A DNA stretch of 64,000 nt from Corallium rubrum. Lineage: Eukaryota > Cnidaria > Anthozoa > Scleralcyonacea > Coralliidae. The notes beneath the pieces were generated by a model that ran no database searches, was not told the DNA's origin, and was given only the letters and a program-made list of their open reading frames with translations. The translations under genes were made by a program, and so were the position numbers. The stretch lies in assembly GCA_964035015.1 (NCBI GenBank), contig OZ036017.1:2500981-2564980 (forward strand). The letters run 5' to 3'. This document shows, piece by piece, positions 1 through 64,000 of this stretch. The stretch's first letter is position 1. The number at the start of each line of letters is the position of its first letter.

Positions 1-290
1 TTCTTGACCTTATCATACTTAAGGTCGTCCCCCTCTTCGTCAAACACCAACGTGGTCAAAACGACACCAGCTGAATCGCCGATAGCATATACAGTAACGA
101 GTTTACCTGTATTTCCTCGCTCTTCTTATGCAAATCCGATGCAATCCTGAACCTGCCATTTCTCCCACTGTTCTGGGCGTTTGAAATCGAAAGGCTCTGG
201 TGGCACAATCTTGTTTGCTGCCACCAACAAGAGAATTTCTCCTCATTTATCTTCTCTGGATTATCAGTTGATCGCTAATCTTACTTCTCG
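1..290 (-). pseudogene. Ty3/gypsy-like gag remnant (5' part)
   Basis: Read on the minus strand, this stretch encodes the start of a retrotransposon gag-like protein. One frame contains the segment IVPPEPFDFKRPEQWEKWQ and another contains EEIQVNSLLYAIGDSAG; both resemble the gag start of Ty3/gypsy-type elements widespread in aquatic invertebrates (recognised by eye). An in-frame TAA and a frame change separate the two segments, so the copy is dead. The rest of the element lies beyond the left edge. A primer-binding site and an LTR directly upstream support the call. Confidence 0.6.
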
Positions 291-295
291 AAGGT

Positions 296-313
296 GAATC
301 CCGTCTGACACCA
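296..313 (-). other. candidate retroelement primer-binding site
   Basis: The minus strand reads TGGTGTCAGACGGGATTC immediately downstream of an LTR-like end ...AACA. TGG plus a sequence resembling the 3' end of a leucine tRNA is the usual form of a tRNA primer-binding site in Ty3/gypsy elements. The exact tRNA was not checked. Confidence 0.5.
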
Positions 314-440
314 TGTTAAATATAAGTAAAGTATACGTTTAATAAGAATCTCAACGGTATTTTACGTCTCCTCTATCATGTGTCCTTCCTCAACATCCTT
401 TGGTGCTTCCTGCATAAACTATCTATTACGTAATACAACA
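314..440 (-). mobile_element. candidate LTR of the gypsy-like element
   Basis: On the minus strand the stretch begins TGTTGTATT and ends TTTAACA directly before the primer-binding site, i.e. TG...CA termini. The outer boundary (near 440) is inferred only from the terminal dinucleotide rule; the second LTR is outside the window, so length and target duplication cannot be confirmed. Confidence 0.35.
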
Positions 441-2142
441 TAACTGAGTGGATGAGACTGTTCTATTCACTACAAAAATAAGAATCGCCTACCGTTTAAT
501 AGATTACATTCGAATACTGACACTACACTGCAATTGAGCGTTTCAGGGTTTTTTATCATGTTTGGTTTCTTTCTTTTTGACAGATGACTATTGTAGATTT
601 GTACTCCTTGCATCAGGATATAAAAGGCAGTTTGTTTCGTTTCTCTCTTCTCTGTTTTTCGTTTTTCTCTTTCTTTTTTCGTGCTACGAAAACATACAAA
701 GTTTCGGTGTTGGCCATCTTGGTACTCCAAATTCGTCATCTCCGATGGATTTAATTTTGGAGCCGGATGGGCAATCTAGTTATGTAAAGATCAGTGGATC
801 AAATTCTGACCCTAATGACCTTATTGGCTTGGAGCGATCAAAGAAAGCGCGTCTTCGACCAGAGGTTTTCTTGCTGCTTTCAGCATTTCGGGGGGAGCGG
901 GCGGCGTATAGAACCTCTGCCGGCTCTGGGAACAGGGTAAAGGAATTCCAAAATTTTAGAAATTTTTAAATTTCTCATTCACTCAGAAGTCGGAACAGAA
1001 TTAAGTCTGTCGGAATAGAAATTCAAAGTTATCAATTCGTCGGCAGAAAATTTGACGAAAGAAATTGTTAGAAATGTCGAAAAATCGACCGACATCCGAG
1101 CTGTCAACAAAAATCTGTACATAAATCCGTTACAGTTTATCTGGCGACAAAAAGGTAGACTAACTAACGATAATCAGAAATCAGGCAACAAAAATGTCTG
1201 TAAGTAACTGACGATATCCAGAAATCGTTCTAGTCTTAAACCTCTATGCAACGATGTACTGCCTCGCTGGGCTTCGCAGCTGCAATTATTGGTTAGCAGG
1301 TTGCAGGTTCGAACCTACCCTGCGAGTCAGAGCCCCTTTCTAGTTTCAAACTTTTCTGAGCATTTGAGCTTGACGAACGTGTACCAAACGTCTATTACAT
1401 TACACCAACCTCGCAAACGTATACTACATTGTACTACAATAATTACTGTAGATATATAGAACTTTACTATTAGAGTATCTTCCATTCCAAAAAGATTTTA
1501 CCTGTCATGTTTTAAAGTGCCTCTAACCTTAAAATTTTATATATTTCAGTTGAAAGTTCCTCTACGATAATAAGACTGTCTTTAAAAGTTCAGCGATTTT
1601 TGGTTTTGATGAGGTTTTTGTAATATACAAATAAGGTATATGTGGTGACGTGATGAGGAAAGCAGAAACAAACATTTAATGTCGTGTATTCATCAGTATT
1701 ATTTATCGAAATTTTTTAAAACTTTCCACGTATATACAACTCTAAATTTCGAGCCCAATTATAATCTTTGTTTTCCTTCCATAGCAGGCTTCTTTACATC
1801 ATCAACTCTTTAGTTTTACATTACGGTTAAGTTTGTAAAACCTCTCCACTATTATCAACTTCAAAATGGTCAGCACTTGAGAGGAAACAAATTGTTCTAT
1901 GTTTTTAGATTGAAAAGGTGTAGAATCTAATTTGTAGCTATGGCGACTGTGTAATTTAAACTCTCCTCTTCAGTTTGACAGACTGTGTACGTGTAAGTAG
2001 TTTGAAAAAAATTGTATGTATAATTTTGATGATATACATGCACGATATTAAATGTTTCACAATTCTTCTTTCCTTATCTTACATTGTCATGTATGTGACT
2101 TATTTGAATATTACAAGAACCTCAATAACTTAAGAACAAAAA
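441..2142. other. gene-less, AT-rich stretch
   Basis: No coding region is supported here. A possible RNA polymerase III B-box (GGTTCGAACC) with a partial tRNA-like arm lies near 1296-1325, but no cloverleaf can be drawn convincingly. Remaining sequence shows no clear repeat structure. Confidence 0.5.
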
Positions 2143-3573
2143 TTGATGTCGTTGAACTTTCAACGACATTCTTCATAATTTTAGGGGTGCTTTAATTCAA
2201 TCTAAAGCAAAAAAATTTGGGGTTAGGGCACATTAAATTCGTTCGATGTTGTTACAATGTACTGTTTGGTTTTCATGTTAATTGTCATTCTCGTCCCCAG
2301 AGCCTCTCCCGTGCTGGCGCGCCAAACAGGCTCTGGGGGAATCATATATCATCGCGATCTGATTGGTTGTTCAAATTCAAAGGCCTATATATAACGGAGC
2401 TTGTTATAAATAAACAGTATTTGACACACGAAAACTGACAACGAAGCACAATTCTAATCATAATTCTAATCCAAACAATTTAATCGAACGTTTATCAAAG
2501 CAATCAACCTGTTTCCCCTTATATAATTAAATCAAACACAGAAGACAGACAGCAATTTGAAACAGATAGACGATGTTCGTGCATGGTATATATTAAGAAT
2601 CTCATTGAAATACGCAAGTCAAATATAAACGAACAGTGCAACAAATTAAAGAGAACTACCTTCACTAAAAGAGGCCGTAAATACGAAGAAATTCCGACGC
2701 GGCTCTATTGCCAAGCTCTGAAGCGATTAAGCGAACTCGTATTAAAATTTTGATGTTTTCTGTCCCGCCGAGTATTAACACGGATGAGCCACACTTGACA
2801 AATACATTCTTCGAACGGAATGTACCACAATCACAACTGTTCTAAAGTCAAACGAGTTAATACGAGGCAGCCAAACCGCCAGAATCGAAAACGAAAGGAA
2901 AATTTATATTCCAAACAACTGTCGATGATCTCGTGTCCAAAGTCCCAAACCGCGAACTTAAACACATGCGCTTTTGAAAGAACACCAAAGAATCTTGGTG
3001 TTCCGGTTTGGATTCCTCCAGAGCCTTTTCCGCGCGCCAGCACGGGAGGGGCTCTGGGGACGAGAATGGTTCATTGTCTGCTGTGTGAGCTCAGCTTCGT
3101 ATATAATGCCTGTGGCTTTGCCATCTCAAAAAGAAATGGAAAAACTTCTAATTTCTGGCAGCCAACACGCTATAAAAGTATAATTGAAGCGAATCATTTT
3201 AGTTGCTCGAAGATCACCTATATACGTGCGTGAAACTCGGAGTAGGGATGAAGAGAATATTTAAATTGAACTTAAATTATATCACCTTTTACGCCTGTCA
3301 CAAAATCCGCAATTTCATAACTTACATGCAATTGTCCCAAACAAAAGGTGCGTATCCGTGGTGACAACACCAACCAAACCAAGCCAAACCAAACCAAACC
3401 AAACAAATCGAATCAACAATCGTAGTAGACTGTGTCAATGTCGTCGAACTAACAACGACACTCTTCATAATTTTAGGGGTATTTTCAATCTCAAGCAAAA
3501 AATTTGGGGTTATAGGGGCACTTTAAATTCAGTCGTTCGATGTCGTTACGATGTATTGTTTGGTTTTCATGTT
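2143..3573. repeat. composite repeat with direct and inverted arms
   Basis: The segments 2143-2280 and 3436-3573 are diverged direct copies (both run from a TGTCG-containing start through an AATTTTAGGGGT core to TTTGGTTTTCATGTT). Between them, 2286-2322 and 3031-3068 are inverted copies built on TCTCGTCCCCAGAGCC and a GTGCTGGCGCG core. The CTCG-CCCAGA type arm recurs at 48.46-49.19 kb. This looks like a non-autonomous DNA transposon nested in, or duplicated with, another repeat. No ORF in it is credible. Confidence 0.6.
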
Positions 3574-3575
3574 GA

Positions 3576-3829
3576 CGTCCGTGTTAACTCGTCTTCGTCT
3601 ATTAAGTGCTTTGGCTTTGCAATTTACATAACAAACCGCAGGATAGGTGACCGCAGTACGCACGATACAAAAATCGTGTAAGAAAATGCGCTAATTGTAC
3701 AACAGAAATGTCTAAATATACTTGAAACCTAACGGAAAACGCAACTTTTGTTTTAAATGGTCAATTGTACAGCCGCGTACCAAAGTGGAGTCAGGTGATG
3801 CAAGCTTTGTTTGAAGGGAAAACTATATA

Positions 3830-3870
<41 letters not shown>

Positions 3871-4364
3871 TTTTGAAAACAAATGAATGAAAAAGCAGAA
3901 ATCGTATCTAATTAATACCTCAAAAAAACAAGTTTTATTTACGGGACACACATAAAAACCGGTCAAATCCTTTCAAAAAATCCTCGATTTCGTTAAAGAA
4001 GTCTACTAAATGACTATTTCGAAGACTTGAATGCCGTACGCCAAATCAAATGTTTGCAACTGTTGTCAAACTTTCACGAAACATGAGACTAAAGCGGCAA
4101 AGTTATTGAGTGTGTAAATAATGCTTGCTATATGTTGCATAAACTGAAAATGATCACAAACATAGTTTTAGTCATTCAGTTTGTTTTTGAATATCAAGCT
4201 TAGCTCATCTCAACTTTGTCAAGACCGAGAAGTCCTCAGTCTGAGCGAATCGACGATTTGAATTACAACAATCACAACTATATGGAAACACGACTGTTGT
4301 AAAAGATCGCAAACAATCGCCGACTGAATTACAACAATTACAACTATATGGAAACCAGGCTTAA
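3576..4364. other. gene-less stretch with a TA array
   Basis: No gene is supported. A (TA)n microsatellite occupies about 3833-3867. Near the right end a segment containing CAACAAT(C/T)ACAACTATATGGAAAC is present twice (about 4267 and 4333), a short direct repeat that leads into the hexanucleotide array. Confidence 0.5.
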
Positions 4365-4672
4365 CACTGACACTTACACTTACACTTACACTTACACTTA
4401 CACTTACACTTACACTTACACTTACACTTACACTTACACTTACACTTACACTTACACTTACACTTACACTTACACTTACACTTACACTTACACTTACACT
4501 TACACTTACACTTACACTTACACTTACACTTACACTTACACTTACACTTACACTTACACTTACACTTACACTTACACTTACACTTACACTTACACTTACA
4601 CTTACACTTACACTTACACTTACACTTACACTTACACTTACACTTACACTTACACTTACACTTACACTTACA
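4365..4672. repeat. (CTTACA)n hexanucleotide microsatellite
   Basis: About 51 almost perfect tandem copies of CTTACA, followed by a short TACATACT-type array. Its length (a multiple of three, no stop in several frames) creates long spurious open frames on both strands. The unit is not a known telomeric repeat. Confidence 0.97.
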
Positions 4673-4704
4673 CACATACTTACATACTTACATACTTACA
4701 TACT

Positions 4705-4748
<44 letters not shown>
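4705..4748. repeat. (TA)n microsatellite
   Basis: Pure TA dinucleotide run next to the Penelope-type terminal sequence. Similar TA runs flank other Penelope pieces in this window (4831-4858, 6830-6868, 57267-57326, 57567-57600), which suggests TA-rich targets or TA tails for these elements. Confidence 0.95.
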
Positions 4749-4751
<3 letters not shown>

Positions 4752-4806
4752 CAATCTACATTTTTTTACATGTTTCGCTGTACTACAGCTCATCAGTGTA
4801 GCTTGG
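4749..4806 (-). ncRNA. hammerhead-ribozyme-like motif (PLE terminal repeat)
   Basis: The minus strand contains CTGATGA, then a 4-bp stem GCTG/CAGC around a TAGTA loop, then GAAA, then a short CAT/ATG hairpin followed by TA, which fits the core order of a hammerhead ribozyme (CUGAUGA, stem II, GAAA, stem III, UH). Flanking GTTC/GAAC can form a stem I with a bulge. Hammerhead motifs in the terminal repeats of Penelope-like elements are established knowledge. Cleavage activity is not shown. Confidence 0.55.
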
Positions 4807-4827
4807 AACAATCTGAATGAATTTCAT

Positions 4828-4858
<31 letters not shown>

Positions 4859-4879
4859 CTAAACATGGATGTTATAAAG

Positions 4880-5000
4880 CTGACGGATGGTCCAAGAGTG
4901 CTCGATACCATTAGAGGTAGAGCGTATTATATGTAAAAGAGTTAGAATGTTTTCGTCACTACTCTGAGTTTCACGCGAAGAGCGATCTTCAGGCAACTGA
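4880..5000 (-). repeat. PLE-B terminal repeat (pLTR), downstream copy
   Basis: Shares with 6905-7060, in the same orientation, the words GTGCTC(A/G)ATACC and CAGTTTCACGC/GAGTTTCACGC with similar spacing. Direct terminal repeats (pLTRs) are typical of Penelope-like elements. Here they bracket the PLE-B copy at 5.0-6.87 kb. Confidence 0.5.
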
Positions 5001-5010
5001 CAGTTCGGCT

Positions 5011-6835
5011 TCAACTAGTCGTTAATATACTCGGCGAGTTAAAAATAGTTCTGATGACGTTGTTATCTGTTGGTCGTTTGTTGACGTTCTTTAATCGGTG
5101 ATTGATTGTGTGACGACACTTTGCGAAAATTTCCGATCTTTTATTTAAAAGAGTATTCTTGTCGGCCTTCATAATCATTAATTTTTCCTCCAGGCAAAGG
5201 TTACATCTTCGGGAACCATTTCGGTAAGCCGCGGCGCGTCGGACAATTGACCATTTTATATCAAAATCGGTTTTTTTCTCTTTAAGTTCCAAACGTGCTT
5301 TGAAAGTTCCGTCTCGTTTGCGTGCTTTTCGTTGCGGAATGATTTTATATGGTTGCGATAACGTTGCTTGAAATCGTTGGCTGTCATACCGATGTATTTC
5401 TTGATTTCTCCGTCGTTATGCGTGGTTACTTCGGCTTGATAAATTATGCTTTTCGCTAAACAGTTTCCTGGGATTGGGCATTGTTGGCTGTTGCGTTGTC
5501 GACAGTTGCATTTCTCTACATTCATGCGCGGGTTATTTCTGTTCTTCAAGATGCGGTTGTTATGTCTCTGGATTGTGTTCTGGATGTTTTCCATACAGCT
5601 ATAGCTGACTTTCACTGAATTTCGGTTGAATAGTCTATGTAATTTGTTGGATTGGGGGAAATGTTTGTCAATGAGGTTAAGAAAGTTTCGTCCTATGTTC
5701 GTCTTTACGTTCTTGCTGTAAGGGGGGTTGTACCAAATGACATTTCTGTTCCTGTTTCGTTTGCGGTTAGATGTCGTTGTGTTGTTTTCGTTTGTTTCGG
5801 CGTCGTTGTTGTTGTTGTTATAGGTGAGCGTCACGTCGAAGTTACTGTGCTTGAGGGCGTTTTCGTAGGTTGGTGCTGCTGTATTAAAGGTTTCTTGATC
5901 GGAAGATAGTTTGGAAATTCTGTCAGCTATTGAGATGGGGAGTTGTTTTAGGATAGAAGGTGGGTGGTTGGATTGGCGGTGAATGTATAGTGGCTCGTTG
6001 TTCGGTTTGCGGTATGGTTTGAATGTGCCGTTTGTCAGGTCGAAAGTCACGTCAAGGAAGTTTACGGTTTTTAAGTTAGTTTGTGCAGTAATTTTTAGCC
6101 CGAAATCTTTTAATATGTCGGTGAGATCTTTTCTTGCCTTGTCTGCTAATCTCCCTGAGCACGTGTTGAGGAGAGCGAGGCCGTCGTCTCTATAGAGACC
6201 AATATTCTTCCCGAATCGCTTTTCTAGGACGCTCAATATGAAGAGACCTACGAGTTCGCAGATCTCCGCTCCATCATAGCTGCCCATAGTAACGTCGAAA
6301 TTACTCTCACTTTCTTTCTTTATCCATGCTTTGCCGTTGTTAAATAAGACCGATTTCCGGCAGTGTTTTATCACTTTAATGTGTTCATCTGTGATGGGAG
6401 TAATTTCTTGGGCCCAAGAAATTGCGTTGTCCAGTAGTTCTTCTGTGATTGATGGGTAGAATTCTACTATGTCAAATGAAAGAAACGAGTGCCTGTTCTT
6501 GTTTTCGATGCTCTTAAACCAAGCTATGGTTGATTCCGTGTTGCGCCATTGGTTTGCGCCGGTTTTTAGTGCGATTTTAGTGTTAATGTCGTCAAGAATT
6601 ACTTTGCTGACTTTTCCGAGCTGGCTTTTCGCTGGGTTGATTAGTCTACATTTGGTGTGGTTTTCGAAGTCTTCCTTGTGGTCCTTTAATGAAATAAATG
6701 CCTGTGATTGCGTCATCGGTTCTAGTCGATTGGTGATCTTTAATTCGTCAGCGATGGTTTTTAATTCGTTGTTAATGTTGTCAGTGATATCGTCAGTTCC
6801 TAGCTTGTAAGTTTTCGTTATATTCTCTGTATATA

Positions 6836-6869
<34 letters not shown>

Positions 6870-6872
6870 CAA
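5011..6872 (-). pseudogene. Penelope-like element PLE-B copy 1: reverse transcriptase plus GIY-YIG
   Basis: One long frame (5256-6872) encodes a Penelope-type reverse transcriptase and C-terminal endonuclease. RT landmarks are ISLKDHKEDFENH, FDIVEFYPSI, TMGSYDGAEICELVG and the catalytic box YRDDGLALL (residues about 227-235). After the RT comes a cysteine-rich linker (CNCRQRNSQQCPIPGNC) and a GIY-YIG-type domain with KKYIGMTANDFKQRYRNH. The first about 14 residues are a TA array read through, so the natural N-terminus is lost: copy 2 shows upstream sequence that is missing here. The C-terminal part of the endonuclease (CNLCLEEK...KCRH) continues in a second frame at 5011-5292. The frameshift lies near a T-run at about 5270-5290. 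The element copies RNA into DNA at chromosome breaks or target nicks. This copy is probably dead. Confidence 0.88.
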
Positions 6873-6879
6873 AGTTTAC

Positions 6880-8991
6880 AAACAAATAAACAAGGTGTTG
6901 TTCGCGAAATGTCGAAAAGTGCTCAATACCGTAAAGAATAAAGATAAAGCGAAAATACAATAAGGGCTTACCTCAAATCTTGATGGTCGCTACTGTCAGT
7001 TTCACGCTGGGCGTATTATATCAGGCGAGTGAAGATTTTCGATTCGGCGCTGTCTTAAATTGGTTGAGTTGTTTACGTCAATGCTGGTGGGTGTGTGGGT
7101 TGATGGGGCGCTTCCTGCATTCCTACCTTTGTTCTTGCCTACGCCTACATTGTTTATCTAAACTTGTTTTTGTGCCGAGATGTTGAAAGGATTTCTGATT
7201 TTTTGTTAAGTAAAGTGGGTTTTTCGGATTTCATAATGCAAAGTTTTTCTTCCAAACATAAATTACATCGGTTATACCCCCCTGAGTATGCTGCTGACCG
7301 TTTTAAAATTGACCAATTTTAATGTTAAAATTTTGTTTCTTGTTTTTTAAATTCCATATATGTTTGGAGAGTTCGGTTTCATTTGAATTTTTTTGGTTTT
7401 GAAAAGATTTGGTGTGGTTTCTGTATCGCTCCTTAAAACTGTTTGCTGTCACATGCCTATGTAATACTTAGTTTCATTAGTGTTGTTTGTCGAAATAGTT
7501 GCTTTATATATGATGTTGTTTGTCAAACATCGCCCACCGAGTGGGCACTGATCTTTATTTCTGCAGTTACTACCACTTGTGCTATTGTTTTTTCCTTCAA
7601 TTTTTCTAAGGATGTATGCGTCGTGTTTCGTGATTGTGGATTTAATGTTGTTCATGCAGCTATAACTAACTTTTACTGTGTTTCTGTTGAAAATCTTGCA
7701 TGTAGCTTGTGTGGTGGGAAATGTTTGTCATTAAGTTTAAGAAACATCGTCCTATGTGTGTTCTAACATTCCTGCACTATGGTGGGTTAAACCAAATGTT
7801 CCTAAGTCGCTTTCTACGTGGTTGGCTTGTTTCCTTATTAGCTTGCGTGTATACTAATTGTTGGTTAAAATTGCTGTGGTGTAATGCATTTTGGTATGTG
7901 GGTGCAGACTCCTGGAATGTTGTGTAGTTTGATGAAAGGGGTGAAATGCGTGTACTTATTGCTGGGAGTTGTTTTAAAATACTAGGTGGATGGTTTGAAT
8001 GCTTGTTAACATAAAGCGGATCGTCATTGGGCTTCCTATAGGGTTTGTATGTTCCATTTTGTAAGTCGAATGTTGCATCTAGAAAGTTTATTACATGTAT
8101 ATTTGCTTGGGCTGTGATAAGTCTTTTCTTGCTTTGTCTGCCAATATGCTGGTTTTGTTCTTTAAAATAGCTAATCCGTCATCTCTGTAAAGGCCAATGT
8201 TTTCTTTGCCAAACTTGTTTTTAAGGTTCAGCTAAGTATCAAAAGGCCGACCAATTCGCATACCTCGGCGCCGTCATGGCTGCCCATTGTTACATCAAAT
8301 AAGTTTTGGCTGTCTTTCTTAATCCATGTTTTTTCTCGGTTGAAAGTAGTGATTTTCGTGCGTATTTATACAATGGAAATGTCTTGTGTGTTTATTTTTG
8401 TCAAATTTGCGGCCCATGATAGAGCTCGGTCCAAAAGGTCTTCCGAAATTGATGGGTAAAAGTCGACAATATCAAATGAAATAAAAGTGTGTTTGTTTTT
8501 TTCGCTGATGTTTTTAAACCATTCAATTACTTTTTGCGTGCTTCTCCATTGGTTTACCTGTATGATTTGTCTTAAATCTGAATTTATTTTGTCAAGAATA
8601 GTTTTGCTAAGTTTTTCTGATTCGTTTTTTGCTGGGTTTATCAATCGGCATGTTGGGTTGCTTTCGAAATTTTCCTTATGGTCTTTAAGTGAAAATAAAA
8701 TCTTCACGCTTTGTAGTTTGTTCGATTTTGTCACTTATACGGAGTTTCATGGCGATATGTTTCAGTTCTTGATCAAATTCTTTTATTGTGTCCTCTGATC
8801 CATGCTTATATGTTTTTGTTATGTTATCGTGCAAAAGCTTATTGTATGTGTCTGGTGTTGTTTCGTAAATATTTTTAGTTTTATCTGCGAAAATGAACAT
8901 GTTAGATGACGATTTGATTTTCTTTAAATTATTTGCCATCATTTGTCATTAAATCATTAAATCATTTCGCGAACAACACCTTGTTTGTTTG
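6880..8991 (-). pseudogene. Penelope-like element PLE-B copy 2, degraded
   Basis: A second, more decayed relative of copy 1 on the same strand. Recognisable pieces are an N-terminal segment with NITKTYKHGSED (8685-8942), RT fingers with FSLKDHKENFE and FDIVDFYPSISEDLL (8366-8734), a cysteine-rich linker and endonuclease start (7449-7655), and a terminal CNLCLEEKL segment near 7190-7260. Frameshifts and stops separate them. The ends, 6880-6911 and 8962-8991, are inverted copies around GGTGTTGTTCGCGAAATG. Between 8366 and 7660 the RT palm is recognisable only as fragments. Not functional. Confidence 0.8.
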
Positions 8992-9306
8992 AATATAATT
9001 GCACCTGTATACAGCAGATGTGCACTTTCGTTTGCGCGTATAAACCGTACCTTAAGTTAAGATGAGAAAATTTCGATTATTCGCTAAAGAACATTCCGAT
9101 ACCATCACAAGATGCTTATTTGAGAAACATGATGGAAAAAACTGAAAGTGTAGTCAGGCGCATGAGATGGAAAGCCTACTTTTTCCTTTCCGGTGAACAA
9201 AACGTACGTGAAACAATCCCTTCGGGCTATATGCTTATATCCTTTTAATTATCCTTTTATCCTACATTACACCACATCAAGACACACCACACTACACCCA
9301 CCATAC
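8992..9306. other. gene-less spacer
   Basis: Nothing coding or repetitive is recognised between the end of PLE-B copy 2 and the pentanucleotide array. Confidence 0.5.
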
Positions 9307-9372
9307 TACACTGCACTGCACTGCACTGCACTGCACTGCACTGCACTGCACTGCACTGCACTGCACTGCACT
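9307..9372. repeat. (ACTGC)n pentanucleotide microsatellite
   Basis: About 13 tandem copies of CACTG/ACTGC, preceded by irregular CACTACACC-type sequence. It sits about 50 bases before a good splice acceptor. Confidence 0.95.
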
Positions 9373-9419
9373 ATAGTATAATATTGGCCTATTTTAATGA
9401 TTTTACGAAATTTTAACAG

Positions 9420-9886
9420 GCATAAAGAGAGAAGACAACATTTGGGAAATGACTATAACGAGACTGGTCAATATCAGACAAAAAGATTTGACAACTATCA
9501 AGAAGCAGGGCCATACATAATTAAAATGAAAAAGCCAAAGCACAGTTATGCACGGTTATGTGTTGAGAAAAGGCAGGAAGCAGAGGAATACACCGGACAA
9601 ATAGGCCGAAGATATCCTGCCTGTCATGACAATGACCGACGTCCAGCAGCAAGTGGATTTGATGGACGCAACAGTAAAATAAACAGAGAAATCCTAGGGT
9701 TAGGGAATACTTATGGTATTGTCAAACATCAAATGGTAAATGAATATTACCCGCTACGAAAAAAAATAATTCGGTCTTTCGAGCTTGATGACATCACCAA
9801 ACAATCAGAAAACATCGCCTTAAGAGCTGCTGACTCCAGCATAGGAAAGTGTCAAAAGGCAATTGCTGATGAACCAAGTAATGAAG
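9420..9886 (+). CDS. possible internal exon of an unrecognised host gene
   Basis: An open frame of about 155 codons is bounded by a good splice acceptor (ATTTTAACAG at 9410-9419) and a near-consensus donor (AAG/GTAAAGT after 9886). The 467-nt exon would begin RHKERRQHLGNDYN (or shifted by phase) and end with ADEPSNEG. The product is highly charged, with many Lys, Arg, Glu, Asn and Tyr, no membrane segment and no motif I recognise. I do not know its function. It does not read as a transposon protein. It could still be a chance frame, but length, signal quality and natural amino acid composition favour a real exon. Confidence 0.4.
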
Positions 9887-10049
9887 GTAAAGTATAAGCG
9901 ACCAGAATATAGAAATTATTACAATTATTTGTCATTTCACTCAATTAAACTACATGTTCTATAGGAATTTTTGATGATGAAAAAGGTTGTTTCACCAAAC
10001 AATTCCTAAACATGCATGCCTGTACTTTAATAAAGTTTAATTGTGTAAA

Positions 10050-10230
10050 ATATTATACAATTATTGGATGAGGTTGAGCATGATATCAAGAATTATCAAG
10101 GCCGAGGTTTGTGTTATCTGCCGAAGCCGAAGGCTGACGCGGATAACACAAACAGAGGCCTTGATAATTCTTGATATTATGTGATAACCGAATTCAATAA
10201 TTGTTTTATTATACAATTATAAATGTAGAA
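10050..10230. repeat. hairpin element with AATTG-type ends
   Basis: A long imperfect palindrome: ATCAAGAATTATCAAGGCC near 10084 is mirrored by GGCCTTGATAATTCTTGAT near 10157, with GTTTGTGTTATC / GATAACACAAAC inside. The outer ends are TATACAATTATTGG and CAATAATTGTTTTA. Comparable hairpins with similar ends lie at 35.56, 38.15 and 48.11 kb. Confidence 0.75.
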
Positions 10231-10640
10231 GCCTTTAGAAAGTTTTTTACTAAGTTAAGTAAAACTAGTAAATATTCATACCGCGTTCAGTTCGAGGTTC
10301 GCTAACTTTTTTCGCTTTCAAATACAATTTTCTCTTTCGAACACTGCTTTGAACTCTAACAGCTGTATGTGTAGCTCGCTTGTTTTTTCTTGGTGGTTTT
10401 AGCGTCAATAAAACGTGACAAATCCGCCGGATTAATCTGCTTCTGATCTTCACTCCTAAGGGGTGGACCATTAGAAATCAAGGGAGGGGTGTGTGAAAAA
10501 TATGTGTGCATGAATTTTTTTTCAGCTCAAATTCCCTGCAGGATTTTTTTTTCAGTGTGCAAGCTCTGCAGGAATTTTTTTATAGGGTACGAAAGGATGC
10601 CAGTCAAAAACTGACCACGTTGCACTTTATAAAAACAGCG
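10231..10640. other. gene-less stretch
   Basis: No credible gene. A direct repeat of GCAGGA(A/T)TTTTTTT occurs near 10540 and 10570. The sequence GGGGTGGACCATTAGAAATC near 10458 recurs inverted near 13108 after the CA array, so 10.45-13.13 kb may once have been one repeat later invaded. Confidence 0.4.
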
Positions 10641-10647
10641 AATACAA

Positions 10648-10953
10648 CAGGGGCGTAGGAAGCTTGATAAACTTAGGGGGACCGACCGAAAATTTTCAGT
10701 CTCTAGATCGTTGGAAATGGCATTTTCAGAGTCTTCTCTACCTCTTTCGTTATACCCTTTCATTAATTCTTTCATTATGATTTGTGAGTCTATGCTATCC
10801 GTGAGTCAGGATGGATTATTATTATTAATTGGCCGAAATTAATTATATCAATTATTTTTTGGGGGAGCGAAAGCTATTCCGGCCCCCCTTATAAAATATT
10901 GGGGGCCCGACCCCCCCCCCCCACCCCCCAGCCCCCTGCTTCCTACGCCCCTG
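10648..10953. mobile_element. hAT-type MITE
   Basis: Terminal inverted repeats CAGGGGCGTAGGAAG...CTTCCTACGCCCCTG bound a 306-bp element. It is flanked by 8-bp direct repeats that differ at one base (GAATACAA left, AAATACAA right). CAGGGGCG-type ends plus an 8-bp target duplication fit the hAT superfamily. It has no transposase, so it is non-autonomous. The interior contains long C-runs. Confidence 0.8.
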
Positions 10954-13054
10954 AAATACAAGTACAACTAGCGATCATATTAAAGCGGTAAATAGCGGCT
11001 TGCACGCTATTAAAAAGATGATGATGATAAATATCAGTGTTCAAAGGTGTTTCTCTGTGCTTTGGAGGGTTTATAAAATTGAACCACTCAATAAGTTGCA
11101 CAAACTCTGAATTCGAGTAAAAAAATCAGGCGCTATTTCGAATTTATCTTGCATTTACTTTAAATTGCATGCATAACGACATAATATTAAACCAGCACTT
11201 TGGAAACAAAAATTCAAGAGAGAAATAAACAGAATGAGATAAAAGAACTCAGTCTGAGGAGTTGAAAGGCGTCCTCCAGTGCACTTTTTCAGGCCTGTTC
11301 CAATCTGCTGTCATCTGCTGTCTCTCCCAAAGTCTAAATTTGTTTAAATTTTTATTTCCAATTTTTATTTTTTATTTGAGATAGTTAATATAAATGAAAA
11401 TATAAGGAAATTTTATATAACAATGAATAATAGATAGTTCGCAGTATGAAACTACCTGAAGTTCCTAAATAGTATATTTGACTGTTTAATCAGTGAGCTT
11501 TTATCATATGATAAATCACATGGTGCACTTTGCTTGAACGAATTTTTTTGTTGTTGTTGATCGTTTGCACGATTTTTTGTATCTACTGCGCATGCGCGAG
11601 TAGATACAGTTAAGTAAGTTAAGTTAACAAAAGAATGCCTTCGGAGCCAATCAAAACATAGAATTAAACGATTGACTGACGACAAACCGCGGAAGCCAAA
11701 ATTGTAAATCAAGTACTTCATGTAAGTCAATGCTATGGCAGCATGGAGCGAAATCAGTTCAAGGAGCGAGAATATTTATTTCAAGAATAGAAGTTTATGT
11801 GATGTACTATAGACGTTGTTGGAATGATGATAAGTTTTTGAAAGCCTCTTATTAATAGTCTTTGGACAATTTCATATTCAGACGAGGCCATTTATATGGC
11901 CAACATGTTTACATGTATTCAGCAGTCTGATCGAGCTTTGTAAACTGACAAGGCTGTGTATTGCTGAACAGAAATGAAATTTTCTTCTAAGAAAACAAAA
12001 CTAGCTTCATGATCAAGCAACAATGTGCAAAACCTGTGGTAGTCCACGAGTGAAATTATTATGCTATTAAATAAGATTGTACAATAGTCAAATGTCAGTG
12101 ACAGGCTAGGTAGAGAGTCAGAGTGTGAAACCGAAACGGCAAGTCTTTATATTTATAATGGGGTAATTAAATTGTGTGCTGCAGTTGTCAATGTCATGCA
12201 AAAATTTATGACATGAATGCCAAATATTTATTCTACCTTTTACTGCATGCATGCATAGTACAGTATACGTCTACTCTTGAAGAACAATTAATGTATAGTT
12301 GCTTTTATAATTTTGATGACAATTGCTGGAGATCTAGCTTCGTTCACAACTTCATTATTTCTAAACTTTACAGCAGTCATACTTCAGATGCTTGTTATCT
12401 CAAACGATTTTCCTTTACCTACCAACTGGATTGCATTATTATTTGACAAATTGTTGCAACAAAGTTATTTAAATACTTTAGTCAAATTTTGTGAGTTATT
12501 GGTGTACTGTACTGTACTGTATTAAAATTTGATTGGCCTACTAAACAATAACCATACTTTATTACCATAGGTTTTAAATAGTACCATAGCTTTAATAGTC
12601 AAGCTATTATCACACTGGCGTTGTAATTTTTCCAAAAAAACGTTGTCTAAGTCCTGCCTCTCACCACAAGGACCTAAGTGAAGCCCAATTTGACTGAGTT
12701 AATATTTGAATGAGTTAATATTTGAATGGGTGACCATGCCCATATCTGCATGGGCTTGGGACTCATGTTTCTGTGCCGGATATGAGTAGTGTTGTTTAAT
12801 ACTGCTCAACCTCCTGTGCTTTGCTGGCATTACTCTGAGTTCCTTCTTAAGGTAAAAACACAGCATGGCTAGCATCAACAAAAATCTTGTTCAGCTCTGA
12901 ATACAAGGTCACTACAAGTACATACAGTAAGTACAACATTGTTTTTACCATAGTAGCTATAGGCATGATTGAACGCAGTAGATACATGCATGTCTAGACA
13001 TGCCAGTTTTTTTTCTTTATCATTTTCCTTGCGTGAATTTTTTTTTGGTAATTG

Positions 13055-13055
<1 letters not shown>
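10954..13055. other. gene-less, AT-rich stretch
   Basis: No gene is supported in these 2.1 kb. Open frames here are short, AT-driven and lack recognisable motifs or good splice signals. Small local features are a GCCCAT/ATGGGC hairpin near 12738 and a short GTACT run near 12505. Confidence 0.5.

Positions 13056-13104
<49 letters not shown>
13056..13104. repeat. (CA)n microsatellite
   Basis: About 24 CA dinucleotides. Confidence 0.97.
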
Positions 13105-13109
<5 letters not shown>

Positions 13110-13199
13110 TTTCTAATGGTCCACCCCTAACTAGCTACAGATAATTTTTGATATTTTGTAGGTGGCAAGACATCAAGAATTGTCTGTAGGTTTTTAGCC

Positions 13200-13330
13200 A
13201 ATCACTGTATCAGTATTAGTGTCCCCTAGCCGGGCGACGGGACGAAGGCCCGGAGCGCGGTGAGGGTGCTAATCTCGACACACGTGGAGTCCATTTTACA
13301 CGCGTGTAGAAAAAGCGAGGTAGACGAAAT
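13200..13330 (-). repeat. GC-rich dispersed repeat end (copy 1)
   Basis: On the minus strand this carries TGGACTCCACGTGTGTCGAG followed by GATTAGCACCCTCACCG and GGGCCTTCG. The same block is found on the plus strand at 32655-32760, 35735-35825 and 35880-35930. GC content is much higher than in the surroundings, and GGGCCTTCGGCCC in other copies is a perfect hairpin. It marks the end of the dispersed repeat family described at 31.6-35.9 kb. Confidence 0.65.
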
Positions 13331-13829
13331 CTGGGAAATAGTTTATTTATTTATTTATAACTATTATTTATCATTTGCGTCCTAGTGAAATCTGAGTTCA
13401 GAGTTCAGACATATATTTATTCAGCAGGCGGCATTAGCATATTTCACGCTTGCCAGGAGTTTTTATATGAATTTGAAACTCAAAGGATCAATTGATCCTT
13501 AAGCCCAGGTTTAGTTCAACGTTAAATTGGATCTTTCTTTTCATGATTTTGAAATGAATACTGTTTTCAAAGTATTGTTAGTCTCGATATCTTGCCCTGA
13601 TGAGATATATTTTAACGGCGTGTTCGTGAAATATGATCTCAGGTTGTCGGTTGATGACATATAATTTTACTAAATTAAAATGCCCAATATTACTTATAAT
13701 ATTTTAGTTAGCTTTGTAAGTATATAATTCTGTATAATTTTCTCAATAAAGTTTAAGAAACATCCAATTTGGACAAAATATTTTGCAATAATGATAAAAT
13801 GTGGCATTAAAAATATGTCTTAAAAGTTT

Positions 13830-13992
13830 CAACAGTTTGCCCAAATGTGTTGTCAGATCGCGGGAAATGCCATTTTAGAGACCCCAATTTCAAAAATTTC
13901 CCGGGGGGGGGGGGGGGGCATGCCCCCGCACCCCCCTAGATTTGTGGACCATAACTTTGACTGACGTTTTCAAAATCCTAAATCCGCCCCTG
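13830..13992. mobile_element. hAT-like MITE end
   Basis: Ends in CCGCCCCTG at 13992 (inverted CAGGGGCGG) and contains AATGCCATTTTAGAGACCCC, then a G-run, GCATGCCCCCG and CACCCCCCTAGAT. This interior matches the MITE at 25.36-25.64 kb. The far end is not clear. The TIR word CAGGGGCGGAT also starts a repeat at 63784. Confidence 0.55.
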
Positions 13993-13997
13993 TTATA

Positions 13998-14221
13998 TAT
14001 ATGTTTGGTACGGTGTCACGCGATACAATAGTTGGACGCTGGTGGCTGGCGACGAAGAAAACTATTAAATCTGTCAGTATTTTGCTTTCGTTTAACGAAA
14101 TGGAGCCTGCTCTATTTAAATAATAAAAGAGAACAACGAAGAAAAGGATACAAACAGCCGGTTTAATATATCTTGAAGCGAAACCAGAGAACCTGAAGAA
14201 ACCAAACCGTATGGTAAACAA
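13998..14221 (-). CDS. short type II membrane ORF within a repeated unit
   Basis: The 14221 start opens about 75 residues: a basic N-terminus (MFTIRFGFFRFSGFASRY) followed by a hydrophobic anchor KPAVCILFFVVLFYYL and then a polar segment. This is the layout of a signal-anchor protein such as a Golgi glycosyltransferase N-terminus, but no catalytic domain is present and the frame runs into a MITE end. A diverged copy of the same sequence lies on the plus strand at 32340-32640, where the frame is broken. It may be a captured first exon or simply part of a repeat. Function unknown. Confidence 0.35.
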
Positions 14222-14875
14222 AACTCGATCTGAATTGCAGTGGCTGTGGTCACTCAGTGGTCAAATCATTTTAAAGTTATAAACAGTAGGATTCTTGTTG
14301 TCTTAATAACCTAAACAATATACAGCTTCACGTTTTCTTGCTTTCCCTTTGCTCGTCCAAACCATAAGTCAGCTTAACTAAAACTAACTTAAAACACTTC
14401 CTTTGTAAGCTTATGTTGATGTTATTCATTAACTTTGCATGGGCTTTGGCAATTTCTTTTTGCTGTATTTTCAAATTTTCGACTGAAACGTGGTCTGTTT
14501 AATACTTCTTTCTGGGATCCGATTCTGCTGAATTGTTTTTATCTCAGATTTTATTATAAATGTAATTTTGAGCTGTTAATTTTTAATTCTGCCTTTGCAA
14601 AACATGTATACATTGCCACACAGGGAAGCCATAAGACATTTAAGTGCTTGCTAAAAATAATCCCTTTTGAATCCTAGATTTAAGTTTTGCTTTGATATGT
14701 TCAACTTTCATTAAATCAGTTAGTCATCCTATCCATAAATTCTATAATTATCTCGAGGATTATCATTTGATGCAATTGAGGTACCAGGCGGAAATCAAAG
14801 TCTGGTTAAAAAAATTATTGCCCAGCAAATTATTCTTAAAAGAGGCATTGTTGAATTCAAACAAGAAACCAATAG
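14222..14875. repeat. dispersed repeat body (copy 1, reverse)
   Basis: Upstream of the membrane ORF, words such as GAAAACGTGAAGCTGTATA near 14310 (reverse) match 32085 on the plus strand. This is the body of the dispersed repeat whose outer end lies at 15.69-15.83 kb. PLE-D has inserted between them. No further gene. Confidence 0.5.
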
Positions 14876-14900
14876 TCAAACATATTAAATTTTATTGAAC

Positions 14901-14938
14901 TGACGTTTCGTTACTGTCCAGTAACATCTTCAGAGTGA
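14901..14938 (-). ncRNA. hammerhead-like motif, PLE-D left arm
   Basis: Minus strand reads CTGAAGA, a GTTACTG/CAGTAAC stem, GAAAC, then GTC. It is a variant hammerhead core (CUGAAGA for CUGAUGA), the mirror of the right-arm copy. Confidence 0.45.
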
Positions 14939-15079
14939 AGGGAATAATTTACAGTGGTTGATTATAAATAACTTAACTGATACATAACTAGGTGGTGAAA
15001 GATGTGACAGAAATACTAATGAGGCGAGAAGCGAGAGATCGGAAATAAAACAAGAAAGGTTGACAGAAGTATAATAAAG

Positions 15080-15310
15080 ATGAATAACGACGCGTTGTAT
15101 ATCGGCGAAACAAGCCGACATTTACACGTCAGAGTTTCTGAACATATGGGCATCTCGCCTTATACAGGAAAAGCTCTATCCGTTTCTTTCCTCTCGGCAG
15201 TGCTTGTACACCATAAATTATCCGGTCACCCTATTTCTTTCGACGACTTTTCTGTTTTAGCTTCCGGTGCTTCTCCATTTGAAGTTCTTATATTCGGGAA
15301 AGTTTACTAA
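15080..15310 (+). pseudogene. GIY-YIG endonuclease fragment of PLE-D
   Basis: Encodes LYIGETSRHLHVRVSEHMG, a GIY-YIG module lacking the first strand, then a segment with HHKLSGHPISFDDFSVL, which matches the PLE-C endonuclease (HDTGHPVSFDDFKII). Only the last about 75 residues of the element protein remain. The start at 15080 is arbitrary. Confidence 0.75.
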
Positions 15311-15587
15311 TTTCAAAGATTAATCCATCTTTAAACAAAAACATTAAATCTTTTCCTCTATCTCTATTTTGATTGTTGTTTTTATATATATATATATACA
15401 TTTATAATTTTTTTTTTTTTTTTGGTTTGTCTCATTATTCATCTTTATTATACTTCTGCCAACCTTTCTTGTTTTATTTCCGATCTTTCGCTTCTCGCCT
15501 CATTAGTATTTTCTGTCACATCTTTCACCACCTAGTTATGTATCAGTTAAGTTATTTATAATCAACCACTGTAAATTATTCCCTTCA

Positions 15588-15625
15588 CTCTGAAGATGTT
15601 ACTGGACAGTAACGAAACGTCAGTT
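15588..15625 (+). ncRNA. hammerhead-like motif, PLE-D right arm
   Basis: Plus strand reads CTGAAGATGTTACTGGACAG then TAACGAAACGTC. Stem II is GTTACTG/CAGTAAC and the GAAAC box follows at once. Same variant core as in PLE-C (49.44 kb) and at 57.4 kb. Confidence 0.45.
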
Positions 15626-15689
15626 CAATAAAATTTAATATGTTCGATTATCATTTGTTTTAAAATCTGTTTGTTTTTATATTGGTTGT

Positions 15690-15830
15690 ATATCAGGAGT
15701 GCTTATTTTAAATCAGGGTGGGTGGGTGGGGGGTGTTTCAAAAAAACATTTAATAAAAGTGGGTGAGGAGTTGTTGCATTCATGTATTTCTAGTATAAAA
15801 AAAACCATTTATTGGAGGAGGCTGAGTATG
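15690..15830 (-). repeat. outer end of dispersed repeat (copy 1)
   Basis: On the minus strand this reads AGAAATACATGAATGCAAC followed by pyrimidine-rich CCACCC sequence and AAAATAAGCACTCCTGATAT. It matches 31645-31750, 33349-33420, 34379-34440 and 16945-17010. Confidence 0.65.
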
Positions 15831-15849
15831 GATCGAGCAAAGTAAAAGT

Positions 15850-15975
15850 ATACATGGTAAATTGCCGAGGTTTTTAGTAAAGGAGAACTACATCTTGAGT
15901 AGAACCCTTCATCAGTGAAATGTCAGTTTTCCGTTACTGAAGACCTCGGCAGTTTACCACATTTTCACTTTGCTC
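15850..15975. repeat. palindromic PLE-like terminal remnant
   Basis: GGTAAATTGCCGAGGT near 15857 is mirrored by ACCTCGGCAGTTTACC near 15944. CTTCATCAGTG (inverted CTGATGAAG) near 15909 and ACTGAAGACC near 15938 resemble hammerhead boxes, but no full core can be drawn. Probably an inverted pair of old Penelope terminal repeats. Confidence 0.4.
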
Positions 15976-15999
15976 TGTTCAAAACACTGCCTACGTATA

Positions 16000-16940
16000 C
16001 TTTTTTAGACTTAACTTATCTAACGAAGTCGAACGCTGATGCAAATAACATTCAATGAGCTCTCAATAATACTTCATATATCATACCAATGCGAATTTAT
16101 TAATTGCTTTATTACATGTATTATTTATTATTAGACGATTGACATCATTTGTCCAATATTTACTCGGGCTACCTTGGTAGCGCGAGTCTTAAGTTTCGGG
16201 GCCATTTGTTATTATTTTTTCCACACAAAATTGTGCAATATAATCCCCATCTATGGAGCCTATAGACTTCGAGTCTTCGATCACTTCGGAAATTCACCGA
16301 AAGTCATCTTCCTATTCTGTGGTTGTGTCAAACACTTCACTGATCAACCATATAAGCAACTTACTTGGAAAACCTACCAACAATTTGGTCAAAAGCAAAG
16401 CTGGTTTAAAAGAAATAACTCGCAAAACATCAACAGCTTAAAGCCTAAGATGCCTCGCTGGAAGCGAGTTCGGAACCGGGGATGTTGTGTCAATGAATCG
16501 CAGTGAAATGTTATTTTACTTAAGACCTCCAAATCTGCAAAATATTTCAAAATTTCTCCAAAATATACAAGAGAAACACAAAGAAGGTTTGTTCGTTAAG
16601 ATTGAAGACAGAAATTATGGACGAATTGCAAAAGACACGGAAATATGCATGCTGTATTTACATCAGTACATTTAATATGAGGGAAGCTTCAGTGAATAGA
16701 TACAAGAAACCAACGCCACAATATATTAAATCTACTGCTCATTGAGAAACGGCTTGCTGCTTAGTCCGACAACTACAAAACGCAAGTAATGTTGAACTGT
16801 TTGCACGCGTCTATAGATTAACACCGTGATGTTAGTTGCCAGTTCGCCAGCTGCGCCAATGTTTAGCCGGTCTTGTAACTCATTCAATCCAGCTTCACGG
16901 GGTTATCTAATGATCGCTTGAATCTACCGAATCTAGCACT
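16000..16940. other. gene-less stretch
   Basis: No supported gene. The open frames here are short and without motifs. Confidence 0.45.
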
Positions 16941-16944
16941 ACTA

Positions 16945-17335
16945 GAAATACATGATCGCAACAACCCCTCGCCCACTTTTAATATATACATTTTTGTAAA
17001 CCACCCCCATAAACCACCACCACCACCACCACCACACACACACTTTCTGGTTGTATTTTTGTTTTGTTTTTTATATTTAAGTCTATTATAGTTTTTATAT
17101 TTTTATATTTAGTCAATTATAATTTTAGTGTGTAATAATTTAACAGCCTGAAAAATTTTGAATAGAAACAGAGAAACCAAACAATATAACATCAAAGAAA
17201 ATTCATGCATGGCAAAGTTCATCTGTAGTCATGTATTGACACACCGATAGAGCATACAAAGTCAATATTAAAACAGAAACAATGAGATGAACCAAATAAC
17301 AAATATTCAAAATAGATAATAGTGGCCAAATAACA
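16945..17335 (+). repeat. dispersed repeat (partial copy)
   Basis: Starts AGAAATACATGATCGCAACA, includes CCA/CA-rich sequence near 17020-17045 and the later words TTCATCTGTAGTCATGTATT and GAGATGAACCAAATAACAAA. Both are in the same order as at 33349-33580 and 34379-34590. It breaks off where the BEL/Pao sequence begins. Confidence 0.6.
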
Positions 17336-17339
17336 AATG

Positions 17340-20300
17340 AGCATATTGAGGTAGTCAAGACTCATTACCCTCATCTTCCAGGGTTATGGTTCTCTGATGT
17401 TTGTGTGAACAAGGAAGAGTTTGAAATTGAAATTCTTATAGGGTCGAATTATACTTATGGTCTTTTCAAGTAGGGAGAACTATAAGGGGGGAGCATGATG
17501 AACCAGTCGCAGTCGAAACGAGTCTCGGTTGGGTGTTGTCAGGCCCATTGAAAGGTAGCAATGTGCAAAGCAAGCTAAGGATACAAATGTGGCTTTTGTT
17601 AGACAGGTGACTGTGAAAGAGAATGAAGAGTTGAGTAAATCGGTGCAAAGGCTATGGGATTTTGAGACTTTAGGAATTAGGGAGGGAAACGAGGTGCATG
17701 AGGCCTTGAAGGATGGAATTGAATTTACTGGTGAGAGGTACAAGGTGTCCTTACGTTGGAAAGAAGGGCATCCCGAACTCCAAAGTAATTACAGGAATAG
17801 TGTAAGGAGGTTAAAAGGGCAGTTAGACAAATTAAGAAAGGAACCAGAAATTCTTAGTGAGTATGACAGGATTATTAAGGAGCAGTGCGAGAAGGGAATT
17901 GTTGAGAAGGTCACTACACTTGATAGTACAGAACAGATACACTACCTTCCACATCATGTTGTTCCCAAAGAGGCAAAAACCACTAAGGTTAGGGTAGTGT
18001 ACGATGCTTCTGCAAAGGAAAGCAAGCAAAGTGCTTCATTAAATGATTGTTTTCATGTGAGACCAGCACTCACTCCATTGTTGTTTGAGATACTGCTAAG
18101 ATTTAGGAAAAAGAGAGTGGTTTTAGTGGGAGACATAGAAAAGGCTTTTCTAAATATAGAAGTTATTGTTAAACCGATAGTGTACAGGTTTTGTCGAGTT
18201 GTATTTGGGGTGAACAGTTCACCATTCCTTTTGAATGCAACACTGCAACACCATTTAGAAACATTCAAATATGTGGACCCTGAGTTTGTTAGAAAAATGA
18301 AAGAAGGGTTTTAGGTTGATGATCTTGTATCAGGTGATCAGACACCAGAGAAAACTTTTAAGTTGTATGAGGACGCAAAGGAAAGATTAGCAAGTGGTGG
18401 ATTCAGCTTGCGAAAGTGGATGAGTAATAGCAAGGAATTAATGGATAGGATTAGCTTACATGAGAAAGGGGATGAAGAGAAGGAAAATAGGGTTGATGAT
18501 CAGACGTACGTCAAGGCTAAACTTGGAGGAAAGGAAGGTATAAGAGCAGAGAAGGTGCTTGGACAGGAGTGGAATTGTCAGGCATATGCTTCGGTTTGAT
18601 TTAGGCAAATTAAGAGATAAGGCAAGAGACCAGGTTGCAACAAAGCGTAATGTCTTAAGTTTGTTAGCCAGTCTATTTGACCCACTAGGAATCATCTGAT
18701 CAGTCCAGTCATTGTTAGTGCAAAAATTTTGTTTCAAGAATTGTGTGTGGATAACGTTGGTTGGGATGATGAGTTGAGTGGTTGAGAGAAAGAGTCAATT
18801 GGAGAAGTGGTTGAAAGATCTGGAAGGTGTTGGTGAAGTTACAGTGCCAAGGTGTCTGTATGGTTTAGGTAAGGTACCTGTGAGGTGTTCTTTGCATGGG
18901 TTTGCTGATGCCGGTTTGAAGGCTTATTGTGCTGTCATTTATTTTGTCCGTCTGTCTGGCAACGGCATTCACACGGAAATGTTCACTTCTACAACTAGAG
19001 TTTCACTTAAAACCCCAGACTATCCCAAGGTTAGAATTGATGTCAGGTCGGATACTAGCTCAGCTTATGAACACAGTAAAGAAGGCATTGAATGAGAGTG
19101 TTGAGATTGTTGAAACTCATTTGTGGCTAGATAGCAAGACAGCACTCTGTTGGATAAACAACCAGGGAGAATGGAAGCAGTTTGTGAGGCATAGAGTGAA
19201 TGAAATTTTACGGTGGAGCAGAAAGGAAGAATGGGGCCATTGCCCAGGGAAGGAACTTCCAGCAGATACAGGGACAAGGGGCGCGTTGGGTTCTGAGTTG
19301 AAAGAGTCAAAATTGTGGTGGAACGAGCCCCCATGGCTAATGCAACCCAAGGAGGAATGGCCTCAAAAGGGAAAGCATGTAATTGTGAAAATACCAGAAA
19401 GCTTAGAAGAAGCAAGAAAGGTCTCAGTTTTTGCAGTGCAAGATGTAGAGGTGTTAGGTATCTCACGTATCATAGATATCAATCGGTACAGTAAGTTGGA
19501 TAAGTTGCTTAGAGTAACTTCATTAGTTTTTCGGTTTATATTTAATTTACGAGCTGAAAGAAGAGAGAAAGTGAAGAGGACATGTGAGGTTAGAACTGAA
19601 GAGATAGTTGAGGCCAAGAAAGAGTGGTTCAAGAAGTGCAGACAGAGTTGAAGGCTACTACAAGGTTTAAGACATTAGTCAAAAACTTAGGTATTGTTAA
19701 CCTTGATGGAATTATGAAGTGCAAGAGCAGGCTGGGGAATTCAGACTTAGATGTAGAAGTCAAGGAGCGAATAATTTTATCAGAAGATCATAGATTTACT
19801 CTGTTGGTGATTGAGCGTTGTCATGAGAGGGTGTATCATAGTGGGGTCAGGGGTACACTGGCAGAATTTAAGAACCAATTATTGGGTGCCAAGGGGTAGG
19901 CAAGTTGTAAAGAACGCTCTCAGTAAGTGCTCTGCTTGTCCTAGAATGCACGGTACGTCTTGTGGTGTGCCACCTGTGACAGCTCTTCCAGACTTTCGAG
20001 TGAGAGAAGTGGAACCTTTTTCAAAGGTTGGTGTGGATTTTGCTGGACCTTTGTTCATTAAAGGCGAGGCTGGTAAGATGGTAAAAGTCTACATTGCTTT
20101 ATTCCCTTGTTGTGTCACAAGAGCCATTCACTTGGACTTGACAACTGACTTGTCAACGACTGCGTTCATCCGTTGCTTGCGTAAATTTGCTGCAAGACGA
20201 GGTACTCCTAGTTTGATTATATCTGATAATGCAAAAACCTTTAAGGCTGCTAGCAAGATGTTGAGGAAATTAGGCAATGATCCTGATGTAGTAGCACACT

Positions 20301-20467
20301 TAACAAAAAACAGAATTGAGTGGAAATTTAATTTGGAAAGTGCGTCATGGTGGGGTGTGGTTTTTACGAGCGAATGGTGGGAAATGTTAAGCGAAAATGT
20401 TAAGCGATGTTTGCGGAAGGCGCTCGGAAATGCGAAGTTGAAATTTGACGAACTGACGCAATGTTAG
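17340..20467 (+). pseudogene. BEL/Pao retrotransposon pol (protease end, RT, RNase H, integrase)
   Basis: Segments in family order: protease end and linker (LPGLWFSDV, LIGSNYTYGLF at 17370-17470; DEPVAVETSLGWVLSGPL at 17495-17550), RT (17589-18600: LPHHVVPKE, VRVVYDASAKES, VLVGDIEKAFLNI, FGVNSSPFLLNATL), then the catalytic YVDD box where the tyrosine codon is TAG (18312), RNase H (18880-19300: LHGFADAGLKAY, LWLDSKTALCWI) and integrase (19811-20467: CSACPRMHG zinc-binding end, VGVDFAGPL, LIISDNAKTF). Frame changes occur near 18600, 18700, 18800, 19040 and 19880. Gag, the integrase C-terminus and LTRs are not seen. Decayed, not active. Confidence 0.92.
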
Positions 20468-20940
20468 CCTACTTGATGCCACACTTGACATTTTCCGAAG
20501 ACATCTCCGGCAAAGCGCTATTTTAGACATTGTACCATTTTGAATTTGTCAAGATCTCCAGTTAGAAAAACACTGGTATCTCCAAATTTCAAAACGTTAA
20601 GTAATTCTTGCCAGTGAGTTTACACTATCGTAATTTAACACAACGATATCATTTAATTTACGTTGCATTTTACCTTTAAACCGGATCTAGATCATCAAGA
20701 TGAAACTTGTTCAAGTACGTTTGAACTGTCGTTTGAGAGAACTCCCATTGCTGAAGCCTCGTCGCCAAAGCCAGGTAAATGATAGAATAAAGTTTATAAC
20801 TGAAAAAGCCAAGAAAGTATGCAAAATACCAACGTAGGCTAGGGAATGCTCTATAGAGACTATATTTTTGTTAAAGAAAATTTTTGATTATTTATGGATA
20901 CGTTTGATTCCATAGGTTCTATTATTAGCTAGGGGCCCTG
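20468..20940. other. gene-less stretch after BEL/Pao
   Basis: No coding sequence or LTR recognised. Confidence 0.45.
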
Positions 20941-20944
20941 ACTT

Positions 20945-21405
20945 TATAGCCGTGTTTACACGGCCACAATTTAAGCACGCTTAAGTTAAGCGTGCTTAAA
21001 ATGCGCCACCTTGGTGCATTTACACGGTCATTTAATAATCCCTTGCTAAAACACGTACACCATTATTCAACATGGCGGACGAGCTATATTTTTGGTTTTG
21101 GAAGCTTCGTATTGGTAGCGTGCGTCAAAGAACAACACAAGACATCGGTACGCGAGAAAGAATAATAGCTAAAAGAAGAAAGAAACAAAGGAACAAAGAA
21201 TAGCGAGATGTAAGATTCTACAGCAGGGCAAAAAAAAGCATTTTATCGTATTAATAACACCGTATTAATAGCAAGCGTTTTTCAATCCTGTTGCGTTTAC
21301 ACGGCCAAGTTAAGCGCGATTAACTGATCGTGCTCAGTTTAATCCACCTCCTTGAGGTGGTGCAAACTAATCGCGATTAATTTGGCTAGTATACTGTTTC
21401 GTGAT
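20945..21405. mobile_element. TIR element with TTTACACGG ends (Harbinger-like?)
   Basis: GTGTTTACACGGCCACAATT near 20952 and, inverted, GCGTTTACACGGCCAAG near 21290 lie at opposite ends. Internal hairpins include TTAAGCACGCTTAAG/TTAAGCGTGCTTAA and CCACCTCCTTGAGGTGG. Ends with a GTTTACACGG core are common in PIF/Harbinger-type MITEs, but the superfamily is inference only. Confidence 0.4.
21072..21203 (+). CDS. 43-residue basic ORF inside the TIR element
   Basis: ATG at 21072 opens MADELYFWFWKLRIGSVRQ and ends with the basic tail AKRRKKQRNKE before TAG at 21201. ATG lies in ATGGCGG, a good Kozak-like context (CAACATGG). It could be a leftover first exon of a Harbinger transposase or chance. 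No fold recognised. Confidence 0.2.
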   Translation: MADELYFWFWKLRIGSVRQRTTQDIGTRERIIAKRRKKQRNKE

Positions 21406-22585
21406 ACAGCGATACAACGATACAGGAAACTGGAACTGGAACCGAATGTTAATTTATCCTAGTTTATGCTAATTATTCAAATTACGCGTTATAAAGGTAC
21501 AAACTATTTCTCTTTTCCGGGGGGGAGTAGTTATATACTCCATGAGATACAAACTATTTCTCTTTTCAGGGGGGGTTAGTTGTTCTGAAGAAATACAATA
21601 TACTGTTTGAGTAATAATAAGGATATTAACCCTTTGAGACCTGAAAAGGACTTTTATCATTTTACTCTGGCTAACCCCTGACGACTTTACTCATCAACGG
21701 GAAAGCTCCAGGCTTTATTAAACGTTAAGGATAATCGCACGCAACGCCAAATTTTGACGCGTATAACTCTTTAAAGTCCGAGACGTTTCTCTTTGGTGAA
21801 TAAAATCGCATGCATGATGTTAGCCAGTATAAAATACTTAAAAACCCGCTATATATAAAGGGATAACGCGCCTAATTTGTCGCACGTTTGAGAGCAAGTG
21901 CACTAAGGCCAAGGGAAGTCTATTTCATGTAGCGCTTTTACAAGTATTATAATCATGCCGGTAATAGGATTTCATATCGATCGCAGTCTCGACGTCTTAC
22001 CGCGATTCACCTGACGGAAAACGCCACTGAATGAAGCGCGAAGAAAGACACTCCGCAAATGCTAAGCTTATGTATATGCATATGAATACAACACTTGTTC
22101 CTGTGTAAGGACAACAAACTGACCTGTCACTGTATACGAAAAAACATGAATAGACACTACCGCGCTGCATCAAGGCTGAGAGATTACTGCTAATATATTC
22201 AAGAAATACAAAGATTGCAAAAAAATATATAAAAAGTACAAATAATCTAGTAATAATAGTTACTAATATGTTAATGATATAAATAAAGAAATTGATACCT
22301 ATAGTGCATATCATATTTTTAAATAAGTAAATAGAAGTAATAATTAAGTATATCAAAATACTCGAACAACACAGAATTGTTAAAGCAGGCACGAGAAGTG
22401 CGAAAAAAACAACGTAAAATCTAAAGTTACATATCTACAAATTGCAAAATTACGTTTATAGGGGCTGAGGCGAGCCATCCACTTCAAAAGGGAGGGCGAG
22501 TGGGACTTTAGCCTCCTCAGTATTATTTCCTCAGTATTATTAAAAATAGGGTTAAAATGGCATAAAATTTGCTAAAGGAATTGAA
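21406..22585. other. gene-less, AT-rich stretch
   Basis: A tandem duplication of the motif TACAAACTATTTCTCTTTTC with a following G-run is present at 21499 and 21547. Otherwise nothing recognised. Confidence 0.45.
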
Positions 22586-22587
22586 AT

Positions 22588-22655
22588 ACTAGTCTCCTTC
22601 GCAGACCTTCTTATGGTGAGCCATAAGAAGGTCTGCGAAGAAGACTATTGAAATA
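22588..22655. repeat. near-perfect hairpin
   Basis: TAGTCTCCTTCGCAGACC and its complement pair across a 4-base TGAG loop, with one interruption. Stem of about 27 bp. Likely a MITE relic. Confidence 0.75.
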
Positions 22656-22882
22656 CACGCATCATTCTATTTAATAAATTAGCCCTTGCCACTCACCAGC
22701 CTATAGACTAGATCATGCGCTCGGTACATACACTTATATGAATAAAATAATAGAATGCACCAAGCACTCATTCTCATTTGTATTGTGAAATTCATTACTA
22801 ATTCATGAGTTTTGCTGCCAATCCAATTTCAGAAATTACGTCACATGTACACCCCTGTGAACCCCATACAAACTAAAACCAA

Positions 22883-22968
22883 TGATGCTAATTAGTTACA
22901 ACCACTAGTGGATGTATACTTTTCTGATACAACCACTAGTGCTTGTAACTAATTAGCATCTCAATATC
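22883..22968. repeat. palindrome with GATGCTAATTAG ends
   Basis: GATGCTAATTAGTTACAA at the left is mirrored by TTGTAACTAATTAGCATC at the right, with CAACCACTAGTGG/CAACCACTAGTG inside. Confidence 0.75.
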
Positions 22969-23439
22969 CCAAAGGGATTTGATTGTATATTCAATACAAC
23001 ACGGCCGCTCGTGTTGTAAACATTACTTACGCAGAAAAATTATTGCGTTGTTTTTTCGCCTATGATCACTATCCCCCACCCCACCCCACCCCACCCATAA
23101 ATAGGTATATCGCTCTACAATCGTAGGCTACAATCTAAGTCCGTGATGTGCAAGAAAGTGAAAGTGTTCTGGTTGAAGATTTCTTAGTATATCTGTAGGG
23201 ATGATCAAGTAGTTGAGATGAAAATTTGGTTGTTTCATCATCACGCAGCTTCGGTTGAAATGAAAGTAGACATTGCCTCGTTTCATCTTCTGTTTACCTT
23301 CGTGCATAAATATCCTTGACATGTTGGAGACAATTACTAAGTCATGTGGAGGTTGACAAATATTACCATTAATTTTTGTGACTAACTATCGCTGACAGGT
23401 ACCGCTGTCCTGTCAGCGGGAGCCACTATGTCGGGATTG

Positions 23440-23765
23440 TCTTGGCCTCAGTTACGTCACAGAATAAAGAACTGAACAGAAGGGCCACTCGGGGCTCGGA
23501 GTGTCGCCGTTTTTCAGTGCGCATGCGCGAGGTCTGCGAAGCTCGCAGCCAGTAAACCTCAGCCAGGTCAACAAGGAGTGTAATGCAAAATACGGAGTTG
23601 CTTCACTAAAATCGCTATATCCCACAAATTAGTCGCCCGATCTTCACGCTACAACCAGTAGTGATTGAGAGAAGGTATTAAAGTGACAATATTTTTGCTG
23701 TTTAGAAGACATGAAAAACATCTGAAAGTGAAAATTTACGGAATTAAAACCGCCACAATATAGAG
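23440..23765. mobile_element. left arm of a long-TIR element
   Basis: About 320 bp that recur inverted as three separated blocks: 25285-25356, 25641-25709 and 29404-29590. Shared words include ACAGAATAAAGAACTGA, ATACGGAGTTG, AATCGCTATATC and GTGAAAATTTACGGAATTAA. The right arm has been split by two later insertions. Confidence 0.75.
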
Positions 23766-25284
23766 CCACTAAAGTATTTTTGTCGATTTTCCACTTGCCT
23801 TTACGGCTTGAAAAAAAGAGTAGAAACTCTTTGAAAACATTTCAAACATTGAGTACAAAGATGAAATCACACGTATGTGTTATTATTTATTGAATTAGAC
23901 GAGTAGCTCTGAACAACGAAGCAATTCTGTTAGGTGAATCTGGGGCAATTACACAGTGTGACACTTTGACACTGAAATTTGCTGACCAGTATTCCATATT
24001 AAATCAAACTAGCAAGTGCCCACAATCTACCCGCTTTTCAAAACAGTAAAGTTAATAGCTCTCCAATAATAGCTTTAATATTTTTATTAAGAAGTGTGGC
24101 TGTAATTTTTATGTTTGTTTTGTTTTTTATTATATTCATATCATGTCAGACCATTGATCTTCTTGAACTTGAAAGCAGTGTACTGAAATATATGCGATCA
24201 GTCCAAGATTGGGGTTGCTAAGCTCCTTTATAGTACATATTTTAGATCAAAACAAGGACTGGTGTATAATAAGAATTTCAATGGAGTATTGTGTTTATTG
24301 GATGGTCACTTGTAAATTATTTCTATAGTTTGATACTGTACTTTGATTTGTACTACAGTGTAAATTATTTTTTGCTATATAAAAATAAATATTTGGGATT
24401 GACTGTTTGTGATTGAATTGAGGTTGAATTTCTTCTTGAACTGCACCAGTGCAACAGCAAATTTGCACTAGCTAAGTTTGAATTTTGCATAATTATATAT
24501 GTCCAAACAAAGTCAGTCAGAGAAATTAGTTTTGCTAAAACAATGTCCTTGTCCGATTATATGCTAAGAAGCCAAATTGTATTAATCTTGGTTTATACTT
24601 CAGCATCCGAGTTTAAATTTTGCTAATCAGGCCTTTCCAGATTACAAAAAAGAATGGAGAATGCAATTGCATGCAAACATTTCTGCATAGTTAGTTTCAA
24701 TTAATCAATGGTTTATAGTGCTGTATATAAACTTGCACAATATAAAATGATTTCAACATGCAAAACTGATTGCTATTGAAAAAGTTTTATTCCTTCTGTA
24801 AGACAATGATGTGAAAATTTTTTATATATATTCTATCATGTATTCTAATAGAAATTTAGTATATTTTGTAATTCAGTTTTTTAACTGCAAATATGGTATT
24901 AAAACATACAAATAGCCGTACCCCCTGGTGTCAAACAACAATTAGACAGCAAACAGCTCGCACGTGGTGTTACCTCTACCATAAGTTTAATTCCTACATG
25001 TTAGTTTTATGAAATTTTAAAAAAATATAACAACAGTACTAAACAACTGGCCTAATTAATTTCAAAATATATTTAATATTGTAAAACGACAAAACGTCAC
25101 CTAATAGAATTGCTTCGTTCTTCAAAATTACTCATTCCAATCAAGAAGTAACAGGAACTATGTGCAGTTTAATATTTATACTTAACGTTTAAAGTGTTTT
25201 CAAAGATTGTCTGCTCTTATTTTTGCTTGTAAATGCAAGTTTAAAGAAGATGGTAATGCTTAAATAGCTTCACACAGTGCCGGT
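23766..25284. other. interior of the long-TIR element, no gene
   Basis: AT-rich, no open frame worth reporting; probably a non-autonomous DNA transposon interior. Confidence 0.5.
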
Positions 25285-25356
25285 TCGAGTTCGTTTTAAT
25301 TCCGTAAATTTTCACTTTCAAATGTTTTTCGTACCTTCTAAACGGCAAAAATATTG

Positions 25357-25640
25357 CAGGGCCATAGACACCGGGGGGCGGGGGCTGGGGGGGCTTCAGC
25401 CCCCCCAATAATTTGTAAACTAGCGATAATCTGTAAAGTTTTAGAAGGAAATAAAATTTATGCTATAAATTTTGCTATAAATCTCACCCCAGAATGTAGG
25501 AAATGCTGTTTCAGAGACCCTATAATCCAAAATTTTCCGGGGGGGCATGCCCCCGAACCCCCCTAGATATCTCGCGTCTTCGACGCTCGCTACATCAGCC
25601 CCCCCCCCCCCCCAATACAAAATAGCTCCCTACGGCCCTG
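25357..25640. mobile_element. MITE with CAGGGCC ends inserted in the long TIR
   Basis: CAGGGCCATAG...CTACGGCCCTG termini flank G/C-run-rich sequence including GCATGCCCCCGAACCCCCC, also found at 13.9 kb. Comparison with the uninterrupted left arm (AATATTGTCA) shows that TATTG was duplicated on insertion, which implies a 5-bp target duplication. Confidence 0.75.
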
Positions 25641-25787
25641 TATTGTCATCTACCTCTCCTCTATTACTACTGGTTGTAGCGTAAAAATCGAGCGACTAAT
25701 TTGTGAGATTAATTCTTTGAACGTTTTCATGGCGATAAAGTAATATAAATAAGTTTTGTGGAAACACCACGTAAAATATTTCTTTGC

Positions 25788-25823
25788 TAAGCTTTCGGCC
25801 TGTTCACTCAGGCCTTCATCAGA
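25788..25823 (-). ncRNA. hammerhead core, PLE-A left terminal repeat
   Basis: Minus strand: CTGATGA, stem GGCCT/AGGCC with an 8-nt loop, GAAA, then GCTTAGC. This is the textbook conserved core. The cleavage-site strand was not verified. Confidence 0.6.
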
Positions 25824-25919
25824 GCAATGACAACAAGTTGTTGGCTCACGTCATTTATAAACTAAGCAACTGATCAATTAAATCACGTAAGAATACAATG
25901 GCGTATCACGTTAATTTTA

Positions 25920-26222
25920 TTAATTGGAAAACAAAATCAAGAATGTTCTCCGAATAAGGGCACGCCACGTGCCATTTAATGGCTGTCCCTCCTGAGAAAT
26001 AGTGTGATGTTTTGCGATCTCAATGGATTCTCTTGTTCTTTGCGTGAAGTATTGCTTGTCGCTGGCTAAGAGTGATGACTCTTCCCACTTAACACGATGG
26101 TCATACTTCCAAGCGTGTTTGGCAACAGCAGACTTTTCTTGTTGCGCTTTTATGCAACATGTCTTGTGTTCCTTCAGGTGAGTTGAGAGATTCCTTTCCA
26201 TTTCTCCGATGTATACGTTCAA
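25920..26222 (-). pseudogene. inverted partial GIY-YIG endonuclease of PLE-A
   Basis: Encodes VYIGEMERNLSTHLKEHKT and WRALIRRTFLI, nearly identical to the C-terminal 90 residues of the plus-strand copy at 28940-29209 (VYIGETGRNLSTRLKEHKT). It is a head-to-head partial duplicate of the 3' end of the element. Confidence 0.85.
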
Positions 26223-26241
26223 AGAATTAATTATCGAACCC

Positions 26242-27785
26242 TATGGTGAGTACACATTCGTCATTTAAAAGACTGGAACGTCTTTCCAACCAACGATCGC
26301 GTCTGGTCAACAACCTCACTTTCTTAAAAAGATGCCGGGACCACAACATCGTTCCGAAGGGTATCCGTATCTCCAGCTCATACTATACTCAGTCTGCTTG
26401 AAGAATCTTGCGCAAAACTGAGTTTGCTTTGGTAAGAGAACGAATTTCGTGGACTCGTAGAAAATTACACAATGTTGTTTCAGGAATCTCGTCGTTAACC
26501 ACCGAACTCCAAACAATATTTAGTGATGAACATTATACAATTGCGAGCAGGATGATATCTAATTCCTCCACGAAAACTTTCAACAAATCTCGTTCCACAC
26601 AAACTGCCAAATATGAGAAATTGGAAAACAAAGACCTAAAACACACCAAGAATGAAGATGGAAGAAGACAGACATCTCGAATAGTCATCAACCTCAGCAA
26701 GAAAACACTAACCAAGGAAGAAGAAAAGGTATTTTCTCTGGGTTTGAATTTTGCGGTAGTGCCAAGATCTATACCAAAGGAAGAAATTGTTCAACAACTT
26801 GAGCCTAAACTGTATTTCCTACCGAGTGAAACTGCCAACAACATTCGAGTCCAAGTTGCTGAAACAATCCGCCTAGCCAAGCTACCGAAAAGCAATCTTA
26901 GGAAAGAAGAAAAGATTGCCTTATCAAACCTTAGATCAGATGAGTCAGTACATATTTTAAAAGCAGATAAGGGTAATGCTACTGTTGTTTTAGATCGTGA
27001 AGAATATATAACAACTAGTAAGTGCTCTCTTAGATACTCCAACTTATAGAGAGTTAAAACGTGATCCGACACCTAGCATTGAACGTAAGGTTTCTAGTAA
27101 ATTGTTAGAACTTTGTAAGATGGAAAGTTTACCTAAAAACCTCTACCGACGTTTACGCCCTTCTGCTTCAGTATGTCCTAAATTTTATGGTCTTCCAAAG
27201 ATTCATAAAACGAATGTCCCATTTCGTCCAATTGTGGCTTCACGAGGCTCTCCAACATACGTCTTAGCACAATATCTTGCTACTGCTTTGAGCCTTTGGT
27301 TGGTAAGTCCATTCACCATGTATTAAATTCTAAGGAATTTGTCTCTGAAATTAAGACACTTAAGTTGGCTAATGATGAGATATTAGTTAGTTTTGATGTT
27401 GTTAGTTAGTTTGTTTCCGAATGTTCCCATTGAAGAAGCGTGCCTGATTGCAAAAGAAAGACTTCTAATGGATAAAACGCTCGCTACAAGAACGAATCTT
27501 TCTGCAGATCAGGTCTATGAACTGTTAACGCTGTGCCTAAATTCAACTTGTTTTCAATGGCGGAACAGATTTTTCGAACAAACTACTGGAGCAGCAATGG
27601 GTTCCCCTTTTTCTCCATGCAACCATGGCTAACTTATATATGGAGGAATTTGAGAAGAAGGCTCTTGCAACTGCCCCGTTAAAACCAGGTATGTGGAAAC
27701 GTTATGTTGATGGTACGCTAAGTACCTGGTCACACGGTTTGAATGCTTTGTCTAATTTTCTTGACCACCTTAACAGCCATGGCGA
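26242..27785 (+). pseudogene. PLE-A reverse transcriptase, N-terminal and palm part
   Basis: N-terminal region (26408-27049) ends in the conserved ILKADKGNATVVLDREEY segment. A frameshift near 27020 leads into KFYGLPKIHKTNVPFRPIV (27102-27326). Further breaks lead to SFDVV / LFPNVPIEEA and TGAAMGSPFSP (27393-27632), then the catalytic box reads YVDG instead of YVDD (27700-27712), so a metal-binding aspartate is lost. The gene then runs into the MITE at 27786. Clearly inactive. It is a canonical Penelope-type RT (YVDD class), unlike PLE-B. Confidence 0.85.
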
Positions 27786-28365
27786 GAAATGGTGGACATA
27801 GAGAGGCGGAGCTAAAGCCCTATTAAACTAGTACCTATGTCGTGCAGTCGTCACAGTTCCGCGGTTCAGAAGAAAAGAGAACAACTAATTTATGCAATGT
27901 TGGATGAAATCTTCATTCGATGATCAGAAAATACTGAAGCTTTGAGATTGAAAACCGCAACAACGACAAATACAGGCTAGAAACGAAGAATATCATCGAA
28001 AAGACGGATCTTTATAGTAGCCGAATCAGATCGAAACTTGTACGGAAATAGTATACCTCTGTTTGATTTCCGATAACGTGAGCAGCAAGGTTGGTACAAT
28101 TTGCGTATTCGCCATATTGGCTTATGTTAGACTTGTGCTCAAAATAGTATATCAAAAACCGCAACGGATTTAATATCTGTGGCATATCGCTCATGATATT
28201 TATATCGCAGATGTGTTGCACTATACGATTCAGATTGAAACATTTGAAATAATTTAAAAGTTGACACTGCTACGACGATTGTTTCACTCATCCTCTATGT
28301 AAGTCTTATTAATCTTGCAGAACTTTTCTAGTCAAAATTTTTGTAAGTGGGCATGCATTACGCGC
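27786..28365. mobile_element. MITE inserted in the PLE-A reverse transcriptase
   Basis: Inverted ends GGCGAGAAAT...ATTTCTCGCC interrupt the RT between the HLNSH and the IHPSIKFTMEL segments. The duplicated target is ambiguous (2 to 5 bp, at most GCCAT) because target and terminus share bases. About 580 bp, no ORF. Confidence 0.75.
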
Positions 28366-29209
28366 ATGCGTGACCATTATTTCTCGCCATGATATACATC
28401 CTTCAATCAAATTCACTATGGAATTACAAAATCAAGACAAATCTATCCCATTCTTGGACGTTTGGCTTTCCGTTAAATCAGATGGGACTTTAAGTCATAC
28501 TGTGTATCGAAAACCAACACACACTGACAGATACCTTAACTACACTTCATCCCATCATCCAAGTATTAAATCATCTGTGTGCAAAACTCTCGTTCATCGA
28601 GCGCGAACAATTTGTGACGAAGAACATCTTCAGGAAGAATTAGATCACCTTAAGTTGGTTTTAACTAACGACGGTTTTCCTGAGAAGATGACTCAAGCTT
28701 CTATGACTCCTTCGGTACATCCAGAGCCGAATACACAGCCCCAGCAAGAACCACCTTCAGTTTCTCTTCCGTATATCGGACCAGCATCTCACAAGATTGA
28801 GAGGATTCTAAATCGTGCTGGTATGAAGGTATTTCACAGTAGTCAACACAAATTGTTCAAGGTACTTTTCACACATAAAGATGAAGTGGATAGCTTTTCT
28901 AAGCCTGGAGTGTATCGCATTCCTTGTGAGTGTGGCTTGGTATACATCGGAGAAACGGGAAGGAATCTCTCAACTCGCCTGAAGGAACACAAGACATGTT
29001 GTATAAAAGCGCAACAAAAAAAGTCTGCTGTTGCCAGACACGCTTGGAAGTATGACCATCGTGTTAAGTGGGAAGAGTCGTCACTCTTAGCCCGCGACAA
29101 GCAATACTTCACGCGAAGAACAAGAGAATCCATTGAGATCGCAAGGGGGGATCAGGAGGGACAGCCATTAAATAGCACTTGGCGTGCCCTATTCGGAGAA
29201 CATTCTTGA
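28366..29209 (+). pseudogene. PLE-A RT thumb and GIY-YIG endonuclease
   Basis: Continues the RT after the MITE: HPSIKFTMELQNQDKSIPFL, then VYRKPTHTDRYLNY, a linker, and the GIY-YIG domain with GVYRIPCECGLVYIGETGRN (residues about 185-204), then RHAWKYDHRVKW. The endonuclease keeps the GxY...YIGET core, the arginine of GRN and the His/Tyr-rich segment expected in the family. This reading frame alone is intact for 279 residues. The start at 28370 is inside the MITE end and is not natural. Confidence 0.9.
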
Positions 29210-29322
29210 TTTTGTTTTCTAATTAATAAAATTAACGTGATACGCCATTGTATTCTTATGTGATTTAATTGATCAGTTGCTTAGTTTATAAATGACGTGA
29301 GCCAACAACTTGTTGTCATTGC

Positions 29323-29360
29323 TCTGATGAAGGCCTGAGTGAACAGGCCGAAAGCTTAGC
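29323..29360 (+). ncRNA. hammerhead core, PLE-A right terminal repeat
   Basis: Plus strand mirror of the left copy: CTGATGA, GGCCT/AGGCC stem II, GAAA, GCTTAGC minimal stem III. Penelope elements are known to carry such minimal hammerheads. Confidence 0.6.
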
Positions 29361-29403
29361 AAAGAAATATTTTACGTGGTGTTTCCACAAAACTTATTTA
29401 TAG

Positions 29404-29593
29404 TTTGTGAGATATAGCGATTTTAGTGATCCAACTCCGTATTTTGCCATTGCACTCCTTGTTGACCTGTTGAGGTTTACCGGCTGCGAGATTTTCTGGA
29501 AGTGGTTTCGGTAACCAGCGCAGGGGCCCTTCTGCTCAGTTCTTTATTCTGTGCTTACGTCATACTCGACAGCTATCGTCGGAATATTCGGCA
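29404..29593. mobile_element. right arm, outer part, of the long-TIR element
   Basis: Inverse complement of 23450-23630 (ATAGCGATTTTAGTGA, CTCCGTATTTTGC, CTCAGTTCTTTATTCTGTG). Separated from its inner part by PLE-A. Confidence 0.75.
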
Positions 29594-31362
29594 CGATCGC
29601 CATATACACGCGTAAAAATCTCACAAGTTGTTACAGCATTGTTGCCTGAACAATGCTGTAACAACTTGTTATCATATGTGAACAACATTGATACATGAAC
29701 AACATTGTTCATCATTGTTTCAACAAGTTGTTACAGCTTGATGAAACAACAACCGTTGTTCACGCATGTTGCAACAACCGAAGAACGTGTTGATACATCA
29801 ACCATGTTCACCATTGTTGTAACAATGTTGTTCATCGTTGTTATTTCATCATGCCATAACAACATGTTCCATCATGCATGAACAACGTTGTCGAATCAAC
29901 AAGTTGTTTTTTCGTTGTTCCAACAGGCGTGAACAAGTTGTTCCTTCAACAACTTGTTACAGCATTGTCACTGTTCGTGAACAAACACGCGAGGAGACTA
30001 TGGACCACGGTCACGTGAAGATCACGCGTAATCTCACGTGAGCATAGTTCATTTGAACTTTGCTCCTTGACGGAACAACAGCGGGCATCGTTGAAACGAT
30101 GTTTTCATGTGTTGAAACGGGTTTTCCCACTGGTTTTCCCCTCGTTTTATTTTCCCTTTGCTGCACTGCCAATTGACTGAGGAATAGTCTTCTGTATGAA
30201 CAAATCACTTGGTAAAACTTTGTCAAGATTAGACTGGCATACACTAAATTTATCCATCTCAAGGAGGTAAGAATATAAATACATTATATTAAATAACTTC
30301 AATGTTATTTTAGCTCGTTGGCATTGCTATAAATGCTATCATTAATTAATACATGTCCCTTCTCTCATTTTGTTTCCAGCTTAAAACCCAAGAGAAAGCA
30401 AAGAATTTTAGGTAAGTTTATTTGTTCGCGCTATTCAATACTGTCAGTAGAAACAGTAAATTTTTATACGATACACAACTGCAAATTTAACTGTCAAAAC
30501 GAGAAAAGACACTTTATACTTTGGAATATTAATGTTCTTCTGTCAAATATAGTTTATCGTTCCTCGTTATTTTTTTTAGAAAGTACATGTGAACTGGAGT
30601 ATATTAGCTTATTTACAAAAAGGTAAGATGTGTTAAAAAGCCTCAAAAATGTTTACTAAAAATATGTTTACGTTTTGTTTTCTTCCATCCGCGAAATTAG
30701 TCGGAATGCTTCAAATGCTGATCTCTTGGCTTTGTTGAGGCAAAGGTGAAAGAATTTTTGTTTACACTATTTCAAAGCAGAAAGTTATTAACCTAAACCT
30801 TTGTTTTTCTTCTTAAATTTTTTTATGCATAAACTATAGTTGTGGGAGTTAAATAATATCAATGAAAATGGAAATGGAGAAGAACTGAAAGCGCCGCCAG
30901 AGAACCGGGGAAAACTGGAGGATACGTGAGACTTTGTATTAAAATTATAACTTCAATAAACGTTTTTAAAAATTCATGGATGTGTTTGCGTGATATCTTC
31001 GTCTTCAATAATAGTGATATTAATATTTTTTGTGATTTTATAAGAAAATTAATAAGCGAGACAACCGGGGGGTGCACAAAAAAACGAGAATTTAACGGAT
31101 AGATATCATATTGTAACATGTTGTTTTAACAACTTGCTCACAAATGTATGCATGTAACATCATGTTGGAACAACTTGTTCACGTCTGTTGGTTCATCAGG
31201 CGTGAACAAGCATGTTGGAACATATGGTGAACAACTTGTTGACAACATGTTCACGGCGAGCAGCACAACATTGTTCACGGCTGTCGAGAACAACTTGTTC
31301 ACGTCTGTCAACAACCGTGAACAAGTTGTGCGTTTTTACGCGTGTAGTCGAGAAGATCGCCA
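29594..31362. mobile_element. DNA transposon with arrays of GTTGTT/AACAAC palindromes at both ends
   Basis: Terminal inverted repeats share TACACGCGTAAAAA and then ACAA(G/C)TTGTT. Inside each end (29620-29990 and 31115-31330) lies an irregular array of short palindromic words such as AACAACTTGTT, CAACATTGTT and GTGAACAAC. The interior (30000-31110) is AT-rich with no supported gene. Subterminal repeats of this sort are usual transposase-binding arrays. The superfamily is not assigned. Confidence 0.6.
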
Positions 31363-31644
31363 TTGATCGCCAGGTATTCGAGAAGTACTCGAGTTGTTTT
31401 CGTGCATTTTGGACAATTTTGATTTTTGAAAAGTGTTGATTATTACTTTGCAAATCTTTTCTTCTTGGAACGGTTTCTGTCATTGATCAGCTCATACAAG
31501 GTAAGAAATAGTTTCAAAACTTTGACGTTGTTTATCTTATATTCTTATATACTATATACAAAATCTATAAATACTTGGTCGGAAACAATTCAACAAAGCC
31601 AACCTCGTACTTCGTTACTTATAGCAGTACTAGAAATATTCAGC

Positions 31645-32760
31645 TTACTAGAAATACATAAATGCAACAACCCCTCGCCTGCTTTTATATGCTTTTTGAA
31701 ATACACCTCACCCACCCCACCTTCCCATTAAAATAAGCACTCCTGATATAACTCCTCAGGATAATTACAGAATTTATGATTATGATGACTAAAATGAAAG
31801 TTGAACATATCATTTTAAGGAAAACTTTAATACAGATTTCATATTAAACTCTGGTTGTAAAAATACATTGTTTTTAGCCATTTAGAAGGTTTCCAAACAA
31901 TTACTTTTATGTTTTGCAATGGCAGGATTAAAAGTTAACAGCTCAAAAACTACATTTATAATAGGAGATAAAAACAACAGACAACAAAAGAAAATGGACA
32001 AACAAAGCCTATGAGTATTTATGATAAGTGCTTGCAATCAAGTCAATGAAAAACATCACGTCCACAGTAGCAAAGGGAAAGCACGAAAACGTGAAGCTGT
32101 ATACTGCTTAATGGGTAAAGCAAAAACTTGAAAACAACATATTAAAGGACAAGGTATAAAACTTTATATGATAGTTGCTAGGTTATAAAGTTTACAGTAA
32201 CTTACGAGTGACTAAAAGGGTTTATATTTAAAAGTCTTGCTGTTCTTGGCGTTTACAGAATATATTAATGAATAAATGCTGATTACAATCAGCAAAATAA
32301 ATAAAAACAAATGCCCTACCATCAACTTTAACATTATTTTGAGACCACTGAGTGACCTGTGACCACAAGCACTGCAATTCACATCGAGTTTTTGTTTACC
32401 ATGCATTTGGTTTCTTCAGGTTTTCTGGTTTCTCTTCAAGATATATTAAACCAGCTGTTTGTATCCTTCTTTTATTCATTGTTCTGCTTCTTTCCGTTTA
32501 AAACGAAACCATTTGAAACTATTTTGTTTCGAAAAATATGGAAATAACTATAAGTTTGCCTCAAAGCTAGTCACCAGTGCCCAATTATTCTTACCGCGTG
32601 ACACCCTACGACGTATATATATAAACCATTTCCAGATTTTGTCCCCCTTGCTTTTTCTATACACGTGTGTAAAGTGGACTCCACGCATGTCGAGATTAGC
32701 ACCCTCACCCGGGCTCCGGGCCTTCGGCCCTACGCCCGGGCTCGGGGATAAAGTTCACTA
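31645..32760 (+). repeat. dispersed repeat (copy 2, forward)
   Basis: Begins AGAAATACATAAATGCAAC, contains GAAAACGTGAAGCTGTATAC (32085) and the diverged membrane-anchor segment near 32390-32520 whose frame is broken, and ends with the GC-rich block TGGACTCCACGCATGTCGAG ... CCGGGCTCCGGGCCTTCGGC (32675-32755). Same order as copy 1 on the minus strand at 15.8-13.2 kb. Confidence 0.6.
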
Positions 32761-33345
32761 GAAGTTGGGCCTTAATTGTGTCCTGTTTCAAAGCTCTTCT
32801 TCTTTTATCGAAGAAATTGTCAATATACACCAGTCTTTGATAGAAATTATTTATAATGATAAAATCGCTTTTTGAGTTTAAGTTTAATTTTGGTTGAACT
32901 GTGTGTTGTGCTCACTGGTCAGTGACTCGTGTTACAGCATGTACATGTGTATATAGTGAGAAGCGTGTTTTAACCAACTTCGAGCAAGTCGCTGGGTGTT
33001 TAATTAATATTAAACTTAAGATCAAACACAACTTTCGAGTGTTTCAAGATCAAACAAATCAGGAAATGTATCAGTTCTCAAATAAATCAGTATTTTAAGA
33101 TAAGTTTGATCCAAGCGTTTATCACATATCAAACCTTTGTCTCGCTTATGTTTTTCCTATGTGTTTGGTTTATAAATTATTAATGATTTGGAGAAGTATA
33201 TATCACAATGCCCTGTATTTACACTATATATGTACATGTATATAAGAAATTTATGCTGACAAAATATCTTGGCTGTTATATTGACATTACAAAACCTTTA
33301 CTTGGTGCTTTGTTTACTTGTTTTAGGCGTTGTTCAATATCTTGT
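32761..33345. other. gene-less stretch
   Basis: Nothing recognised. Confidence 0.45.
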
Positions 33346-33348
33346 ACT

Positions 33349-34378
33349 AGAAATACATGAACGCAACAACCCCTCGCCCGCTTTATATGCATTTTTTAAC
33401 CCCCCTTCTCCCTCCTCTTCTAATTTCTGTTTTTGTTGCATTAATGTACACAGATCAGAAAACGTCCAGAAAATTAGCTAGCAAGGTTCATCTGTAGTCG
33501 TGTATTATTTCTATGGTATTGACACACCGAAAGGACATGCAACATCAATAATTAAAAAAAACAACAAAACGAGATGAACCAAATGACAAATCTTCATTCA
33601 AAAATATATATAAACAATGGCCAAGAAAAGACACAAATCACACAATGTCAACGTCCTAGCGTTGAAAGACAATTCTAGACAATATATTATTTATATTAAT
33701 TTTCATTTTCAAGATTTCTTCTGTTTTAACTCAGCTAAACTGTTAAATACGAATCTCCTACCGTTAAACTTTCTTCTGCTTTTGTGACCACAAACACTGC
33801 CAATTCAGTCTACTCTTTTCGGATTGTTTTTCTCGTTCGTGGTTTCTTACTTTTTTCGTTGTTGACACATAAATATGACAAGGGATCATTCAGTTCTCTT
33901 CATGATCTAAAAAGCCGTTTGTTTCAAAATTTCTTCATCGTTAATTCCCTCTCGAGTTATGTGGAATACACCAGAGCAAAATTCTTTACCGGCTTTGAAC
34001 AGTTTCAGGACACATCCTTCTTCTTTCAGTTACATTTTGGTCGGCATCGTTTTCTGTCTTTATCGTATTAGTTTTTAGGATTTTTCCAGTGGTTTTAAGT
34101 CGTATTTATTGTTGTCTTTTTCTCGCTGCCACATCTCTTGTTAGCCTTCTTTCCTTGGTCTTTTTTCATGGTAATATTAAATTACATTTTAGCTGAAACC
34201 ATTTTTTCTGGCAAAGATTTCTTTCCTCATGATCGTTGAAAAACTATTTTGTAATCCAACCGAACTTATAAATTATAATTTGCTGAGGACGTAAATTTAA
34301 ATAATTTGAATAATTTAACGGATTAGTTACCAGTACCCTAGCTGCTATTCGAACTGCGCAAGTTGTGGATTTGATAAT
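33349..34378 (+). repeat. tandem duplication, unit A
   Basis: Starts AGAAATACATGAACGCAAC and ends CAAGTTGTGGATTTGATAAT. Unit B follows directly with the same start and end. Carries a GTGACCACAAACACTGCCAAT block followed by a hydrophobic short frame, analogous to copy 2 at 32360. No intact gene. Confidence 0.85.
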
Positions 34379-35379
34379 AGAAATACATGAACGCAACAGC
34401 CCCTCGCCCGCTTTATATGTATTTTTTAACCCCACTCTCCCCTCCCCTAATTTCTGTTTTTTATTGTATTAATGGCACACAGATCAAAAAAACATCCAGA
34501 AAATTAGTTAGCAAGGTTCATCTGTAGTCATGTATTGACACACCGAAAGAACATGCAATGTCAATATTAAAAAAAACCAACGAGATGAACCAAATGACAA
34601 ATTTTCATTCAAAAATATATATAAACGGTGGCCAAGTTCAAAAGACAATGTCAACGTGCTAGCGTTGAAAGACAATTCTGGACAATATGTTATTTATATT
34701 AATTTTCATTTTCATTTTCAAGATTTCTTCCGTTTTAACTTGGCTAAACTGGTAAATACGAATCTCCTACCGTTAAACTTTCCTCTGCTTTTGTCACCAC
34801 AAACACTGCCAATTCAGTCTAGTTTTTTCGGATTGTTTTTCTCGTTCGCGGTTTCTTACTGTTTTCATTGTTGACACATTAAAATATGACAAGGCATCAT
34901 TCAGTTCTCTTCATGATCTAAAAACCCGTTTGTTTCAAAATTTCTTCATTGTTCCCTCTCGAGTTATGTAGAATACACCAGAGCAAAAATCTTTACCGGC
35001 TTTCAACAGTTTCAGCCAGGACACATCCTTCTTTCAGTAACATTTCGGTCTGCATCGTTTTCGGCCTTTATCGTATTAATTTTTAGGCTTTTTCCAGTGG
35101 TTTTAAGTCGTATTTATTGTTGTCTTTTTCTCGCTGCCACATCTCTTGTTAGCCTTCTTTCTTTGGTCTTTTTTCATAGTAATATTAATGTACATTTTAG
35201 CTGAAACCATTTTTTTCTGGCAAAGATTTCTTTCGTCATGATCGTTGAAAAACTGTTTCGTAATCCAACCGAACTTATAAATTTTAATTTGCTGACGTAA
35301 ATTTAAATAATTTGAATAATTTAACAAGTTAGTTACCAGTACCCTGCTATTCGAACTGCGCAAGTTGTGGATTTGATAA
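34379..35379 (+). repeat. tandem duplication, unit B
   Basis: Close copy of unit A over its full length, with small deletions. The junction lies at GATAATAGAAATACATGAAC. High similarity suggests a fairly recent unequal exchange or replication slip within the dispersed repeat. Confidence 0.85.
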
Positions 35380-35705
35380 CATATTTATAAAATAAGGTGC
35401 CCTCTACGCACGCTCTGATTGGCTGGGCTCCGTGCATTTATAAGAGAACATAGATCATGAATGACGTAGAATGGCGTAGAATGGCGTCAGCTGGCCGGAA
35501 AAGCCCGCCAAATTCCTAAACTACCTCACTTTTAGTTTGATTTTTCCTCTTCTTATTTTATAAAACAAATAAAACATATCGCTCCTGTGCATATGTACTC
35601 TTATAAAGGTACATTTACTCAACTTCCTTCGTGTTCAAATGACGTCAAACGTGCCTTTATAAGAGTACATATGCACGGAGCTTTATGTTTTATTTGTTAA
35701 ATACA
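35380..35705. repeat. hairpin element with AACAAATAAAACAT ends
   Basis: AACAAATAAAACATATCGCTCC near 35565 is mirrored by GGAGCTTTATGTTTTATTTG near 35677, with GTGCATATGTACTCTTATAA inside each arm. Related in design to the hairpins at 10.1, 38.2 and 48.1 kb. Confidence 0.65.
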
Positions 35706-35734
35706 AACAGGTTTCAGAATTGCTTTCAGCTTTT

Positions 35735-35935
35735 CATCTCGCGTGTAAAGTGGACTCCACGCACGTCGAGATTAGAAGCCTCACCGGGCTCCGGGCCTTC
35801 GGCCCTCCGCCCGGGCTCGGGGATAAACATCTCGCAGAATTTCTTTCCCACTTGCGTGTAATTTAGCGTGTACTACACGCGTGTAAAATGGACTCCACGC
35901 GTGTCGAGATTAGCACCTTCACCGGGCCACAGAAT
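35735..35935 (+). repeat. GC-rich dispersed repeat ends (two copies)
   Basis: 35745-35825 and 35880-35930 both carry TGGACTCCACGC(A/G)(C/T)GTCGAGATTAG. The first includes the hairpin GGGCCTTCGGCCC. Same block as 13.2 kb and 32.7 kb. Confidence 0.7.
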
Positions 35936-36239
35936 AAGGATCAACCAGAAGTCCAACTCTCTGTCGGCACCTTTGATGTAAGCGTCCTCGGAAAATGTCG
36001 GCCTCGCGATCCCGGCGCCATTTTGAAAGTAAGTGCACCCGGGAAATTAGCCCTCTCGTCCTTGCGACCCTCGGGCTCCTGTATTCAATTACTCTTGGCC
36101 TTGGTGTGACTTTTAATTAACTTTATATTGTTCTCTCTATATATAAATAATATTTAGTTAAGTAAATAAGTAATTTACTTTAGAAAACGTTTCGTTGGAG
36201 ATGAAATTCTTTGACCACGAGGTTATTAAAACTTCAGTA

Positions 36240-37160
36240 CGCGGATACTACGGTAATAGTCCGTGGCAAAAAAGTCCTGTACTCACGAAGCGGGTTTTAC
36301 ATTTCTCGATTTTGCCGACACATTTGTTTATAGAAAAAGATGGCTAAAATTTTCGGAACTACGCATTGTTGAAATACATCGGGTACGTATATTGTTAGAA
36401 ATTTTATAAGCTTTCATTCGGTATATAGTTCAAATTTTAGTGTTACCTGTAACGTTTTAAAATGTTCAAAATGTTCTCACCATTGCTCGTAAAATAAGAA
36501 TTATATAATGGGAAATGGACTCCTCACAAGTGTTATAGAATTTTGGATTTTGTTTTTAAATACTAAACGCACAGCCATGAACAAGATGTTAAACAAAGGG
36601 TACTGTCAAGTGCTATTCATGTCAGAACTTTTAATTTTCTTGCTGGGAAGTATTTTAAAATATGAAAAAAAAACCATTATTATTTTGACGTGGACCGTCT
36701 GATATGGATGAATTTCTTAAGTTTGTTTTGCCTTTTGTTGTTTTGGTGTTTGCTACAACCTCAGAAAGACTTCTGGCATGGACCTAAGATATTTCTTGAA
36801 CAGAAGCTAATTCAAATATGAAAGGAGTGGAAAAGTTTGCAGATTTCTAGTTGAAGTTGAAAACGTTTTTGGTGCAAATTAGTGATCATACCTTTTGAAT
36901 ATATGAAAAAATATTAAAACTTTTATGGTCAATGATCAGAACATTTTGAACATTTTAAAAAGTTACAGGTAACACTATGATTTGAACTATATACCGAATG
37001 AAAGCTTATAAAATTTCTAACAACATACGTACCCGATGTATTTCAACAATGCGTAGTTCCGTAAATTTTAGCCATCTTCTTCTATAAACAAATGTGTCGG
37101 CATTAATCGAGAAATGTAAAACCCTCTTCGTGAGTACAGGTCTGACCGCAGAATAGTAGA
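36240..37160. mobile_element. long-TIR foldback element
   Basis: Inverted arms of about 200 bp: 36245-36480 and 36937-37155 share CTGTACTCACGAAG, TTCTCGATT, CGGTATATAGTTCAAA and GTTACCTGTAAC. The roughly 450-bp interior has no gene. Target duplication not identified. Confidence 0.8.
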
Positions 37161-38145
37161 TACACCAGAAGTCTGATTCTTGTGAAAGTACTAAAATATT
37201 CTATAATCTGGTGTCTAAGTGTCACTCAATTGTACATTTTGATAAATTGTTGAAAAGCTATTGTGAGCTGTTGGGAAACTTAAAGCCTTGAATATGTTGA
37301 AAGCCTTGAAATGAAGAAATATATCTGCTGAAACAACAATACTAAGTATTATAATATAGCTACTAATGGTATATGAGCTATCTTGCAATCTGATTGGCTG
37401 CATTACTAACTGTATATCAGCTCATATACAGCGGGTAGTGAAAATCAAAATGGCGGCGTAGTTTTCTTAAACTATTGCAGATGAAACTGGCTGGTTTTTT
37501 CAACGTATAGCTCAGAAAAACTTGAGCTAAGAAGGAGAAACTAACATTTAACACAAAATACACAACCCAAATGCACAATTTACAAAGATAAGATGGTAAA
37601 TCCACTTTAAAAACCGTCTTAAGAGTTTACAAAACCCGTTATAAAATTCAGGTTGACAATAATGTTTTGTCAGACAAACTAAAATCCACAAGAGTTGAAC
37701 TAACAACACATATTTATGAGTGCAACCATTATTATTACTCAGCAAAGTGGGTTCTTGAAGTAATAAATCATTATGGATAAAAACTGTGTTATTCTTTCAG
37801 GTTAGAATATTGAAAAACAACGCGTAATTTTCGCTATTAATTATACTTTTAGCTTCTTTGTCCATTTAAAAAGCCAAAGATTCACAACCACGACAGATTA
37901 AGAAATAAATCACCCACCTTTTGACACTTCAAAGCTGTTTTTATTCTTCATTCAATCTTTTCAACGTATTTTTTGGCTCTGAGAGAAAATTCTGAAGCTG
38001 TTTTCAACTCAGCAAGAAACTTGAAAACATAAACTACAATACGCATGACGGAAGCTCATATGTGGCGGATATTCAATTAATATGATTTATTGCAATAAAT
38101 CAACAATTTTGCATTAATTATCATAATATATTTTGCTATATTATA
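37161..38145. other. gene-less stretch
   Basis: An imperfect palindrome around TATATGAGCT...AGCTCATATA lies near 37365-37432. No coding sequence is supported. Confidence 0.45.
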
Positions 38146-38149
38146 AAAC

Positions 38150-38262
38150 AATTATACCATTCGCTCTCGTCGTATATGAACTCATAGCCAACTCGGCGAA
38201 GCGCCTCGTTGGCTATGAACTCATATACGACTCGAGCTCATGGTATAATTGTTAATTATACT
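38150..38262. repeat. hairpin element with AACAATTATACCAT ends
   Basis: AACAATTATACCAT...ATGGTATAATTGTT ends and an internal pair CGTATATGAACTCATAGCCA / GGCTATGAACTCATATACG around a small loop GGCGAAGCGCC. Confidence 0.8.
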
Positions 38263-38394
38263 GTCTTACTTAAAATACTAGCAGAATAACAAAATGTTAG
38301 TGATATGCATAACACTTGGATGCCACTGACAGCAAATTTATGACAGGTAAAATGTTGTTTTGGAACACAGTGTTGATGATCTGGGGGATTAATT

Positions 38395-38545
38395 CTTTGA
38401 AAGTTTCATAGTGATAATGTAATATAGATTATTTTTGTGGAAATGCCAAGTAAAATATTTATTTGCTAAGCTTAGACCTGAGTCAACAGGCCGAAAGCTT
38501 AGCAAATAAATATTTTACATGGTGTTTCCACAAAAATAATCTATA
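38395..38545. mobile_element. solo inverted pair of PLE-A-type terminal repeats
   Basis: GTGGAAATGCCAAGTAAAAT and its inverse flank TTGCTAAGCTTAGACCTGAG ... CAGGCCGAAAGCTTAGC, which are the stem II/GAAA half of the PLE-A hammerhead. The CTGATGA half has been lost, so this is a collapsed terminal-repeat pair without body. Confidence 0.65.
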
Positions 38546-39064
38546 TGATCTAGGGTGAGTTGTAAAAAGTCGAGATAAAGAACAGCACTAACCATGCTTT
38601 GAAAACCTAATATAAAATTTTATCCACTGAATACATGTAGTTATGTTTGTGATAGTGCTGTTCAGTGGATAAAAGTTAAATTGGGTTGTTCAAAGCACCA
38701 CTATAATGGTTCTCTAGCTAGGATTTAGCCACCAGATTAGCTATCCGGGCTTCGTATAAAAATATGAATTTTACAAGTTCACTTCATGTAAAACTTTGGG
38801 GCATGTTTATAATACTAATATATGCTATGCCATATATTAATATACGGAAACAGCCAGTAAAGATGTATGTATAGTATGTGCCATGTTCAAATTAGCAACA
38901 CATGTATAAAATGATTTAAAATATCTCATTTTTTGTGTCTGTGCTTTTCACACATTTTCGTGCATTGCTTCTTAAGTCTATATCTCTCTGGGCTTAATAG
39001 CGGTAGTCACATGTGCGCATTGCGTGCCTATTTTTAGGCTTTAGGGTATCTGAAATGGAACATA

Positions 39065-39760
39065 CATGTACATGGTTCCAATCCTATCTTACCGCTCGAC
39101 GTCAACAATGTTTTGTAAACGGTTTTCTCTTCGCAAAATGAACCAATATGCGGGATCCCCTCAGGATTCAATACTTGGCCCTTTACTCTTTTTAATATAC
39201 ATATATAAATGATCTACCTAACTGTCTAAAATCTACTACCCCTTGTTTATACGCTGATGATACTCAAGTTTTTGCCTCCTCTCTTGATGCTGTGGAGGTT
39301 ATTAATAATTTAAATTCTGACCTAAATAATATAATATAATATAGTAATAATATAAATAATATAAGATAATAATACTATTTACAGTTAACTGTAAATAATC
39401 TCCAGTCCCATTCCTCAAAAACAAAATTCATGATTATAGGATCAGCGCATAATCTGAAAACTAAAACTGGCGATATACCACTATCACCATAGATAATAAT
39501 ACTATCTCGCATATTAACTCTCAGAAATGTCTGGGTGTTGATATCGATGAACGGCTTACTTTCGATATTCATATTGAAAATTTATGTAAAAAGGTGTGTT
39601 CTGGTATAGGCGCCCCAAGGAGAATTAAACATTTTGTCCCAAGGTATTCCCTTGCAACACTTTATAAATCATTAATCCAGCCTTATTTTGATTGGGTGGT
39701 CCCACATGGCCAGGATCAGCCATTGCGGAAATTAAACAATAGTGTAATGTCACTTAAGTC
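39065..39760 (+). pseudogene. LINE reverse transcriptase fragment
   Basis: Contains FQSYLTARRQQCFVNG, then after a stop YINDLPNCLKSTTPCLYADD TQVFAS with the catalytic YADD box (about 39250), and later fragments of the thumb and C-terminal region (KCLGVDI-like). It is a jockey/CR1-type non-LTR RT, about 220 residues, broken by several frameshifts and AT expansions (39330-39370). Confidence 0.8.
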
Positions 39761-39849
39761 AGTAGTCTGATTTTAGCCAAATGGGACCACCCGTTGGGTG
39801 CGATTAGCCTCTTATAAGTGTATAATTACCATAAGTAATATTGGCATTT

Positions 39850-40130
39850 CACTCGATTACATAGCATGTTCTAAGGATTTTGGATGAAGGAAAATGCGAG
39901 GGACAAGTTGCGAAAAATGCAATTATATACTGAACTCGCGATCAAGCTCTCGGCAACGCCCTCCGTGGCTCAGTAGTCAGAGCATTGCACTAGAATCGCA
40001 AGGTCGTGGGTTCATTTCCTGCCGGAAGGCCTGTGTAGTTGCATTTTTCGCAACTTGTCCCGGTTTGGTCTTAAAATGTATATATTCTACACTCGAATTT
40101 TCCTTCATCCAAAATCCTTAGAACATGCTA
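39850..40130. mobile_element. MITE with TAGCATGTTCTAAGGATTTT ends
   Basis: TAGCATGTTCTAAGGATTTT near 39861 is mirrored near 40110, with CGCAACTTGTCCC / GGGACAAGTTGCG as inner arms. TATAATTACCATA lies on both outer sides (39820 and 40130). A tRNA-like sequence occupies the loop. Confidence 0.75.
39958..40032 (+). ncRNA. tRNA-like sequence (SINE head) inside a MITE
   Basis: CGTGGCTCAGTAGTCAGAGC is a good A-box with a GCTC/GAGC D-stem. TTGCA...CGCAA makes an anticodon stem around a CTAGAAT loop (AGA if read as an anticodon), and GTGGGTTCATTTCCTGC makes a T-arm. Acceptor strands CCCTCCG/CGGAAGG pair with one mismatch. Several mismatches argue for a tRNA-derived repeat rather than a working tRNA gene. 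Confidence 0.5.
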
Positions 40131-40194
40131 TATAATTACCATAGCAAGTTGTGCAAACGTCGTTTCCGGTTTCGTAAGTTTTCTATCCAGTTCC

Positions 40195-40300
40195 CCTTCC
40201 ATTATCTATGATTCGGGTAGTAGCGCTGATTGGTTACTTTGTAATCGATCATACGATAATTAATTCAAAACTCGGCTCGACCAAGATCAGTAGTATAGTT
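40195..40300 (+). repeat. extra copy of the foldback arm segment
   Basis: GATTCGGGTAGTAGCGCTGA and the following TTGGTTACTTTGTA are repeated at 40512 (same orientation) and near 40975 (inverted). Confidence 0.7.
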
Positions 40301-40411
40301 TACTATATGGCACTTTTTATTACAAAATCAATCTTGTATTTCTTGGTCTTATTAGGATTTTTTGTTTGTTTCCAATCGTAGGGTGTCAACAATTTTCGTA
40401 ATGTCCTAGCG

Positions 40412-41079
40412 CTAGCCTGAGTAAACAGCCGCCTCTTCTCGCTCGCCCCTGGCGGAAGAGATGTCTGAGCAACGAGCCAAGAAATTCCATACTGAAGACG
40501 TAAATCTACCAAGATTCGGGTAGTAGCGCTGATTGGTTACTTTGTACGACCAAGATCAACTCCAACATCATTCCTGTCTGAAATAACAAAGTTAAAGCTT
40601 AGTTTTTGCCAACAAAGAAAGATAGATAGATAGATACTTTTGCTAAAGCGAGTTAGAGTTGCAATAACCAGCAACATTTCCCATCGAAATTGAACGATTT
40701 TGCCAGACATCAAGCGCCACTTCCTGTCGAGACTGCAAACTGTCGTATTTTGCTTGAATGAAATATGAAACCTGCGTTGCTACGTTACGATGGGAAATGT
40801 TGCTGGTTATTGCAACTCAACAGCAAAAGTATCTATCTATCTTTCTTTGTTGGCAAAAACTAAGTTTTAACTTTGTTATTTCGGACAGGAATAATGTTGG
40901 AGTTGATCTTGGTCGAGCCGAGTTTTGAATTAATTATCGTATGATTACAAAGTAACCAATCAGCGCTACTACCCGAATCTCGAGATTTACGTCATCAGTA
41001 TGGAATTTCTTGGCTCGTTGCTCAGACGTCTCTTCCGCGAGGGGCGAGCGAGAAGAGGCGGCTGTTTACTCAGGCTAGG
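40412..41079. mobile_element. foldback element with about 290-bp inverted arms
   Basis: Left arm 40412-40690 starts TAGCCTGAGTAAACAGCCGC; right arm 40785-41079 ends with its complement. Both contain CAAAGAAAGATAGATAGAT-type sequence and the GCTACTACCCGAATC segment. The loop is only about 95 bp. No target duplication seen. Confidence 0.85.
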
Positions 41080-41631
41080 AGGGGGGAGGACTATCGTATT
41101 CGTAGATGTTTAGGCAATTTGAAAAATACATGTACGGATTGCAAGGCTAGCGCTATGGAGGACGACTAAGAAGAGCTCAATGTATACATTGAGGCAATTC
41201 ATGGTAAGTATCCATGCTTAACGACTTGTATTGCGCATATTTTCCTTATCTCAAGACCAAGTGTTTTTGTTTCACTGTGTTATTAAATCTTGAAATCATG
41301 CAAATTCCTTTCATCGGTACCGTAAACTTCTATAATTTAAGTTTCTTTGTATATACTGTATTTTATTCCAAGGACACCTTTGGTGGGTGGATAATGTGGA
41401 TAAAAGTGCGTGGATAATGCGTTGAGAGATTTGATTGGCTGTCGCAAAACTTCGGACATCCAAAACTTCGGACAAACATTGGACATTAGTCAATCAGATT
41501 TGTCAAAAAGAAAGATCACGTGATCCATCCACTTCATGCGGAAAGGTCTATTATAAGCTTATAAACGGATCGGAGAGCTGATAATCGCCCCCGTTATAGC
41601 CTCCTTTCCAGACGTTCTTCTGAGTTATGGC

Positions 41632-42495
41632 TAGCCTGTGTACAGCCGCTCTCCCGTGAGAAGAAAATTTTGGGGAGAGAGCGTCTGTGAGTTCGAGGCG
41701 ATAATCGTGTTTCAGGTCACGTGGATTTTAAGTAAATTATAATAATTATTGAATAACTTCATAATACTTTCAAAGTTTCTTTATTATATGTCGTGAAGAA
41801 ACTAACAAATTAAAAACTGTATTTGATCAAAAAGACGTGTGTGCGAGAACGAGAGTCTTTGAACAGCGTATTTACTATAAACCAAAGGTCAGACTTCACG
41901 ACCACGGTCAAGTACAATTTCATGTGTGTGGCTTCAAAAACATAGCGTTTTGTCCACACTGTCCGATTGACTGACTGTATCACATTCATAAATGTCGTTG
42001 TATGTTTTAATTCCAGTATCACAATTGTCAATTCAGATGTGCCATGATTAATAATAACAACCAACTCCTATAAATGTCGAAAATTAGGTATTTTTAAATC
42101 GTAGTCTTACCGACGATAGATTGTCCGTTGGAAATACTATTTCAGTTATACAATCAATCTGAATCTGTAATATTTGAAGTTGCTTGGTTTCAGTATCAGC
42201 GGCTGCCATAAATTACGGGTAATCAGAAGATAATTTGAAGAATCGAACGAGATACGGCAGTTGTTTACTTCGCTCGTATGTTCGTTGAATCTTCGTTCAA
42301 CCAAATTATAATTTATGCCATCAGCAGCCAATTAAAACTTGTATAATACAATAAGACTGTGTAAGGGCCAATCAGATATGGTTCCACGAATCCGTGGAAT
42401 ATCCATGTGACCTGGAACACGATTATCGCCTCGAACTCACAGACGCTCTCTCCCTAAAATTTTCTTCTCACGGGAGAGCGGCTGTACACAGGCTA
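41632..42495. mobile_element. TIR element with 9-bp target duplication (Mutator-like)
   Basis: Terminal repeats start TAGCCTGTGTACAGCCGCTC and continue through GTGAGAAGAAAATTTT to CGAGGCGATAATCGTG, about 100 bp each. The 9-bp word AGTTATGGC lies at 41623-41631 and again at 42496-42504. A perfect 9-bp duplication fits Mutator-like elements. The interior has no transposase. The first seven bases TAGCCTG are shared with the foldback at 40.4 kb. Confidence 0.85.
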
Positions 42496-42514
42496 AGTTA
42501 TGGCTCGCTTAAGC

Positions 42515-42608
42515 CGGTTTTCCACTAGGCGGAATTTCGAATTAGTTCTACCCGAGAAATCACAAGACAAAGAAAATTTCCACTAAGCGCGCAAAATTCC
42601 GCCTAGTG
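42515..42608. repeat. short hairpin with CCACTAGGCGGAATTT ends
   Basis: TTTTCCACTAGGCGGAATTT is mirrored by AAATTCCGCCTAGTG about 70 bp on. Small MITE. Confidence 0.7.
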
Positions 42609-42975
42609 CACAGCCAACATCATGGAGAATTTTGTAAATAAATCAGATTGAAACTTTGTGTACACGTGTGTGTGTGATGCATGGCTAAAACAAAACCACA
42701 TTTAATAGTCAATCTTGATTGTTGTTATAGAGACGGAACTTAAATTGGAAGAGTCTACAATTTCGGATCAAAAAGACACCATATGCTGGTTCATGGAAAA
42801 TTTTCTTGATCCCGAACTTTACCTTCTTAAGGAAGAAGTATGCCAAAAACTGGAAAGGTAACGTCATTTCTGTCCCATAAGTATCATCGGCGCCGCTCTG
42901 TTGTTGAGTTGTAACGGCAGAAGTCACGTGCAGACAGTAGATAATTATATAATTATAGTGGGTGTTGTTGTTTTT

Positions 42976-43472
42976 ACTCTACTCTACTCTACTCTACTCT
43001 ACTCTACTCTACTCTACTCTACTCTACTCTACTCTACTCTACTCTACTCTACTCTACTCTACTCTACTCTACTCTACTCTACTCTACTCTACTCTACTCT
43101 ACTCTACTCTACTCTACTCTACTCTACTCTACTCTACTCTACTCTACTCTACTCTACTCTACTCTACTCTACTCTACTCTACTCTACTCTACTCTACTCT
43201 ACTCTACTCTACTCTACTCTACTCTACTCTACTCTACTCTACTCTACTCTACTCTACTCTACTCTACTCTACTCTACTCTACCTACTCTACTCTACTCTA
43301 CTCTACTCTACTCTACTCTACTCTACTCTACTCTACTCTACTCTACTCTACTCTACTACTCTACTCTACTCTACTCTACTCTACTCTACTCTACTCTCTA
43401 CTCTACTCTACTCTACTCTACTCTACTCTACTCTACTCTACTCTACTCTACTCTACTCTACTCTACTCTACC
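42976..43472. repeat. (CTCTA)n pentanucleotide microsatellite
   Basis: Roughly 100 copies of CTCTA with a few 1-3-base slips. It has no stop in several frames, which creates a false Thr/Leu/Tyr/Ser protein. It lies just before a splice acceptor and so is probably intronic. Confidence 0.97.
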
Positions 43473-43491
43473 TTTGTTATTTCATCCATAG

Positions 43492-46454
43492 CTTTCCTTG
43501 GTTAAGTGGTGCATATGGAATTACTGGTCCTAATAAAAAAATCCAGCGTCCCCACCTTTATATCACAGTCAAAAGAGGAATATCGAAATCCAAGGTAAGA
43601 AGTGGCATTGAAAAGAAGTTTGGAGCCAAAGCCATTCAATATGTCGAGCTTCTTCAAGAGCGGAAAAAGCTGCCGACAGTCAAATTTATGTCAGGAAGAA
43701 GACAAGGGCGGCGTGTAGAATCTAACAATCAACCTGCTCCCGGCGGTGGGATATCAGTTCAGAACGGATCGAATCCTTTGCAAACTGTTGGTCAAGAAAT
43801 ATTCATGGACAGAGAATCTGGGGCTTCTGGGACATTAACTTTGTTCAGTGCTTCTGAAGATAGTCACTACGCAGTCACTTGTTATCACGTTGGTTGTGAT
43901 GACAACCGTATCCCATTCTTGGTGGCTTTCCGACACAGTCCTTTGAGTGTCTTTCAAGAGTATACATCAAATGCAGCAAATGGAGATCATATAATGCAAA
44001 ATAGTATGTTCTATTACCACTATCAAAGAAACGATCACGCACTGCATGACAGTGCTGATGAAAACCAAGGCAATGCTTATGAGAACCACGACAATGCTTA
44101 TGGGAACCACGATAATGGTGATGGAAACCACGACAGTGCTGGTGGAAACCACGACAGTGCTGATAGAAACATGCATGACAGTGCTAACGGAAACCATGAC
44201 AATGGTGATGGTGATGGGAACCACGACTGTGGTGATGGAAACCAAGACAATGGTGATGGAAACCAAGACAGTGGTGATGGAAACCAAGACAGTGGTGATG
44301 GAAAACAAGACAGTGGTTATGGAAACCACAACAATGGTGATGGAAACCAAGACAATGGTGATGGAAACCACGACGGAAAGCACGACTGTGCTGACGGAAA
44401 CCATGACAATGGTGATAGGAACCACGACAGTGTTGATGAAAACCACGACGGTGTTGATGAAAACTACGACAGTGTTGATGAAAACCACGACAGTGTTGAT
44501 GAAAACCACGACAGTGTTGATGAAAACCACGACGGTGTTGATGAAAACTACGACAGTGTTGATGAAAACCACGACAGTGTTGATGAAAACTACGACAGTG
44601 TTGATGAAAACCACGACAGTGTTGATGAAAACCACGACGGTGTTGATGAAAACTACGACAGTGTTGATGAAAACCACGACGGTGTTGATGAAAACTACGA
44701 CAGTGTTGATGAAAACCACGACAGTGTTGATGAAAACTACGACAGTGTTGATGAAAACCACGACAGTGTTGATGAAAACTACGACAGTGATAATGAAAAC
44801 AAAGACAGTGTTGATGGAAACTACGACAGTGATAATGAAAACTACGACTGTGTTGATGAAAACTACGACAGTGTTGATGAAAACTACGACAGTGGTGATG
44901 GAAGCCAAAACAATGTTGATGAAAACTACGACAGTGATAATGAAAACCACGACAATGTTGATGAAAACCACAACAGTGGTGATGGAAGCCAAGACAATGT
45001 TGATGAAAACTATAATGTTGATGAAAACTACGACAGTGTTGATGAAAACCGCGACAGTGATAATGAAAACTACGACAGTGATAATGAAAACTACGACAGT
45101 GATAATGAAAACCGCGACAGTGATAATGAAAACTACGACAGTGATAATGAAAACTACGACAGTGATAATGAAAACAAAGACAGTGTTGATGGAAACTACG
45201 ACAGTGATAATGAAAACTACGACTGTGTTGATGAAAACTACGACAGTGTTGATGAAAACTACGACAGTGGTGATGGAAGCCAAAACAATGTTGATGAAAA
45301 CTACGACAGTGATAATGAAAACCACGACAGTGTTGATGGAAACTACGACAGTGATAATGAAAACTACGACAGCGTTGATGGAAACTACGACAGTGATAAT
45401 GAAAACCACGACAATGTTGATGAAAACCACAACAGTGGTGATGGAAGCCAAGACAATGTTGATGAAAACTATAATGTTGATGAAAACTACGACAGTGTTG
45501 ATGAAAACCGCGACAGTGATAATGAAAACTACGACAGTGATAATGAAAACTACGACAGTGATAATGAAAACCAGGACAGTGCTGATGAAAACCAGACAGA
45601 CCCAAACAACAGCAGCATTACCAGTGAAGTGGATCGTGTTTTGCTTGGAATGTTCTGTAAAGGTTATTTCACCGAGAACTGCGATATAATGTCCATAAAA
45701 ATTCGCGATGGTCTGGAACTTAACTGTCCTGTAATTGAAACAAACTTTCCTAACAAAAACAACATGATGGGAGAATTTTGTAAACGTCTTATCATGGAAA
45801 GCCCCAACCCTGAAGATCGTGTAAAGGTCGAGCATGACGGCTACACTTCAGGAAGGACCTATGGCTACTTAGTCAAGTACGGGTGCAATTATTTTTGTAA
45901 TTTGTAACGGTAAAAGACTATTTCAAAATGCCTATGCCATCAAAGGAGTTGATGATTGCACGTTCTTAGAACCAGCGGACTCTGGTACCCTTGTGTCATT
46001 TCATGCTAAAAATGGTCAGAAATATGGGTTTGCTTATGGTGTTTTTGAAGTTCTTGATTTGCCTTTACCAGACGATGACTACGCGAGTTTCAAAACGATG
46101 GATTACACTGAGAGCAATGATGACAGTAGTAATGAAAGTAGCGTTTGGGGTAGCGATGGGAATGATGATGAAAATGATCCTAGTGGTGTTATAAGTGACG
46201 ATGATACGAAGAGTGACAGTGGTGATGATAACAATGAAGTCTGTCACTTGGGTTTACTATTTGCTCCCGAAGATGATTGTGCGAATGAAGATGATGATGT
46301 GGTTTTTTGTGACGACAACGTAGAATACGAAATAGAAAGAGAAACGAACTGTGCTACGATGGCTCCATTGTATATCTGTCACGACCTCTGTGTAGCTTTG
46401 GAGAGACTAGAACTTTCAGATACGCCTTGTTTTGGTGAATGTCAACAACCTTAA
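43492..46454 (+). CDS. trypsin-fold serine-protease-like protein with 7-residue repeat insertion
   Basis: The exon begins after a good acceptor (TTGTTATTTCATCCATAG, ends 43491). The N-terminal part contains KFGAKAIQYVELLQERKKLP and then GASGTLTLFSASEDSHYAV followed by TCYHVG, which resembles the GTLG...TCxHV histidine block of trypsin-like proteases. After about 44040 comes an acidic repeat region to about 45595, made of 7-residue units such as DENHDSV, DENYDSV and DNENYDS. Then a folded segment resumes (DRVLLGMFCKGY; KVEHDGYTSGRTYGYLVKYG). A frameshift near 45890-45900 separates this from EPADSGTLVSFHAKNG, a candidate GDSG-like serine block, and an acidic tail ending at 46454. The Asp of the triad was not found. 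Either a pseudogene or an assembly indel. Host-type gene, function unknown. Confidence 0.5.
44040..45595 (+). repeat. 21-bp coding minisatellite
   Basis: About 70 imperfect tandem copies of a 21-bp unit that encodes seven residues. Higher-order structure is visible: a block running from a DNENKDSVDGNYDS segment to DENRDSDNEN is present twice (about 44785-45090 and 45165-45570). Every frame on both strands is largely open because the unit length is a multiple of three, so the antisense reading is a shadow. Confidence 0.95.
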
Positions 46455-47380
46455 TTAAACTAGGAAGCAGGAGTTTTTAACGCAAAATCATGGCGGTTAT
46501 ACACAACCGCGGGTTTGTTAGACGAATAATTAGACGAATCGAACTTCTGCGCCCACGTTTTTGGAGCAGCGGATTGGTTGTCATGTGGTACGCTGCAAGT
46601 GCCTTTAATCATTTTTACCACTAGCATTAAGATAATAAATTGTTGACTAAACGACATAGTTTATTAGCACCTTTACCTGACGTTTTTGTTACAAAACTAT
46701 CAAGATATTAACAAAAGTATACGTATAAAATTGTAAAATTTATAAAACATACTCTCTCAAACAAGGGAGTTGATGTTTGGAGTGGTTTAGAATCTAAATT
46801 AAAATATATTAAATCCTAAAAACGAAACTAAAAGACACTTTTTACGAATCTGATTAATCTACATTACATGTAATTATATTAGCCTTAAGAGACGTATTTG
46901 CCATGGTGATGCCATGGTGATTGGCCTTACATTGGCCTATTCCGAAGTTAACTTTAGGATCTTTCCTTTAGGATCTTTCCTTACAAAATTCCGCTCTTCC
47001 TTTCAATTAAAAGTGATGGAACCCATCCACATTAAACTTTCCGATCCAAATTTATGTAGACAAAAGGATTTTGTTTTTAACTTATCACTATCTTAATTGG
47101 TCATCCCCACAAAAGTGAGGGTGACATAGCTGTAGGCTGGTATTTACATAAGTACTTTTGAATTCTCCCAAACTCACTCGAGTGTTTGCATCAGGTTATA
47201 TAAGCACAGGATATCCCTTTTCGATTTATTTCATAACGTACGACTAAGAAATCTGCAGTGACGTCTCAACCGTGTTTGCATAGCCTGATAAACACTGTAA
47301 CTGACCAATCACAGCGTGCGTAAGGCACAGCCTATTATATAATCTATTCTAACATCGGTACTATAACGTATTAGTATAAT
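46455..47380. other. gene-less stretch
   Basis: No supported gene. A tandem GTGATGCCATG duplication lies near 46903-46921. Confidence 0.45.
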
Positions 47381-47384
47381 TTCA

Positions 47385-47476
47385 TAGTGGAAAAGAGGCT
47401 TTCCAGCCTTCTGATTGGTCCGCTCAGCGGTGAATCTGAGGTAATAGTCACCGCCTGGCGCGGTGACTATTATACA
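47385..47476. repeat. hairpin around TAGTCACCG
   Basis: GTAATAGTCACCGCC is mirrored by GGCGCGGTGACTATTA about 10 bp on. The same TAGTCACCG word recurs in the hairpin at 48.1 kb. Confidence 0.6.
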
Positions 47477-48105
47477 TCACAAGGAATTGTTCTTCAAAAG
47501 TAGTTTTGGAAAGGAGACTGGTACTTATTCAACACTGCACTGACTTTACTCGTTTGAGTCTCCCCTCGGAGTTGTCATTTTGAAGTATGACATTTTAGAA
47601 TTTGTCGATTCATTGAAGTGTTGATTTTTTTTTTCAAAATGGGGTCTGTAGTTTTTGAGACAAACAAAAGAGCATAATACTGAAAACACTTATCACTGAG
47701 ATGTTGTACATATCAAATATCGTAAAAACAAAACTTTATAAAGGTAAGGAAGTATATTTTCTATATTTCTTCGTATTTTTTTGTGTGTTTTGGCTAGGTT
47801 TTGGTCGTAGCGATGTTTTCGAAAAACTCGTCATGAGTGAAGAACATGAATTAAATGCAAAAAAGCCGTAACACAGGATCCAAAATACCAGAATAAAAGT
47901 TTTTTTAGCATATACTTGAATGTATGTACAAATTCAATTCCAAAGTAGGATGTTGTTTACTCTTTTTTTGAAATTATTTACTGACAAAGACTGTGGCTTG
48001 CTAACATCGTCTGTGAATAAACAGAATCACCACTGTTAAAATGAAAGCAGTTGTTTAAAAGTTTTTGTTTCAACGTTATGAAATTATACTGAAATTGAAC
48101 TAATA
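47477..48105. other. gene-less stretch
   Basis: Nothing recognised. Confidence 0.45.
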
Positions 48106-48111
48106 ACTATA

Positions 48112-48226
48112 CTAAAACAATTAGTCACCTCAGTCTCGGTGACTATCGGTGTATTTACCTCGCCGCTTCGCGGCTCGGTAAATATTCACCGATAGTCACC
48201 TCGATTTCGGTGACTAATTGTTAAAG
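48112..48226. repeat. hairpin element with AACAATTAGTCACC ends
   Basis: AACAATTAGTCACC...GGTGACTAATTGTT ends, inner arms GGTGACTATCGGTG / CACCGATAGTCACC, and a loop containing CCGCTTCGCGG. Same design and AACAATTA terminus as the 38.15-kb hairpin. Confidence 0.8.
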
Positions 48227-48460
48227 AGGTGGGAAAACTGTGAAGGAGAATAAGGGCATAAGTATAGAAAACGCCCGTATGAACTAATGATATGAGAATG
48301 GGAAAATAAAGGAATGCGCATTGAAGAACATCCATACCAATATACTAGACCCGGCTCGTGGACCACTTTTTCCTTACCTGCACGCTGTAACGTCATCTGC
48401 GAATCTATAACTGAACAGACAACGGCAAAATAGAATCTATTTATTAGATAGATAGCGAGT

Positions 48461-48690
48461 CATTCTCGTACCCAGACCCACGCGCATTTTTCGAATTCAA
48501 ATGTGGTGTATTGCATGCTGTTACTTGATTTGTTAAAATTATATCAAACGTACGTTTATGGCAAGCAGAGGGTACATTGTGAAATTCTTATTTTGTTAAA
48601 TTTGTTTCATTTTTGTCATTGCATGTTTCTTAAAGCCAATCAGAATGCTCACATTTAGCGAGTGGGTCTGGATACGAGAATAACGAGTAG
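48461..48690. mobile_element. MITE with ATTCTCGTACCCAGACCCAC ends
   Basis: Left ATTCTCGTACCCAGACCCAC is mirrored by GTGGGTCTGGATACGAGAAT at 48663-48682. About 220 bp, no ORF. Confidence 0.8.
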
Positions 48691-48776
48691 GAAAATGAGT
48701 ACCAGGACCCGCGCGGTCGTGCAGTAAAACAACAAGTAGTGATGAGGTGTGGGAGATTTGTTTTACCATGGTTTTT

Positions 48777-49185
48777 CACAATCTCGAGCCCATAGTCTCC
48801 CTGCTTTTTTTCAACAGGTGAGCGCGGGGGAGACTCTGGGGAAATTGGATTTAATTACCCCTGAAAGAAGGGGTCTGGTTTTTAAGCGCATGATCGTAGA
48901 CGGAGCTGCTGTGGAGAATGTGCGGTGTGTTCATAATTAAATTCGTTTCTCAACTTGTTTGAAATCGCAATATGAAAATACTATATTACTGAGAACACTG
49001 CATAAAATGCAGATCAAATGCACGTTAAAATTGTCGTAGAGACTGACACTACTAGTTGTGGCACTTGACATGAACCTTCCAAAAATCCAAGGAAAACTAT
49101 CAATACACGACGCCAATCTCGCCCTCGATCACAAGCTCACGCGCTGACCAAATGCGGAGAGGAGAGACTATGGGCTCGAGATTGG
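48777..49185. mobile_element. MITE with AATCTCGAGCCCATAGTCTC ends
   Basis: AATCTCGAGCCCATAGTCTC near 48780 is mirrored by GAGACTATGGGCTCGAGATT near 49165. An inner block near 48818 (GGTGAGCGCGGGGGAGACTC) may belong to an older copy. No gene. Confidence 0.75.
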
Positions 49186-49436
49186 GTTTTTCAATAAGAA
49201 ACAATGGTTATGCTTCGTTTTTCGAAATAATGTTTTCACGCATTTCAATGCTGCAGTGAACAGGTGCAACTACTGTCGAATAGTCTCATTTTGATCGTAC
49301 TGTAGTGGAGGAGGCTTTTATGCTTTGAACGCGTTAAGATCAGCATCTAATTATGAATATCAAAGCACAGCATATTATTTTCATAAGAGCATTGAGTCGG
49401 ACACGGGAGTAAAATCATAATATTTAATAAAGTTCT

Positions 49437-49474
49437 AGCGTTTCGTTGTTATTATCACAACATCTTCAGAGAGT
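49437..49474 (-). ncRNA. hammerhead-like motif, PLE-C terminal repeat
   Basis: Minus strand: CTGAAGA, stem GTTGT/ACAAC with an AT-rich loop, GAAAC, GCT. Same variant core as PLE-D. Confidence 0.45.
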
Positions 49475-49606
49475 AATTTACATGAGTGTAATGAGACTAA
49501 ATATATAATTACAGAGTTGTCATAAAATATGCATGCAATAACCAATCAGAGAGTGTTACTATAAATAAAATTACAAGCAGAAGTGACAGACAAAAAGGAA
49601 GTAAAA

Positions 49607-50676
49607 TTAAAAAAGGAAGAGTGGCGCAGAACCAATATTACCATTTAGAGAAGGTTTAAGTTTGCGAATAAGTAAGCTTTCTCGGAGAAGAAGTTCAGAC
49701 TCAAAAGAACAAGAAGAAATGATTTTAAAATCATCAAATGAGACAGGGTGACCAGTGTCATGGTGATGAGAAAGAATGTTAGTGGGAGAAGGGTTAGTGC
49801 GTTTCTTTCCAGTGAGAGGTGAGATTCCCATGTGCTCCGAAACACGTGTATGTAAGTGTCGGATTGTTTCTCCGACATACTGTACGAAGCTCCACAGCTT
49901 CGACACATAACACGATAAACGACACGTGATCTTAGACGAAAAGGAATCTTGTCTTTGAAAGAAAAGAAAAGAAAAGAAATGGTAAAGCCTAACCGAAGGA
50001 CGAGCAATATACCTAACGTCGATATGAGGATAAGCAGATGAGAAACGTTTTCTCATTTGGGTTCGGATTTGAAGGAAATGTTGTCCAGTAAATGGTAAAG
50101 AAAAGTAAACAATGCGTTTAGGAACCGTAGGTATTTTAGTTGATTTTGAAAAGAACTTGTCAAGAAAAGTGGCAATGCAGCTATCAAGAAATTTTTCCGG
50201 GTAACCATTGCTAATGAAAATGCGTTTAAGCTTCTCTAGTTCGACATGAAAAATGGCATACGTAGAACAAATATTAAAGCAACGGTTGAGTAATGAAAAA
50301 ATCAGACCTCTTTTATAAGAGAACGGAATAAAAGAATCAAAAGAAGTCAATAGGCCTGTAAAAGTTGGTTTGCGGTAAACACTCGTTGAAAAGCAACCAC
50401 CGGAACGGGTGACATTAACATCTAAGAACGGTAAAGATTTGTTGACTTCCAATTCATGCGTAAATTTTATTTTTGGATGCTTAAAGTTTAAATAGTTAAG
50501 AAAGGAAGAACGTGATCACGAGAACGAAATAAAATGAAACAGTCATCAACATAACGGCGATAGAACAATGGTTTGAATTCAGATGGACAGATGAAACCAA
50601 GTTCGAAAAACTTGACGACGACCCCGTTCAGCTTACCCTTAAACGTGAAAATGCTGTTTTTAAAGGAACTTAACAA
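49607..50676 (-). pseudogene. Penelope-like element PLE-C, minus-strand part (RT end and GIY-YIG)
   Basis: From 50676 downwards: the RT catalytic segment FYRRYVDDCFILFRSRDHVL (50488-50620), then LPFLDVNVTRSGG, SVYRKPTFTGLL, a linker and the endonuclease with QYVGETIRHLHTRVSEHMG and HDTGHPVSFDDFKII (ends at 49607). The first GIY strand is unclear because of frame damage around 49920-50000. The RT upstream of the catalytic box is missing: the frame joins a foreign junction near 50600-50680. Together with 50640-51507 it forms a head-to-head pair. Confidence 0.85.
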
Positions 50677-51507
50677 AAACGGTGTTATCTCAGACGGCCA
50701 TTATCAAGATCTCAGTCTTACTGGTTCTCGGCCAGGTATTTTATATGGTCTTCCTAAGATACATAAGCTTAATGTTCCACTTAGACCTGTCCTTTCTTCT
50801 GTTCGTTCTCACTCTTTCAACTTAGCTAAGTTTTTAGTTTCTTTATTTCGACCATTTTCTAACAGTGCTTCTCGGTTTTTGATTCCTTTTCTTTTGTTAA
50901 ACGTTTTCGACTTAAGTTTCAACACTAACGAGCTTTTCATGGTTAGCTTTGATATAACCTCTCTTTTTACTAACATCCCATTAGACGAAACCATCGACAT
51001 TATAATTCAAAAGCTTTTTACTAGTTCCACTAAATTTCACGGCTTTTGTATTTTCGAATTTCGCAATCTTCTAAATTTAGCGGTAAAAAATTGCCATTTT
51101 CTATTCAATGGTGAAATCTATCAACAGGTAGATGGCGTTGCCATGGGTTCTCCCCTGGGACCTCTCTTCGCCAATATTTTTCTTTCCAATCACGAATGTA
51201 TTTGGCTTAACGACTGTCCATGCATCTGAATTCAAACCATTGTTTTATCGCCGTTATGTTGATGACTGTTTCATTTTATTTCGTTCTCGTGATCACGTTC
51301 TTCCGTTTCTTGACTATTTAAACTCCAAGCAAACCGAAAATAAAATTTACGCATGAATTGGAAGTCAACAAAGCTTTACCGTTCTTAGATGTTAATGTCA
51401 ACCGTTCCGGTGGTTGCTTTTCGACGAGTGTTTACCGCAAACCCACTTTTACAGGCCTATTGACTTCTTTTGATTCTTTTATTCCGTTCTCCTATAAAAG
51501 AGACTAG
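50640..51507 (+). pseudogene. Penelope-like element PLE-C, plus-strand part (RT core)
   Basis: Encodes the RT fingers and palm: GILYGLPKIHKLNVPLRPVL, MVSFDITSLFTNIPLDETI, VDGVAMGSPLGPLFANIF and, after a frame change near 51220, RRYVDDCFILF (catalytic YVDD intact). Ends abruptly at about 51507 in the segment corresponding to IPFSYKR, so thumb and endonuclease are absent. The 51230-51507 part duplicates 50340-50620 of the minus copy almost exactly. Confidence 0.88.
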
Positions 51508-51905
51508 TATAGGACTTGTGGGTGCCGGCGCACTTTTTTTTTTGCCGCCAAAAATACCCCCAAAAGGTTGGAATTTAACGGGAAAGGACGTTTGAAAAGA
51601 TAAATTGTTTTTTTCCCATTTTAAAGTATAAGCGCCCGGAAAATGGATTTTAAAGAGTACAGCACAAACTCCCCCTCTCAAAACGCTTCACAGAAGCTTG
51701 GCTGTCCCACAGAAAACACCTCATATTGTTGGATTTAATGGATATCTCACGAATCTGAAATCTGAAATGTGGGGTTAGGGCAGGTGGTTAACCCAACCGT
51801 ATGTGAATTACTCCATTAACTGTTTAACCGTGTGAGGTCTGTGCAGGTGGCAGGAGGGGGGACGGCCAATCAGCTTTTAACCCATAAATTAGAGTTTTTG
51901 TCTGA
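51508..51905. other. unassigned stretch left of the virus-like element
   Basis: A short plus-strand frame near 51513-51600 reads IGLVGAGALFFLPPKIPPKG, a membrane-like segment, and another starts MDFKEYSTNSPSQNA near 51643. Neither is long enough to support a gene. They could be worn genes at the left edge of the virus-like element. Confidence 0.3.
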
Positions 51906-51910
51906 AAGTT

Positions 51911-52018
51911 GGTTTCGGTTTTGGTTTTGGTTTTGGTTTTGGTTTTGGTTTTGGTTTTGGTTTTGGTTTTGGTTTTGGTTTTGGTTTTGGTTTTGGTTTT
52001 GGTTTTGGTTTTGGTTTT
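51911..52018. repeat. (TTTTGG)n hexanucleotide microsatellite
   Basis: About 18 perfect TTTTGG units immediately next to the last minus-strand gene of the virus-like element. Confidence 0.97.
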
Positions 52019-52035
52019 GAGGGCTAACGCAGAGT

Positions 52036-52662
52036 TTAGTTAGTTTCCGGTTTCTGTTCAACTACTTTTGTTTTATGTTGACACACATGTTTTCCCACAG
52101 TTATACCTCCGGATAAGAGTCCGAGACATGGTAGATACGGTGTACACATTGCCACAACTTTACCAACGTCACTCTTTAACAGTTTATCTTTTTGTAGCTC
52201 GGTGTTTAGCGCCTCAGAGCTTTCTACGGCGTCCAAATTAAACACCCGAGGACATTAGAGAACCTACTGATCAGCATATCAGTCAAGAATTCGTTAGCTC
52301 TTTCCATCCTTCTAGCCTCATATTCAGAGTACAGTTTATCCACAACCTTTACCGACGCTTTTCTGATGTAGCTGACTGACTGACTGAGTCACCTCACCAT
52401 CCTCTGATAGTTTTATCAGGTCACTCCTCTTCTTGTTGGTGTCATCGGTTGGTGGGGACGCTGAGTTGGTTTTAGACTTTTCCAGTGTCGGTTCAGTTTC
52501 CTCAGCCTTTTTTAGCTCATTGACGAACTCATCGACGAGGTTGGTGACTTCAGTAGGTATTTCCGTTTCTAGTTCAGCCCCAACAAGTGTCTCGACTGGT
52601 GTGTTGGCAGATGCCTTGTTTTTTCCCCCAGCTTTTACCGGTTTAGTTTTCCTTTCAACCAT
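52036..52662 (-). pseudogene. virus-like element gene V1: unknown small structural-type protein
   Basis: Starts at 52662 (MVERKTKPVKAGGKNKAS), with an acidic, low-complexity middle (LVDEFVNELKKAEETEPTLE) and, after a frame change, a helical segment with YSEYEARRMERANEFLTDML and a final hydrophobic stretch YLPCLGLLSGGITVGKH before the stop at 52036. The first frameshift lies at a CAGT/GACT tetranucleotide run (about 52372-52390), a typical slippage site. The second lies near 52250. Directly downstream of the packaging ATPase with almost no gap, so probably co-transcribed. Function unknown; a late, capsid-associated role is inference from position. Confidence 0.55.
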
Positions 52663-52663
52663 C

Positions 52664-53273
52664 TTACTGTAGACCAGATTTTTGGGTGACCACCTTATAC
52701 GCGTACGGATGTCTTAACGTAACCTCAAGCCTAGTGTATTTGTTTTCTTTTAACTTTTCAGTTACCCCTATGACGTTATCCCTACCTAAACCACCCAGGT
52801 AGTCATCAGTAGTAACCTTCATGTCAGACCTGTTGGGGTTGTAGAACGTTACCAACTTACTGATATTCTCCCTATAAGGTTTTGTGATAGCTGTTAGCTG
52901 TTGTGTGATTACAATAGTTGACAGATTGTAGTGTCGGGCGCTGAAGGCTAATTTAACCAACTCACTTGTTCTGTTCTTTACGGTTTGTCCACTAGCACAG
53001 TCGTCGAGGACTATTAGTGTTTTGGAACCTTTGAATATTCCGACAATGTGTTTCAGCATAATTTCGACGTCGTCCTGACTACACTCCACAGCGATGAAGT
53101 CCGGGTCGGGGGTGTACCTCCAAGTAGTATAGGTTTCGTTCCAGCTGAACGTCGGACAGAGCAGAACGATATAGTCGAAGAACCCGAAGTATTCATTCCA
53201 ACATCTTCAGGAGATACCAGGTTTTCCCACAGGCCGTCATACCAGTGACCAACATATTGAACGGGTGATCCAC
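52664..53273 (-). pseudogene. virus-like element gene V2: FtsK/A32-type DNA-packaging ATPase
   Basis: The N-terminal part holds a Walker A loop GMTACGKT (about 53223-53246) just after a HPFNMLV segment, the usual start of A32-like packaging ATPases. Walker B is TLIVLDDCAS (about 52994-53023), with a following STIVITQQL segment as in the family (sensor/arginine region). A frameshift lies at about 53195-53210 between the two motifs. The frame from there to the stop at 52664 is intact (141 residues). Total about 200 residues, normal for this family. It would pump the genome into capsids. It follows the candidate capsid gene after a single TAA. Dead copy. Confidence 0.78.
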
Positions 53274-54474
53274 TTAATACTGAATTGATTTTAGATTTTT
53301 GTTTACCATGTTCACCAAACCATCACTCAGCACAAAGATTCGGCAGACTACATTAGCCACGGTCGCCTTTTTGGTGATCTCGATCAGGACCCCAGACTGT
53401 GTATTAACAATTCTTTTCCCAGTCCCGACACTATTACGATCGGCAATACTTCTCAAGTCAATCGCCAGAGCGAAGGCGTCCTTATAGAATTTCCGGATTG
53501 TCATAAACTAGTACTGATCGAACTCTTCCTTCCCACCGAATAGTCTTTCAGCTTCATCATAGAACCGGCTCTTTGGGATCCCTTGACTGAAGACGGCGTT
53601 GGGTACACCCTCGATTGTTAGCTTAACACTTTCGATGTTTGGATAGACGTATTCCTCACTATCAGTCCGGGTTTTATTTGTGAACATCATCACAATACCT
53701 TTCATAGACTTTCGTGGGAGGTTAATGTGTTCGTTGATTAGGGTTGATCCAGCCGCCCATTCAGTTGACTTCATCAGCGTCACGTGTTCGTAGGAAAGCG
53801 ATTGGCCAGTTGTGTACAGCGAGGTTATTTCGCTGGCGATGTCGGTGTTATCAACCGTCTCCTACTCCAGTTCGAGGTTTTCCAGTGTGTACCCGTCAAC
53901 AGATTCATTTGACTGGGCCACCATAACGTCGCTCGCCTTTGACAGACTAATGATGTAGCGGAAGTTGTTATACATTTCAAAGGGAGCGTAGAGTCCGTGG
54001 TCCTCAAGGATTTTATCCAGTTTTACTTTGAGTTTTGTCCCATGGATTGTGAGCATCAGAGCGTCAGCCACCTTCTCAGCGTCCCCAGAGAAAGCCCCAC
54101 TGTCGTCTTTAGACATCAACTTTCTCAAGTTCTCTGGACCAATTCCATATCCAACCATCTGATCCCTTACACTCTTCGATAGCCATGCAGAGATCCCTGT
54201 ACACATTGAAGACTCTTTCACCCGTGTTGTCGTAAACAGTCTCGCCGGCTAGCTTAATCACTAGCCTTTCAATCAGGAGCCTGGAGAGATTGTTTAGGAA
54301 CCACGACTTGGTGTTGGTGTTCTTGAAGTCGAACAATAAATGAAAGCCACCCGGGACCAAACAGCTATCAGGTTTTAGCTTTGGTATGTCGATGTAGAGG
54401 TCCTCACCAGGGTTGACTTTGTTGGGATTCATGGTGATGACATGTCTTGTCCTACTTCCCTTGATCTCCGACAT
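53274..54474 (-). pseudogene. virus-like element gene V3: candidate major capsid protein
   Basis: Internal ATG at 54474 starts MSEIKGSRTRHVITMN and runs in one frame to about 54190, where a frameshift occurs. A second frame continues to 53274 but is cut by TAG codons at 53862 and 53508. Total about 400 residues. The composition is beta-rich with segments such as LYIDIPKLKPDSCLVPGG, LAGETVYDNTGERVFNVY and LINEHINLPRKSMKG. I identify it as the capsid gene because of its size, beta-rich look and its position directly upstream of the packaging ATPase; a jelly-roll fold is not demonstrated. Ends FVLSDGLVNMVNKNL. Confidence 0.5.
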
Positions 54475-55585
54475 CTTCGCTCGTCTGAATCCGGGTGCCA
54501 ACAGAGGTCCCAGCTTCTTAGCTAAGTTAGCGAGTGCCTTAGCGAAACCACCGACAGCTTTCGCCCCACGTGAGACAGCTTTCTTAGCAGCCACAATTAT
54601 TGTTGTTATTATTCCAGCTATGGAGATGGCTACAGCGGACAGACCAATCATATTTTCCCTAACCCACTTTTTAAAACGTTCCAACCTATTCAGGTCATTA
54701 TTCTCCACCTCATTGGTTAAAACAGACACAGCTTCCATATGTTCAGGCCTTTCATCAATCCCAATTCTTATGCTGTCTGCCTTTAGTTTTGCTGTCTCGC
54801 TGACGCTTCTGTAGAACTGTTCCTTAACAAGGTCAGCTTCGTTCAGTGCTTTCAGTCTATAGTGATCGGCTTGTACCTCAAGGGCTTCAATCTTCTCCGT
54901 ATCCGTACTTTGTGGGTTGAGCGTTCCAGAGAATTCTCTTATTTCCTGCTCGCTCAGAAATATTCCGCCCACCCGATCCTGTAGTTCTTTCTCTCTTTCT
55001 TCAACCCGATCACTGATCACTGAGCTGACTCGTGAGATTATATCAGCCATCACTTCTTCAGAAATTGTTGGGTCGTTGTTGATTTCCTCAACCATTCCCT
55101 CGGTCGTATTGGAATGTTCAGTTCTGGCTTCATCTAACAGTGCTTTGAAAAGCTCAACGTGTTCGACTACTTTTGTTTATTTGTTTTCACTGTACCTAAT
55201 TCCATCACCCTCAGACACGAGAACTTTCACACTATCAAAAAATGCTCCGCTGACGTGACCCTTTTTGTCAAAAGTAAACTCAGTCTGTTCTATCAGTTTC
55301 TCAGACGCCTCACAATCTTTCTTATTTATCGTGGCACCTAACGTTACGCGAAAGATCTGGTTTTTATCATTTGTGATAGACCCTTTTATTGCCCTAATAT
55401 CACTAACCGACGTTGGGCACTCCATCTTCAATACGGGTTACACGCCCAGAAGGTCCGGACACGGGATCGTCCAGTCCGGGGTCCTCGTTGTCGTCTTCTA
55501 TGAGACTCGTCTCGTGGATACCATCTTCTCTTTCTCTACCTTCACTATGCTCATCCATTTCGATGTCAACTCCTCCTTCAGCCAT
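54475..55585 (-). pseudogene. virus-like element gene V4: coiled-coil/membrane protein
   Basis: ATG at 55585 starts MAEGGVDIEMDEHSEGRERE. A frame change near 55420 leads to SDIRAIKGSITNDKNQIFRV and VSEGDGIRYSENK, then an in-frame TAA (55177) and, in the same frame, VVEHVELFKALL and a long helical segment (EEREKELQDRV, IEALEVQADHYRLKALNEAD). A membrane segment IGLSAVAISIAGIITTIIVA follows at about 54635-54700, then a basic, Ala/Gly-rich tail (KKAVSRGAKAVGG). It then runs without a stop into the capsid frame, which may be decay. An acidic head, coiled coil, one membrane helix and a basic tail suggest a minor virion protein. Function unknown. Confidence 0.5.
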
Positions 55586-55596
55586 TACATACTAAC

Positions 55597-55947
55597 CTAT
55601 GTACAGCTCAAGCAGAACAGCTCAACATTCTCAGAACCGTTATTCCCGCGAACTCTAAAGGTCATCCTGTTGTAAGCACCCTTCTGAATCTCAACTTTCG
55701 ACTCAATGTCTGTATAATGCTGTACACTCCCTTTCAGACTCTGTTCAGAGGTGATTGGAAGAGTGCCAATCAGGTTACTCCTTTTTCCATTGTACAGACT
55801 TTCCCCACTTTCAACAGCGTCACATAAAATTTCAACATACATCAGTCCTCTATTTATGTCCACCTTGTTTGGACTGTTCGTCCACCCACTACCACCAGTT
55901 ATCACATCACCCTCGTTGAACCCTAAAAGAAGACCCATCTTTCCCAA
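55597..55947 (-). pseudogene. virus-like element gene V5: unknown, possible minor capsid protein
   Basis: A 116-residue frame starting at 55947 (MGKMGLLLGFNEGDVITGG) and ending MTFRVRGNNGSENVELFC; the same frame is open a further 15 or so codons upstream (SRIKTSKKLELGK), so the real start may be lost. It looks beta-rich and is first in the minus-strand gene row, before V4, V3 and V2. A penton- or vertex-like role is only a guess from position. The upstream end abuts the oppositely oriented V6. Confidence 0.4.
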
Positions 55948-55986
55948 CTCTAACTTCTTCGATGTTTTTATTCTAGAAGTTCCATC

Positions 55987-57264
55987 GTGGGGGCCCCGGC
56001 TAGAGTCTTAACGAACGTTTCCAACGCGTATTTAACCTACTACACCAAGTATTTAACAATAAATAAACCACCGCCAAGATTTCCAAAAATATGGCTTGGT
56101 GGTGGTACGATACAGAAAATTCAGGGTAAGCGGCACTGGAAGAGGGACATTGAGGGGAAATACGACTATTCGAGGTTTACATATTTGTCAGACAGTGCTA
56201 TAGACTATGACCTTAACAATTTCAGGATTTATGTTAACGGCCACCAGGACTTTTTTATGGCAAAATTACCAGTTCTAAATCCAGGAAATCGGACGGACAT
56301 CGCGAAAACGTGGAATAACAATGAACCTTATTACCAACTTATAACCGCTGTCTACCTCAGTTCATACTGCTGTGGCGTTGGGGTAGAACATTTGAAATTC
56401 TCAGATGACGTATACCCAGTAATTACCAGTATCATGCGTTTCCACCTTTATTTCACCACACGACGTATACTAAGGCGTATGATAACGGAAACGAAAAGCA
56501 GCCTAATGAGAGAGTTTGGCGTGGAAAGTTCTGATGTGATTGACAACATGGCGAATATACCTAGAGAAAAAAAGTTCCTGATTAATCCTCACTCTGGTTT
56601 CAGACACAACCGTCCATTTCATGAGTGGATGTGGCGTCTCAACAGCGATTATAAGACACACTACAGCAGGTTTATACCTTTACGAACAAATGGTTTTACC
56701 AAAATATGTCTGCAGTATCTGAATGAAAGTATTGAGGCTTATGTTTACGCCGTTCTCGGTTCACAGGCTAAAACAAGGGTCAGTATTGTTAACAAAGGTG
56801 CTGGCAGTCTCGAAACACAGCAGGAATTTAGAGTTCTTGTAGAAGATGCTGTTGTTAACTATAGTTTTAGTACTTGGATTTTGAATATGAACAGGGCAAT
56901 ATCAGATACTAACGTCACCCAGAATGTGGCTATAAGCCCTGCCACATGGTTAGTCCCAAGTTCAATGCTGATACTAAATAAGAAAATTCCGGGATATAAC
57001 AACTTACTGAAACGTGCATCAGAAGGTATGGAATTCGGTATTAATTCTGAAGTAAACTACCAAGGTGTTCACAAACAACCACCAAAGAAGCTACACCAAG
57101 AATGCGGTTCACACTTGGAAACACTAGACGACAAACCAGTTGTCCATACACCTAACAAACCAGCCGTCCATACACCTGATAGACAACCAGAGCTGGACAA
57201 TGAGTTGGGAATTTTGTTGACCATAACAGCTGTGTCTGGGTATCTGTTCAGTAAATACGTCCTA

Positions 57265-57267
<3 letters not shown>
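55987..57267 (+). CDS. virus-like element gene V6: intact 426-residue protein, unknown
   Basis: The only long undamaged frame of the element. It has no ATG at its left end: it opens with GTG at 55987 and the first in-frame ATG is about 90 codons in (FFMAKLPVLNPG), so the true start is uncertain. It has a Tyr/Arg-rich N-terminal part (KYDYSRFTYLSDSAIDYDL), a middle with MRFHLYFTTRRILRRMI and FHEWMWRLNSDYKTHYSRF, then a Pro/His-rich linker (VHTPNKPAVHTPDRQPE) and a C-terminal hydrophobic segment LGILLTITAVSGYLFSKYVL that ends the protein, as in a tail-anchored membrane protein. No enzyme motif recognised. Transcribed divergently from V5. The linker word GSHLET also occurs in V10. Confidence 0.6.
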
Positions 57268-57330
<63 letters not shown>

Positions 57331-57560
57331 TTATTTATTTGTTAAAACTGAATATACATTGCTACTTCAAGTTTCATGCCCGTAGGCAATCTTCAGGCAA
57401 AAGATTGCAAATCTTTTGCCTGAAGATTGCCTACGGGCATGAAACTTGAAGTAGCAATGTATATTCAGTTTTAACAAATAAATAAATAAATATCTGCTCT
57501 ACCAAAAAGTATTGAGCACTCTTCGAGCTATACGCAACAAAATCTGGTTTATCTGGTTTT

Positions 57561-57601
<41 letters not shown>
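57264..57601. mobile_element. solo inverted Penelope terminal repeats flanked by TA runs
   Basis: (TA)n at 57267-57326 and 57567-57600 bracket two inverted arms. Minus-strand (57367-57398) and plus-strand (57418-57450) copies of the variant hammerhead CTGAAGA, TTGCC/GGCAT stem, GAAAC lie head to head. The phrase AGTATTGAGCACTC near 57510 is the inverse of the PLE-B pLTR word GTGCTCAATACC. No Penelope coding sequence remains. It sits between V6 and V7. Confidence 0.65.
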
Positions 57602-57604
<3 letters not shown>

Positions 57605-58216
57605 TCTGTTTTATGGTTACAACAGACCGGTCACGGTGACTAAGAAACAACTCAACGATAAACTAAAAGAGGTCCTTCACACGAACGTTCGCGACTATAA
57701 GGTCATCTTTGACCTGAACGTAACCAGAGCTAGTAAGAACGCGATCTCCAAGTTCCCTCCATTCATTGATTACATAGAAGATAGGGACGGTACCGAGACC
57801 AACTCGGCCATGTTTTGGAGACCCAATAGTATCATGCCATGCAGCTAAACACTGCTGGCGACCACCACTTCCTTTACCATGAGTCCTCAATAAGAACGGC
57901 CCTTCACATTAGCATACCCAGACTCATGTTCACCGATGTCTCAGTTTTCATTGTGGTAAAGAGGAATAGTGTAAGACCGGCGTCAAATACCTGGGAAATA
58001 ATCATTTCCAATAGTGACAACAGTCTCGGTAAAAGCCTTGGGTTTAAAGCTGGGGTGAATGACACACTGTTTATAGATGGGTCGTCACCAGATAAGCTTC
58101 GCGAGTGTACAATCCCAGCGAAGTTCATTGGAAAGAAGATCTTAGTATCTGCCCACTGGCTATCTGGGCTTGTTGTGTCACACGTCAGGATAAATGGTGA
58201 GACGCCAAAAGACTGA
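57600..58216 (+). pseudogene. virus-like element gene V7: unknown, about 205 residues
   Basis: ATG at 57600, directly after the TA run, starts MSLFYGYNRPVTVTKKQLND. The frame breaks near 57845 at SIMPCS, and the next frame (from 57839) goes on with LNTAGDHHFLYHESSIRTAL to a stop at 58216 (VVSHVRINGETPKD). One frameshift thus separates two halves of one gene. The product looks beta-rich and lacks membrane segments. Not recognised. Confidence 0.5.
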
Positions 58217-58278
58217 TTTTTTATCTGAATGTGTTCGCGCTAAACCGCTTTGAAGAGTAACTTTTTAACTTTTACGGT

Positions 58279-58860
58279 ATGAAGATCGTAGAGGGTCGTC
58301 TGGGGGGACCCGAGATTGAAAAGATCTGTAACGAGACCATGGCTGAATACAACCTGTAGTTATATACTTATGAAAAGAAAAAGCGTTATTAGCTTCAACC
58401 ACATTGGTAAAAACCTCCAATCAGCTGAAGTAGACAAACTACAAAAGCTCTACTCGTATTACCACAAGCTAGCAACTTGTTACAAATGGAAATATACTCG
58501 GCTGAAGAGAATAAAACTAATCCTCGAGATTGTCAGCATTGGGTTGACTTTAATTGGAGGAATAGCTGGTGGCGTTACAGCTAACCCAGTGGTCCTCGGG
58601 ACCATAGCCGGTCTCGGGGTCCTAATCCAAGGGTATATGACTAAGTCGGGGATGCCTGGCAAACTGTTAGCTATCACAAGGTTCTGACACAAACCAGGAG
58701 CTTCCTACATGGAGTTAAATACGATGAGACTATTTTTTTGTCTGACGTTCGTGTACTCGACGACATTGTGACTGAGGTCTGCCCACGTTTCGACAGTATG
58801 ACTCCGCGGTACCACAAGAGGTATGGTCCACCAAAGACTGAGTCTGTCGGGTCTGGCTAA
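58279..58860 (+). pseudogene. virus-like element gene V8: small membrane protein
   Basis: Likely starts at 58279 (MKIVEGRLGGPEIEKICNET), shifts frame near 58340, and continues as a helix-rich segment (YSYYHKLATCYKWKYTRLKR) followed by two adjacent hydrophobic stretches, ILEIVSIGLTLIGGIAGGV and PVVLGTIAGLGVLIQGY (58530-58640). After a second frameshift near 58686 a hydrophilic tail (SFLHGVKYDETIFLSDVRVL) runs to TAA at 58858. Gly-rich paired helices suggest a membrane or virion-membrane protein. Function unknown. Convergent with the kinase gene. Confidence 0.55.
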
Positions 58861-59551
58861 CGGTTTTAACTATCTCTGGTATGTAGACGTCTCGGTTACC
58901 TACACAAGCCATCCAACCGTGGAATCCACTAGGAGTTTCGGTAAGAACATCGGTTAGAGACGATTCATCCGGACTGAAGTTTTCCCAATCGAGAGTTACC
59001 ACCTCGGTTCCCTTGTGCGTTATCATTTCAGTCATTTATTTCATGTACCTTTGTATCCACTCGAGATAGCTTTTGGTTACACCGGCTTCACATTCCCGGC
59101 CTCTTTTAAGCATTCGCCTGTGACAGGTGTCAACTGAGGCTTTCAGAACTATCAGGGCATCAGGGGTTGGGAGTAGATCATTCAGTTCGTGGAAGACCTG
59201 GGAGTAGTTAGAGAACTGTTCGTCAGTCACCCACCCATTACGCCAACAGTTTTTGGCGAAAGTTAGGCAGCTGTGATGTGTTCGCTCTATGATCACATTC
59301 TTCCCCTCGTTGATTAACTCCAGAGCCTTCAGGTAGGCGTCGATTCTTTCACCGAGGAACCAGGTCTCCATTTCGTACGCCCATCTTTCAGGTTCGGCGT
59401 AAAACTTTTCGAGGTATGGATTGTCGTCAACTGGCTCTTCAATAAAGTGGTAACGATTTCTTCTAGCGAATGGTTTCACGAACGTTGTTTTCCCCACACC
59501 CATGTTTCCGTCGAGGGCAATCAGCCGGGCACCGAGCTTTGGGTTGGTCAT
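58730..59551 (-). pseudogene. virus-like element gene V9: deoxynucleoside kinase
   Basis: ATG at 59551. P-loop GNMGVGKT at residues 15-22, the EEPVDD segment (substrate-binding EP, residues 38-43), WAYEMETWFLGER (residues 57-69), the catalytic ERT motif in NVIIERTHHS, and the arginine-rich lid RRMLKRGRECEAGV. These fit the dNK/dCK/TK2 family, which phosphorylates deoxynucleosides to feed DNA synthesis. An in-frame TAA follows residue 171 (59036). The same frame resumes at once and contains VVTLDWENFSPDESSL, which looks like the usual end of the family, so the gene was probably about 215 residues. The last stretch overlaps V8 antisense and may be artefactual. Confidence 0.85.
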
Positions 59552-59593
59552 TACCCCGGTTCACAATTTAGACCTAGACCTTTTGTATTTTAT

Positions 59594-59779
59594 ATGAAGA
59601 TCCCAAAGAGACTCAGACGACCCATACTAGTTGTCTTCCACGGACTCAGAAGAGCTATCAGAATAATAGGACATTGTGTTAGGAGGAATGATAAAGGGGA
59701 GCACTACGTAACCGAATCTGTTGGCTACTGGCCGACAACCTCGGAGGCTCCTACAGATCAACTGGCAGATGAAATATAG
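59594..59779 (+). CDS. virus-like element gene V10a: small basic protein, unknown
   Basis: ATG at 59594 opens 61 residues: an Arg-rich start (MKIPKRLRRPILVVFHGLRR) and an acidic end (TSEAPTDQLADEI). It lies 12 bases before the next ATG and just outside the kinase start, with transcription in the opposite direction. Could be a small DNA-condensing or virion protein. Confidence is limited by its size. Confidence 0.35.
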   Translation: MKIPKRLRRPILVVFHGLRRAIRIIGHCVRRNDKGEHYVTESVGYWPTTSEAPTDQLADEI

Positions 59780-59791
59780 ACCAATATATAG

Positions 59792-59907
59792 ATGGCTGAC
59801 GGAACTAAGTCCGAAACACCCAAGACAGAGACAGAAACCCCGGGTTCACACTTGGAAACCCCTAAGATAACATCCATAACCAAGACGGAGAGACAGACAG
59901 AGAGACA
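59792..59907 (+). pseudogene. virus-like element gene V10: N-terminal part, cut by a LINE
   Basis: ATG at 59792 starts MADGTKSETPKTETETPGSH, a Thr/Pro/Lys-rich tail-like sequence. The frame is interrupted at 59907 by the LINE. The remainder lies at 63127-63456. GSHLET here also occurs in the linker of V6. Confidence 0.45.
59895..59907. repeat. target-site duplication of the LINE, left
   Basis: AGACAGAGAGACA, identical to 63114-63126. Confidence 0.85.
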
Positions 59908-60098
59908 GAACATTTATTTAAAATCGGTGTTTCAATCAATAATTACAAATTGCTTTACATGAAAGCCGATTAAATATTTACATTAGTTGTATATACAGAT
60001 TATTTTTGTACTTTTGATAAAATTATGAAAAATTATAATATATTATATATGTACAAGTATTTCATTAATTTAAATTAATTTAAATGCTTACGATTATT

Positions 60099-60389
60099 TT
60101 AATGTGGGAAACTAAAGGATGAGACATAATTTTTAAACGATTTTAAGCTTGTTGCTAACCTTGCTTCGTTAGGTATACTATTCCACAGTTTTGCAGCATT
60201 GTACGCAAAACTGTCTTTTAAATAATTCGTTTTCGGTTTTAATAAGGCAATTTTCGTGTCGCGATCTCGAAGGTTATAATTTTCGGAATAATTGCACAAG
60301 TGTAAGTATTCTAAAAGATATGGAGGTGCTAGGTTGTTAAGTGCTTTATGTACGAGGACAACTCGTTGCTGGAGTAATATATTCCTCAA
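60099..60389 (-). pseudogene. LINE ORF2 C-terminal tail
   Basis: Encodes LVHKALNNLAPPYLLEYLHL, YNLRDRDTKIALLKPK and DSFAYNAAKLWNSIPNEARL, the conserved end of CR1/L2-type and jockey-type ORF2 proteins downstream of the RT thumb. It is out of frame with the endonuclease ORF, and the two overlap at the deletion junction near 60365-60380. Confidence 0.85.
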
Positions 60390-61602
60390 ATCCTTTGGTG
60401 GAGCTAGGTAATTCGGCCGCTAAATTGGGACCAATCTCAGTAAAGTGCTCGTTGAACAACTCAGCTATTTTGGCCTCATTGGTAAAGGTGCTAGATTTGT
60501 GAGTTATAGTGTGAATATTGTGTTCCGCCTTGTCATTTCGTGACATAACCTCGTTTATTGTTTTCCAAATTTCTTTTGGTTGACCTGATAAGTCTTTGAA
60601 ACGATTGAGATAATATTTAGATTTTGTTGTTTTAATTGCATTGTTCAGCCTATTTTTTGCATTCTTATAGTCCGCCCAGTTTTGTGAGCTGTTTGTTTTG
60701 ATAGCAAGAGCTTTTAGTTTATCTCGAGCAATCATTTGTCGTTTAATTTCGGAATTTAACCATGGCGATTTTTTATTTCTTATTCTTCTCTTTTTGAGTG
60801 GTGCATGTTTATCAATTACTGTGAGAAACATATCTTTCCAATTTTGCCACATGTCATTGGGATTATCAAATGTTTTTATGTTATCCCATGGCATGGAGCT
60901 TAGATCAGTTCTAAAACTTTCCGCCTGAAAGTTTTTGAAATTTCTTGATTCAACTACTTTATGTTTCTTTGTACACTGAATTGCTATTTTTCTGACTGCA
61001 AACACTAAGCAGTGATCACTAATACCTAATGGAAGGACCCCGCTGCAGACAATTCTGTTCGGCATATTCGTTAGTATTACATCGATTAGGCTTTTACTAG
61101 ATTCGGTAATTCTAGTAGGTTCATTGATTAACTGTGTGAGTTGATATAACTCAGCAAGCCCTTTAAACAAGCGTTTCGTTTTATTAGTCTCTACAGATAG
61201 CAAATTCGTATTTAAATCACCCAGAATAAATAACTCTTTGCCTTCATTATCAACTTTAGCAATAATTGTTTCTAAACATTTATAAAATTTATCACTATCT
61301 CCATTGGGAGGTCTATAGCTAGAAAGAATTGTAAACGCTTTACTATTGGGCTTCATTACATCAATGCACACAGCTTCCATTTCATCAGGAATTATTTGTG
61401 GTCTCCATTCGTAGTTAATTGTTTTTCGGATATAGATGGCTACTCCTCCACCGCTACGATTTCTGTCCTTTCGAATAATGTTGTAGTTCGTTAGAGCTAC
61501 GCACTCATTTGAGATAGTAGCATCTAATCTACTTTCATTAATAGACAGGACATCAAGATTTTCGTTTTCAACCCATGCACGTAACTCATCAATATGGCAC
61601 AA
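60346..61602 (-). CDS. LINE ORF2 remnant: AP-type endonuclease
   Basis: 418 residues beginning MCHIDELRAWVENENLDVL. Endonuclease landmarks: INESRLDATIS (metal-binding Glu), SGGGVAIYIRK, LFILGDLNTNLL (Asp/Asn pair), SLIDVILTN and GISDHCLVF (terminal SDH). The frame continues through the linker before the RT (SPWLNSEIKRQMIARDKLKA) and ends CPRT where the RT should begin. The true N-terminus probably starts a few dozen residues earlier (a segment SLLCHIDEL is preceded by a sequence ending in a stop). It nicks target DNA for reverse transcription. Undamaged but without RT. Confidence 0.9.
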   Translation of the reverse strand: MCHIDELRAWVENENLDVLSINESRLDATISNECVALTNYNIIRKDRNRSGGGVAIYIRKTINYEWRPQIIPDEMEAVCIDVMKPNSKAFTILSSYRPPNGDSDKFYKCLETIIAKVDNEGKELFILGDLNTNLLSVETNKTKRLFKGLAELYQLTQLINEPTRITESSKSLIDVILTNMPNRIVCSGVLPLGISDHCLVFAVRKIAIQCTKKHKVVESRNFKNFQAESFRTDLSSMPWDNIKTFDNPNDMWQNWKDMFLTVIDKHAPLKKRRIRNKKSPWLNSEIKRQMIARDKLKALAIKTNSSQNWADYKNAKNRLNNAIKTTKSKYYLNRFKDLSGQPKEIWKTINEVMSRNDKAEHNIHTITHKSSTFTNEAKIAELFNEHFTEIGPNLAAELPSSTKGFEEYITPATSCPRT

Positions 61603-61689
61603 TAGACTAGCAATATTAATAGAAGCTAATTTAAAACCTCTAACCTGTGGAATATAATTTGTACTTCCTTTAGTTTCCCACTCGGATAC

Positions 61690-62844
61690 TCAATATTGAT
61701 TTATATATGACTTGAAGTCTCTTGCTAATAAAGATGTTCCTCTAGTATTGAGGTGAATACCACGCGAGTTTAAACTACTTAGATTCATGTCCGGGTGAGG
61801 TATCATTTGCCAATCCCTAGACCGGCTAAACGATCGCAGAATTTTGTTTATTTCTTCACTTGCATTGCTTGCTTTCTTGGAGTCATTTCGTGGTGTAAGC
61901 TCCGACACTGCAATTTTAGTTTCCGGTGATTTTTGTTCAATGAATTCACACAGCTTGACTATCTTTTCGGCTACGTCTCTTGGATTTTCGTCTTTGACGT
62001 TGTTTGTTCCGACGTGCAAGATTATTCTTGAAGGTTTGGTTTCGAGTGTCGGAATTGAGTGATGGTGGAAGTCGTCCACTTTTGCCCCACTGAATGAGCG
62101 TATGACCACTTTACTTTGTTTATCTGACATTCTCCACCCTTCAAGTCTCGAGATTACAGAGTCGCCCATCACTACAGTCGAAGGTCGTTTATTTCCCCCC
62201 GCCGTTGTTTTCTCTGTTTTCGAGTTTGGCGTTGAATTATCTTTGTTGCGGTTAGGATTGCGATTTCGTCTTCTTGGTCTAACCTCAGACCAAGGTTGTT
62301 CATCATCCTTGTTTGTGTGTTCGTTGTCGTTGTCGTGTTGTTTGCTGCCTTGGGGAATTGTCGATGTTCCTTGATCATAACTCTTTGGAACCCGTGATTC
62401 ACTTGAACGATTGTGATTTTGTTCTTCAACCACAATGTTTAATGCACAGATGAGATTTTCTCTTTCTTGTTGCAAGTTTCTGATGGTTCTTTTGTATTCT
62501 TTTACTTCGTCTTTTAAATATTCGAGCTCATCGGTAAGCCTCTTTACTTCTTCTCCTTCACACGACTTAGTAGTATCCGTGAAAAGTTTAGATTTCATAA
62601 AGGATAACTCTTCTTTAATATAAGTGAGTTGTTGTTGTTGAATATTGTGATAATCACTGCTCTTTCCTGCTGTAGGAGAAGCTTTTTCTTCGTTCTTGTC
62701 CGCAGCATTCAACAATGGCGGCGAAGGAGATGCTTCGAGAACCTTTTGTCTAGAAGTTTCAAATATTTTCTTCAAAGTGTCCCTGACCGTTGTTGCTTTG
62801 TCGCCAAAGATCTTCATAGTCTCTGTTTTGGTGTAAGATCGCAC
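61690..62844 (-). CDS. LINE ORF1: coiled coil plus SGNH hydrolase
   Basis: 384 residues. Residues about 70-140 form a charged coiled coil (VKRLTDELEYLKDEVKEYKR, NLQQERENLICAL). A basic low-complexity segment follows (RPRRRNRNPNRNKDN). The C-terminal half is an SGNH/GDSL-type esterase: VVMGDSVISRL (catalytic Ser, residue about 226), FSGAKVDD (Gly block), ILHVGTNNVKD (Asn block) and RGIHLNTRGTSLLA (catalytic His near the end). ORF1 proteins with an esterase domain are known from CR1 and relatives. They bind the element RNA, probably with membrane or lipid contact. All four blocks are intact. Confidence 0.9.
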   Translation of the reverse strand: MRSYTKTETMKIFGDKATTVRDTLKKIFETSRQKVLEASPSPPLLNAADKNEEKASPTAGKSSDYHNIQQQQLTYIKEELSFMKSKLFTDTTKSCEGEEVKRLTDELEYLKDEVKEYKRTIRNLQQERENLICALNIVVEEQNHNRSSESRVPKSYDQGTSTIPQGSKQHDNDNEHTNKDDEQPWSEVRPRRRNRNPNRNKDNSTPNSKTEKTTAGGNKRPSTVVMGDSVISRLEGWRMSDKQSKVVIRSFSGAKVDDFHHHSIPTLETKPSRIILHVGTNNVKDENPRDVAEKIVKLCEFIEQKSPETKIAVSELTPRNDSKKASNASEEINKILRSFSRSRDWQMIPHPDMNLSSLNSRGIHLNTRGTSLLARDFKSYINQY

Positions 62845-63113
62845 AGAGTAATCGGACAGCTTCAGCGTTACTGAGCTATGTCTGGGGTCTTCAGCGATTT
62901 CACCATCTTGGACGTGGTCGTCAACAATACGCTAAGAAGTTCTTGAAGCTGACTTACGCTTCCTTTCCATAACAAGTTGTTACTCTCGTCATCAAAACCA
63001 ATAAGTTGTTCGAGGTCTTCCATAATTTAGAAGCCAAAGATCATATAACACAAAAACTTTCAATAATTCCTTACGAATTCGGGAGCTCGTAAAGACACGT
63101 CCGACTCGAGAGA
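62845..63113 (-). other. LINE 5' UTR
   Basis: No long frame on the minus strand in frame with ORF1; the region from the 5' target duplication to the ORF1 start. Plus-strand and minus-strand short frames here are not supported. Confidence 0.55.
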
Positions 63114-63126
63114 GACAGAGAGACAA
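63114..63126. repeat. target-site duplication of the LINE, right
   Basis: AGACAGAGAGACA, identical to 59895-59907. Confidence 0.85.
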
Positions 63127-63456
63127 AACGAGTGGCCGCTGGTAAACGACTGGCTCAGATATCGAAGGCAGCCAAGGAGAGGAAAGCCAGGGAGCGGCTG
63201 GCGGCTGAGACTGGCCTCGGAGTCGGTGGAAACTGGTCAACTGATTACGGATACCTAATTGGAACCGCCAGATTGGTTATCTATCGGTGGGGCCTCATTT
63301 TATTACAGCATGAGGCAGGAGGAAAGAGAGGTCCAGAGGTTGGAAACTGTTGAGGAAGAAAAGGCAATGAAAGGGACTGTAGTGAAATCCGAGCCACAAA
63401 ACGCCTTAACCCAAATGACCCGGGCTTCCCCGGTTTTAGACAGTTTTGATGAGTGA
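63127..63456 (+). pseudogene. virus-like element gene V10: C-terminal part, beyond the LINE
   Basis: Continues with a basic helix AAGKRLAQISKAAKERKARE, then GNWSTDYGYLIGTARLVI, which looks like a membrane segment, and after a frame change near 63300 a charged tail (YYSMRQEEREVQRLETVEEE ... VLDSFDE) to the stop at 63454. Probably a single-pass membrane protein in the intact element. Function unknown. Confidence 0.5.
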
Positions 63457-63472
63457 AATATATAATAGTATA

Positions 63473-63622
63473 ATGTCAACCGTCGACCGAAAAGAACTGT
63501 TCAACGAGCTCTACGACGTTCTCCTGATTACAAGCGGGGCTGTGGCGATCTCCATGACCTCGAAGAAGATACTGAGGGAACCTAAGGGGTATTTACCGGT
63601 TGATCCGTTCAAAACCAAGTAG
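63473..63622 (+). CDS. virus-like element gene V11: 49-residue small protein
   Basis: ATG at 63473 (MSTVDRKELFNELYDVLLIT) to TAG at 63620. It has an acidic start, a moderately hydrophobic segment LLITSGAVAISM and an end GYLPVDPFKTK. The expected membrane region looks short, so it may be an internally deleted form. It follows V10 by 16 bases, consistent with a gene row. Function unknown. Confidence 0.4.
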   Translation: MSTVDRKELFNELYDVLLITSGAVAISMTSKKILREPKGYLPVDPFKTK

Positions 63623-63656
63623 ATGTTCTCTGGGTTGGCCTGAGCCAGAAGGCTAA

Positions 63657-63780
63657 GGGAAAGTCGGGGCTGGAAGGTATACGGATAACTGTGAAATTTG
63701 TGGGAAAAACTTCGCCTCTAAGGGGAATCTCAACCAACACGTCAGACAAATCCACAACAAGGAGAAAAATTACATGTGTG
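63657..63780 (+). pseudogene. virus-like element gene V12: C2H2 zinc-finger protein, truncated
   Basis: A frame open from 63657 encodes one classical C2H2 finger: CEIC, twelve residues (GKNFASKGNLNQ), H, four residues, H (CX2CX12HX4H), then NKEKNYMCE where a second finger seems to begin. The frame then enters a repeat starting at 63784. No start codon is found in this frame, so it is a fragment. Could belong to the element or be a host relic. Confidence 0.55.
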
Positions 63781-63783
63781 AGG

Positions 63784-64000
63784 CAGGGGCGGATCCAGGG
63801 GTAGTCAAACCGATCACGCGACTAAGGTAAAAATTGCTCAGTTAATTAATTAATTCAAACTGCGCTCCATAGCAAAGACATTAATATTTAAAATTTGTAG
63901 TCCAGTTATCAAGTTTCATACAGTGGCAAGGCCTTCGATATAATAATATCAAGTCACAGAACAGCGGTCTTGCGCGTGAGTTTTGATCGCTCTGTAGTCT
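63784..64000. mobile_element. hAT-like element, left end only
   Basis: Begins CAGGGGCGGATCCAGG, the terminal word shared (inverted) with the MITE end at 13992 and similar to 10648. It cuts the zinc-finger frame. The other end is outside the window. Confidence 0.5.

Follow-up and report, generated by a model that had tools for sequence, protein, structure and literature searches.

The block that begins at about position 51,503 of the window (the whole 64,000-nucleotide stretch of Corallium rubrum DNA analysed here) is very probably a decayed Polinton (Maverick) copy of animal, presumably cnidarian, type. It belongs to a Polinton family with numerous better-preserved copies elsewhere in the same genome. 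The analysis establishes its gene content and gene order, the fold of its capsid protein, its termini, its abundance and the purifying selection acting between copies. Polintons, virus-like mobile elements that replicate their own DNA, hold a central position in models of how eukaryotic DNA viruses arose. Finding actively reproducing polintons is described as an important challenge in PMC4028283. The present family combines numerous near-intact copies and strongly selected capsid and packaging genes with a kinase that putatively feeds replication and diverged genes that may be exchangeable, and would suit the question of whether animal polintons remain infectious.

The first-pass annotation had described the block as a degraded DNA-virus-like element. 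The ATPase, its beta-rich neighbour and the deoxynucleoside kinase (dNK) that it reported are real, but its start, gene count and insertion content had to be revised: alignment to the copies L013, L019, L025 and L028 moves the start from 52,036 to about 51,503, and in place of "at least twelve" genes, tblastn recovers ten element genes within the window, the majority fragmented. The features are as follows.

51503..51705, plus strand: degenerate left terminal region, matching the terminal region of L013, L019, L025 and L028
51906..52020, no strand: expanded GGTTTT tandem repeat (repeat family D2) between the terminus and the first gene
52051..52662, minus strand: P195, one C-terminal hydrophobic segment, decayed, with 8 stops (tblastn)
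52670..53270, minus strand: A32/FtsK-type packaging ATPase in two frames (PF04665; tblastn)
53277..54501, minus strand: major capsid protein in two frames with 2 stops (double jelly-roll by homologue)
54487..55585, minus strand: CC406, two hydrophobic segments near the C-terminus, N-terminal part diverged, broken (tblastn)
55639..55989, minus strand: remnant of a 228-233 aa gene, candidate minor capsid protein (tblastn)
55989..56040, no strand: deletion junction, about 1.5 kb including the integrase gene gone relative to other copies
56041..57264, plus strand: V474, helical model, C-terminal hydrophobic segment (tblastn, model)
57323..57493, no strand: perfect inverted repeat with 84-bp arms, adjoining AT microsatellites (repeat search)
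57600..58356, plus strand: P261, a variable gene, broken in the window copy (tblastn)
58373..58857, plus strand: P170, two pieces (tblastn)
58808..59632, minus strand: deoxynucleoside kinase, broken (PF01712)
60099..62844, minus strand: inserted non-LTR retrotransposon, foreign to the element (Exo_endo_phos 1.3e-13, GDSL-like 1.5e-8)
63099..63453, plus strand: P127, polymerase-side gene, two frames (tblastn)

The same genes recur in the same order across other copies, beyond chance, and this recurrence, together with the capsid fold and the A32-type ATPase, bears out the first-pass placement of the block as an endogenous member or relative of polintons and adintoviruses with a capsid/ATPase module. 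The gene with Walker motifs is indeed a packaging ATPase of A32 type; its Walker A part (53,196-53,270) and the remainder (52,670-53,197) lie in two frames of the minus strand, and PF04665 is matched both by the window piece (E 1.3e-6) and by an intact copy (E 7e-15). Directly adjoining it at 53,277-54,501 is the beta-rich gene of about 410 residues, whose suspected capsid identity is upheld by a double jelly-roll, judged by homologue. This fold is closer to nucleocytoviruses than to adenovirus hexon. Among the 120 homologues listed, every organism name is Paramuricea clavata. The candidate minor capsid protein of 228-233 aa is open in L009 and L027 and had no Pfam match. V474 is open in the window copy, minus its first ~55 residues, and the P127 region is common to L019, L030 and L031.

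Polintons as a family are marked by inverted terminal repeats, 5'-AG ends and a 6-bp target duplication, and the copies C1 and C15 agree with this: AACGTA flanks both copies on both sides, and the inverted terminal repeats of C1 are 98.6% alike. The two copies with both ends located have complete lengths of 19.1 kb and 17.8 kb; in three further copies (L035, L036 and L037) a far terminus was sought and none was seen. At the left end of the window copy, alignment to the four copies named above gives a terminal match from 51,502/51,505 to 51,646-51,705, with the end motif at 51,503 carrying one mismatch; the 10-base end ACTAGTATAG is not significant by itself. To the right, the copy can be followed beyond the 64-kb window to about 68,496 in window coordinates, where the polymerase (PolB) match stops; its far end is either truncated or interrupted after L033:496.

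The first-pass annotation saw neither polymerase nor integrase nor terminal repeats and considered that the family might be undescribed. A virus family of this kind, whose gene set would comprise no more than a kinase and the morphogenesis module and which would replicate unlike polintons, would fit the content of the window itself, in which polymerase and integrase were not seen, and a kinase for which no close relative was found. It is nevertheless extremely improbable, as sister copies carry an integrase, a PolB-like gene, terminal repeats and the target duplication. The integrase was lost from the window copy by deletion and is present in sister copies; that of L027 (3633-4778) matches rve (PF00665, 8.2e-9) and a chromodomain (7.1e-10). 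The PolB-like gene of the window copy sits past the right edge, where the earlier annotation had advised looking. Long open frames among the copies, together with PolB motifs, indicate a family B polymerase: the protein scores 5.3e-4 against PF03175, below the cut-off, and has a BLASTP match (5e-4) to a PF03175-positive protein. The weak points are the 650-aa palm half, which gave no Pfam match at E 10 and no relevant match to PDB sequences, and an hhalign probability of only 2.1% against a four-sequence PolB profile.

By analogy with known polintons, the family B polymerase would replicate the linear element, the rve/chromodomain integrase would insert it, duplicating 6 bp of target, and packaging would fall to the A32 ATPase and the double jelly-roll capsid protein. 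The dNK would probably provide more dNTPs for the element's own polymerase. Its identification is secure (PF01712, E 1.3e-39), and the earlier view of it as a non-standard extra holds: it is a recurring gene throughout this polinton family, and a search whose matches come without genomic context showed no relative in another polinton. The aligned stretch of the window copy is interrupted by stops at query residues 16, 38 and 214, of which that at 214 falls within the kinase domain. That the dNK is a passenger of little use to the element seems unlikely to us, even though in-frame stops in the aligned span affect 66 of 135 scored dNK copies, compared to 4 of 108 for integrase and 8 of 68 for PolB (the best of 538, 1,391 and 1,134 candidates, respectively, of which the scored ones alone count as copies), its dN/dS exceeds that of the core genes, and all three kinase motifs tested, using strict patterns over whole loci of which some are cut, occur together in only three of seven copies (L009, L023 and L027) and the window copy. 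Against this, 21 pairs from seven copies give a dN/dS of 0.25 for the kinase part. Moreover, the sole stop in the L027 dNK, at residue 40, comes before an open frame of 247 aa begins; the first ~42 query residues are therefore probably a leader, and some share of the 66 stop-bearing copies may likewise have their stops there.

The capsid and ATPase genes rank among those under the strongest constraint, with dN/dS values of 0.07 and 0.10, computed from non-independent pairs. Loci for these estimates were picked by an exact Walker A pattern, a match being counted if it spanned 80% or more of the gene, and are thus better preserved than average; 10-15 copies of 15 entered for nine genes, 6 for dNK and 7 for its kinase part. 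Such constraint speaks against spread solely as an intracellular transposon that was never an infectious virus, since a transposon should presumably not need either gene; we regard this alternative as rather doubtful, with the many insertions in one genome and the lack of a relative in IMG/VR in its favor. V474 and CC406, on the other hand, are strongly diverged between copies. Our tentative scenario, possible rather than probable, is that of a recently active, probably infectious cnidarian polinton lineage that makes its own DNA precursors via an acquired dNK and swaps at least two genes, V474, CC406 and perhaps P261, possibly encoding surface proteins, as diverged allele cassettes in a serotype-like manner, with capsid and packaging genes kept near constant. 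P261 supports such exchange less than the other two because it partly follows the core genes (rank correlations of 0.27-0.55, the strongest being that with the candidate minor capsid gene).

A chimera in the 'meldvirus' sense of PMC11071296, with a capsid module from a large DNA virus, is improbable: PMC4028283 describes polinton capsids, Hydra's included, as matching PBCV-1 VP54, so closeness to VP54 is expected of an ordinary polinton. By description, the mixed-type meldviruses resemble our family in combining polinton-type PolB and integrase with a capsid like that of larger DNA viruses, whereas Meld23486, described there as poxvirus-like, is set apart. With Polintons/Mavericks as described in PMC4028283, the Corallium family shares a PolB-like gene, rve integrase with chromodomain, A32/FtsK ATPase, VP54-like double jelly-roll capsid, 15-20 kb size, inverted terminal repeats and target duplication; it differs in its recurring dNK, its putative minor capsid protein and the strong divergence of V474 and CC406 between copies. 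In addition, 20 sequences scanned gave no Pfam match to an Ulp1/adenain-type cysteine protease, in line with the first-pass annotation, whereas PMC4028283 gives an Ulp1/adenovirus-type protease for 74% of polintons. Adintoviruses, among which PMC11071308 names one from the coral Stylophora, are alike in animal association, PolB, rve-chromodomain integrase, capsid and ATPase, but the Corallium capsid is in fold nearer to nucleocytoviruses than to adenovirus hexon. Chloroviruses and related Yellowstone Lake algal viruses share VP54-type capsid, A32-type ATPase and dNK by gene content, but have much larger genomes, and the passages on them in PMC4602308 report no polinton integrase.

At the place corresponding to the non-LTR retrotransposon, L019 has no such insertion, and the inverted repeat with 84-bp arms is probably a small insertion, too.

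The block in the window is very probably a decayed polinton, a known kind of element, from a family belonging to an animal, probably a cnidarian; its recurring kinase (dNK), many well-preserved copies and diverged genes make this family a variant deserving specialist attention. The coding pattern for the Walker A motif of the window ATPase, GMTACGKT, searched as an exact degenerate DNA pattern through the 474 Mb genome, gave 118 forward and 122 reverse matches and 0 control matches, indicating that the ATPase is part of a repeated element. We aligned the right part of the window to a comparison set of about 10 kb around 15 of these places plus five flanks (the L-numbered loci below). By tblastn across the 15 loci and the window, capsid and ATPase were found in 16/16, V474, a protein with a C-terminal hydrophobic segment, in 15/16, the integrase in 14/16 (one match covering only 34 residues) and dNK in 12/16, several loci stopping before or within dNK.

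Read from L009, except for integrase and P195, which were read from L027 (the integrase is split in L009 and open in L027), the gene order is dNK; P170, P261 and V474 (opposite strand); integrase; a 228-233 aa candidate minor capsid gene; CC406; capsid; ATPase; P195. Past dNK follow P127, a 129-aa HNH/homing-endonuclease-like protein (PHROGs match, 1.7e-26), P139, a 218-aa cysteine-rich protein, the PolB-like gene and P277. Genome-wide, no internal stop was present in 104 of the 108 best integrase matches (of 1,391 candidates) and in 60 of the 68 best PolB-like matches (of 1,134), many of the latter having frames of 1,187-1,190 aa. The best 135 of 538 dNK candidates all reached at least 86% identity and covered at least 276 of 289 residues; 66 had an in-frame stop and 69 had none. 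The interrupted copies, about half of those scored, are in many cases of one type, with a single TGA in a 354-aa frame that matches residues 1-284 or 1-285, which suggests a subfamily sharing one stop, perhaps located in the leader. Counted as lower bounds from listed positions (for the ATPase, 100 of 240 places), a listed integrase lies up to 8 kb downstream, on the same strand, of at least 41 of the 135 dNK matches, and a listed ATPase lies downstream of at least 27 of the 108 integrase matches, with none upstream among the matches listed in either case; at least 30 of the 135 dNK matches lie within 14 kb of a listed ATPase.

In the window, alignment to other loci begins at about 52,002-52,051 and extends as far as 59,758; alignment resumes at 63,126 to 63,783 for L019 and starts at about 63,108 for L030 and L031. 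The stretch from about 51,505 is also matched by four loci, and the end motif at 51,503 differs at one base from the AGTAGTATAG of other copies; because a 10-mer of this kind is common by chance, we placed the left end by alignment. Two features lie within the copy:

57323-57493: probably a small nested insertion; two 84-bp arms form a perfect inverted repeat around a 3-base loop, with AT microsatellites adjoining
60,099-62,844: non-LTR retrotransposon

Stops or frameshifts split most genes of this copy, and about 1.5 kb present in other loci is absent between 55,989 and 56,040; its equivalent in L027 encodes an integrase of 381 aa that has an rve domain and a chromodomain. Past the right window edge, the copy has a nuclease-like gene, codes for a membrane-type and a cysteine-rich protein, and includes the beginning of the PolB-like gene. 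The match ends near window coordinate 68,496 (L033:496), where the copy is truncated or interrupted, the next 4.5 kb having no match to the pieces compared of a copy on contig C1.

This C1 copy (L009 and L032) has inverted terminal repeats, 98.6% identical over 517 aligned columns. Begun at AGTAGTATAG, it spans C1:2054555-2073633 (19,079 bp) and is flanked at both ends by AACGTA, 6 bp that we place outside the element because other copies carry different bases beside the end. A copy on contig C15 (L024/L034), of about 17.8 kb and read at its ends, is bordered on either side by AACGTA; one end carries an additional AGT, and the copy contains a PolB match at C15:1430479. Far termini of three further copies (L035-L037) were looked for and none was found. 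The C1 and C15 insertions have the same 6-bp target duplication, by chance or through target preference. A stretch of about 1.9 kb (L030:2211-4160) breaks the PolB-like gene of the C1 copy and is absent at the same point in the window copy.

The element kinase matches PDB chains consistent with the dNK family (8puu, 2.5e-20). A search made without genomic context gave seventeen homologues, 26-36% identical, which may include polinton relatives; those that are named carry prokaryote-style kinase names, except for one animal NADH dehydrogenase subunit. That a DNA virus carries a dNK is in itself not new. In the portions available, PMC4602308 treats dNK in algal viruses and has polintons in its references alone, PMC4981718 covers kinases of phages and large viruses, and PMC11071296 describes thymidine-kinase-like genes on bidnavirus-type segments. 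Our literature search, with most subscription papers outside its reach, turned up no description of a dNK in a polinton/Maverick.

Among better-preserved copies, dN/dS (ratio of means) was 0.067 for capsid (11 copies), 0.093 for integrase (10), 0.103 for ATPase (15), 0.124 for P170 (11), 0.176 for the minor capsid candidate (11), 0.185 for P195 (14), 0.286 for dNK (6), 0.293 for P261 (11), 0.298 for V474 (13) and 0.396 for CC406 (10). The element genes thus stayed functional in their lineages through much of their history, the kinase under looser constraint. Within dNK, the ratio was 0.247 over residues 43-289 (7 copies, 21 pairs) and 0.541 over residues 1-42 (10 pairs), and the sole stop of the L027 dNK is at residue 40; the first ~42 query residues are therefore probably non-coding.

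V474 falls into three classes among 13 copies, with 79-97% identity within and 42-63% between classes. Pairwise identity ranges from 47 to 83% for CC406 (10 copies), whose C-terminal part is better conserved, and from 62 to 97% for P261. Four loci have two full-length tandem copies of P261, 66-70% identical to each other:

L011:504-2100, tandem P261
L021:458-2054, tandem P261
L022:606-2202, tandem P261
L026:642-2241, tandem P261

Over pairs that are non-independent, the identities of ATPase, capsid, minor capsid candidate, integrase and P170 covary (rank correlations 0.50 to 0.78), while the correlation with these five genes is 0.09 to 0.19 for V474, -0.23 to 0.25 for CC406 and 0.27 to 0.55 for P261. 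On our reading, the elements would have swapped V474 and CC406 with one another; placing the two proteins on the surface is a guess.

Of the core genes, the polymerase is the one with the weakest support. Its protein has PolB motifs, and on the exonuclease side PF03175 matches at 5.3e-4, below cut-off; BLASTP aligns it at 5e-4 to a protein of this genome that is PF03175-positive. The palm half had no Pfam match, the hhalign probability was only 2.1%, and a PDB sequence search gave no match of note. Further PolB families, matching DNA_pol_B_2 strongly (up to 91.3 bits), are present in the genome; the ten loci cut out for these (L038-L047) gave no tblastn alignment to the element's PolB pieces at 1e-5.

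To the left of the element, both strands of window 42962-45907 have open frames, 473-981 aa long, that are built of short tandem repeats and are probably not genes. Adjoining the left end are reverse-transcriptase fragments in inverted orientation (49607-51502; RVT_1 match, E 6.3e-4, below cut-off), presumably Penelope-like, whose arms at 50308-50476 and 51334-51502 are 96% complementary.
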